Origin: an uncultured Bacilli bacterium
Lineage (GTDB): Bacteria; Bacillota_I; Bacilli_A; RF39; UBA660
Length of the DNA stretch: 33,699 nucleotides
Assembly (NCBI GenBank): GCA_947594705.1
Contig: CANQEG010000003.1
Location: 1 to 33,699, forward strand
Direction: 5' to 3'
Positions 1-33,699 of the stretch are shown here, piece by piece. A program made the translations under genes and the position numbers. Under the pieces are notes generated by a model. The model did no database searches. It saw only the letters and a list, made by a program, of their open reading frames with translations, and was not told the DNA's origin. Positions within the stretch are counted from its first letter, which is position 1. Every line of letters begins with the position of its first letter.

Positions 1-50
1 TTTGCATAAAAAAACTTGCAGATTTTAAAAATTGGTATATTTTGCCATTT

Positions 51-70
51 ATTTTGTCATATTTTGTCGA
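51..70. repeat. Tandem 10-bp direct repeat ATTTTGTCNN x2
   Basis: ATTTTGTC occurs at 51-58 and again at 61-68, a spacing of exactly one helical turn, about 90 bp upstream of dnaB. The same octamer pair with the same 10-bp period occurs at 29357-29374, upstream of the UvrD-like helicase. This could be a binding site for a regulator of replication/repair genes, but no known operator was recognised. The first copy also supplies the putative -35 box of dnaB. Confidence 0.45.
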
Positions 71-82
71 ATGTTCTATATA
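54..82 (+). promoter_or_regulatory. Putative dnaB-dnaI promoter
   Basis: TTGTCA (54-59) and TATATA (77-82) are separated by 17 bp, a plausible housekeeping sigma promoter. TATAAG at 79-84 is an alternative -10. The -35 box lies inside the tandem ATTTTGTC repeat. The predicted leader is about 70 nt and ends in the ribosome-binding site AGAAGGTGA before the start at 161. Confidence 0.45.
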
Positions 83-160
83 AGTAAGAAAAAAATTTTC
101 CAAAAAACAAGTTGCTCTTAAGATAAATATTTTTTATAATAGAAGAAAGAAGGTGAGAGT

Positions 161-1444
161 ATGCCTATTACATTATTACCCGCTGATGAATATATAGTAA
201 TTCAAAAAACAATTCTTACCGAGTATGATCGTAAAAATTTAGTGAGTTATTATGAACCGATTATTGGCTCTTTTGCTGTAAGTTTATATTTTACTTTTTG
301 GCGAGATTTAGAACGATATCAAAAAGTAAAAACAAGTTATTCTCATCATCATTTAATGACAATTTTAAAAGCTGGTTTAGATCAAATTAAAGAATCTCGA
401 AAAGCATTAGAAGCTATGGGATTACTAAGAACGTATGTAGAAGTTGGAGAACCGAATCATTATGTTTATGAATTATATAGTCCCATGAGTCCCAAAGAAT
501 TTTTTGCAAACCCTATATTTAATGTTGTATTATATAATAATATTGGCGCGAGTGAATATGAATTATTAAAAAAGGAATATGCTTATCCTAGTTTTTCATT
601 AAAAGAGTATCAAGAAATTACAACTTCCTTTGACCATGTTTTTTCTTCTTATTGTGGTGAAAATTATGCGTTTGAATCGTTTGGAAGAGAAGTTTTGCCA
701 TTACAATTTGAAAATCAAATCGATTTTGATTTGTTACTATCTTCGTTACCGAAGGGGATTATCAATGAAAAAACATTTACCAAAAGAACAAAAGAACTGA
801 TTCAACAATTATCTTTTATTTACAATTTAGACACTTTAAAAATGTGTGAAATTTTAAGACTTAGTGTCAATGAAAAAGGGGCAATTGATAAAGAAAATTT
901 AAGAGTCCAAACAAGAAAATATTATCAATATAATCATCAAGGGAAATTGCCTACTTTAGTGTATCGAACCCAGCCTGAGTATTTACGAAGTCCCAAAGGA
1001 GATACTTCTAAGAAAGGACGGATTATTGAAGTATTCGAAACTACGAGTCCGTATGACTTTTTAAAAAGTAAATATAAGAATACTACTCCAACAAGTAGAG
1101 ATTTAAGATTATTAGAAAATCTTATTGTAGATTTAGAATTAAAACCAGCCGTTGTAAATGTTTTAATTGATTATGTATTAAAGAAAAATAATAATAAGTT
1201 AAATACCGCCTTTGTAGAAACGATTGCCGGACAATGGAAGCGTTTAGGAATTGAAACAGCTAAGGATGCAATGGAAGTTGCTGAGAAAGAACATAAAAAA
1301 TATGTCAACAAATTAAGTAAAGTAAGTAGTAAACCAGTGTCAAAAGAAATGCCTGTGTGGTTTGATGAGACCATTGGCAAAGAACAAATGAGTGAAGAAG
1401 AGGAAAGTGAACTCGCTAGTATTTTAGAAAAATATAAAGATTGA
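161..1444 (+). CDS. dnaB: Replication initiation and membrane attachment protein DnaB
   Basis: 427 aa. The N-terminus follows the Bacillus DnaB pattern: a Pro-rich start, the YYEPIIGSFAVSLYFTFW winged-helix segment (about residues 30-47), then YELYSPMSPKEFF and NVVLYNNIG (about 103-128). The C-terminal half contains a DnaB/DnaD-type helical domain. In Firmicutes this protein acts with DnaD and DnaI to load the replicative helicase at origins and at restarted forks. The start follows AGAAGGTGA with good spacing. dnaI follows after 10 bp with its own AGGTGA, as in Bacillus, so the two form a primosome operon. The stop codon is TGA, which excludes the Mycoplasma code. The family assignment is firm; biochemical detail is by homology only. 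Confidence 0.93.
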   Translation: MPITLLPADEYIVIQKTILTEYDRKNLVSYYEPIIGSFAVSLYFTFWRDLERYQKVKTSYSHHHLMTILKAGLDQIKESRKALEAMGLLRTYVEVGEPNHYVYELYSPMSPKEFFANPIFNVVLYNNIGASEYELLKKEYAYPSFSLKEYQEITTSFDHVFSSYCGENYAFESFGREVLPLQFENQIDFDLLLSSLPKGIINEKTFTKRTKELIQQLSFIYNLDTLKMCEILRLSVNEKGAIDKENLRVQTRKYYQYNHQGKLPTLVYRTQPEYLRSPKGDTSKKGRIIEVFETTSPYDFLKSKYKNTTPTSRDLRLLENLIVDLELKPAVVNVLIDYVLKKNNNKLNTAFVETIAGQWKRLGIETAKDAMEVAEKEHKKYVNKLSKVSSKPVSKEMPVWFDETIGKEQMSEEEESELASILEKYKD

Positions 1445-1454
1445 AGGTGAAAAA

Positions 1455-2327
1455 ATGGAAATTGCGTATCGAAAACAAGACCAAGATAGATTAGAAAAAA
1501 ATTTTTTAGAAGCTTGTAAAAATCAAGAATTTGTCTCTTTAATAAAAAAGGTTGGACTAACAAAAGAAGAAGCCCAAAAGAAAACTTCTAAATTAGAAGA
1601 AACCATCAATGAGTTAAATCACTGTAAAGAGTGTAAAGGACTTTACGAATGTAAAAATGTGTATTTGGGACATGTAAGTTATCCTCAAAAAGAAGAAAAT
1701 ATGATTCATTTTACTTATCTTCCTTGTCGTTATAAAAAAGAAGAAATAAAACAACGAAAAAGTGAAACCAAAGTAAATGAACAAGCGAGAATGAAAGATA
1801 TTGATGTAACTGATAAAAAAAGAGTGAAAGTAATTAAATGGTTAGATAAGTTTTATGAAAAATATGATTTTTCAAAACCATTAAAGGGATTATATTTACA
1901 TGGAAATTTTGGTTGTGGAAAAAGCTTTCTTATTGGAGCATTATTAAATGAATTAAAAGAGAAAAAAAATGTTAGTACCGAAATGATTTATTTTCCAGAA
2001 ATTTTAAGAGAACTTAAAAGTGATTGGGAACTATATGAAGCTAAGATGCATCATTATGAAACAGTTGATATTTTATGTATTGATGATATTGGTGCCGAGA
2101 AAGTAACGGACTGGAGTAGAGATGAAGTACTTGGAACTATCTTACAAACAAGAATGAACAGAAATTTGACAACTTTCTTTACATCAAATTTGACAATGGA
2201 AGAATTAGAAAATCATTTTTTAGGAAAGCAAACGATGGAAGACAAAATAAATGCTCGAAGAATAATGGAAAGAATCAAGCAATTAACCGAAGATATGGAA
2301 CTCATTAGTGAAAATAGAAGAAAATAA
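1455..2327 (+). CDS. dnaI: Primosomal protein DnaI (helicase loader ATPase)
   Basis: 290 aa, close to the usual DnaI length. The N-terminal helical domain carries a likely zinc site (C57, C60, C66 with H73 and/or C91). The C-terminal AAA+ domain shows Walker A GNFGCGKS (150-157), Walker B with IDDIGAE (about 207-213) and an arginine-rich sensor region near FTSNLTMEELENHF. It loads the replicative DNA helicase onto origin or fork DNA, handed over by DnaB/DnaD. It directly follows dnaB in one operon. The end of the gene converges with a small minus-strand gene with only 3 bp between the two stops, and no obvious terminator was seen there. Confidence 0.93.
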   Translation: MEIAYRKQDQDRLEKNFLEACKNQEFVSLIKKVGLTKEEAQKKTSKLEETINELNHCKECKGLYECKNVYLGHVSYPQKEENMIHFTYLPCRYKKEEIKQRKSETKVNEQARMKDIDVTDKKRVKVIKWLDKFYEKYDFSKPLKGLYLHGNFGCGKSFLIGALLNELKEKKNVSTEMIYFPEILRELKSDWELYEAKMHHYETVDILCIDDIGAEKVTDWSRDEVLGTILQTRMNRNLTTFFTSNLTMEELENHFLGKQTMEDKINARRIMERIKQLTEDMELISENRRK

Positions 2328-2330
2328 CAC

Positions 2331-2609
2331 TTATGAGTTCTTTTTTAAGTTTTGAATTTCTTGTTCCATTTTTTGCAATGCTTTGATAATCGCATCCATT
2401 TGGGCATTACTATTATTTATATTGGTATTTTGCATACGACCTTGAATCAAAGCAATTTGTCCAGCATAAGCAAGAAGATAATCACCTACTAAAACAAGCC
2501 AGTTTCCAATTGTGTTTGCTTCATTTGCTGTAAATTCGGGACTAATGGCCGCGCCTACTAAAGTAGCAGAAAGAGCATATACTTGAGGGTCGATATTGGG
2601 AGGAAAAAT
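2331..2609 (-). CDS. Small conserved-looking hypothetical protein with apparent ATT start
   Basis: This minus-strand frame of 92 codons has no ATG, GTG or TTG at its head, so a standard ORF search misses it. A strong Shine-Dalgarno GGAGG (2622-2618) sits 8 nt before an ATT (2609-2607). The product then begins FPPNIDPQVYALSATLVGAA after two residues. It has a hydrophobic stretch (GNWLVLVGDYLLAYAGQIALI, about residues 36-56) and an amphipathic, coiled-coil-like C-terminus (QMDAIIKALQKMEQEIQNLKK). Codon use and the clean read to TAA at 2331 argue for a real gene. It resembles, from memory, short proteins with DP-x-x-YAL and GNWL motifs in gut Bacilli; function is unknown. ATT starts are rare in bacteria (infC is the classical case). 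A more upstream ATT at 2615 is too close to the Shine-Dalgarno. Confidence 0.7.
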   Translation of the reverse strand: MFPPNIDPQVYALSATLVGAAISPEFTANEANTIGNWLVLVGDYLLAYAGQIALIQGRMQNTNINNSNAQMDAIIKALQKMEQEIQNLKKNS

Positions 2610-2656
2610 AAAAATCGCCTCCTTTTTATTAAAATATATGAAGGAATGAAAAAATA

Positions 2657-2686
2657 TTGAACTTGGTTTTTAGAAAGACATATACT
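2657..2686 (+). promoter_or_regulatory. Putative feoAB promoter
   Basis: TTGAAC (2657-2662) and TATACT (2681-2686) are separated by 18 bp. Transcription would start near 2693, immediately before the AAAGGTGGG ribosome-binding site. No convincing Fur-like inverted repeat was found over it, so iron control is assumed from the gene function rather than seen. Confidence 0.5.
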
Positions 2687-2706
2687 ACCATAGAAAGGTG
2701 GGTATT

Positions 2707-2934
2707 ATGGAGAAAAAACTATCTTTATTAAAACCCCAAGAAACAGGAAAAATTAGTAAAATATTTTTAGAAGAACCGAAATATTTAAAAGGCTTTTCCT
2801 TGGGAATTATAAAAAATAATCAAATAAAATGTATGTATCAAAGTCCTTTTCAAAGTCCCATTTGTTATAAAATCAATGGATGTATGTTTTCTCTTCGAAA
2901 AGAAGATGCCGATGATATTTTGGTGGAAGTATGA
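2707..2934 (+). CDS. feoA: Ferrous iron transport protein A
   Basis: 75 aa from ATG 2707. A GTG at 2698 is in frame but lies inside the AAAGGTGGG ribosome-binding site, so ATG is preferred. The sequence fits the FeoA SH3-like fold: L-x-x-L near the start, a central basic strand region, a turn and the closing strand FSLRKEDADDILVEV, where many FeoA proteins read 'a-L-R-x-x-E-A-x-x-I-x-V'. FeoA is a small cytosolic partner of the FeoB Fe(II) transporter. The stop overlaps the feoB start by 4 bp (ATGA), which indicates translational coupling. Confidence 0.8.
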   Translation: MEKKLSLLKPQETGKISKIFLEEPKYLKGFSLGIIKNNQIKCMYQSPFQSPICYKINGCMFSLRKEDADDILVEV

Positions 2935-4889
2935 AAAGAGTGTGTTTGATTGGAAATCCCAATGTCGGAAAATCCTCTTTATTTAATCTTTTAACGAAAA
3001 AAAATCAACATACAGGAAATTGGACTGGAAAAACAGTAGAAAATGAATATGCGCATTTTTGGGCAAATAATGAATTATGGGAAATTGTCGATTTGCCGGG
3101 AACTTATTCTTTAATTGGCGAAAGTAAAGAAGAATGTATTGCGAGCAATTTTGTTTTGGAGAATCATTATGATGTTGCTTTTATCGTAGCAGATGCAACC
3201 AATTTAGAAAGAAGTATGAATTTAATATTAGAAGTTTTAGATGCAACAAAAAATTGTATTGTTATCTTAAATTTAATGGATGAAGCCAAAAAAGAACAAA
3301 TTGAAATTGATACAGAACAATTATCTACTTTATTAAAAGTACCAGTGATAGAAACAAGTATGAAAGAAGAAACGGGAATGAATGAATTATTCACACTTCT
3401 AAACAATTTTTCTTCTTCTCCTATAACAATTTCTCATTCTCCTAAAATAACACATTATTTGGATTGGATTTTACCCAAAATGAAAGAAGCAAACACAGCT
3501 TTGGCTTTTCGTTATTTAAGAGAACCAAATCTTATTTTGCATGAATTAGAAGAAAAAGAAAAAACAATTTTAAAATTTTATCAACACTATATTACTCAAA
3601 CAGAAATATTAGAAAGTTATCATGAATTTGGCAAATCAATACTAAGGGAAACATATAGTCGTAAAAAATATCAAGAAAAAAAAGAAGATAAGTTTTGGAA
3701 TCATGTCTTTGGCAATCGTTTTCTTAGTTTTTTTACTTTATTTCTTTTATTATTTGTTTTATTATTTTTAACCATTTATTTATCTAATATTCCTTCGGAG
3801 TTTTTATTTCAAATTTTTCAAAAATTAGAACCATTCCTTCAAAACCTTTTCTTTTTTCTTCCTTCTTCTGTAAAAAATACATTCATCTATGGGGGTTATC
3901 GAACACTTTATTGGGTTGTCTCGGTTATGTTACCACCGATGATGATATTTTTTCCTTTATTTTCGTTATTAGAAGATTATGGATTACTACCAAGAATTGC
4001 CTTTCAATTAGATTATCCATTTTCAAAATGTGGTTCTTGTGGAAAACAAAGTTTAACGATGTGTATGGGTCTAGGTTGTAATGCGGTTGGAGTTACCGGA
4101 GCAAGAATCATGGAAAGTAAAAAAATGCGCCTTTTAGCGATTTTAACCAATGTTTTTATGCCATGTAATGGGAGATTTCCCGCCATGATTAGTATGATTG
4201 GAATGTTTTTTGTAAAAAATCATTCGTTCTTAGGAAGTATTTATTCTGCTTTTATCTTAGTATGCATTATTTTATTTGGAATTTTTCTTACTTTTTTCGT
4301 TACCTATATATTAAGCAAATGTATTTATAAAAAAGAAAATCCGATGTTTCTATTAGAAATGCCATCTTTTCGACGACCTAAAATTTGGCAAACGATAAAA
4401 AATGCTTGGAAAGAAAAAGCTTTCCATGTCTTAAAAAGAGCAATGATTGTTTCCTTTCCAGCTGGAATTTTTATTTATTTAATCGCAAATATTATGATAA
4501 ATGGTTCTTCTATTTTTGAGATATTGATTACAATTTTTAATTTTTGGGGACCTTTTTTTGGAGTAGATGGTGTCATATTGTTAGCATTTTTATTAGGATT
4601 ACCCGCGAATGAAATTGTTATTCCTATTTTATTATTAGGTTATACGAGAGGAGGAATGTTAGTAGAATATAGTAGTGTGGCTAGCATTAAAGCTATTTTA
4701 CTACAAAATCATTGGACAATTTCGACAGCAATTTCGTTTCTTATTTTATCTTTATGTCATTTTCCATGCGCAACAACTCTTTTAACGATAAAAAAAGAAA
4801 CAAATAGTTTGTTTTATACGGTATTAGCTTTTCTCATTCCTACATTTCTAGGACTATTCCTTTGTTTTCTTTTTCATTTATGGGTATAA
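2931..4889 (+). CDS. feoB: Ferrous iron transport protein B
   Basis: 652 aa. The N-terminal GTPase domain has G1 GNPNVGKS (8-15), the switch region TGNWTGKTV, G3 DLPG and the G4-like NLMDEA. The membrane domain has the two Gate-type repeats of FeoB, recognisable by GLGCNAVGVTGARIM and MPCNGRFPAMI, then NEIVIP and a final hydrophobic pair near LCHFPCATTL. It imports Fe(II) across the cytoplasmic membrane. The length is shorter than many FeoB (about 700 aa or more), mainly in the linker and C-terminus, but core motifs are intact. It forms an operon with feoA and ends at a bidirectional terminator. Confidence 0.94.
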   Translation: MKRVCLIGNPNVGKSSLFNLLTKKNQHTGNWTGKTVENEYAHFWANNELWEIVDLPGTYSLIGESKEECIASNFVLENHYDVAFIVADATNLERSMNLILEVLDATKNCIVILNLMDEAKKEQIEIDTEQLSTLLKVPVIETSMKEETGMNELFTLLNNFSSSPITISHSPKITHYLDWILPKMKEANTALAFRYLREPNLILHELEEKEKTILKFYQHYITQTEILESYHEFGKSILRETYSRKKYQEKKEDKFWNHVFGNRFLSFFTLFLLLFVLLFLTIYLSNIPSEFLFQIFQKLEPFLQNLFFFLPSSVKNTFIYGGYRTLYWVVSVMLPPMMIFFPLFSLLEDYGLLPRIAFQLDYPFSKCGSCGKQSLTMCMGLGCNAVGVTGARIMESKKMRLLAILTNVFMPCNGRFPAMISMIGMFFVKNHSFLGSIYSAFILVCIILFGIFLTFFVTYILSKCIYKKENPMFLLEMPSFRRPKIWQTIKNAWKEKAFHVLKRAMIVSFPAGIFIYLIANIMINGSSIFEILITIFNFWGPFFGVDGVILLAFLLGLPANEIVIPILLLGYTRGGMLVEYSSVASIKAILLQNHWTISTAISFLILSLCHFPCATTLLTIKKETNSLFYTVLAFLIPTFLGLFLCFLFHLWV

Positions 4890-4891
4890 AA

Positions 4892-4919
4892 AAAAATAAG
4901 TTCAAGTGAGCTTATTTTT
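4892..4919. terminator. Bidirectional intrinsic terminator between feoB and a convergent gene
   Basis: An AT-rich hairpin pairs AAAAATAAGTTCA (4892-4904) with TGAGCTTATTTTT (4907-4919), with one G-T pair. It has a T run on the plus strand and an A run (T on the other strand) on the opposite side. It overlaps the stop codon region of the minus-strand gene ending at 4912. Confidence 0.7.
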
Positions 4920-5358
4920 CTTCTTCAATAACTTTTTTTTCTTTCTTTTTTTCATCTTTTGTTGGCATTTTTTCAGAAATTTCCATTAATCTTTTATGAA
5001 TCATTAAGATGAGTAAAGCACTTTCAAAAACAAGACGAGCGACAACATTTCCTACAATTAATACAACAATGAAAGCAATCACACTAGTCGAAATATAACT
5101 GAAGGAAGAAATTGTGATATAAATTGCTACAAAAAGATAACAAATTTTTAAAATAGATTCTAAAGACATTACTTTAAAACTTAAAAAATCATAAATCTTT
5201 TTGGTTGTGCCTGTATAATGTTCGGCATTTTTAGGATTTAAAAATGTAAAAAATAATACAATTGCAGCACACAAAGCAACTAAAATACTAACAACTGTCC
5301 AAACGCTTGCATCATTAATAGATGATGTAGTTCTATACAAATCAGTATTGTAATACAT
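4912..5358 (-). CDS. Small membrane protein of unknown function
   Basis: 148 aa with three predicted membrane segments (about residues 19-40, 66-88 and 92-118) and a highly charged lysine/glutamate tail (about 130-148) that is probably cytosolic. AAAGGAG precedes the ATG by about 11 nt. No family was recognised; there are no catalytic motifs. It is monocistronic, convergent with feoB and divergent from the Nudix gene. The segment layout (one N-terminal helix, then a closely spaced pair) could suit a regulator or stress membrane protein, but nothing in the sequence decides this. Confidence 0.75.
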   Translation of the reverse strand: MYYNTDLYRTTSSINDASVWTVVSILVALCAAIVLFFTFLNPKNAEHYTGTTKKIYDFLSFKVMSLESILKICYLFVAIYITISSFSYISTSVIAFIVVLIVGNVVARLVFESALLILMIHKRLMEISEKMPTKDEKKKEKKVIEEEK

Positions 5359-5468
5359 AAATACAAGAACTCCTTTCTAAAAATATCTTATCAAATTCTA
5401 TGAGTAAAAACAATAAAAAATACAAAACTTTTACACAATAAATAGTTCTTTTATACATTTGTAAGATG

Positions 5469-5477
5469 TGATATAAT
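5469..5477 (+). promoter_or_regulatory. Extended -10 promoter of the Nudix operon
   Basis: TGATATAAT gives a TGn extended -10 with a perfect TATAAT (5472-5477). A -35 element at the expected distance is weak, as is common for extended -10 promoters. The predicted leader is about 50 nt. Confidence 0.55.
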
Positions 5478-5533
5478 AGCAAAATAAATATTTCTAAAGC
5501 AAAGAAAAATATTAATAGAAAGGATGCCTTTTC

Positions 5534-5992
5534 ATGAATAAAGTTACACATAATTTAGCAACGATTTGTTATTTAAAACAAGAAGATAAAGTATTAATGT
5601 TAAAATTTTATAATAAATGGAATAAAGTGTATGCTCCACCGGGAGGAAAATTAGAAACAAACGAAACTCCTTTGGAGTGTATTTTAAGAGAATATAAAGA
5701 AGAAACGGGACTTACTTTAATCAATCCGAAATTACAAGGAATATCTTACTGGAAAGACCAAGAAGAAGGAATTATTTTTGTGTATGTTTGTGAAACCTAT
5801 GAAGGAGTATTGGGTGGAGATAATCTTGAAGGAAAATTAGAGTGGACCCAGTTAGAAGAATTATTAAACTTAAATCAATTTTCTCAAAATAAAATTTTTA
5901 CTCCTTATCTTTTTCAAGAACAATTATTTGAAGGAAAATTTTTATTAGATGATGAGTGCAATGTATTAAAATATACAATGCGTAAAATGTAA
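5534..5992 (+). CDS. Nudix hydrolase, MutT/8-oxo-dGTPase-like
   Basis: 152 aa with a complete Nudix box, GX5EX7REUXEEXGU, at residues 38-60 (G38, E44, R52, E53, E56, E57, G59), preceded by the APPGG entry common in MutT-like enzymes. These hydrolyse nucleoside diphosphate-X compounds such as oxidised dNTPs with Mg2+. Substrate cannot be fixed from sequence. The start follows AGAAAGGATG-type pairing. The HAD nucleotidase gene follows after 16 bp, so the pair probably acts on nucleotide pools (cleaning of damaged or surplus nucleotides). Confidence 0.88.
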   Translation: MNKVTHNLATICYLKQEDKVLMLKFYNKWNKVYAPPGGKLETNETPLECILREYKEETGLTLINPKLQGISYWKDQEEGIIFVYVCETYEGVLGGDNLEGKLEWTQLEELLNLNQFSQNKIFTPYLFQEQLFEGKFLLDDECNVLKYTMRKM

Positions 5993-6008
5993 AGAAAAGA
6001 GTGTTGAT

Positions 6009-6572
6009 ATGAAAACAATCATGGTAGATATGGATGATGTAATTACTTATGGAAAATTTACTCAAATACTAGAAGATTATCTTGGCTATAAACCAAATTA
6101 TAAAAGTTTAAAAGGGTATTATGTACAAGATTTATTAAAAGAGAAAAAAGATGATTTTTTTCAAAAATTTAAAGATATGAATATGTATGATGGAGCAAGA
6201 CTTTTACCGAATTGTTATGATGTGTTAAAAAAATTAAGTGAAGTATATGAAATTTATATTTGTACGGATTATATATGGCGAGAAATTATCGAGTATGCTG
6301 GAAATAATTTGAAAAATAAATATGATTTTTTATATCATAAATTAGATTTTTTAGATCCTCGTAATTTTATTTTTTCTTATCATAAATCACTCATTCAATG
6401 TGATATTAAAATAGATGATAAAATAGAGCATTTAAGTGGAGCAAAACAAAAATTATTATTTACGGCGTATCATAATAAAAATATGAGTGAAGAAAAGTTA
6501 AAAGAAGAAAATGTAATTCGTGTCAATAACTGGAAAGAGATTGAAAGACTTCTTTTAACAAAAGAAAAATAA
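6009..6572 (+). CDS. HAD-family 5'(3')-deoxyribonucleotidase-like protein
   Basis: 187 aa. The N-terminus reads VDMDDV, giving the HAD nucleophile and acid/base pair D7 and D9. Motif II is in YICTDY (about 85), and the acidic motif IV is KIDDKIEH (about 136-143). This layout (DMDxV start, cap near 20-75, late KIDD) matches the small NT5C-type deoxyribonucleotidases of Firmicutes that dephosphorylate (d)NMPs. It is cotranscribed with the upstream Nudix gene. The substrate is inferred from family; other small HAD phosphatases remain possible. Confidence 0.78.
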   Translation: MKTIMVDMDDVITYGKFTQILEDYLGYKPNYKSLKGYYVQDLLKEKKDDFFQKFKDMNMYDGARLLPNCYDVLKKLSEVYEIYICTDYIWREIIEYAGNNLKNKYDFLYHKLDFLDPRNFIFSYHKSLIQCDIKIDDKIEHLSGAKQKLLFTAYHNKNMSEEKLKEENVIRVNNWKEIERLLLTKEK

Positions 6573-6601
6573 ATATAAAACTTTTATTGCGGACTAACTC
6601 A

Positions 6602-6610
6602 TGATATAAT
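6602..6610 (+). promoter_or_regulatory. Extended -10 promoter of the cell-wall hydrolase gene
   Basis: TGATATAAT (TATAAT at 6605-6610) lies 25 nt before the ATG at 6635, with TTGGTGGTGAT as ribosome-binding site in between. No good -35 is seen at 17 bp. Confidence 0.5.
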
Positions 6611-6634
6611 ACTACTAGATTTGGTGGTGATAAA

Positions 6635-8764
6635 ATGGATCCATTGGATGAGAATGAAGTAGAACCTGAAGAAGTGAAGGAAGAAAATCAAGTGCCTGTT
6701 GAAATGGAGTTAGAACCACCAAAAAAAGACTTAGTTGCTGAAGGTAGTAAAAAATTAATTCAAAAATTATTAAAAAATCCATTTGTACTAGGATTTAGCG
6801 GATTATTTTTGTTTTTATTATTTTTAATTTTTTTAAGTGCTATTACAGAATCGAATGAAACAAATAATATTCCTTATAAAGAAAATGTAGGGTGTGAAAG
6901 TGTAACAGTTACTTATGATCCTTATAATGAAGAACAAGCAAGTTCTAGTGAAACTATGGATTTGGAAACTTATGTTAAATCAGCAGTGTATGAATATTCA
7001 AAAGATATCAAAGAAAAGGTAGATATGCAAAACTATTATTATGCTCTTGCTGTTGCGGTACGAACAGAAGTTATTGCGAATAGTTGTAAAATTACCTACC
7101 GAGATAAAAAATTAAGTAAATCCGTTCCAAGCGATAAAGATATAGATAATGCTTTAGAATTATCGGAAGGAGTTATTTTAACAGATTTAGAGGAAAATAT
7201 TGTTTCTTCAAAAGTAAGTGATTTTTGTTGGAATCAAAAAGAAGAACAAGAGAAAATGGAATATCAAATTTATCAGGCCAATCATTTTCCAGTTCCCATT
7301 TCTTTTATTGAAAGCAATTTAGCAAATGAAGTATATAAAAGTTGTCAATGTAATTATAAAACTTCTGTAGAAGAAGGAGATTGTGATGCAGAACTTTGTT
7401 ACGAAAAATGGGTCATTGAAACAGATGAGGAAACGGGAGAACCCATTTTATGTGGAATGGCTTGGCGACATCAAGATGATACTACTGGTTATAGTGTGTT
7501 AGGGTCTTATTATATTTTTAGACAATATGGAAGAGATCATAAAGGTTTGTTAAGTTACTTTTTTGGAAATGATACCAAATATATGACCATTAAAAAAGGA
7601 AAAGTGGAAGATACAACTTTGGCGAATCAGACCAATTGTTCTGAATTTAGTTTGACAACTACTTCTTTAACCAAAGAACAATTTATTGAAAAAGTGAATC
7701 AATTTCATTCGAGTGAATCGGCTTGGAAATTGTTCCAACAAAATGCTGGAAATATCTATGATATTGCGATTGCCAATCAAGCGAATCCTGAGATGATTAT
7801 GGTAAGGGCAAATTTGGAAGGGTTTTCTCCTGGGGGTTCTACTTATAATTATTTTGGAATTAGATGTTATAATGAAAGTCCTGAATCTTGTGAACATTAT
7901 AAATCCTTTGATGATGGTATATTAGGGTTTATCAAGGCTATCAAAAAATATGAATCTTTTGAACAGATGTATAGCAGTTATGCATATTTAGGAGATTATT
8001 GGTATAATCCTGGAAGTTGGGGATTAGGTGGATGTGCTTATGCCCATGAAATATACCCAGATGGTTTGGATTCTTATGTTCAAGATGCTTGTTCAGAGGC
8101 TAGAAAAGGAAATTGTACTAAGAGCAATAAAAGTATGTGTGTTGTAACTAGAGAAGAAGATCGAAATGCCTACTATCGTTATCAAGGAAGAAAAATGACC
8201 GATATGCGAGAAAGAATTTTTGGAATTTCTTCTGATAGTTGTACAAATAATACGTTAAATTATGGAAAATGTACTATTTTTAATCAAAGCGATCCAAGAT
8301 GGAAAAGTGAACAACTAGGATTTGGTAGTTCCACAATGGGAAATGCTGGATGTGCAGTAACTTCTGTTGCGATTGCCCTAACATGTACTGGAGAAGTAAC
8401 CGATAGTAATTTTTCTCCTCAACTACTAAATGAACGTTTAAAAGCAAAAAATGGTTTTAGTGGTTCATTAATTTATTGGGACAATGAAGCAATTCGTGAT
8501 TTTGTACCAAACTTTAATTTGGGAAACACCTATTCGATTAGTGCAGTAGATTCTATGGAAAGTAAAATTGAAAAATTAAAAACAGGGTTAGAGCCTAATA
8601 GAATTGGAATTGTTCATTTAAATTCCACTAGTGCAGGACATTTTGTAGTATTACAAAAAATTAATGAAGATAGTCATACCATTTCGGTTTTAGATCCTGC
8701 GGGGGGAAAAACAAATACATATTCACTTATGAATGTCGATGGATTTAAATACTATACATATTAG
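6635..8764 (+). CDS. Membrane-anchored multidomain cell-wall hydrolase (SpoIID-like, glucosaminidase-like, C39-like)
   Basis: 709 aa. An acidic N-terminus (1-35) precedes one membrane helix (about 48-69), so the rest should be extracellular. Residues about 107-185 resemble a degenerate SpoIID/LytB domain (YALAVAVRTEV corresponds to the usual KAQAVAARTYA). Residues about 355-490 resemble a glucosaminidase/lysozyme-type domain (NPEMIMVRANLEGFSPGG with E395, then YFGIRCY and SFDDGILGFI). Residues about 545-709 form a papain-like C39-type domain with C573 (GNAGCAVTSVA) and H669 (AGHFVVL). Many cysteines outside suggest disulfides. It is followed after 14 bp by an anchored protein and then by a VirD4-like ATPase, the context of a VirB1-like peptidoglycan remodeller. 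Catalytic competence of each domain is unproven. Confidence 0.75.
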   Translation: MDPLDENEVEPEEVKEENQVPVEMELEPPKKDLVAEGSKKLIQKLLKNPFVLGFSGLFLFLLFLIFLSAITESNETNNIPYKENVGCESVTVTYDPYNEEQASSSETMDLETYVKSAVYEYSKDIKEKVDMQNYYYALAVAVRTEVIANSCKITYRDKKLSKSVPSDKDIDNALELSEGVILTDLEENIVSSKVSDFCWNQKEEQEKMEYQIYQANHFPVPISFIESNLANEVYKSCQCNYKTSVEEGDCDAELCYEKWVIETDEETGEPILCGMAWRHQDDTTGYSVLGSYYIFRQYGRDHKGLLSYFFGNDTKYMTIKKGKVEDTTLANQTNCSEFSLTTTSLTKEQFIEKVNQFHSSESAWKLFQQNAGNIYDIAIANQANPEMIMVRANLEGFSPGGSTYNYFGIRCYNESPESCEHYKSFDDGILGFIKAIKKYESFEQMYSSYAYLGDYWYNPGSWGLGGCAYAHEIYPDGLDSYVQDACSEARKGNCTKSNKSMCVVTREEDRNAYYRYQGRKMTDMRERIFGISSDSCTNNTLNYGKCTIFNQSDPRWKSEQLGFGSSTMGNAGCAVTSVAIALTCTGEVTDSNFSPQLLNERLKAKNGFSGSLIYWDNEAIRDFVPNFNLGNTYSISAVDSMESKIEKLKTGLEPNRIGIVHLNSTSAGHFVVLQKINEDSHTISVLDPAGGKTNTYSLMNVDGFKYYTY

Positions 8765-8778
8765 AAAGGAAAAGAAAA

Positions 8779-9552
8779 ATGAACAAAAAAAATATCATAT
8801 TGATTAGTTTACTTGTTTTATTTTGTATTGGCTATGTTGTATTGTTTTATTTTCTATCAGGAAATCAAAATAATTCGGAAGGGTATATTGTGGTATCAGA
8901 GCTTGGCGGGTATTATTGTAAAGCCAAAAATTGTGCTTATAAAAACGTGGAAGATATGAATTTAGATGGAAAAAATATAGAGGTATATCAACAAAACGAA
9001 TCGTTAGGAACTTATCAACTTGATTATGTAGAACGGTGGAATTTTACCGAAAATGATTCTTGGAAACCTATTTATGGGGATTTCTTAGGAATCGATACTT
9101 CTTTAAATGCTCAGATATTTCCCTTTCAATATGAAAAATTAAATGAAAGCGATTATGAACAAATCCAAAAATTATTAAAGGGAGTTACATATCAAACGTT
9201 AAATCAAGATTATGCTTATGTGTATGATATTGACCAAAATGGAGTGATGGATCGAATCGTTGCTGTTTCCAATCAAACGGAAGAAGAAAAAAATGAACAA
9301 TTTTTCTCTTTGTTCTATCTTGTTCTCAATGGAAAAGTAATAGAAGTGTATAAAGAATTTAGTGAAGAAGAGTACACATTGCCATTTTATCATCTTTTTA
9401 GTTTATTTCGTTTAGATGAAGAAAAGAATGTTCGAATGATTGTAAATAAAAACTATTATGACCAAATGGGAAGTCCTTCTATGATTATGTATCAAATAAA
9501 TAAAAATAGTGTCAAAGTAATTGTAAAAGATTCGTTAGAAAATACGAAATAA
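8779..9552 (+). CDS. Anchored exported protein of unknown function
   Basis: 257 aa. One N-terminal hydrophobic segment (about 6-27) acts as a signal anchor, with no lipobox cysteine, and the remainder is acidic and extracellular. Residues about 155-164 (DIDQNGVMDR) look like an isolated Ca2+-binding DxDxDG-type loop as in FG-GAP/dockerin-like proteins. No family was recognised. It lies 14 bp after the hydrolase gene and about 60 bp before the VirD4-like gene, so it is likely a partner of that envelope machinery. Confidence 0.72.
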   Translation: MNKKNIILISLLVLFCIGYVVLFYFLSGNQNNSEGYIVVSELGGYYCKAKNCAYKNVEDMNLDGKNIEVYQQNESLGTYQLDYVERWNFTENDSWKPIYGDFLGIDTSLNAQIFPFQYEKLNESDYEQIQKLLKGVTYQTLNQDYAYVYDIDQNGVMDRIVAVSNQTEEEKNEQFFSLFYLVLNGKVIEVYKEFSEEEYTLPFYHLFSLFRLDEEKNVRMIVNKNYYDQMGSPSMIMYQINKNSVKVIVKDSLENTK

Positions 9553-9613
9553 AAAAGTTTTTCTTTTTTCATAAAATATTGTATAATAAGACAAGTAAAG
9601 AGGAGGTTTATGA

Positions 9614-11761
9614 ATGAAATTTCGGGTAGATAAAAAAGATTTTATTATATTTATTATATTTTGTATATTTTTACTTTATTTATGTGCCATCGCTGTTCTT
9701 AATTTTTCATCTTTTGCGAATGATGGTACTTTTTCAGGGTTAAATCCATTTCCAGCATTTTCTAAAGATTATATATTGCTTACTTTATTTATGTTTGGAA
9801 TGGCTTTGGTAATTATTTTTTCAAGTGTATCATCTTATATATTTGATAGAGATAAAGGTTCTAAAAAATTATTAACAATTGGTGATAAAGAAGAGAAAGG
9901 GTATTCTAGATGGGCAAGCGACAAAGAAATGAAAAGTGATCGCGGTGTTGTTCATGTTATGAGTACCGACCAATATGTAGAAGGTGCTGGAATACCTTTA
10001 ATTAATGATGGAAAAAATTTATGGGTAGATAATAGTGATTATCATACTATGGTAATTGGTTCTACCGGTTCTGGTAAAAGTGAGAGTTTAGTAAAACCAA
10101 TGGTGAATTTACTCGCGAAAAAAGGTGAAAGTATCATTATTAATGACCCTAAAGCAGAATTGTATAAATATTGTGGAGATTATTTAAAAGAACAAGGGTA
10201 CAATATTATTGTTTTAAACTTTCGTGATCCCGATTTAGGAAATTCTTGGAGTCCTCTTGCTATGCCTTATTATTATTTTAAAAATGGTAACATTGATAAA
10301 GCAACAGAACTTGTAGAAGATATTGCTAATAATATTTTAGTAGACCCAAAAAATAAAGATTCAGCATTCTGGGAAAAATCCGCCGCAGATTATTTCTCTG
10401 CTTTGGCAATTGGTTTATTTCGTGATGGAAAAGAAGATGAAATTAACTTTAACTCTATTAATGTGATGAGTACGGTGGGAGAAGAAAGATTTGGCGCAAG
10501 TAATTATATTAAAGAATACTTTGCTATTAAAGGAGAATCTTCTCCAGAATATATTTCTGGTTCGACTACATTTAATGCTCCAAGTGAAACCAAAGGAGGA
10601 ATTTTATCAACCTTTAGACAAAAAATAAGAATTTTCTCTTCACGAGAAAAATTATCAGAAATGCTTTCTTATAGTGATTTTGATATGCGAAGTATTGGGG
10701 AAAAGAAAACGGCTGTATTCTTAATTATTCATGATGAAAAAACAACATATCATAGTTTACTTACTGTATTTATTAAACAATGTTATGAAACTTTAATTGA
10801 AGTTGCGCAAACAAATGGTGGAAAACTAAAATATCGTACCAATTTCATATTGGATGAATTTGCCAATATGCCTCCCTTACAAGATGTAGATTCGATGGTA
10901 TCTGCCGCTCGTTCTAGAGATATTCGGTTTACTTTTATTATTCAAAACTTCTCGCAATTAAATGATGTATATGGTAAAGAAATTGCTGAAACATTAAAAG
11001 GAAATTGTGGAAATTTGGTGTACTTAATTAGTACCGAAATGGCGGCCTTAGAAGAAATAAGTAAGATGTGTGGAGAAGTAAAAAGCAAAGAAAAAGATAA
11101 AACTGCTTCAACACCTTTGGTAACTGTTACTGATTTACAAAAAATGAAATTAGGGCAAGTTATTATTAAAAGATTGAGAATGAATCCTTTTAAAACAAAA
11201 CTTTCACCTGATATGAAAATGGATTGGGGAATTGAAAGAAAAGAAATGCCTTTTCCTAAAAGAGAGTTAAAACCAATTGCCACATTTGATATTAAAACTT
11301 ATGTTTCAGAAACCAAAAGAAAACAAATGATGGAAAGTGGTGAACCAAATACGGGATTTAATCCATTTATGCCAAGTATGGGACCGAATCCATTTGGGTC
11401 AAGTCCAATGAGCAGTGGTGGTTTTGGAGCTATGAATAAACCAATGAATGATTTAATTCCTGGGCTTGATAAACCTGTTTCTAGTTTAACCAATGAAGAA
11501 ATAGATAAAATGATTGCGGACATTGATAAAAAATTAAAAGAATTAGATGAAATGGAAGAAAAAGAAAAACAGGAAGCTAAGAAGAAAGAAGAATCTAAAA
11601 TAGAATTACCAGAAAAGAAAGAAAAAGAAGAAATTATAGAACCAAAAATCGAAGAGAAAAAAGAAATGCCAAAACTTTCGATTGATATGGATTCTGTTAT
11701 TATGAATGATAATGGAATTACCGATGATGAATTTTTTGATGATTTCTTTAATGATGATTAA
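9614..11761 (+). CDS. VirD4/TraG-type type IV coupling ATPase
   Basis: 715 aa. Two N-terminal membrane helices (about 9-31 and 54-77) precede the ATPase domain. Walker A is GSTGSGKS (149-156), with NDPKAELY soon after. Walker B is FILDEFANMP (D414-E415), followed by SAARSRDIRFTFIIQN, the typical TraG/VirD4 arginine/glutamine region. The C-terminal part adds a Met/Gly/Pro-rich linker (about 580-610), a Lys/Glu coiled-coil-like stretch (about 635-690) and an acidic tail (DDEFFDDFFNDD), plausible contact points for substrates or partners. These proteins pump DNA-protein or protein substrates into a type IV channel. No relaxase, VirB4 or VirB6 gene is in the window. AGGAGG lies 7 nt before the ATG, and TATAAT is at 9582-9587. 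Confidence 0.9.
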   Translation: MKFRVDKKDFIIFIIFCIFLLYLCAIAVLNFSSFANDGTFSGLNPFPAFSKDYILLTLFMFGMALVIIFSSVSSYIFDRDKGSKKLLTIGDKEEKGYSRWASDKEMKSDRGVVHVMSTDQYVEGAGIPLINDGKNLWVDNSDYHTMVIGSTGSGKSESLVKPMVNLLAKKGESIIINDPKAELYKYCGDYLKEQGYNIIVLNFRDPDLGNSWSPLAMPYYYFKNGNIDKATELVEDIANNILVDPKNKDSAFWEKSAADYFSALAIGLFRDGKEDEINFNSINVMSTVGEERFGASNYIKEYFAIKGESSPEYISGSTTFNAPSETKGGILSTFRQKIRIFSSREKLSEMLSYSDFDMRSIGEKKTAVFLIIHDEKTTYHSLLTVFIKQCYETLIEVAQTNGGKLKYRTNFILDEFANMPPLQDVDSMVSAARSRDIRFTFIIQNFSQLNDVYGKEIAETLKGNCGNLVYLISTEMAALEEISKMCGEVKSKEKDKTASTPLVTVTDLQKMKLGQVIIKRLRMNPFKTKLSPDMKMDWGIERKEMPFPKRELKPIATFDIKTYVSETKRKQMMESGEPNTGFNPFMPSMGPNPFGSSPMSSGGFGAMNKPMNDLIPGLDKPVSSLTNEEIDKMIADIDKKLKELDEMEEKEKQEAKKKEESKIELPEKKEKEEIIEPKIEEKKEMPKLSIDMDSVIMNDNGITDDEFFDDFFNDD

Positions 11762-11787
11762 AAAAAGTCCTTGTTTGGGGACTTTTT
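11762..11787. terminator. Bidirectional intrinsic terminator
   Basis: AAAAAGTCC (11762-11770) pairs perfectly with GGACTTTTT (11779-11787) around an 8-nt loop. Flanking A and T runs let it serve both the coupling ATPase gene and the convergent ferredoxin gene. Confidence 0.85.
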
Positions 11788-11795
11788 AATTTACT

Positions 11796-12017
11796 TTATT
11801 CGTTTTCTGTTTCGGTAGAAGTAGGTTCTTGTTCTTCTAAAGAAATGACTCCAACGGGACAAGCTTCAATCACATTTTGGGCTTTTTCAATATCAATATT
11901 CTCTTCATTAATTACATGAGATTGGCCATTATCATTAAAATCAAAATGTTCTGGGTCCATTCCTACGCAAGCTCCACATCCAATACAACCTTCGGTATTT
12001 ACCACTAATTTTTTCAT
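11796..12017 (-). CDS. Single-cluster [4Fe-4S] ferredoxin
   Basis: 73 aa. Cysteines C11-x2-C14-x2-C17 and C53-Pro are spaced as in Bacillus Fer-type ferredoxins with one [4Fe-4S] cluster; GMDPEHF and EACPVGVIS are typical. It carries single electrons in the cytosol; its partner enzymes are not in the window. A short Glu/Thr-rich tail (62-73) follows the fold. AAGGAGTG precedes the ATG. It is a single-gene unit with its own promoter and a shared terminator. Confidence 0.93.
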   Translation of the reverse strand: MKKLVVNTEGCIGCGACVGMDPEHFDFNDNGQSHVINEENIDIEKAQNVIEACPVGVISLEEQEPTSTETENE

Positions 12018-12036
12018 TTTTTCACTCCTTTAAATC

Positions 12037-12066
12037 ATTATAACCATAAAAAATAAAGAAAATCAA
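12037..12066 (-). promoter_or_regulatory. Ferredoxin gene promoter
   Basis: On the minus strand TTGATT (12066-12061) and TATAAT (12042-12037) are separated by 18 bp, 20 bp before the ATG at 12017. Confidence 0.65.
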
Positions 12067-12128
12067 CAAGAACCAGTTTAAAAAAATGTCAAAATATGTT
12101 ATATTTATGATGAAAGGATATAAGTATT

Positions 12129-12989
12129 ATGAAAACAAGAATTGATAAATATGGAGAAGATGAAAGTTTTCCACCAAAAAGAGTTTCCAAAAATACTGAA
12201 TTATACGAAGAAATCAAGAATTGTGAACTTGATAGTTTTGATATTGGAAGTAATGCCAAAGTTATTGCCGATAGTAATAATCAAATTGATATTGATAAAC
12301 TAAAAGATATATTAGAAAAAAATTATCAAGAACCTCCAAAAAAAAGAAGTATGAAATTTGATTTTCCTGAAACCAATGATATTGAAACTTTAGATATAGA
12401 AGAAGAACCAAAAGAATACGATATTAATACTATTTTAGAACAAGCTAGAGAAGAAAAAGAAGAAGATTATCAAAAAGAAAGATTAAAAAAAGTAAGAGAT
12501 ACTCAATATGATATTTTAAAAAGTTTAGAAATTGAAGCTAAAAGTAAAAACGAAGAAAAATCGAAAGAAGAATTATTAGAACTTATTAATACAATAAATT
12601 TAAATGAAATTCAAAGTAAAAATGGTAAAAAATTACAAGAAGAAATAGATGATATGGACCCTTTAGATATTTTGACCGAATTAAAAGGGGATGATAATAC
12701 AGTTGTAGAAGGTGCCAAAGAATTTACTGAAGAAATTCAAAAATTTGAAATTAATAGTTTAGAATTAAAAGGAGAAAAAGAACAAGAAGAAATTGCGGAA
12801 GCTTTAGATGAAACATTAGATAAATCATTTTATACAACTAATACTATTTTTACAGAAAAAGATTTTTCTGATTCTGATAATGATAAAGGAAGTATTGTTG
12901 TAAAGATATTAATTGTTGTTGTTTTTCTAGCCATTGTAGCAGGATTGGTTATTTTCTTAAATGAATTTTTGGGTTTAGGTTGGTTTTAA
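12129..12989 (+). CDS. Acidic tail-anchored protein of unknown function
   Basis: 286 aa, very rich in Glu, Asp, Lys and Asn, probably largely coiled or disordered. A single hydrophobic helix at the C-terminus (about 258-279, VVKILIVVVFLAIVAGLVIFL) should anchor it with the bulk in the cytosol. No family was recognised. An extended -10 (TGTTATATT, TATATT at 12100-12105) and AAAGGAT precede the ATG. The next gene's promoter begins directly at its stop codon. Tail-anchored acidic proteins of this kind can be cell-envelope or division-associated scaffolds, but that is speculation. Confidence 0.75.
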   Translation: MKTRIDKYGEDESFPPKRVSKNTELYEEIKNCELDSFDIGSNAKVIADSNNQIDIDKLKDILEKNYQEPPKKRSMKFDFPETNDIETLDIEEEPKEYDINTILEQAREEKEEDYQKERLKKVRDTQYDILKSLEIEAKSKNEEKSKEELLELINTINLNEIQSKNGKKLQEEIDDMDPLDILTELKGDDNTVVEGAKEFTEEIQKFEINSLELKGEKEQEEIAEALDETLDKSFYTTNTIFTEKDFSDSDNDKGSIVVKILIVVVFLAIVAGLVIFLNEFLGLGWF

Positions 12990-13021
12990 TTGACTCGGGG
13001 GGGGGGTATGTGTGTTAAACT
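12990..13021 (+). promoter_or_regulatory. Promoter with ten-G spacer tract (putative phase-variable promoter)
   Basis: TTGACT (12990-12995, one mismatch from consensus) and an extended -10 TGTTAAACT (TAAACT at 13016-13021) flank a spacer that consists largely of ten consecutive G. The spacer is 20 bp as read, so loss of two to four G would bring it to the optimal 16-18 bp. This is the layout of known slipped-strand switches such as Neisseria porA. The start codon follows 30 bp later. Confidence 0.6.
12997..13006. repeat. Homopolymeric G10 tract
   Basis: Ten G in a row between gene 12129-12989 and the lectin-like surface protein. Apart from the tract at 33352, no run in the window exceeds six G, although the region is strongly AT-rich. 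Confidence 0.95.
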
Positions 13022-13051
13022 CATTCTAGGAAACTAGGGTGATTTTTTTAT

Positions 13052-14896
13052 ATGAAATTAAAAAGATTTAAAGATAAAAATCCAAAAAAAGTAGGAATCA
13101 TACTATTTACAATCAGTTGTATATTATTAATCAGTGGCGTAATTTTATATAGAACCTTTGCTATATTCGAGGTAAACGAAACACAAAATATGATTGAAGG
13201 AAATATACAAGATGAAGGCGACATTAGATTCATGGTATATATAGATGATGTCTTACAGAAAGATGTCCCAAATAAAGATAGTGGGTATTCCTTAGATACT
13301 AGTACTAGTTATTGTGATAATGGCGATTTAATTTCATGGGATGATGAAAATTGGGAAGTAAGGCTTAAAAATATAAGTACCACCAAAACAAAATGTTATT
13401 TAAAGTTTAAACAAATCTATAAAGAAGAAACATTAAATGGAGCCATACCAGATTTAGGAAATGGAAGACTTATTCCAGTAAAAATAAGTGATACAGAAAA
13501 GCCAAGTGATGTTACAGAATATACAAATGCTGGAAATAAATATGGAGGAAAAGTAACTAAAGCAGATATTACAAGTGAATGGTATAACTATAGTAAACAA
13601 CAATGGGCCAATGCCGTGATACTTAAAGATGGTAAGGTAGATAATTATCAACCAGGAGATGAAATAAAAGAAAGTGATATTGAAAGTTATTTTGTATGGA
13701 TACCAAGATATAGATATCAATTAAAGTTTGATGAGGCGACATATAACAAATATACAATTGTAGAAGATGTTGAAAGTGTTGCAAATATAGATAAATTTTA
13801 TGAAATACATTCTAATCTAGCAACAAATAGTGTTTTTGAAATTACATTTGAAACAAAAAATGAAGGTATAAAAACTGGAAGTACAAAGGAAAATTGGATT
13901 ACTCATCCAGCATTTTCCTCATTTGATAGTAATGGTTTTTGGGTTGGAAAGTTTGAAACAGGGTATAATGGTGCAAATAGTAAAGAAACTGCTCAGATAA
14001 ACAAACAAGAAGTAGAAAATGTTATTATCAAACCAAATATATATTCATGGAGATATATTGATGTGTCAAATGCTTTTTATACTTCATATACATATCAAAG
14101 AGACTTAGAAAGTCATATGATGAAAAATACCGAATGGGGAGCAGTAGCTTATTTAACTCAATCCATTTATGGAAGATGTCCAAATAAAAGTTGTAAGGAA
14201 GTAAGAATGAATAATTCGGAAAATTATATTACAGGAATGAGTGCAAAATCTGCTCCTACCTGTGGTTATACAAACTCTAATGAAACTTGTAATCACTATG
14301 AAACAACTGAATTAAATAAAGATGGAGATTTTATAAATAGTTATTACAATTTTGATAGTAAAGAATCTAGTACAACAGGAAATTATTATGGAATATATGA
14401 TATGTCTGGTGGAGCATGGGAATATGTCATGGGAGTCATGCAAGGAACTGAAAATGGAACAACATCTCCATCAAGTGGAAGAAGTAAAACATATAATTCA
14501 AATTTTAAAGGACCATATAGTTGTCCTAAATGTGATGGTAACCAAGCAACTGATAAAGAAAATACTACAGGAAGAGAATGGCCATCTTCAAAATATTATG
14601 ATTTATATGATTATAAAACAAATAATCAGGAATATCAAAGAGGTATTTTGGGCGATGCAACAAAGGAATTTGGGCCATTTTATCGTTTTTCATATCAAAA
14701 AACAGGCGGAACAGGACCATCTCGATATGTGGGAAGTTATAATGCAAACTATGCATCTTTTGTGTATTCTAGTTTTCCATGGTTTCTACGTGGTGGCACT
14801 TGTAATTATGGGAGTGATGCTGGTGTTTTTGCTTTTGGAATTGGTTATGGATGTACTGGTTTAGATGGTGGTTTCCGTATTATATTAACACCATAA
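13052..14896 (+). CDS. Surface protein with C-type-lectin/SUMF1-like C-terminal domain
   Basis: 614 aa. An N-terminal membrane segment (about 13-33) is followed by YRTFAIFEVNETQN, then an extracellular beta-rich region (about 40-115). From about 185 on the sequence matches a formylglycine-generating-enzyme-like / C-type lectin fold: WIPRYRY, GFWVGKFETG, HMMKNTEWGAVAYL, YGIYDMSGGAWEYVMG and the closing WFLRGG...AGVFAF...GGFR (577-614). In this fold GGFR and WFLRGG frame a ligand-binding face. Such proteins are often mistaken for sulfatase-modifying enzymes; surface ligand binding is more likely here because it is membrane-anchored and its C-terminus resembles diversified lectin regions. AGGGTGA lies 9 nt before the ATG. 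Expression is probably set by the G10 promoter upstream. Confidence 0.75.
   Translation: MKLKRFKDKNPKKVGIILFTISCILLISGVILYRTFAIFEVNETQNMIEGNIQDEGDIRFMVYIDDVLQKDVPNKDSGYSLDTSTSYCDNGDLISWDDENWEVRLKNISTTKTKCYLKFKQIYKEETLNGAIPDLGNGRLIPVKISDTEKPSDVTEYTNAGNKYGGKVTKADITSEWYNYSKQQWANAVILKDGKVDNYQPGDEIKESDIESYFVWIPRYRYQLKFDEATYNKYTIVEDVESVANIDKFYEIHSNLATNSVFEITFETKNEGIKTGSTKENWITHPAFSSFDSNGFWVGKFETGYNGANSKETAQINKQEVENVIIKPNIYSWRYIDVSNAFYTSYTYQRDLESHMMKNTEWGAVAYLTQSIYGRCPNKSCKEVRMNNSENYITGMSAKSAPTCGYTNSNETCNHYETTELNKDGDFINSYYNFDSKESSTTGNYYGIYDMSGGAWEYVMGVMQGTENGTTSPSSGRSKTYNSNFKGPYSCPKCDGNQATDKENTTGREWPSSKYYDLYDYKTNNQEYQRGILGDATKEFGPFYRFSYQKTGGTGPSRYVGSYNANYASFVYSSFPWFLRGGTCNYGSDAGVFAFGIGYGCTGLDGGFRIILTP
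14780..14893 (+). other. Candidate hypervariable lectin segment
   Basis: This segment codes for the C-terminus from WFLRGG to ILTP. It has the conserved frame (WFLRGG, AGVFAF, GFR) with unconserved positions between, mostly codons ending in T (ACT TGT AAT TAT; GGA ATT GGT TAT; TGT ACT GGT). The pattern is what adenine-directed mutagenesis of AAT codons leaves in diversity-generating retroelement targets. No reverse transcriptase or template repeat lies in the window. Confidence 0.3.
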
Positions 14897-14953
14897 TAAA
14901 TAGAGATAAAAATAAATATTTATGGTACAATTATACTAATTGGAGATGATAAT

Positions 14954-15568
14954 ATGAGATTATCGCAGTTATCAAATGATAAAATTTTGAGTGATGAAGA
15001 AATTCAACGAATTGTTTATGAAAATATTAGCGATAACGGTCATAATACTAAATATGGATTAGTTTTTGGAAATAGCCTGTTACTAAAAGAACGAGTAACC
15101 GCGGCTGTTGAAGCATACAAAAAAGGAAGAATAAAAAAAATAATTTTTAGTGGTGGAAATAATGGAATTAGTAATCAAAATCAAGATATAGTACCAGAAG
15201 CAATTAAAATGAAAAATTTAGCAATACAAATGGGAATCAAAGAGAAAGATATTTTGGTAGAAGATAAATCTAATAATAGTTTTGAAAATGTAGATAATGT
15301 TTTTTCAATGATTGAAAGAATAGATTCTATTGCTATTATAACAAGTGAGTTTCATTTGAAAAGATGTATGGCAATCATAAAGAAAAAGTTTCCTAATATG
15401 GAAATAATTTTGATTCCGGCTAAAGATGGTTTTTCTGACAAAGAAAATTGGTTTTTATCAGATAATAGTTGGAATTCGGGAAGAAGTTTGGCTACTTATG
15501 AAGCAAGCTTATTAATTAAGTATGCGAAAGAAAACAAAATCTATGATATTGATGTGCCTTATGAATAA
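14954..15568 (+). CDS. YdcF/SanA-family (DUF218) protein
   Basis: 204 aa, no signal peptide. DUF218 hallmarks are YGLVFGNSLLLKERV near the start, KKIIFSGG (about 58-65), the acidic helix DKSNNSFENV (about 103-112) and TSEFHLKRC (about 129-137), which form the Rossmann-like core. Bacterial members (SanA, ElyC, YdcF) are linked to envelope integrity or bind S-adenosylmethionine, but the reaction is unsettled. TATACT (14932-14937) and GGAGATGAT lie just before the ATG. It lies downstream of the lectin-like gene but has its own likely promoter. Confidence 0.85.
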   Translation: MRLSQLSNDKILSDEEIQRIVYENISDNGHNTKYGLVFGNSLLLKERVTAAVEAYKKGRIKKIIFSGGNNGISNQNQDIVPEAIKMKNLAIQMGIKEKDILVEDKSNNSFENVDNVFSMIERIDSIAIITSEFHLKRCMAIIKKKFPNMEIILIPAKDGFSDKENWFLSDNSWNSGRSLATYEASLLIKYAKENKIYDIDVPYE

Positions 15569-15648
15569 TTTAATAAATATTTTTCCTTTTGTATTTTTTC
15601 TTTTTTTGTTCAATATGATAGTAATAAAGTCTTTGGTATTTTAGGACT

Positions 15649-15676
15649 TTGAAAATAGAGAAAAAAATGGTAAAAT
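15649..15676 (+). promoter_or_regulatory. ABC transporter gene promoter with overlapping inverted repeat
   Basis: TTGAAA (15649-15654) and TAAAAT (15671-15676) are 16 bp apart. An inverted repeat, AAAGTC (15626-15631) with GACTTT (15645-15650), touches the -35 box and could be an operator. The promoter places the RNA start near 15683, which rules out translation from the in-frame ATG at 15677. Confidence 0.6.
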
Positions 15677-15703
15677 ATGTTTGTTATGAACAGGAGGTAT
15701 TCT

Positions 15704-18700
15704 ATGTTAGAAATAAAACATATCAAAAAGGAATACAATACCGATGGTTTTTGCCAAAAAGCTTTAGATGATGTAAGTGTAAATTTTCGAAAATGTGAAT
15801 TTGCTAGTATTCTAGGGCCTTCTGGAAGTGGAAAAACAACTTTTTTAAATATTATCGGTGGATTAGACCATTATGATTCAGGAGATTTAATCATTAATGA
15901 AATTAGTACGAAGAAATTTAAAGATGCTGATTGGGACAGTTATCGAAATCATCGTATTGGTTTTGTTTTTCAAAGTTATAATTTAATTACACATCAAAGT
16001 GTTTTAGCCAATGTAAAACTTGCTTTGACATTATCAGGAATTTCTAAAAAAGAAGCTACGGAAAGAGCTAAAAAAGCGTTAAAAGATGTAGGACTTGAAC
16101 AACATATCAATAAAAGACCAAATCAATTATCTGGGGGGCAAATGCAAAGAGTCGCGATTGCAAGAGCCTTAGTAAATGACCCTGAAATTATCTTAGCGGA
16201 TGAACCAACAGGAGCTTTAGATAGTGAAACCAGTGTACAAATAATGGATGTTTTAAAAAAGATTTCCAAAGAAAAATTAGTTATTATGGTAACGCACAAT
16301 CCTGAATTGGCAGAGAAATATTCAACAAGAATTATTACCTTAAAAGATGGGAAAATTACAACTGATTCCAATCCTTATGATGGAAAAATAAATACCAGTG
16401 AAGATTTAGAAATCAGTAAAAAGAAAAAGAATAAAACCAAAATGAAATTTTTTACGGCTTTGAATTTATCTTTTAATAATTTAATGACAAAAAAAGCAAG
16501 AACCATTTTAGTTGCGTTAGCGGGTTCCATCGGAATTATTGGAATTGCCTTAATTATGTCTGTTTCCACAGGATTTCAAAATTATGTAGATTCTATTCAA
16601 GAGGAAACAATGACTTCTTACCCGTTAAGTATTAATCGAGAATCAGGAGATATTACTAGTGCATTACTTTCCTTACAACCAAGTGAAGAAAATAAAAATA
16701 CCAATATCGTTGTAGAACAACAAAATATTTCTTCCATGTTAGGAAGTGTCAGTTCGAATGATTTAAAAAGTTTTAAAAATTATTTAGAAAAAAATTATGA
16801 AAAAGTATCTAATGATATTTCTAATGTAAAATATTCTTATAGTATTAGTCCTAATATTTATACTATTGATGTTACGAAAAAAATTGTAAAATTAAATCCA
16901 AGTAATTTATTTACTTCTTTAGTAGGTTCTAATAGTCTTCTTAGTTCTACTTCTTCTATTTCTTCTGTGTATTCCGAAATGGTAGATAACACAAGTGATA
17001 TCGAAAACCAATATGAAGTGTTATCAGGAAGATACCCGAAAAATTATGATGAAGCGATTATTGTTTTATCAAGTAAAAATGAAATTTCTGATTTACTTTT
17101 ATATTCTTTAGGATTAAGAGATAATGATGAACTTACAAAGATGGTAACGAGTATCATGAATGGAGAAACTACCGACATTAAAAATGAACCATTAAAATTT
17201 ACTTATGAAGAATTAATGAATGTCGATTTAAGAGTTGTAATGCCTTCGGATTTCTATCGATATAATAATGAATATAATATTTATGAAGATATGAGTGCCA
17301 ATGAAGAAGTATTAAAAAAAGCATATGATGAAGCTTTAAAATTAAAAATTGTGGGAATTGTTTGTCCTAAAGATGGAACAATGAGTTCGATGGCTTTAAC
17401 TCCAGGAATTAATTATACTTCGGAACTTACCAAACATATTTTAGAATATGCGAAAAATAGTGAAATAGTTAAAAAACAATTGGCGAATGAAGAAATTGAT
17501 GTCTTTTCTGGAAAGAGTTTTACGGATACGAATAAACAATTTGGTTTTGAATTTAGTGATTTAGTAGAAATTGATACCAATTTATTACAAAGTGCTTTTG
17601 GAGTAAATATTGATGCGCAAGAAATGCAAAAAGAAACCGAAGGGTATATGACAGAAATTGCTAGTAAAATTACTACCGATATTACTCCTGCAAAAGATGT
17701 ATTTACGAAAAATTTAAATACGTTTACCAATGAAATATTTACAGAGATAGATAAAGAATTTACTTCTAATGATATTAGTTCTATTGTAAATACTTATTTA
17801 AGTACAAAGGATGTAGAAGATGCTCTAAATAAAATGGAACAATCTTATGTAATTCCAAAAGATACTTTTAAAACAACGTATCAAGGATTATTACAAGGAT
17901 TACTAGAGGCATATATTGCAGGTTACAATGAAGGAATGAAACTTTTAAATCCAGCTTATGTAGCAGATGAAAATTCAAAAGTAGTTATTATGGATGAAAT
18001 AAAAAAACAAGTGATAGATGCATATCTTTCTAGTGCGTTGATTTTGAAAACGGAAGAAAAAATGGCTAGTGTTATGACTGAGACAGTTATGAAAAAAGAT
18101 ATATTAACCAAAGTAGGGGAATTAACAACTAATTTTTCTAATTCTTTAGCCAATGCTTTTCATGTAGATGAACAAAAACTTATGTCCGCATTTAAATTAA
18201 AATATACGGAAGAAGAATTAACTAGAATTATTTCTGCGATGATGACAAGAACAGAAGCTAGTGCTAATTCCAATTTATTATCTTTAGGGTATCAAGATAT
18301 TGATGACCCCACAAGAATTTCCTTTTATTTTACTAGTTTTGATGGAAAAGAAAACTTTATGAATTTCTTAGATCATTATAATGATAGTGTTGAAGAAGAA
18401 AAGAAGATTTCTTATAGTGATGTTACGGGAATTTTAATGGATTCTGTCAAAATTATTGTCAATGCTGTAAGTTATGTTTTAATTGCTTTTGTATCTATTT
18501 CGTTGGTCGTTTCTAGTATTATGATTGGCGTGATTACTTATATCTCTGTTTATGAAAGAACGAAAGAGATTGGTATTTTAAGAGCTATTGGTGCATCAAA
18601 AAGAAATGTATCTTCTATCTTTAATGCCGAGACATTTATTATTGGTTTATTATCAGGTTTATTAGGAATTGGTATTTCTTACTTATGTATTCCAGTAATT

Positions 18701-18871
18701 AATTCGGTATTACATCATTTTACTGGAGATATTCCATTATCTGCAGCTTTGGGAGTAGATAGAGCTATCATATTAATTATCTTAAGTGTTATTTTAACTT
18801 TGATTGGTGGAATTATACCAGCACGAGCAGCTTCAAAAAAAGATCCTGTGGAAGCCTTACGAAGCGAATAA
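15704..18871 (+). CDS. Fused ABC transporter, MacB/FtsX-like (ATPase plus permease)
   Basis: 1055 aa. Residues 1-225 form a MacB/LolD-type ATPase: Walker A GPSGSGKT (38-45), signature LSGGQ (142-146), Walker B ILADEPTGALD and H-loop VTHN. The permease begins with a helix near 270-295 (KARTILVALAGSIGIIGIAL). A very large extracellular domain of about 600 residues follows, then three helices and the FtsX-type cytosolic motif (YERTKEIGILRAIGASKRNV, about 945-965; final ARAASKKDPVEALRSE). Such mechanotransmission transporters export peptides or lipoproteins, or confer resistance to antimicrobial peptides. The single-chain fusion is typical of some Firmicutes. ATG 15704 is chosen because AGGAGGT lies 5-6 nt upstream and the RNA starts later than 15677. 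The substrate cannot be told. Confidence 0.88.
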   Translation: MLEIKHIKKEYNTDGFCQKALDDVSVNFRKCEFASILGPSGSGKTTFLNIIGGLDHYDSGDLIINEISTKKFKDADWDSYRNHRIGFVFQSYNLITHQSVLANVKLALTLSGISKKEATERAKKALKDVGLEQHINKRPNQLSGGQMQRVAIARALVNDPEIILADEPTGALDSETSVQIMDVLKKISKEKLVIMVTHNPELAEKYSTRIITLKDGKITTDSNPYDGKINTSEDLEISKKKKNKTKMKFFTALNLSFNNLMTKKARTILVALAGSIGIIGIALIMSVSTGFQNYVDSIQEETMTSYPLSINRESGDITSALLSLQPSEENKNTNIVVEQQNISSMLGSVSSNDLKSFKNYLEKNYEKVSNDISNVKYSYSISPNIYTIDVTKKIVKLNPSNLFTSLVGSNSLLSSTSSISSVYSEMVDNTSDIENQYEVLSGRYPKNYDEAIIVLSSKNEISDLLLYSLGLRDNDELTKMVTSIMNGETTDIKNEPLKFTYEELMNVDLRVVMPSDFYRYNNEYNIYEDMSANEEVLKKAYDEALKLKIVGIVCPKDGTMSSMALTPGINYTSELTKHILEYAKNSEIVKKQLANEEIDVFSGKSFTDTNKQFGFEFSDLVEIDTNLLQSAFGVNIDAQEMQKETEGYMTEIASKITTDITPAKDVFTKNLNTFTNEIFTEIDKEFTSNDISSIVNTYLSTKDVEDALNKMEQSYVIPKDTFKTTYQGLLQGLLEAYIAGYNEGMKLLNPAYVADENSKVVIMDEIKKQVIDAYLSSALILKTEEKMASVMTETVMKKDILTKVGELTTNFSNSLANAFHVDEQKLMSAFKLKYTEEELTRIISAMMTRTEASANSNLLSLGYQDIDDPTRISFYFTSFDGKENFMNFLDHYNDSVEEEKKISYSDVTGILMDSVKIIVNAVSYVLIAFVSISLVVSSIMIGVITYISVYERTKEIGILRAIGASKRNVSSIFNAETFIIGLLSGLLGIGISYLCIPVINSVLHHFTGDIPLSAALGVDRAIILIILSVILTLIGGIIPARAASKKDPVEALRSE

Positions 18872-18872
18872 G

Positions 18873-18900
18873 GAAAAGAAATCAGTTCTTTTCTTTTTTT
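18873..18900 (+). terminator. Intrinsic terminator after the ABC transporter gene
   Basis: GAAAAGAA (18873-18880) pairs with TTCTTTTC (18886-18893) around a 5-nt loop, followed by a T7 run. The hairpin is low in GC, like the others here. The next gene's promoter starts within 10 bp. Confidence 0.6.
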
Positions 18901-18906
18901 CTGCCC

Positions 18907-18914
18907 ATATAATG
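18907..18914 (+). promoter_or_regulatory. yunB promoter -10 (CATATAAT), near-leaderless
   Basis: CATATAAT (18907-18914, with TATAAT at 18908-18913) ends 5 nt before the yunB ATG at 18919, so the transcript should start at or next to the start codon. CATATAAT is one base from the CATACAAT-type -10 of sporulation sigma E (from memory). The same box with the same spacing precedes the yutH-like gene. No clear -35 was seen. Confidence 0.45.
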
Positions 18915-18918
18915 AAGT

Positions 18919-19614
18919 ATGAAAGAAAAAATAAAAAAAATTCATTCTCTGAGACTTTGTTTCATTTTGATTTCTATTCTTGTCAATTTTATTTTTCTTT
19001 TTTCTTGGTTTAGTAAAAAGGCTACTCCAAGATTTACCCGAATTGCTGAATTAAAAATAAATGAATATATCGCCCAGACAACAAGTGATTTTAAAGTTTT
19101 AGTGGAAAATAATTCTAGTTCTCTTTATAAAATTGAGAAAAAGTCTAATGGAGAAATTGTTTCAATAGATTATGATATGGAAAAAGTTTATGAAATGGCT
19201 GATAAACTTACTTCTTCTTTAGAAACAAATTTATTTTCTTTTGATAACTTAAATCAACAACAAATGGAACACAAAGACCGAAAAATTATTTTATATTTAC
19301 CAATCGGAATTGTAAGTGATTCAGTTTTTTTATCACAATTAGGTCCTAAAATTCCTATTATGATTCAATTTATTGGGTCTATTTTTTCTAATGTAAAAAC
19401 TAGAGTAAAAGATTATGGCATTAATAATGCTTTACTAGAAGTTTACTTAGAAATTAAAATTACATATGAAATCTTTACACCAATTACCAAGAATGAAAAA
19501 ACGTTTTCTTATGAGCTTTTATTAGATTCTAAAGTGATTCAAGGGACTGTTCCTAATCTTTATGGAGGGTATTTAGAAAGTAAAAGTGCATTTTTTGATA
19601 TTTCCTTTCCATAG
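18919..19614 (+). CDS. yunB: Sporulation protein YunB
   Basis: 231 aa with one N-terminal membrane helix (about 11-31). The core shows the YunB signature LGPKIPIMIQFIGSIFSNVKTRVKDYGINNALLEVYL (from about residue 140), followed by beta-strands ending ...VIQGTVPNLYGGYL. In Bacillus subtilis yunB is a sigma E-dependent sporulation gene; its product is membrane-bound and needed for normal spore formation. Its presence implies an endospore programme, or the remains of one. No ribosome-binding site at proper distance exists; the ATG probably sits at the RNA 5' end (see promoter). Gene order with yutD, yutH and yutI further on agrees. Confidence 0.85.
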   Translation: MKEKIKKIHSLRLCFILISILVNFIFLFSWFSKKATPRFTRIAELKINEYIAQTTSDFKVLVENNSSSLYKIEKKSNGEIVSIDYDMEKVYEMADKLTSSLETNLFSFDNLNQQQMEHKDRKIILYLPIGIVSDSVFLSQLGPKIPIMIQFIGSIFSNVKTRVKDYGINNALLEVYLEIKITYEIFTPITKNEKTFSYELLLDSKVIQGTVPNLYGGYLESKSAFFDISFP

Positions 19615-19647
19615 ATTTTGTGATATGATGATACTAGGGTGAGTTCT

Positions 19648-20472
19648 ATGATAGGTAATCCATTCATAAATGAAGTATTATCAAAAGCAATAGAAAATTA
19701 TTTAAAATATAAAGATAAACCAGAAGAACCTATTTTCTTTTCTTTTCCAGTGCAAGTAATTAAAACCCTTGTCTTTATTTATGGTGAATTAGATATTATC
19801 AATCCTTATATCACTCATAATGAACACAACATGGGGGGATTTAATAGTAATTTATCTAAATATGGATTTCCTTTAGAGAAAGTAAATCATTTTAATCAAT
19901 TATTTTTAGAATTTCAAAAAGAACTTCAAGAGAATCAATTTCCTAATTTGGCTGTTATTCAAATACAAAAATATTTAATTGATATGTATTTTGAAAAATT
20001 ACATACGATGCATAAAAATGGTGAAGATGAAGAAGCATTTTGTAGTTATTTATATTTAGAAAGTAATCAAAATCCTTATATTATAGGGGATCGTAATCGC
20101 TTTATCAAAGATCCAAGTGAATTAACCAAATATTATCAAAGTGTATCGTTTGAAAAAAAGCATGAGTTTGCGTTAGAAGAATTAAGAAGAAATACGTTAA
20201 TTCCGGATGCTTATTTGTTATGTGGTTATAATTTAGCACAGATAGAATCTTTAAATGATGTGGATTTACGAAATGTAAATGCTCAAATATATCAATTTTT
20301 TAAAGTAGATGCGAGTTTACCAGACCGAGATGAAATTTTACAAAAAGCTGTCAATTATTATCGAAAATATGGAAATCGGATTACAAGCGGTAATGGGTAT
20401 GTTGACTTTTTACTATTTGCAAGTATTTTTGCAACGGCTATTTTCGTGGCTGTTTTAATGATTTTTTATTAA
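19648..20472 (+). CDS. Unknown protein with C-terminal membrane anchor
   Basis: 274 aa from ATG 19648. A GTG at 19639 lies inside the AGGGTGAG ribosome-binding site. The protein is soluble-looking and helical apart from one C-terminal membrane helix (about 254-273). Recognisable but unassigned motifs include GELDIINPYITHNEHNMGGF and ELRRNTLIPDAYLLCGYN. No catalytic signature was identified. An extended -10 (TGATATGAT, TATGAT at 19624-19629) precedes it. yutD follows after 18 bp, so they likely share a transcript. Confidence 0.75.
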   Translation: MIGNPFINEVLSKAIENYLKYKDKPEEPIFFSFPVQVIKTLVFIYGELDIINPYITHNEHNMGGFNSNLSKYGFPLEKVNHFNQLFLEFQKELQENQFPNLAVIQIQKYLIDMYFEKLHTMHKNGEDEEAFCSYLYLESNQNPYIIGDRNRFIKDPSELTKYYQSVSFEKKHEFALEELRRNTLIPDAYLLCGYNLAQIESLNDVDLRNVNAQIYQFFKVDASLPDRDEILQKAVNYYRKYGNRITSGNGYVDFLLFASIFATAIFVAVLMIFY

Positions 20473-20490
20473 TGATTTGGGGGAAAAACA

Positions 20491-20796
20491 ATGAAATATG
20501 TAACACTTTTAGAACAAAAATATTTAGTAATGAAAAATGAACGAGATGCTTTAGATGAAGAAGAATTGAAAAATAAATTTACGGAATATTTTTTACCTTT
20601 TGATTATATTGTTGGGGATTATGCTTATGGAAAATTACGTTTAAAAGGGTTTAATAGTAAGACAAATCCTAACTTTAAAGAAATTAATGATATTGATAAA
20701 GTAGAAGAATATCTACAAAACAATTGTGCATATCAATGTAAATATTTTATTTTAAGCAAAGAAAAAGAAGAAAAAAGAGGAAAATGTGTAAATTAG
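20491..20796 (+). CDS. yutD: YutD-like protein (DUF1027)
   Basis: 101 aa. The block DYIVGDYAYGKLRLKGF (about 38-54) followed by a cysteine-containing CAYQCKYFIL strand (about 79-88) is characteristic of the YutD family, a small cytosolic protein widespread in Bacilli and of unknown function. An unusual GGGGGAAA stretch acts as ribosome-binding site. It lies between yunB and the yutH/yutI pair, matching the Bacillus order. Confidence 0.8.
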   Translation: MKYVTLLEQKYLVMKNERDALDEEELKNKFTEYFLPFDYIVGDYAYGKLRLKGFNSKTNPNFKEINDIDKVEEYLQNNCAYQCKYFILSKEKEEKRGKCVN

Positions 20797-20807
20797 TAAA
20801 TTAGTGA

Positions 20808-20836
20808 TTGCATGTTTTTCTTATTTTTGTTATAAT
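20808..20836 (+). promoter_or_regulatory. Promoter of the DUF1292-like / Pro-rich gene pair
   Basis: TTGCAT (20808-20813) and TATAAT (20831-20836) are 17 bp apart, and TGT before TATAAT makes it an extended -10 as well. This is among the strongest promoters in the window. Confidence 0.75.
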
Positions 20837-20862
20837 CGTTTTAGAATAGCGAGGGAATTATT

Positions 20863-21144
20863 ATGAATGAGAAAATAACGCTTACAAATCCAAATGGAGA
20901 AAAAGAAGAAAGAACTGTCGTATGTCATTTTAAATCTGTTAGTGATAGTCGTCCTAATATTAAAAATATTCCAATTTTAGTAGTAGATAAAAATGAACAA
21001 AATAATGGAAATGATGTATTAGAGTTTTTTTGGGAAAAAGATGGTCTTTATCAAGCAATTAATGATCAAGCTGCTTGGAGTGAAGTAAAAGGAATTTTTG
21101 TGAGTATGATAAAAAATACAATAGAAGTGGTAGGTGTTGAATAA
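20863..21144 (+). CDS. Small acidic protein, possibly DUF1292/YrzB-like
   Basis: 93 aa. The opening KITLTNPNGEKEE, a central hydrophobic strand and the closing AAWSEVKGIF... resemble the DUF1292 pattern (I-T-L-x-D-x-x-G ... W-x-x-V). The match is weak and the family has no known activity. GAGGGAA precedes the ATG. The stop codon overlaps the next start by one base (TAATG), so the Pro-rich gene is coupled to it. Confidence 0.7.
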   Translation: MNEKITLTNPNGEKEERTVVCHFKSVSDSRPNIKNIPILVVDKNEQNNGNDVLEFFWEKDGLYQAINDQAAWSEVKGIFVSMIKNTIEVVGVE

Positions 21145-22217
21145 TGGATAACATTATTTATTTAAATAAAGTAGAAGTAAATCGCGCTATTGCTACAGGA
21201 ACAAATTTAGCAGTGAAACCTGAGCAAAAATTAGCTGTTCAAAATTTAGCGAAAACATCTATTATTACTTTTCCAAAAACTGAAGCTCCAGCTGAAAATG
21301 TAACTTTAGCTCCTGAAGTTACGAATGAAGTTCCTGCTCCTTCAGTAGAGCAACCTCAAAGTGTACCAGAAGGACAAGCTCCTACTAATGCAGAACCAAC
21401 TGCAACTGATGTGGTTACACCACCAGTAGCAGAAGCTCCAACAGAAGGTGTAGCTTCCACTCCTGAAGTTACGAATGAAATTCCTGTGACTCCGGTAGAA
21501 CCAGCACAAACTCCTGATGCTGTTGCACCTGCAATGGAAATGCCAAGTGTTCCGACTCCAGAAGAGGCACCAACTACAGTAAATGAAATTCCTACTCCTG
21601 TTACGAGTGAAGCACCTGTAATGGATGTTCCAACCGCGATGCCTGAACCAACAGCAGAAGTTCCAACTACTCCAGTTATGGACATTCCTACAGCTCCAGT
21701 AGCAGAAACTCCAACAGAAAGTGTAGCTTCCACTCCTGAAGTTACGAATGAAATTCCTGTGACTCCAGTACCTCAAAGTGAACCAGAAGGACAAGCTCCT
21801 ACTAATGTAGAACCGGTTATAAATGAGGAACAATCCGGAGTAGAAGTAGTAGAGAATGAAGAAAGTATTACGGCAAAATTAGAAAAAGAATTGCAAACGA
21901 TAGATGATGAAATTGATGCCAAAATTGTGGAATTAAATGAAGAAAGAAAAAGAAGACATCAAGAAGTTGTTCAAAAATATGGAGCTGAAATAGAAGAAGC
22001 CAAAAAGAATATTATTGATTTTAAAAGTAGAGCAGAGGAACATTTAAAAAATGCTCAAGCTGCTGAACAAATTGCGATGATGGCCAAACAAAATGCGGAA
22101 GCAATAAGTCAAAATCCAGTCATGGATTTACCAACTCCTCCTACTGATGCACCTGTAATAGAAACTCCAAGTAATGAAATGACTTTAAATTTAACAAAAG
22201 AAGCACAAGCTGCTTAA
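21144..22217 (+). CDS. Pro/Thr/Ala-rich repeat protein with C-terminal coiled coil
   Basis: 357 aa. Residues about 45-230 are low-complexity Pro/Thr/Val/Ala/Glu repeats with recurring TPEVTNEIPVTP and EGQAPTN units. Residues about 240-310 form a charged coiled coil (AKLEKELQTIDDEIDAKIVEL..., then KNIIDFKSRAEEHLKN). A second short Pro-rich patch follows. There is no signal peptide or anchor, so it is probably a cytosolic scaffold or an exported protein using a non-classical route. Codon use is more GC-rich than its neighbours because of the Pro/Ala content. Repeat copy number may vary between strains. It is coupled to the preceding gene by a 1-bp overlap and ends at a terminator. Confidence 0.8.
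   Translation: MDNIIYLNKVEVNRAIATGTNLAVKPEQKLAVQNLAKTSIITFPKTEAPAENVTLAPEVTNEVPAPSVEQPQSVPEGQAPTNAEPTATDVVTPPVAEAPTEGVASTPEVTNEIPVTPVEPAQTPDAVAPAMEMPSVPTPEEAPTTVNEIPTPVTSEAPVMDVPTAMPEPTAEVPTTPVMDIPTAPVAETPTESVASTPEVTNEIPVTPVPQSEPEGQAPTNVEPVINEEQSGVEVVENEESITAKLEKELQTIDDEIDAKIVELNEERKRRHQEVVQKYGAEIEEAKKNIIDFKSRAEEHLKNAQAAEQIAMMAKQNAEAISQNPVMDLPTPPTDAPVIETPSNEMTLNLTKEAQAA
21423..21770. repeat. Direct repeats within the Pro-rich gene
   Basis: A 75-bp unit at 21423-21497 recurs at 21696-21770 with three mismatches (offset 273 bp, in frame). A second unit of about 44 bp at 21354-21397 recurs at 21771-21814 (offset 417 bp). Recombination between copies would delete or add whole codons. Confidence 0.85.
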
Positions 22218-22246
22218 AGTTTAAGAAATAATCTTAAACTTTTTTT
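22217..22246 (+). terminator. Intrinsic terminator after the Pro-rich gene
   Basis: AAGTTTAAG (22217-22225) pairs perfectly with CTTAAACTT (22233-22241), with a 7-nt loop and a T run to 22246. Confidence 0.8.
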
Positions 22247-22254
22247 CATATAAT
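22247..22254 (+). promoter_or_regulatory. yutH-like gene promoter -10 (CATATAAT), near-leaderless
   Basis: CATATAAT ends 5 nt before the ATG at 22260, directly after a terminator T run. The box, spacer (GAGGT versus GAAGT) and first codons (ATGAAAGAAA) are almost identical to those of yunB. Confidence 0.45.
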
Positions 22255-22259
22255 GAGGT

Positions 22260-23189
22260 ATGAAAGAAATTATTTTATATGCGTATCATTTGGATGTTGA
22301 AATTTTAGAGGAACAAAAAGATTATGTAGTTTTTCAAATAGATGAAATTACTTACTATTTTACGAAAGTAAAAAGAACAGAGCAGGAATTTCAAGAGTTA
22401 ATGATTGTAATGAATGAATTATTACAAAAGAATGTTCCTATTTTTCCTTTTGTGTTAAATCGCGAAGGGAAATACTTAACGGCAGTTGATAACAATCTTT
22501 ATGTTTTAATGATGGTAACAGACCCTTTAAAAGAATATGGTTTATTAGATATCTTAAATTTTCAAAAAACTCTTACTTTAAATACCAATAAAAGTTCTTT
22601 ATACCGTAATACATGGGCTACTTTATGGAGTGAAAAAGTAGATTATTTTGAATATCAAGTTCATGAAATGGGGAAAAAGTATCCGATTATTTTAAATAGT
22701 TTTAGTTATTATGTAGGCCTTGCTGAAAACGCGATTAGTTATGCAAAATTTACGGAAAGTCATATTCCCAAACCCGTTCATTTACCGATTGTTTTATCAC
22801 ATCGTAGAGTAAAATACCCTAATATAAGATTAAATTATGCCAATCCTTTACAATTTATTTTTGATTTAGAAGTAAGAGATGTAGCGGGTTATATTAAAGA
22901 TATGTTTTTTAAAGAAGAAGAAAATGCGTATATTGATTTAGAAACGTTTTTAAAACTTAGAAAACCAGATTTATATAGTTTATCTATGCTTTATGCTAGA
23001 CTGATGTATCCTTCCTATTATTTTGATATTCATGAAAAAATTGTAGAATATCATGCTCAGGAGGAAGAATTGTTACCTATGATTGATAAAATCGACCAAT
23101 ATGAAATTTTTTTAAAAAAAGCTTACTATTTATTTCGTCAGTATGCCCCGATAGAGCCAGTAATGTGGATTATAAAAAAAGAATCATAA
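22260..23189 (+). CDS. yutH: YutH/CotS-like spore coat kinase-fold protein
   Basis: 309 aa with an aminoglycoside-phosphotransferase-like layout. The active-site region is degenerate: LSHRRVKYPNIRLNYANPLQFIFDLEVRDVAGYIKD (from about residue 180) replaces the usual HGD...N/D motif, as in the YutH spore-coat family, and LYARLMYPSYYFD (about 243-255) is a further shared block. It is probably a structural pseudokinase of the spore coat rather than a kinase. The position next to the NifU-like gene matches yutH-yutI of Bacillus from memory. The start ATG lies 5 nt after the -10, implying a leaderless message. The stop overlaps the convergent gene by 6 bp. Confidence 0.7.
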   Translation: MKEIILYAYHLDVEILEEQKDYVVFQIDEITYYFTKVKRTEQEFQELMIVMNELLQKNVPIFPFVLNREGKYLTAVDNNLYVLMMVTDPLKEYGLLDILNFQKTLTLNTNKSSLYRNTWATLWSEKVDYFEYQVHEMGKKYPIILNSFSYYVGLAENAISYAKFTESHIPKPVHLPIVLSHRRVKYPNIRLNYANPLQFIFDLEVRDVAGYIKDMFFKEEENAYIDLETFLKLRKPDLYSLSMLYARLMYPSYYFDIHEKIVEYHAQEEELLPMIDKIDQYEIFLKKAYYLFRQYAPIEPVMWIIKKES

Positions 23190-23423
23190 CGATAAGTTAA
23201 TGACTCCTTTTAAATCAGGAACTTCTTCTTTTAAGAAAGCTTCTATATTATCTTTTAATGTAACATCTTGAAACCCACACATAGCACATGCACCAGTAAG
23301 TTTTACATATAAATAATCATCTTCATATTTTATAAATTCAATGTCGCCACCATCCATATTTAAAAAGGGGCGAATATCATCTAATTGTTCTTTAATTTTT
23401 ATAATTTTTTCCTCTTCGGTCAT
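23184..23423 (-). CDS. yutI: NifU-like Fe-S scaffold protein (YutI type)
   Basis: 79 aa, the NifU C-terminal domain alone. The motif is IRPFLNMDGGDIEFI then GACAMCGFQDVTLKDNIE, with the two cysteines of CxxC at 46 and 49 (CAMC) that hold an Fe-S cluster for delivery to apo-proteins. The length equals the stand-alone Bacillus YutI. AGGAAAGGAAG precedes the ATG. It is convergent with the yutH-like gene and overlaps its stop. Confidence 0.92.
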   Translation of the reverse strand: MTEEEKIIKIKEQLDDIRPFLNMDGGDIEFIKYEDDYLYVKLTGACAMCGFQDVTLKDNIEAFLKEEVPDLKGVINLSL

Positions 23424-23443
23424 AAAATCTTCCTTTCCTCTTT

Positions 23444-23472
23444 ATTATAAAATGAATCAGAAGGGATGTAAA
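23444..23472 (-). promoter_or_regulatory. Promoter of the NifU-like gene
   Basis: On the minus strand TTTACA (23472-23467) and TATAAT (23449-23444) are 17 bp apart, 20 bp before the ATG. Confidence 0.7.
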
Positions 23473-23508
23473 GAACAATTCAATAAAGGATTTGTTATGA
23501 ATCGTAAA

Positions 23509-23537
23509 TTGAATTTTAAAAATAATTTTGATACAAT
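23509..23537 (+). promoter_or_regulatory. Promoter of the transglutaminase-like gene
   Basis: TTGAAT (23509-23514) and TACAAT (23532-23537) are 17 bp apart and 21 bp before the ATG. Confidence 0.65.
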
Positions 23538-23558
23538 AAAATAGAAAGTGATGTAGTA

Positions 23559-25139
23559 ATGAAGAAAATTTTTAATTTTATAAAAAATTATATGGTATAT
23601 ATTCTTATTTCTTTTGTTGTTTTAGTGTTACCTTTGCTGTTATTTGTTCTTTGGAATATTTTTTTTGATGTGTTAAAAAAAGAAATTATTGTGGAATTAG
23701 GAACGGAAGAACTTACTGAAGAACTCTTTTTTAAAGAGGGTAAAATTCCTAAAAATACTACGTTTATTACCGATATTCATAGCTTAGATTTATCTAAAGT
23801 TGTTGATTATGAAGTAGAAATTAAAATAGATGATAAAACGAAAGTGAGTATTGTACATATTAAAGATACTACTCCTCCCAAGTTAGAAGTAAAAGAAGTT
23901 TATGCTTATACCGATTATGAGCCAAAAGTAGAAGATTTTGTTGTTTTGCAAAGTGATTTTTCTAATGTTACTTTGGAAATAAAAGAACCAATAGAAATTA
24001 ATGAACTAAAAGATTACCCTGTTACTATCGTGGCCAAAGATGAATGGAATAATATAACTGAAAAAGAAACTATTTTACATATTGGGGTTGTGAAAACTGA
24101 ATTAAAGTTGGAATTAGGAAGTACATTAAAAAAAGAAGATTTTTTATACAAGCCTGAAGAAACAATTCAATTAGATGAGGAAAAATTAGGGGAAATTAAT
24201 AAAAGTGGAGTTGGAGAGTATTTTATCACAGTTATTTATGAAGAAAAAGAATATTCTTGTAAAGTGATTGTAAGTGATACTTTGCCACCTGAAGTAACCC
24301 TTAAAGATGTATCAATTTATGATGATGAAGAAAATGTTACCAAAGAAAAATTTATTGAAAGTGTAAAAGATGCGAGTGAAGTAACAACAGAACTTGTAGG
24401 AGAAATTACATATCATCAAATTGGGACACAAGAACTTACGATTGTCGCGACTGATGCGTATGGAAATAAAACGGAGAAAAAAGCCAAATTAAATATTGTT
24501 AAAGATACAACTCCACCCGTGATTTATGGTCTTTCTAATATGACTGTAAATAAATATACCCAAATAAATTTTTTAGCCGGAGTAAGAGCAGTGGATGAAA
24601 AAGATGGGACTGTAAATGTTTCAGTTAATTCTGGTAATGTCAATGTCAATAAAGCAGGTACGTACTATGCAACTTATTCTGCCAAAGATAAAAGTGGTAA
24701 TACCAAAACTGCTTCTAGAAAAATTGTCGTAAATCACGATCAAAGTGATACTATGGCTTTGGTAAATGAACATGCAAGTAAAGTGGGAAATAGCATTGCA
24801 GAAATAAATCAATATGTGAAAACGAAAATTGGGTATAGTAATTCATGGGGAGATAATGACCCAGTATGGTATGGACTTACGAATTTTCGAGGAAATTGTT
24901 ATGTTCATGCGATGGTATATCAAAAAATATTAGAGAAAAAAGGCTATCAAGTGCAATTAATTTGGACTACCGACCAATCACATTATTGGAATCTTGTATA
25001 TACAAATGGAAAATGGTGTCATAGTGATTCTACCCCAGGCAATAAACAAGAAGGAATTATTTGTGCTAACGATGCCGATAGAATTGCTATGTTGCAAGGA
25101 AGAGATTGGGATCATTCTAAGTGGCCAAAAGCAGAATAA
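23559..25139 (+). CDS. Anchored transglutaminase-like protein with Ig-like repeats
   Basis: 526 aa. One N-terminal membrane helix (about 11-33) is followed by three to four Ig-like repeats (about 85-395), each introduced by DTTPP or DTLPP; the last resembles a DUF5011/HYR domain (KDGTVNVSVNSGNVNVNKAGTYYATYSAKDKSGN). The C-terminal domain is a transglutaminase-like fold with the triad C447 (GNCYVHA), H475 (SHYWNLVY) and D490 (CHSDSTPG). It should act on proteins or peptides outside the cell, as cross-linker or protease. AGAAAGTGATG precedes the ATG. It is transcribed alone, and the next gene has its own promoter. Confidence 0.85.
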   Translation: MKKIFNFIKNYMVYILISFVVLVLPLLLFVLWNIFFDVLKKEIIVELGTEELTEELFFKEGKIPKNTTFITDIHSLDLSKVVDYEVEIKIDDKTKVSIVHIKDTTPPKLEVKEVYAYTDYEPKVEDFVVLQSDFSNVTLEIKEPIEINELKDYPVTIVAKDEWNNITEKETILHIGVVKTELKLELGSTLKKEDFLYKPEETIQLDEEKLGEINKSGVGEYFITVIYEEKEYSCKVIVSDTLPPEVTLKDVSIYDDEENVTKEKFIESVKDASEVTTELVGEITYHQIGTQELTIVATDAYGNKTEKKAKLNIVKDTTPPVIYGLSNMTVNKYTQINFLAGVRAVDEKDGTVNVSVNSGNVNVNKAGTYYATYSAKDKSGNTKTASRKIVVNHDQSDTMALVNEHASKVGNSIAEINQYVKTKIGYSNSWGDNDPVWYGLTNFRGNCYVHAMVYQKILEKKGYQVQLIWTTDQSHYWNLVYTNGKWCHSDSTPGNKQEGIICANDADRIAMLQGRDWDHSKWPKAE

Positions 25140-25145
25140 AAAAAC

Positions 25146-25174
25146 TTGCAATCAAAAGAAAAAACATATACAAT
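25146..25174 (+). promoter_or_regulatory. Promoter of the tandem paralogue pair
   Basis: TTGCAA (25146-25151) and TACAAT (25169-25174) are 17 bp apart, followed by an AGGGGAGTG ribosome-binding site. Confidence 0.65.
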
Positions 25175-25195
25175 ACATTTAGGGGAGTGTAAAAA

Positions 25196-25960
25196 ATGAA
25201 AGAAGAAACTTATTTTACGCAACAAGATTTTCTAGAAGTGTTAATTCCATTATTAATGGAGAAAAATATTAGAAAGATAGAAGAGGAAAACTTAGAAAAA
25301 AAATTATATGATTATCGGTTAAATCCAAGAATTCGAACATTATTTGAAAATTTTCGTTTTGAAGATAAAAAAGTGATTTTAACTGAGGGAATTGAACAAG
25401 AAGTTTGTGACCAAAGATTAAAAAGAGAAAATGATTTATTAGTGTTTCAATATCCTAGTGAAGTGGATTATAAAAAAATAAAAAAGTATTATGGGGAATT
25501 TGGTGTGCGAAGCATTCATGAATTATCAGAAGATTTAAGTAAATGTATCAATTTAGAAATCAATTACCCTTATTTAAGAATTCATCGAAATAAACCTGAT
25601 GGACAATTTGTGATTGTTGATGGAATGAGTGAAAAATTACATCAAGGTTGGAATATTTTAACGGATGGAAAAATTGGCATTGTAAAGGATGTTTCTTTAG
25701 CATATCGTTCGGTAGCTTATGATAATCCTCAAAAAGAAAATGATTGGATTCGGTTATATGAGGCCAAAGCGATTTTATATTCGGTTAAAGAAGCTTCTTT
25801 TGTTACAAGACAAGGTTATGTAAATGATGAAACCAAAAGAGTAGAAATTTATACCAATGTGGAAAATAAGGATGCTTTACAAGAAATTGTCCAAGAATCT
25901 TTTCAAATACATGCCAAAGAAAAACCGTATATTAAAAAAATAGAAAGGAAAATTCGATGA
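25196..25960 (+). CDS. Unknown protein, first of a tandem paralogue pair
   Basis: 254 aa, soluble, no signal peptide. Landmarks shared with the next gene are KLYDYRLNPRIRTLFENF (about 36-53), a central helix ending LSEDLSKCINLE, GWNILTDGKIGIVKDVS (about 151-167) and AKAILYSVKEASFVTRQ (about 190-206). No known family or active site was recognised. It overlaps the next start by 4 bp (ATGA), which indicates coupling and probably partnership. GGGGAGTG precedes the ATG. Confidence 0.78.
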   Translation: MKEETYFTQQDFLEVLIPLLMEKNIRKIEEENLEKKLYDYRLNPRIRTLFENFRFEDKKVILTEGIEQEVCDQRLKRENDLLVFQYPSEVDYKKIKKYYGEFGVRSIHELSEDLSKCINLEINYPYLRIHRNKPDGQFVIVDGMSEKLHQGWNILTDGKIGIVKDVSLAYRSVAYDNPQKENDWIRLYEAKAILYSVKEASFVTRQGYVNDETKRVEIYTNVENKDALQEIVQESFQIHAKEKPYIKKIERKIR

Positions 25961-26742
25961 TAAAAGAAAATGTTACAACTTCCTTTACGGAATATCGGTT
26001 TGTAATTTTGTTATTTTCTTTGCTTTGTGAAGAACAAGTTCATCATATTCATTCTGTTGATTTAATGCATAAATTATTTGAATATCAACAAAATCCTAAG
26101 TATCGTTTTTTATTTCAAAATATGAATTGTAAAAATCAAATGATTGATTTAGATAAAGGAATTCAAACTGAAAGATTTTTATTTGGACCTGTAACTTGGA
26201 ATATATATCATCCAGAAAAAATTCGCTTGCATTATCATAAAGAAGATATAGATTTTACTTATTTAAAAGAGGAACTTGGTGAAGAAGGCGTTCAAAAAAT
26301 GCAAGAAATGGTGAAAGATTTAAGTAGATGTTTGTTATTAGAAGAACAAAAAGTGGAATTAGAATTACATCGAATAAATCCTAATCATGGCTATATTATG
26401 GCAATGTCTCCTTCCCAACAAAAGGGTTGGAATTTAATTACGGATGGAGATATTTTTTTAGAAAAAGATGTTTCGCAAGAAATGCCTCATGTTTATTTTC
26501 CTTCCATCGTAGATAAATTTACGCATGAGCAACTTCTAAATCTCAAAGCATATTTATATCAAGTACAAAATGCTACTTTTGTAACAGAACAATCTTTTTA
26601 TAAAAAAGACCGAAAAAGAGTTGTCATTTCTACTTTAGAAGAACAAGAAGAAACGTTAAATAACATCATTGCGAAATCTTATCTTCCTTTTGAAGAAAAA
26701 GAAACACCACAAGCAAGAAAAATTATTTTAAACAATGTTTAA
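25957..26742 (+). CDS. Unknown protein, second of a tandem paralogue pair
   Basis: 261 aa, recognisably related to the gene before it over nearly the whole length: KLFEYQQNPKYRFLFQNM, VKDLSRCLLLE, GWNLITDGDIFLEKDVS and KAYLYQVQNATFVTEQ align with its landmarks. The divergence is high, so the duplication is old, yet the pair is kept translationally coupled. Function unknown. The VanZ/RDD gene follows after 12 bp. Confidence 0.78.
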   Translation: MIKENVTTSFTEYRFVILLFSLLCEEQVHHIHSVDLMHKLFEYQQNPKYRFLFQNMNCKNQMIDLDKGIQTERFLFGPVTWNIYHPEKIRLHYHKEDIDFTYLKEELGEEGVQKMQEMVKDLSRCLLLEEQKVELELHRINPNHGYIMAMSPSQQKGWNLITDGDIFLEKDVSQEMPHVYFPSIVDKFTHEQLLNLKAYLYQVQNATFVTEQSFYKKDRKRVVISTLEEQEETLNNIIAKSYLPFEEKETPQARKIILNNV

Positions 26743-26754
26743 GAAAGGAGTTAT

Positions 26755-27873
26755 ATGGCTGCATTTTTACATTCGATTCGAATGTCTTTTCTTTTTTTTC
26801 CCTTAGTTGCATTATTTTTTACGTTACCTTATGTAATATGGATGTATCATAAATATGGTTCGGTAAATTTTTATCGTTCTGTTTTAGTGTATTCTTTCTT
26901 ATTATATTTATTAAGTTCTTATTTTTTAGTTATTTTACCTTTACCTAAAATGGAATATGTGGAAAGTTTAACAAGACCTTTTTATAATTTAATTCCATTT
27001 CATTTTATATCAGAAATTTTAAATATTTCCACATTTCATGTAAGTGATTTTGCAAGCTATTTTCCAACTCTTAAAAATCCTGTTGTGTATGAAGCCATTT
27101 TTAATATTTTTTTAACTGTTCCTTTTGGAATGTATCTTCATTATTATTTTCGATGTAATTTTAAACAAACATTAGGGTATAGTTTTTGTTTTAGTTTATT
27201 TTTTGAATTAACGCAATTAACAGGATTATATTTTATTTACCCCAGAGGATACCGAGTGTTTGATATCGATGATTTGATATTGAATACTTTTGGAGGAGTT
27301 GTCGGCTATGTTTTAGGGTTTGTTTGTCAAAAAATATTACCTTCTAAAAAATATATTGATGAAAAATCTTATGAAAAAGGAAAAAGTGTTTCTTTGGTAA
27401 GAAGAACGCTTAGTATGATAATAGATTTGACTTTGATAAGTATTTTATATTTAGGAATTTTATGGACAATTAGAGATACCGTTTTATTTTCGAAAATTTT
27501 TGCTGCGGTTCTTTTTATTCTCCTATTCGTAATTTACTTTGTTTGGATTCCTTTAAAAAAGAATAAAACAGTTGGAATGAGTATCTTAAAATTAGAATTT
27601 ACTTCTTCTTTTTCTAAACGTTGGTATCGTTATTTAGGGTATTATTTTTGCTTTTTCTTAGAATATATTTTCTTTCCATTATTCCTTCTTTTATGTCTTT
27701 TATATTTTAAGTCTCAAATGGATGTTATGTTATGGGAATATGGGATGATTATTTTAGGTGCAACATATTTATTTATTTTAATTATTAGTATGTTGAAACA
27801 AATTTTTCATGTGGAAATGTTTAATGAATGGTTTACGAAATTGTATATAAAAAGTAGTATTATTTCTTTATAA
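26755..27873 (+). CDS. VanZ-like plus RDD-domain membrane protein
   Basis: 372 aa. The N-terminal half (about 1-200) is a VanZ-like domain with several membrane helices, LSSYFLVILPLP, NLIPFHFI, FGMYLHYYF, FELTQLTGLYF and the family's R-x-F-D-I-D-D-L-I-x-N-T-x-G block (about 165-182). The C-terminal half (about 215-372) is an RDD domain (LVRRTLSMIIDL, then TVGMSILKLEF). VanZ proteins can confer low-level teicoplanin resistance and RDD domains are linked to transport or osmoadaptation; VanZ-RDD fusions occur in Firmicutes, but the role here is unproven. AAAGGAG precedes the ATG. The end overlaps the convergent helicase gene by 14 bp. Confidence 0.85.
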   Translation: MAAFLHSIRMSFLFFPLVALFFTLPYVIWMYHKYGSVNFYRSVLVYSFLLYLLSSYFLVILPLPKMEYVESLTRPFYNLIPFHFISEILNISTFHVSDFASYFPTLKNPVVYEAIFNIFLTVPFGMYLHYYFRCNFKQTLGYSFCFSLFFELTQLTGLYFIYPRGYRVFDIDDLILNTFGGVVGYVLGFVCQKILPSKKYIDEKSYEKGKSVSLVRRTLSMIIDLTLISILYLGILWTIRDTVLFSKIFAAVLFILLFVIYFVWIPLKKNKTVGMSILKLEFTSSFSKRWYRYLGYYFCFFLEYIFFPLFLLLCLLYFKSQMDVMLWEYGMIILGATYLFILIISMLKQIFHVEMFNEWFTKLYIKSSIISL

Positions 27874-29308
27874 TGTTTTTTAATTCTTTGATAAAGATGG
27901 AAGGACTTTTTTTCGAAACGAGTAAATGAACATCTTCTTTGGTTCTAGTTAAGGCAACATAAAATAATCTTCGTTCTTCTTCATAAGGAAAAATGTCATT
28001 TTGTTTTACCAACGAAAGGATTTTTTCTTCTTTTAATTCACTAGGAAATCCGTATGGTCCTTTTTCTAAATGTAACATAATTACAATATCACTTTCTAAT
28101 CCTTTGGCAGCATGGATTGTATAAAACCGAAAAGTTTTATGGGGAAAAGTTTCAATTAAAAATGATTTATAAAGAGCAAAGTCTTGATGATTTCTTCCTA
28201 AAATCATGATTTCTTTTTCATTGGGTATTGTTAAAATAATGTTTTTTAAAGTTTCTTTTTCGTTGGTTGTTTCCCATATTTTAATGGGATTTTCTTTGCT
28301 TTTTAAACTAGTTAAATTTTTTTTCATTTGATAAGGATTTTTACATATAAAAGTATTGGCTATATCAATTAAATTTTGGCTATTTCGATAAGTCATGGTA
28401 AGAGAATATATTTTTCCTGTTGGAAAGTATTCTTTAAAATGTAAAAATAAATCTAAATTACATCCTGAAAAACGATAAATAGATTGATAATCATCTCCTA
28501 CAGCACAGAAGTGGGCACTCGTTTGACATAAAATTTCATTTAAAAAATGAAATCGTAAAAGAGAAGAATCTTGAAACTCATCTACTAAAATATATTGATA
28601 AGATACTAAATTAGGGGTTTTTGATAGTACTTGGGTAGCTAACTTTAGCATATCATCAAAATCTATTGCTCCAATACTTTCTTTTTCAGTTTGATAAAGA
28701 GTATGAAGTGTATATAAAAGAGTAAGAGTATCTTTGGTTGCTCTTTTTTTGGTGGAAAACATGGAAACAAAATCTTTTTTTTCAAAACCATTGGCATAAA
28801 ATAAATGAAGAAATGTAAGTAAAGTTGTTTTATACGTAAGGAAATCTTTGGAATGAATGATTTTTTGATAATTGAAAGAATTATGAAGGCACCCAAAAGA
28901 AAATTTTCGGAAAATTATGTTTTTTAAAGTGACATTTCCCATACATTCGGAGGCAAAAAATTCATCGGTAATTTTTTCAAGGGTGTTTGGAGGGGTAATT
29001 TGATAATATGTATGGGCTTTTTCTAAAATCGCCAAAGCAAGTTTATGAAAAGTAAAACAGGGAACGTTTTTTTTGGTATTTTGTTCAATTACTTCTTTTA
29101 AATGATTGGTAGCTTCATTTGTAAAAGAAATGCAACAAATTTGCTCAGGTTTTATTTTTTTCACTTCTAATAAATATTTTACTTTTCCTACTAAGGTGAT
29201 TGTTTTTCCCGAACCTGCTCCTGCTAAAATCAAAGAATAACGAGCATCTTCTAAAATAGGTTGTAATTGTTCTATAGATAAAGGTTGATTATTAATTGTA
29301 ATTTTCAT
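27860..29308 (-). CDS. Compact UvrD/Rep-family superfamily 1 helicase
   Basis: 482 aa from ATG 29308 (AAGAGGT upstream); an in-frame ATG at 29350 is upstream of the predicted -10 and is rejected. Motifs in order: Walker A AGAGSGKT (29-36), CCISFTNEAT (Ia), motif II VDEFQD, motif III GDDYQSIYRFSG, motif IV MTYRNSQNL, motif V TIHAAKGLESD and motif VI RRLFYVALTR. UvrD/PcrA enzymes are about 650-750 aa, so the 1B and especially 2B domains are much reduced. It should be an ATP-driven 3'-5' DNA helicase in repair or in replication-transcription conflict. It is divergent from the deoD gene. TATAAT on the minus strand at 29339-29334 is the likely -10. Confidence 0.9.
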   Translation of the reverse strand: MKITINNQPLSIEQLQPILEDARYSLILAGAGSGKTITLVGKVKYLLEVKKIKPEQICCISFTNEATNHLKEVIEQNTKKNVPCFTFHKLALAILEKAHTYYQITPPNTLEKITDEFFASECMGNVTLKNIIFRKFSFGCLHNSFNYQKIIHSKDFLTYKTTLLTFLHLFYANGFEKKDFVSMFSTKKRATKDTLTLLYTLHTLYQTEKESIGAIDFDDMLKLATQVLSKTPNLVSYQYILVDEFQDSSLLRFHFLNEILCQTSAHFCAVGDDYQSIYRFSGCNLDLFLHFKEYFPTGKIYSLTMTYRNSQNLIDIANTFICKNPYQMKKNLTSLKSKENPIKIWETTNEKETLKNIILTIPNEKEIMILGRNHQDFALYKSFLIETFPHKTFRFYTIHAAKGLESDIVIMLHLEKGPYGFPSELKEEKILSLVKQNDIFPYEEERRLFYVALTRTKEDVHLLVSKKSPSIFIKELKNIIKK

Positions 29309-29356
29309 AAATACCTCTTTTCTTAAAAATAGTATTATACGTTGTTGCAATTAAAA

Positions 29357-29451
29357 ATTTTGTCGAATTTTGTCTTGTCATAACTTTACATAATTTTTAT
29401 GAGTTTTCCTTTTTTAATTTTCTTTTTTTTGATATTCTTATAGTAAGAATA
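29357..29451. promoter_or_regulatory. Divergent regulatory region between helicase and deoD
   Basis: It holds a second tandem ATTTTGTC repeat (29357-29364 and 29367-29374, 10-bp period, as at 51-68) and a perfect inverted repeat TATTCTTA-TAG-TAAGAATA (29433-29451). The inverted repeat overlaps a TATAGT -10 (29439-29444) for deoD and looks like a repressor operator. The regulators are unknown. Confidence 0.45.
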
Positions 29452-29467
29452 AGAAAGAGGGATGTGT

Positions 29468-30208
29468 GTGAAAGCACCAAAAGTTATGGAGCATATCAAA
29501 CCAGCTCACATTGGCTGTAATAAGGAGGACATTGCGCCCATTGTGATTATGCCGGGAGATCCGCTTCGAGCTAAGTATATAGCCGAGAAATACTTAGAAA
29601 ATGCTAAGTTAGTGAATGAAATCAGAAATATGTATGCTTATACGGGAGAGTATCAAGGAAAAAGGGTAACAGTGATGGCTCATGGAATGGGCATGCCAAG
29701 TGTTAGTATTTATGCGTTTGAATTATTTTATTTTTTTGATGTGGAAAAAATCATTCGGATTGGAACTTGTGGGGCATTAAAAGAGGGGGTAAATGTTCCC
29801 GATTTAATTATTGCCAGTGATTCTTATACCGAAGCGAATTTTGCCTATTCCTATAATGGCGATCCTACTCACCGAGCATATCCTAGTAAAAGTTTAACAG
29901 AACATATTTTAGAGGTTGCCAAAGAAAAAGGATTGAAATACCACTTTGGGTCTGTGATGTGTACGGAACAATTTGGGTTTTATTCTGATAATGAACATGT
30001 GTTAAAAAGAGTTCCTGAAGATATTGATTTATATGGCGAAGAAATGGAAACCTTTGCGTTATTTCATATCGCTGATAGTTTTGAAAAAGAAGCCGCGGCA
30101 ATTCTTACTGTTGTAGATAGTAAATTTAGTAGTGATTTCTTAACTCCGGAAGAACGAGAAAAATCATTAGATACAATGATTACTTTAGCACTTGATAGTA
30201 TAATATAG
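29468..30208 (+). CDS. deoD: Purine nucleoside phosphorylase, DeoD type
   Basis: 246 aa from GTG 29468. The upstream in-frame ATG 29462 touches the AGAGGG ribosome-binding site, while the GTG has about 7 nt of spacing; ATG 29462 cannot be excluded. Family motifs are MPGDPLRAKYIAE with the phosphate-binding R, RNMYAYTGEYQG, HGMGMPSVSIY, RIGTCGA and EEMETFALF. Near the end TVVDSKF holds the catalytic Asp and the following Arg lies in EERE. The enzyme phosphorolyses purine (deoxy)nucleosides to base and sugar 1-phosphate in salvage. It is transcribed away from the helicase gene from a promoter with an inverted repeat. Confidence 0.93.
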   Translation: MKAPKVMEHIKPAHIGCNKEDIAPIVIMPGDPLRAKYIAEKYLENAKLVNEIRNMYAYTGEYQGKRVTVMAHGMGMPSVSIYAFELFYFFDVEKIIRIGTCGALKEGVNVPDLIIASDSYTEANFAYSYNGDPTHRAYPSKSLTEHILEVAKEKGLKYHFGSVMCTEQFGFYSDNEHVLKRVPEDIDLYGEEMETFALFHIADSFEKEAAAILTVVDSKFSSDFLTPEEREKSLDTMITLALDSII

Positions 30209-30228
30209 AAAATATTCTTGAAATGTTC

Positions 30229-30257
30229 TTGAAATTTCCGAAAAAATCTCATATAAT
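30229..30257 (+). promoter_or_regulatory. Promoter of the T-box / leuS operon
   Basis: TTGAAA (30229-30234) and TATAAT (30252-30257) are 17 bp apart. The -35 is duplicated: TTCTTGAAAT occurs at 30215-30224 and 30226-30235 (11-bp period). Confidence 0.8.
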
Positions 30258-30263
30258 ACTTGT

Positions 30264-30454
30264 AAAGCGAAGAAGAAAGAGTAGTAATAAGAATCTTTTT
30301 GAAAAGAGAGTTTGGGGTAGGTGAGACCAAATCAAAAAGACTTATGAACTTACTTTTGGATGCTTGTAGGAGTACTCTCCTTTATCAAGAATAAGTAAAA
30401 ATTAAGGTGGTACCGCGGGGTATGAATCTCGTCCTTTTGGTATTACCTTTTTTA
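30264..30454 (+). ncRNA. T-box leader (tRNA-Leu-responsive riboswitch)
   Basis: The invariant T-box AGGTGGTACCGCGG is at 30405-30418. Upstream lies a stem I region with a GGTGAGACC distal-loop-like motif near 30319-30328. The terminator forms from AAGGTGGTACC (30404-30414) and GGTATTACCTT (30439-30449) plus a T run; the T-box half belongs to both terminator and antiterminator. Uncharged tRNA-Leu would pair with the specifier in stem I and with the T-box bulge to allow read-through. A CTT leucine codon at 30349-30351 (in GAACTTAC) is the best specifier candidate seen by eye. The ligand assignment rests mainly on leuS downstream. Confidence 0.92.
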
Positions 30455-30468
30455 TTTGGAGGAGTGAT

Positions 30469-30861
30469 ATGGAAAATATTAGTTTTTGGTGGAATGTTAT
30501 TTTTTTCTTAGTTGTTTTCTTAATCATTTATATCATTATATATTGTTATAATTTAAGAAAAATCAAAAAGAAAAAAGAAAATACGATGCTCGAGTATCAT
30601 TATTTAATAAGTAAATTTCATTTAGATCCAGAAATATTAAAAGCTCGAAAAGTCATTTTGGTAATCAGTATCATAGATGCTTTTATTATTTCTTTTGTAA
30701 CTACGTTTTTGTCAGTAGTAGAACTTTCGATTTTCTGGCAAATAATGATTGGGTTTGTCCTTTTAGTTTCCCTCATTTATGCTTGCTATGAAATTTATGG
30801 TAGATATTTAGTGAAAAAAGGATTTCAAAAAAAGATAAAAGAAAGGAAAAAGAAAAAATGA
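30469..30861 (+). CDS. Small membrane protein coupled to leuS
   Basis: 130 aa, three predicted membrane helices (about 7-27, 62-83 and 88-110) and strongly basic loops and C-terminus (KKIKERKKKK). Family not recognised with certainty; the stretch IDAFIISFVTTFLS and YEIYGRYLVKKG may be conserved blocks. GGAGGAGTG precedes the ATG. It is the first gene after the T-box, and its stop overlaps the leuS start by 4 bp (ATGA), so its synthesis rises with leuS under leucine-tRNA limitation. Confidence 0.8.
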   Translation: MENISFWWNVIFFLVVFLIIYIIIYCYNLRKIKKKKENTMLEYHYLISKFHLDPEILKARKVILVISIIDAFIISFVTTFLSVVELSIFWQIMIGFVLLVSLIYACYEIYGRYLVKKGFQKKIKERKKKK

Positions 30862-33266
30862 ATTTTAAAGAAGTAGAACAAAAATGGCAAAATTATTGGC
30901 ATGAAAAGAAAACATTTGAAGCTATAAATGGAAGTGAAAAGCCTCCTTATTATATATTGGTGGAGTTTCCTTATCCTAGTGGGGCAGGACTTCATGTAGG
31001 TCATGTAAGAAGTTATACTGCTCAAGATGCTTTGGCGAGAATGAAAAGAATGCAAGGTTATAATGTGTTGTTTCCAATGGGATGGGATGCTTTTGGAGCG
31101 CCAGCGGAACAATATGCTATAAAAAATCATATTCATCCTAAAGAAGCTGTCAAAGAAAATATTAAAACATTTAAAGGTCAAATGGAGTCTTTAGGATTTT
31201 CGTTTGATTGGAGTAGGGAGTTTTCAACTACAGATCCAGAATATTATAAATGGACACAGTGGCAATTTTTACAATTTTATAAACATGGGATGGCTTATAA
31301 AGCAACCGTGCCAGTCAATTGGTGTCCAAACTGTAAAAGTGTTTTATCTAATGAAGATGCTGCTGGAGGAGTATGCGAAAGATGTGGTTCTTTTGTAGAA
31401 CAAAAAGAAAAATCACAATGGATGCTTAAAATGGCAAGTTATGCTGAAGATTTATTAGATGGTTTAAAAGATACCAATTTTGCTGAAAAAGTAAAATTAG
31501 GTCAAATTAACTGGATTGGAAAATCAAAAGGTGTCGAATTAGATGTAGATATTGTAGGAGGCGGCAGTTTCTCCGTATTTACAACATGTATTGAAACCAT
31601 TTATGGAATTACTTTCTTTGTAATCGCACCAGATGGAAAATTAATTCAAGAATTAATGCCTAGAGTAGAAAACAAAGATGAAGTAATGGAATATATTGAA
31701 AAAACCAAACGAAAATCCGCGATGGACCGAACTGATTTAAATAAAGAAAAATCCGGTTGTGAAATCAAAGGAATCAAAGCGATTCATCCAATTACGAAAC
31801 AAGAAGTTCCGATCTTTTTAGGCGATTTTGTCTTAGGAGATTATGGTACTGGAGCAGTCATGGCTGTTCCAAGTCATGATGAAAGAGATTTCGAATATGC
31901 CAAAGCTCATAACTTAGAGATGATTCAAGTAATTGATGGAAGAAGTACCGAAGAAAAAGCTTTTGAAAAACAAGATTATTTAGGAGTTGGATGTAAACTT
32001 ATCAATTCTGAAGAATTTACGGGACTTACTGTGGAAGAAGCTAAGAAAGCTATTACGAAAAAATTAGTGGATATGGGTGTAGCAAGAGAAGTAAATAACT
32101 ATAAAATGCGAGATTGGATTTTCTCAAGACAACGTTTCTGGGGAGAACCTATTCCTATGATTTATTGTGATGATTGTGGTTGGGTTCCTATGAATGAGGA
32201 GGATTTACCACTTTTACTTCCTGATGTAACAGAATATGAACCTACGGAAGATGGGGAAAGTCCTTTATCTAAAATTACCGATTGGGTAAATACCACTTGT
32301 CCAAAATGTGGCAAAAAAGCCAGAAGAGAAACCGATACAATGCCAAACTGGGCAGGTTCAAGTTGGTATTTCTTAAGATTTATGGATCCTCATAATACCA
32401 AAGAATTTGCTAGCATGGACGCAATGAAATATTGGGGAAAAGTAGATTGGTACAATGGTGGTATGGAACACACCGCAAGACACTTATTATATGCAAGATT
32501 TTGGGTTCAATTTTTATATAATATTGGACTAGTTCCTAATAAAGAAATGATTTGGACTCGTGTAAGTCATGGAATGATTTTGGGTTCTAATAACGAAAAA
32601 ATGAGTAAAAGTAAAGGAAATGTAGTAAATCCTGATGATGTTGTCAAAGAATTTGGTGCTGATACGTTAAGACTTTATGAAATGTTTATTGGTGATTATG
32701 AACAAGATGCTCCATGGAATACTGATTCTTTAAGAGGATGTAAACGGTTTGTAGATAAAGTGATTCGTTTAAAAGATAAAGTAAAAGAAGGAGATAGTTA
32801 TTCTCCAAAATTAGAATCTATTATTCATAAAACAATTAAAAAAGTTGAAAATGATACATTACATTTAGGATTTAATACCGCTATTTCATCATTAATGATT
32901 TTAACCAATGCTATGGAAGATGAGAGTAGTATTACAAAGGAAGATTATCATGTATTATTAACACTTTTAAATCCTTATGCTCCGCATATTACTGAAGAGT
33001 TAAATGAAAGTATCGGTTATTCTCCTATTTGTGAATCATCTTGGCCAGTGTATGATGATGAAAAAACAATCGACCAAGAAGTAACTATTGGTGTTCAAGT
33101 AAATGGAAAACTTCGTGGAGAAATTACGATTTCAAAAGAAGAAGAGAAAGATTCTATTTTAGAAAAAGCTTTCAATAATGAAAAAGTAAAAAACTTTATT
33201 GGAGAGAAAGAGATTGTAAAAACAATAGTAATTCCAAATAAAATAGTGAATATTGTTATTAAATAA
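30858..33266 (+). CDS. leuS: Leucyl-tRNA synthetase
   Basis: 802 aa, bacterial LeuRS. HIGH motif is HVGH (46-49) after FPYPSGAGL; zinc-ribbon cysteines CPNCKS...CERC lie at about 155-175; KMSKS is at 581-585. The CP1 editing domain (about 220-380) retains GTGAVMAVPSHDERDFEYA, but the T-rich motif reads TTCIET where most bacterial enzymes have TTRPDT, so Arg and Asp are replaced by Cys and Glu. It charges tRNA-Leu; editing of misactivated norvaline or isoleucine may be altered. GAAAGGAAAAAG precedes the ATG, which overlaps the small membrane gene. It is controlled by the T-box leader 400 bp upstream. Confidence 0.97.
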   Translation: MNFKEVEQKWQNYWHEKKTFEAINGSEKPPYYILVEFPYPSGAGLHVGHVRSYTAQDALARMKRMQGYNVLFPMGWDAFGAPAEQYAIKNHIHPKEAVKENIKTFKGQMESLGFSFDWSREFSTTDPEYYKWTQWQFLQFYKHGMAYKATVPVNWCPNCKSVLSNEDAAGGVCERCGSFVEQKEKSQWMLKMASYAEDLLDGLKDTNFAEKVKLGQINWIGKSKGVELDVDIVGGGSFSVFTTCIETIYGITFFVIAPDGKLIQELMPRVENKDEVMEYIEKTKRKSAMDRTDLNKEKSGCEIKGIKAIHPITKQEVPIFLGDFVLGDYGTGAVMAVPSHDERDFEYAKAHNLEMIQVIDGRSTEEKAFEKQDYLGVGCKLINSEEFTGLTVEEAKKAITKKLVDMGVAREVNNYKMRDWIFSRQRFWGEPIPMIYCDDCGWVPMNEEDLPLLLPDVTEYEPTEDGESPLSKITDWVNTTCPKCGKKARRETDTMPNWAGSSWYFLRFMDPHNTKEFASMDAMKYWGKVDWYNGGMEHTARHLLYARFWVQFLYNIGLVPNKEMIWTRVSHGMILGSNNEKMSKSKGNVVNPDDVVKEFGADTLRLYEMFIGDYEQDAPWNTDSLRGCKRFVDKVIRLKDKVKEGDSYSPKLESIIHKTIKKVENDTLHLGFNTAISSLMILTNAMEDESSITKEDYHVLLTLLNPYAPHITEELNESIGYSPICESSWPVYDDEKTIDQEVTIGVQVNGKLRGEITISKEEEKDSILEKAFNNEKVKNFIGEKEIVKTIVIPNKIVNIVIK

Positions 33267-33272
33267 AATATA

Positions 33273-33301
33273 TTGTAAATGATATTAAAAAAGAGTAAAA
33301 T
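33273..33301 (+). promoter_or_regulatory. Promoter of the G-tract surface gene
   Basis: TTGTAA (33273-33278) and TAAAAT (33296-33301) are 17 bp apart. The RNA would start near 33308, ahead of AAAGGAGG. The ribosome-binding site is half of a perfect palindrome GGAGGCCTCC (33322-33331). Confidence 0.6.
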
Positions 33302-33336
33302 AAGAGTATAAAAAAAATAAAGGAGGCCTCCAAAAG

Positions 33337-33699
33337 ATGAAAAAAACTCTTGGGGGGGGGGTTATTTAGACTCCCAAAAAAATATTTATTTTTAGTCATT
33401 CTTATTTTATTTTTGTTTATCAGTAGTTTTTCTTATGCTTATTGGAAATATAGTGATACCCAAAATATATCAAATGTTGTAGGAACAAAATGTTTACAAC
33501 TAACCATGCATAATGAAACTGAGGGAATTACTATTACAGATGCAGCCCCAATGAGTGATGAAAAAGGAAAAACTCAGGAAGGGTATACCTTTACCATAAA
33601 AAATACTTGTAATACCATAGCCTATTATCAAGTAAACTTAGAAGAAGAATTAGAAAACAATATAAAAAGATTATCAAATGAATATATCAAAGTAAGTTT
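33337..33699 (+). pseudogene. Surface protein gene out of frame at a G10 tract (putative phase-off), 3' end beyond window
   Basis: ATG 33337 follows AAAGGAGG by 10 nt. As read, the frame is MKKTLGGGVI then TAG at 33667-... relative to the gene start (33367-33369), ten codons. With nine G instead of ten the frame becomes MKKTLGGGLFRLPKKY and stays open to the window end (about 120 codons). It then encodes a signal/anchor helix LFLVILILFLFISSFSYAYW, the sequence KYSDTQNISNVVGT, and a beta-rich domain containing YTFTIKNTCNTIAYYQVNLE. This resembles exported TasA/camelysin-like or SipW-dependent surface proteins (weak match). A TTG at 33350 is in frame with the long ORF but has no ribosome-binding site. 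It is therefore either a reversible off state, a sequencing miscount or a decayed gene. Confidence 0.7.
33352..33361. repeat. Homopolymeric G10 tract inside a coding sequence
   Basis: Ten G starting at codon 6 of the surface protein gene. Loss of one G, or gain of two, puts the downstream frame in register with the ATG. Confidence 0.95.

Follow-up and report, generated by a model that had tools for sequence, protein, structure and literature searches.

Can a homopolymeric run of G residues between the –35 and –10 elements switch a surface protein gene on and off if this gene directly follows another gene of the same orientation? This question is raised by a locus of an uncultured Bacilli bacterium in the window, by which we mean the whole stretch of DNA that was analysed (33,699 nucleotides). 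Based on the observations described below, we consider it likely that the locus carries a transcriptional phase-variation switch with a G-tract as promoter spacer, that this switch is fused to an intrinsic terminator, and that it is one of 24 such switches, which the genome possesses in addition to five switches with coding tracts.

A G-tract in the promoter spacer of a putative surface protein gene

The TAA stop codon of the upstream gene (12987–12989) directly touches the –35 element at 12990, and the promoter sequence from there to position 13021 reads TTGACT C GGGGGGGGGG TATGTGTGT TAAACT (Table 1). The –10 hexamer (13016–13021) is preceded by a TG at 13013–13014, and 20 bp separate it from the –35 element. 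Our reading of the sequence confirms TTGACT, the ten G residues, the 20-bp spacer and the extended –10 element as given in a preliminary description of this DNA. Position 13052, where the interval described there ends, is the ATG start codon of the 614-aa ORF. A translational fusion across this tract was excluded, because an in-frame TGA (13040–13042) is located between the tract and the ATG.

Table 1. Features of the window and of related genes (positions refer to the window unless a locus is named).
Feature	Position	Strand	Basis or remark
–35 element TTGACT	12990..12995	+	TTG[AT]NN in every aligned site, chiefly TTGAC
C (12996), followed by the G10 tract of the promoter spacer, along which slippage is proposed	12997..13006	+	G8–G13 among 84 homologous sites
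Extended –10 element TGT TAAACT (TGTTAAACT)	13013..13021	+	aligned elements of relatives: TGATAAAAT, TGATATAAT, TGATAGAAT
Nested hairpin and U-run (stem 13021–13029/13034–13042, loop GAAA 13030–13033, T7 13043–13049)	13021..13049	+	
Predicted transcription start A, preceded by T, 7 nt past the –10 hexamer	13028	+	predicted from the genus-wide step
Shine-Dalgarno-like AGGGTGAT, largely within the 3′ arm of the hairpin	13036..13043	+	proposed from sequence
614-aa surface protein, N-terminal membrane anchor, FGE/C-type-lectin-fold-like C-terminus	13052..14896	+	ORF, family comparison, profile matches
Co-directional upstream gene, 286 aa, C-terminal membrane segment, potential source of read-through	12129..12989	+	
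Same-family member without poly-G	L234:13257-14507		
Same-family member without poly-G	L229:12229-14034		
Same-family member without poly-G	L237:3224-5074		
Second G10 tract, codons 6–9 of the ORF with ATG 33337	33352..33361	+	out of frame, TAG 33367–33369
Signal-anchor surface protein in the downstream frame of the second switch gene	33350..33697	+	extends past the window end

The promoter pattern was found in 20 of 36 genomes of the same genus (own genome included) and was absent from all 23 genomes that represent other genera of this class; a reversed pattern, used as a control, gave no match in the same genome set. The resulting site set comprises 84 sites from 19 genomes, of which 63 sites are unique. 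For the relatives, each species being represented by one fragmented metagenome assembly, the number of sites is a lower bound, since promoters lacking the TG, as they occur in G002 and G012, were not systematically covered. Over all 84 sites, the –35 element, the extended –10 element and a pyrimidine-purine step at the start site are conserved while the tract varies, and phase variation by a poly-G promoter spacer, as first proposed in the preliminary description, is therefore strongly supported by the anatomy. In 53 of 63 unique sites of the genus, the –10 hexamer is followed by a pyrimidine at 6 nt and a purine at 7 nt, which form the start step. The –10 elements of the relatives (Table 1) are nearer to the consensus than TAAACT, which settles the promoter assignment for this weaker hexamer of the window.

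A few unrelated bins contain similar promoters, whose spacers measure 15–17 or 18–21 bp. Poly-G spacer promoters were also seen in Elusimicrobiota, in Paceibacterota and in two Clostridia bins; three copies from Elusimicrobiota have near-identical flanks and tracts of G9, G10 and G11. In the Bacilli bin Lapin-027 bin35, 13 promoters of the type TTGACTC-G8-TGNTATACT all have exactly G8, a 16-bp spacer and no nested hairpin of the kind described below. This set apparently represents an independent, uniform poly-G promoter family.

Long G-tracts form a separate class in the genome

The own assembly (1.19 Mb in 105 contigs, 28% GC, 87.6% complete) was analysed together with a control sample of 683 kb taken from it by region. 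Six matches to G8 were counted in the window compared with 0.04 expected by chance, and all six derive from two G10 tracts. In the 683-kb sample, G/C runs decrease from 581 of length 4 to 100 of length 5 and 9 of length 6, are absent at lengths 7 and 8, and reappear with 3 runs of 9 and 11 runs of 10. Because the counts drop to zero in between, the long G-tracts represent a separate class and not the tail of a distribution. The genome harbors 29 G-tracts of 9–12, all of which are accounted for: 24 are promoter spacers between a TTGNNN –35 element and the extended –10 element TGNTANNNT, and five are located among the first codons, a few codons into ORFs with the start ATGAAAAA. The readable genes behind these tracts encode proteins with an N-terminal membrane anchor; behind several promoter tracts the gene is unreadable, since the contig ends too early. 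The preliminary description had presented the window switch as a single case. The switch itself stands, but it belongs to this much larger set, and the putative nested terminator had been overlooked.

Some of the 29 tracts are found near contig ends, as would suit sequencing or assembly artefacts caused by two-colour chemistry. We give practically no credence to such an origin: the majority of the tracts is internal, every one is placed either in a promoter or at a start codon, and such tracts reappear in numerous bins inside and outside the genus. Both mutS and mutL are intact in this genome, so that slippage is not aided by their loss, and a mismatch-repair defect as the cause of tract variation was ruled out.

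On contig 2, an IS200/IS605-type transposase-like gene ends 62 bp upstream of the –35 element, and an identical transposase-like sequence is found directly beside the poly-G promoters of contigs 12 and 92. This suggests either repeated insertion beside the switch or co-mobilisation of the transposase-like gene with it. Near the window switch, we also observed part of a conjugative element, including a VirD4-like coupling protein (CD1115 family; 9614–11761) and a large membrane protein that contains a C39-peptidase domain (6635–8764).

Tract length differs between copies and spacers are longer than ordinary

Counting G residues that adjoin the –35 element, the 84 sites have tracts of 10 (53 sites), 11 (13), 9 (12), 13 (3), 12 (2) and 8 (1). 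The total spacers range from 17 to 25 bp, with most of them at 20 bp (44 sites) or 19 bp (24 sites). Exact TTGACA-TATAAT promoters in the 683-kb sample show spacers of 16, 17 and 18 bp in 6, 9 and 3 cases, respectively; the assembled poly-G spacers are 2–3 bp longer than this ordinary length of ~17 bp. Since almost all of them are 19–21 bp, a toggling range around 17 bp is not seen. The preliminary description had regarded seven G residues, and thereby a 17-bp spacer, as the ideal state. This was a fair inference from the general rule, yet none of the 84 sites has G7, and the own-genome sample contains neither a G7 nor a G8 run. Two explanations follow from the difference between 19–20 bp and ~17 bp: the assembled state may be OFF in most cases, or more length may be required where the spacer is G-rich. 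We read the assembled majority state as weak or OFF, which would suit a repertoire of many genes with few of them ON, while a shifted spacer optimum for G-rich DNA is the alternative. Between the number of G residues and the length of the non-G part of the spacer, no compensation was detected (permutation p 0.15).

At related sites with conserved flanks, tract length can differ. In G025 and G032, for example, the tract comprises G10 and G9, respectively, with 90% identity of the upstream and 81% of the downstream DNA; two near-identical ortholog pairs have equal tracts. Sibling copies within one genome range from 10 to 13 in G013 and from 9 to 12 in the own genome. These differences bear on a further explanation, in which the tract is a fixed structural spacer of A-like or quadruplex-prone DNA that serves promoter strength or the 19–20-bp geometry with little length switching. 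The strong mode at 19–20 bp, seen in the genus and in some unrelated lineages, agrees with a fixed spacer, as does the unrelated Bacilli bin with its 13 copies of G8 and a spacer of 16 bp. We nevertheless regard it as improbable, because lengths differ between sibling copies and between orthologs, and because five genes of the own genome use G-tracts as reading-frame switches, where length alone counts.

A terminator-like hairpin is nested between the –10 element and the start site

The sequence following the –10 element of the window promoter, TCATTCTAG-GAAA-CTAGGGTGA-TTTTTTT, can fold into a hairpin whose 5′ arm is located between the –10 element and the start site. Its calculated fold is –10.6 kcal/mol at full length and 0 if the RNA begins at the predicted start. 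A stretch of 27 bp of this hairpin occurs in 16 exact copies in the own genome, and seven exact copies of a different hairpin belong to a second promoter family (family B). If a fold of –3.5 kcal/mol or better and a U-run length of 5–9 are required, 48 of the 63 unique sites in the genus, from 13 genomes, have a nested hairpin, and about a quarter lacks it. In 41 of these 48 sites, base five of the –10 hexamer is the first to pair, and in the rest pairing begins at most two bases from there; the mean fold is –7.5 kcal/mol for the full stretch compared with –1.4 kcal/mol from the predicted start.

The pairing is locked to this register and shows covariation. In 20 distinct sequences, 97% of the pair cells are kept, and 24 cells change on both sides compared with 8.2 in shuffles. 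The covariation score of 0.496 was reached by none of 500 shuffles (0.251), and slid registers gave at most 0.117. Within the own genome, the nested hairpin is present at 23 of 24 poly-G promoters but at only 4 of the 257 promoter-like sites of the ordinary type that the 683-kb sample contains (Fisher p ~1e-28). We also scanned the 683 kb for terminator-like hairpins in general. Only 8 of the 183 found are inside same-strand ORFs, while 86 are located within 100 nt past an ORF stop, indicating that the scan finds real terminators. Ten of them have an extended –10 element in register, all with a poly-G tract.

An inverted repeat at this position might also be the operator of a DNA-binding regulator, with the G-tract being secondary. 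It covers the start region, where repressors bind, and a poly-G-free paralog has a promoter palindrome with possible divergent regulator genes nearby. Three features make an operator very unlikely in our view: the arm sequences differ between families while pairing is kept, the loop is chiefly GAAA in the RNA-sense strand, and the U-run is found on the 3′ side only. The latter two are signs of an RNA terminator and point to an RNA element instead of a protein-binding palindrome. The stable stem, the U-run and the depletion inside genes are signs of a terminator as well. The stems are A+T-rich, and the nested hairpins would be moderate terminators.

The gene neighborhood indicates what such a terminator could act on. 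Upstream of the 20 poly-G promoters where this region is readable, 17 have a co-directional ORF, which in 14 cases ends at most 65 bp away. Among these upstream genes are those which we take to be tsaD, htpG, uvrC and rpoC; on contig 13, the stop codon of the presumed tsaD overlaps the –35 element. With co-directional genes this close, the downstream genes would receive read-through transcription unless it is blocked, and the hairpin has the appearance of a nested terminator shielding the switch from genes upstream. It could also simply terminate the upstream gene or be a 5′-UTR element of a phase-variable promoter, without any insulating role. Upstream genes that mostly end within 65 bp need a terminator, and in the window the stop codon even touches the –35 element. 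We still consider a mere terminator or leader element rather unlikely. The register to the –10 element is fixed across genomes, and little of the 5′ arm would be left in the predicted transcript. Moreover, the 16 exact 27-bp cassettes stand behind differing upstream genes, which indicates that the hairpin travels with the promoter.

Proteins encoded behind the proposed switches

The proteins of promoter family A share an N-terminal module of ~120 residues, which is joined to differing C-terminal domains with similarity to FGE-sulfatase or to the DUF285 repeat family, or with no assignment. Family B promoters precede a DUF285 protein in the scanned member, and the other members are similar by sequence. 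A lone promoter on contig 24 leads to an Ig-like protein (Big_2, Listeria-Bacteroides repeats). Being anchored and having FGE/lectin-like, DUF285 or Ig-like domains, the switch products are probably surface-exposed. A C-type-lectin-like nature of the window protein, as previously proposed, finds weak agreement in FGE-sulfatase profile matches of 4 of 25 relatives (best E 6e-5), to which the poor fold models could add nothing. Predicted structures of the surface protein fold reached a mean pLDDT of 34 and 49, and a Foldseek search with them gave nothing usable. A profile search against the PDB returned chance-level matches only, with the FGE-fold protein PvdO at E 0.95.

Diversification of the lectin-like C-termini by a diversity-generating retroelement (DGR) was rejected. 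No match to the RVT_1 reverse transcriptase profile was obtained in the own genome (87.6% complete), and C-terminal differences fall at all codon positions, as judged by eye, and are not confined to template adenines. Of the three same-family members without poly-G (Table 1), the first two, on contigs 18 and 13, have the promoter TTGACA-17-TATAAT. They adjoin palindromes and possible divergent regulator genes, and the poly-G-free paralogs may be regulated copies instead of phase-variable ones.

A second G-tract in the window is a putative frame switch

The second G10 tract of the window is preceded by ATGAAAAAAACTCTT with its ATG at 33337. From direct reading, the downstream frame would open with one G less or two more, and we interpret this tract as a translational switch. 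Among the sibling coding tracts, contig 86 has one in frame and one out of frame, contig 17 an out-of-frame tract (G9), and contig 77 a degenerate one. Together with the promoter tracts, these in- and out-of-frame siblings indicate that the genome exploits the length of G-tracts in two ways, in promoters and for switching the reading frame. In the frame-switch family, the ribosome site lies within a perfect palindrome, GGAGGCCTCC, right before the ATG (33323–33337 in the window), which is common to other copies.

Proposed mechanism

Slipped-strand mispairing would alter the number of G residues between the –35 and –10 elements in a population and thereby change the strength of this promoter for the vegetative σ factor, with certain tract lengths corresponding to the ON state. 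The 5′ arm of the hairpin begins at the last bases of the –10 element, so that only read-through RNA contains the whole hairpin. RNA starting at 13028 would lack the 5′ arm, escape termination and proceed into the gene, while RNA from the upstream gene would form the complete hairpin with its U-run and stop. In family A, the read-through hairpin would also close the Shine-Dalgarno sequence AGGGTGAT. If own-start RNA passes and read-through RNA is terminated, expression depends only on the own switch, and the gene would be expressed only with this switch ON.

We are inclined to see here a compact regulatory part that has not been described before: a phase-variable promoter in which the segment from the –10 element to the start site also serves as the 5′ arm of an intrinsic terminator. 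A gene placed behind any active gene would thus be silent unless its own promoter is ON, and about two dozen copies per genome would generate a combinatorial surface repertoire. The switching mechanism as such is known, while the variant with a nested terminator is apparently new. In the literature searched, we encountered no description of a terminator that is nested between –10 element and start site; as coverage of this literature was partial, the missing report is weak evidence.

Comparison with known systems

In Neisseria, the porA, opc and fetA promoters contain an unstable G/C homopolymer between the –35 and –10 elements, which is thought to alter σ factor binding (PMC2791445; PMC3960869 for opc). 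The likeness is a homopolymer in the promoter spacer of surface protein genes, whereas the Neisseria switches concern one or few genes of a Gram-negative pathogen with spacers of ~17 bp, compared with 24 in low-GC gut Bacilli with 19–20 bp. We know of no nested terminator in the porA, opc and fetA promoters. In Mycoplasma hyorhinis, the few, clustered vlp genes have a variable poly-A tract between the –35 and –10 elements, a homopolymer spacer switch in a low-GC relative that differs from ours in using A instead of G. The vlhA genes of Mycoplasma gallisepticum carry GAA repeats ~40 nt upstream of the start and are considered active only with 12 repeats (PMC6258824). They likewise form a large paralogous surface protein family with a repeat-length-controlled promoter for each gene, but the repeat is a trinucleotide located upstream of the promoter, and the abstract mentions no nested terminator (PMC6258824).

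G-tract slippage also controls surface structures in a gut commensal, as demonstrated for sortase-dependent pili of Bifidobacterium breve, and the authors mention more tracts in promoter spacers (PMC9187656). The tracts studied there are intragenic frame switches, like the second tract of the window and unlike the first. In Streptococcus gallolyticus, phase variation of pil1 is combined with a stem-loop terminator ahead of the surface genes (PMC3894217). This terminator is part of the gene's own leader, in which repeats alter a leader peptide. In our case, the 5′ arm is upstream of the start site, and only read-through RNA should be subject to termination. A hairpin exclusive to read-through RNA is known from IS10 and IS50, where it prevents expression; transcripts that start at the internal promoter do not contain the 5′ arm. 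There, the hairpin hides the ribosome site of the transposase, whereas here a terminator-like hairpin is fused to a phase-variable promoter. If true, the nested terminator answers a general problem, namely how to truly silence a switchable gene where genes are densely packed in the same direction, and it would make a convenient design for insulated promoters. Large poly-G contingency repertoires are known best in host-adapted Gram-negative bacteria. The repertoire of this uncultured Bacilli genus from the gut is comparable in size; it is chiefly transcriptional and not frame-shifting, serves modular surface proteins, and exists alongside intact mismatch repair genes.
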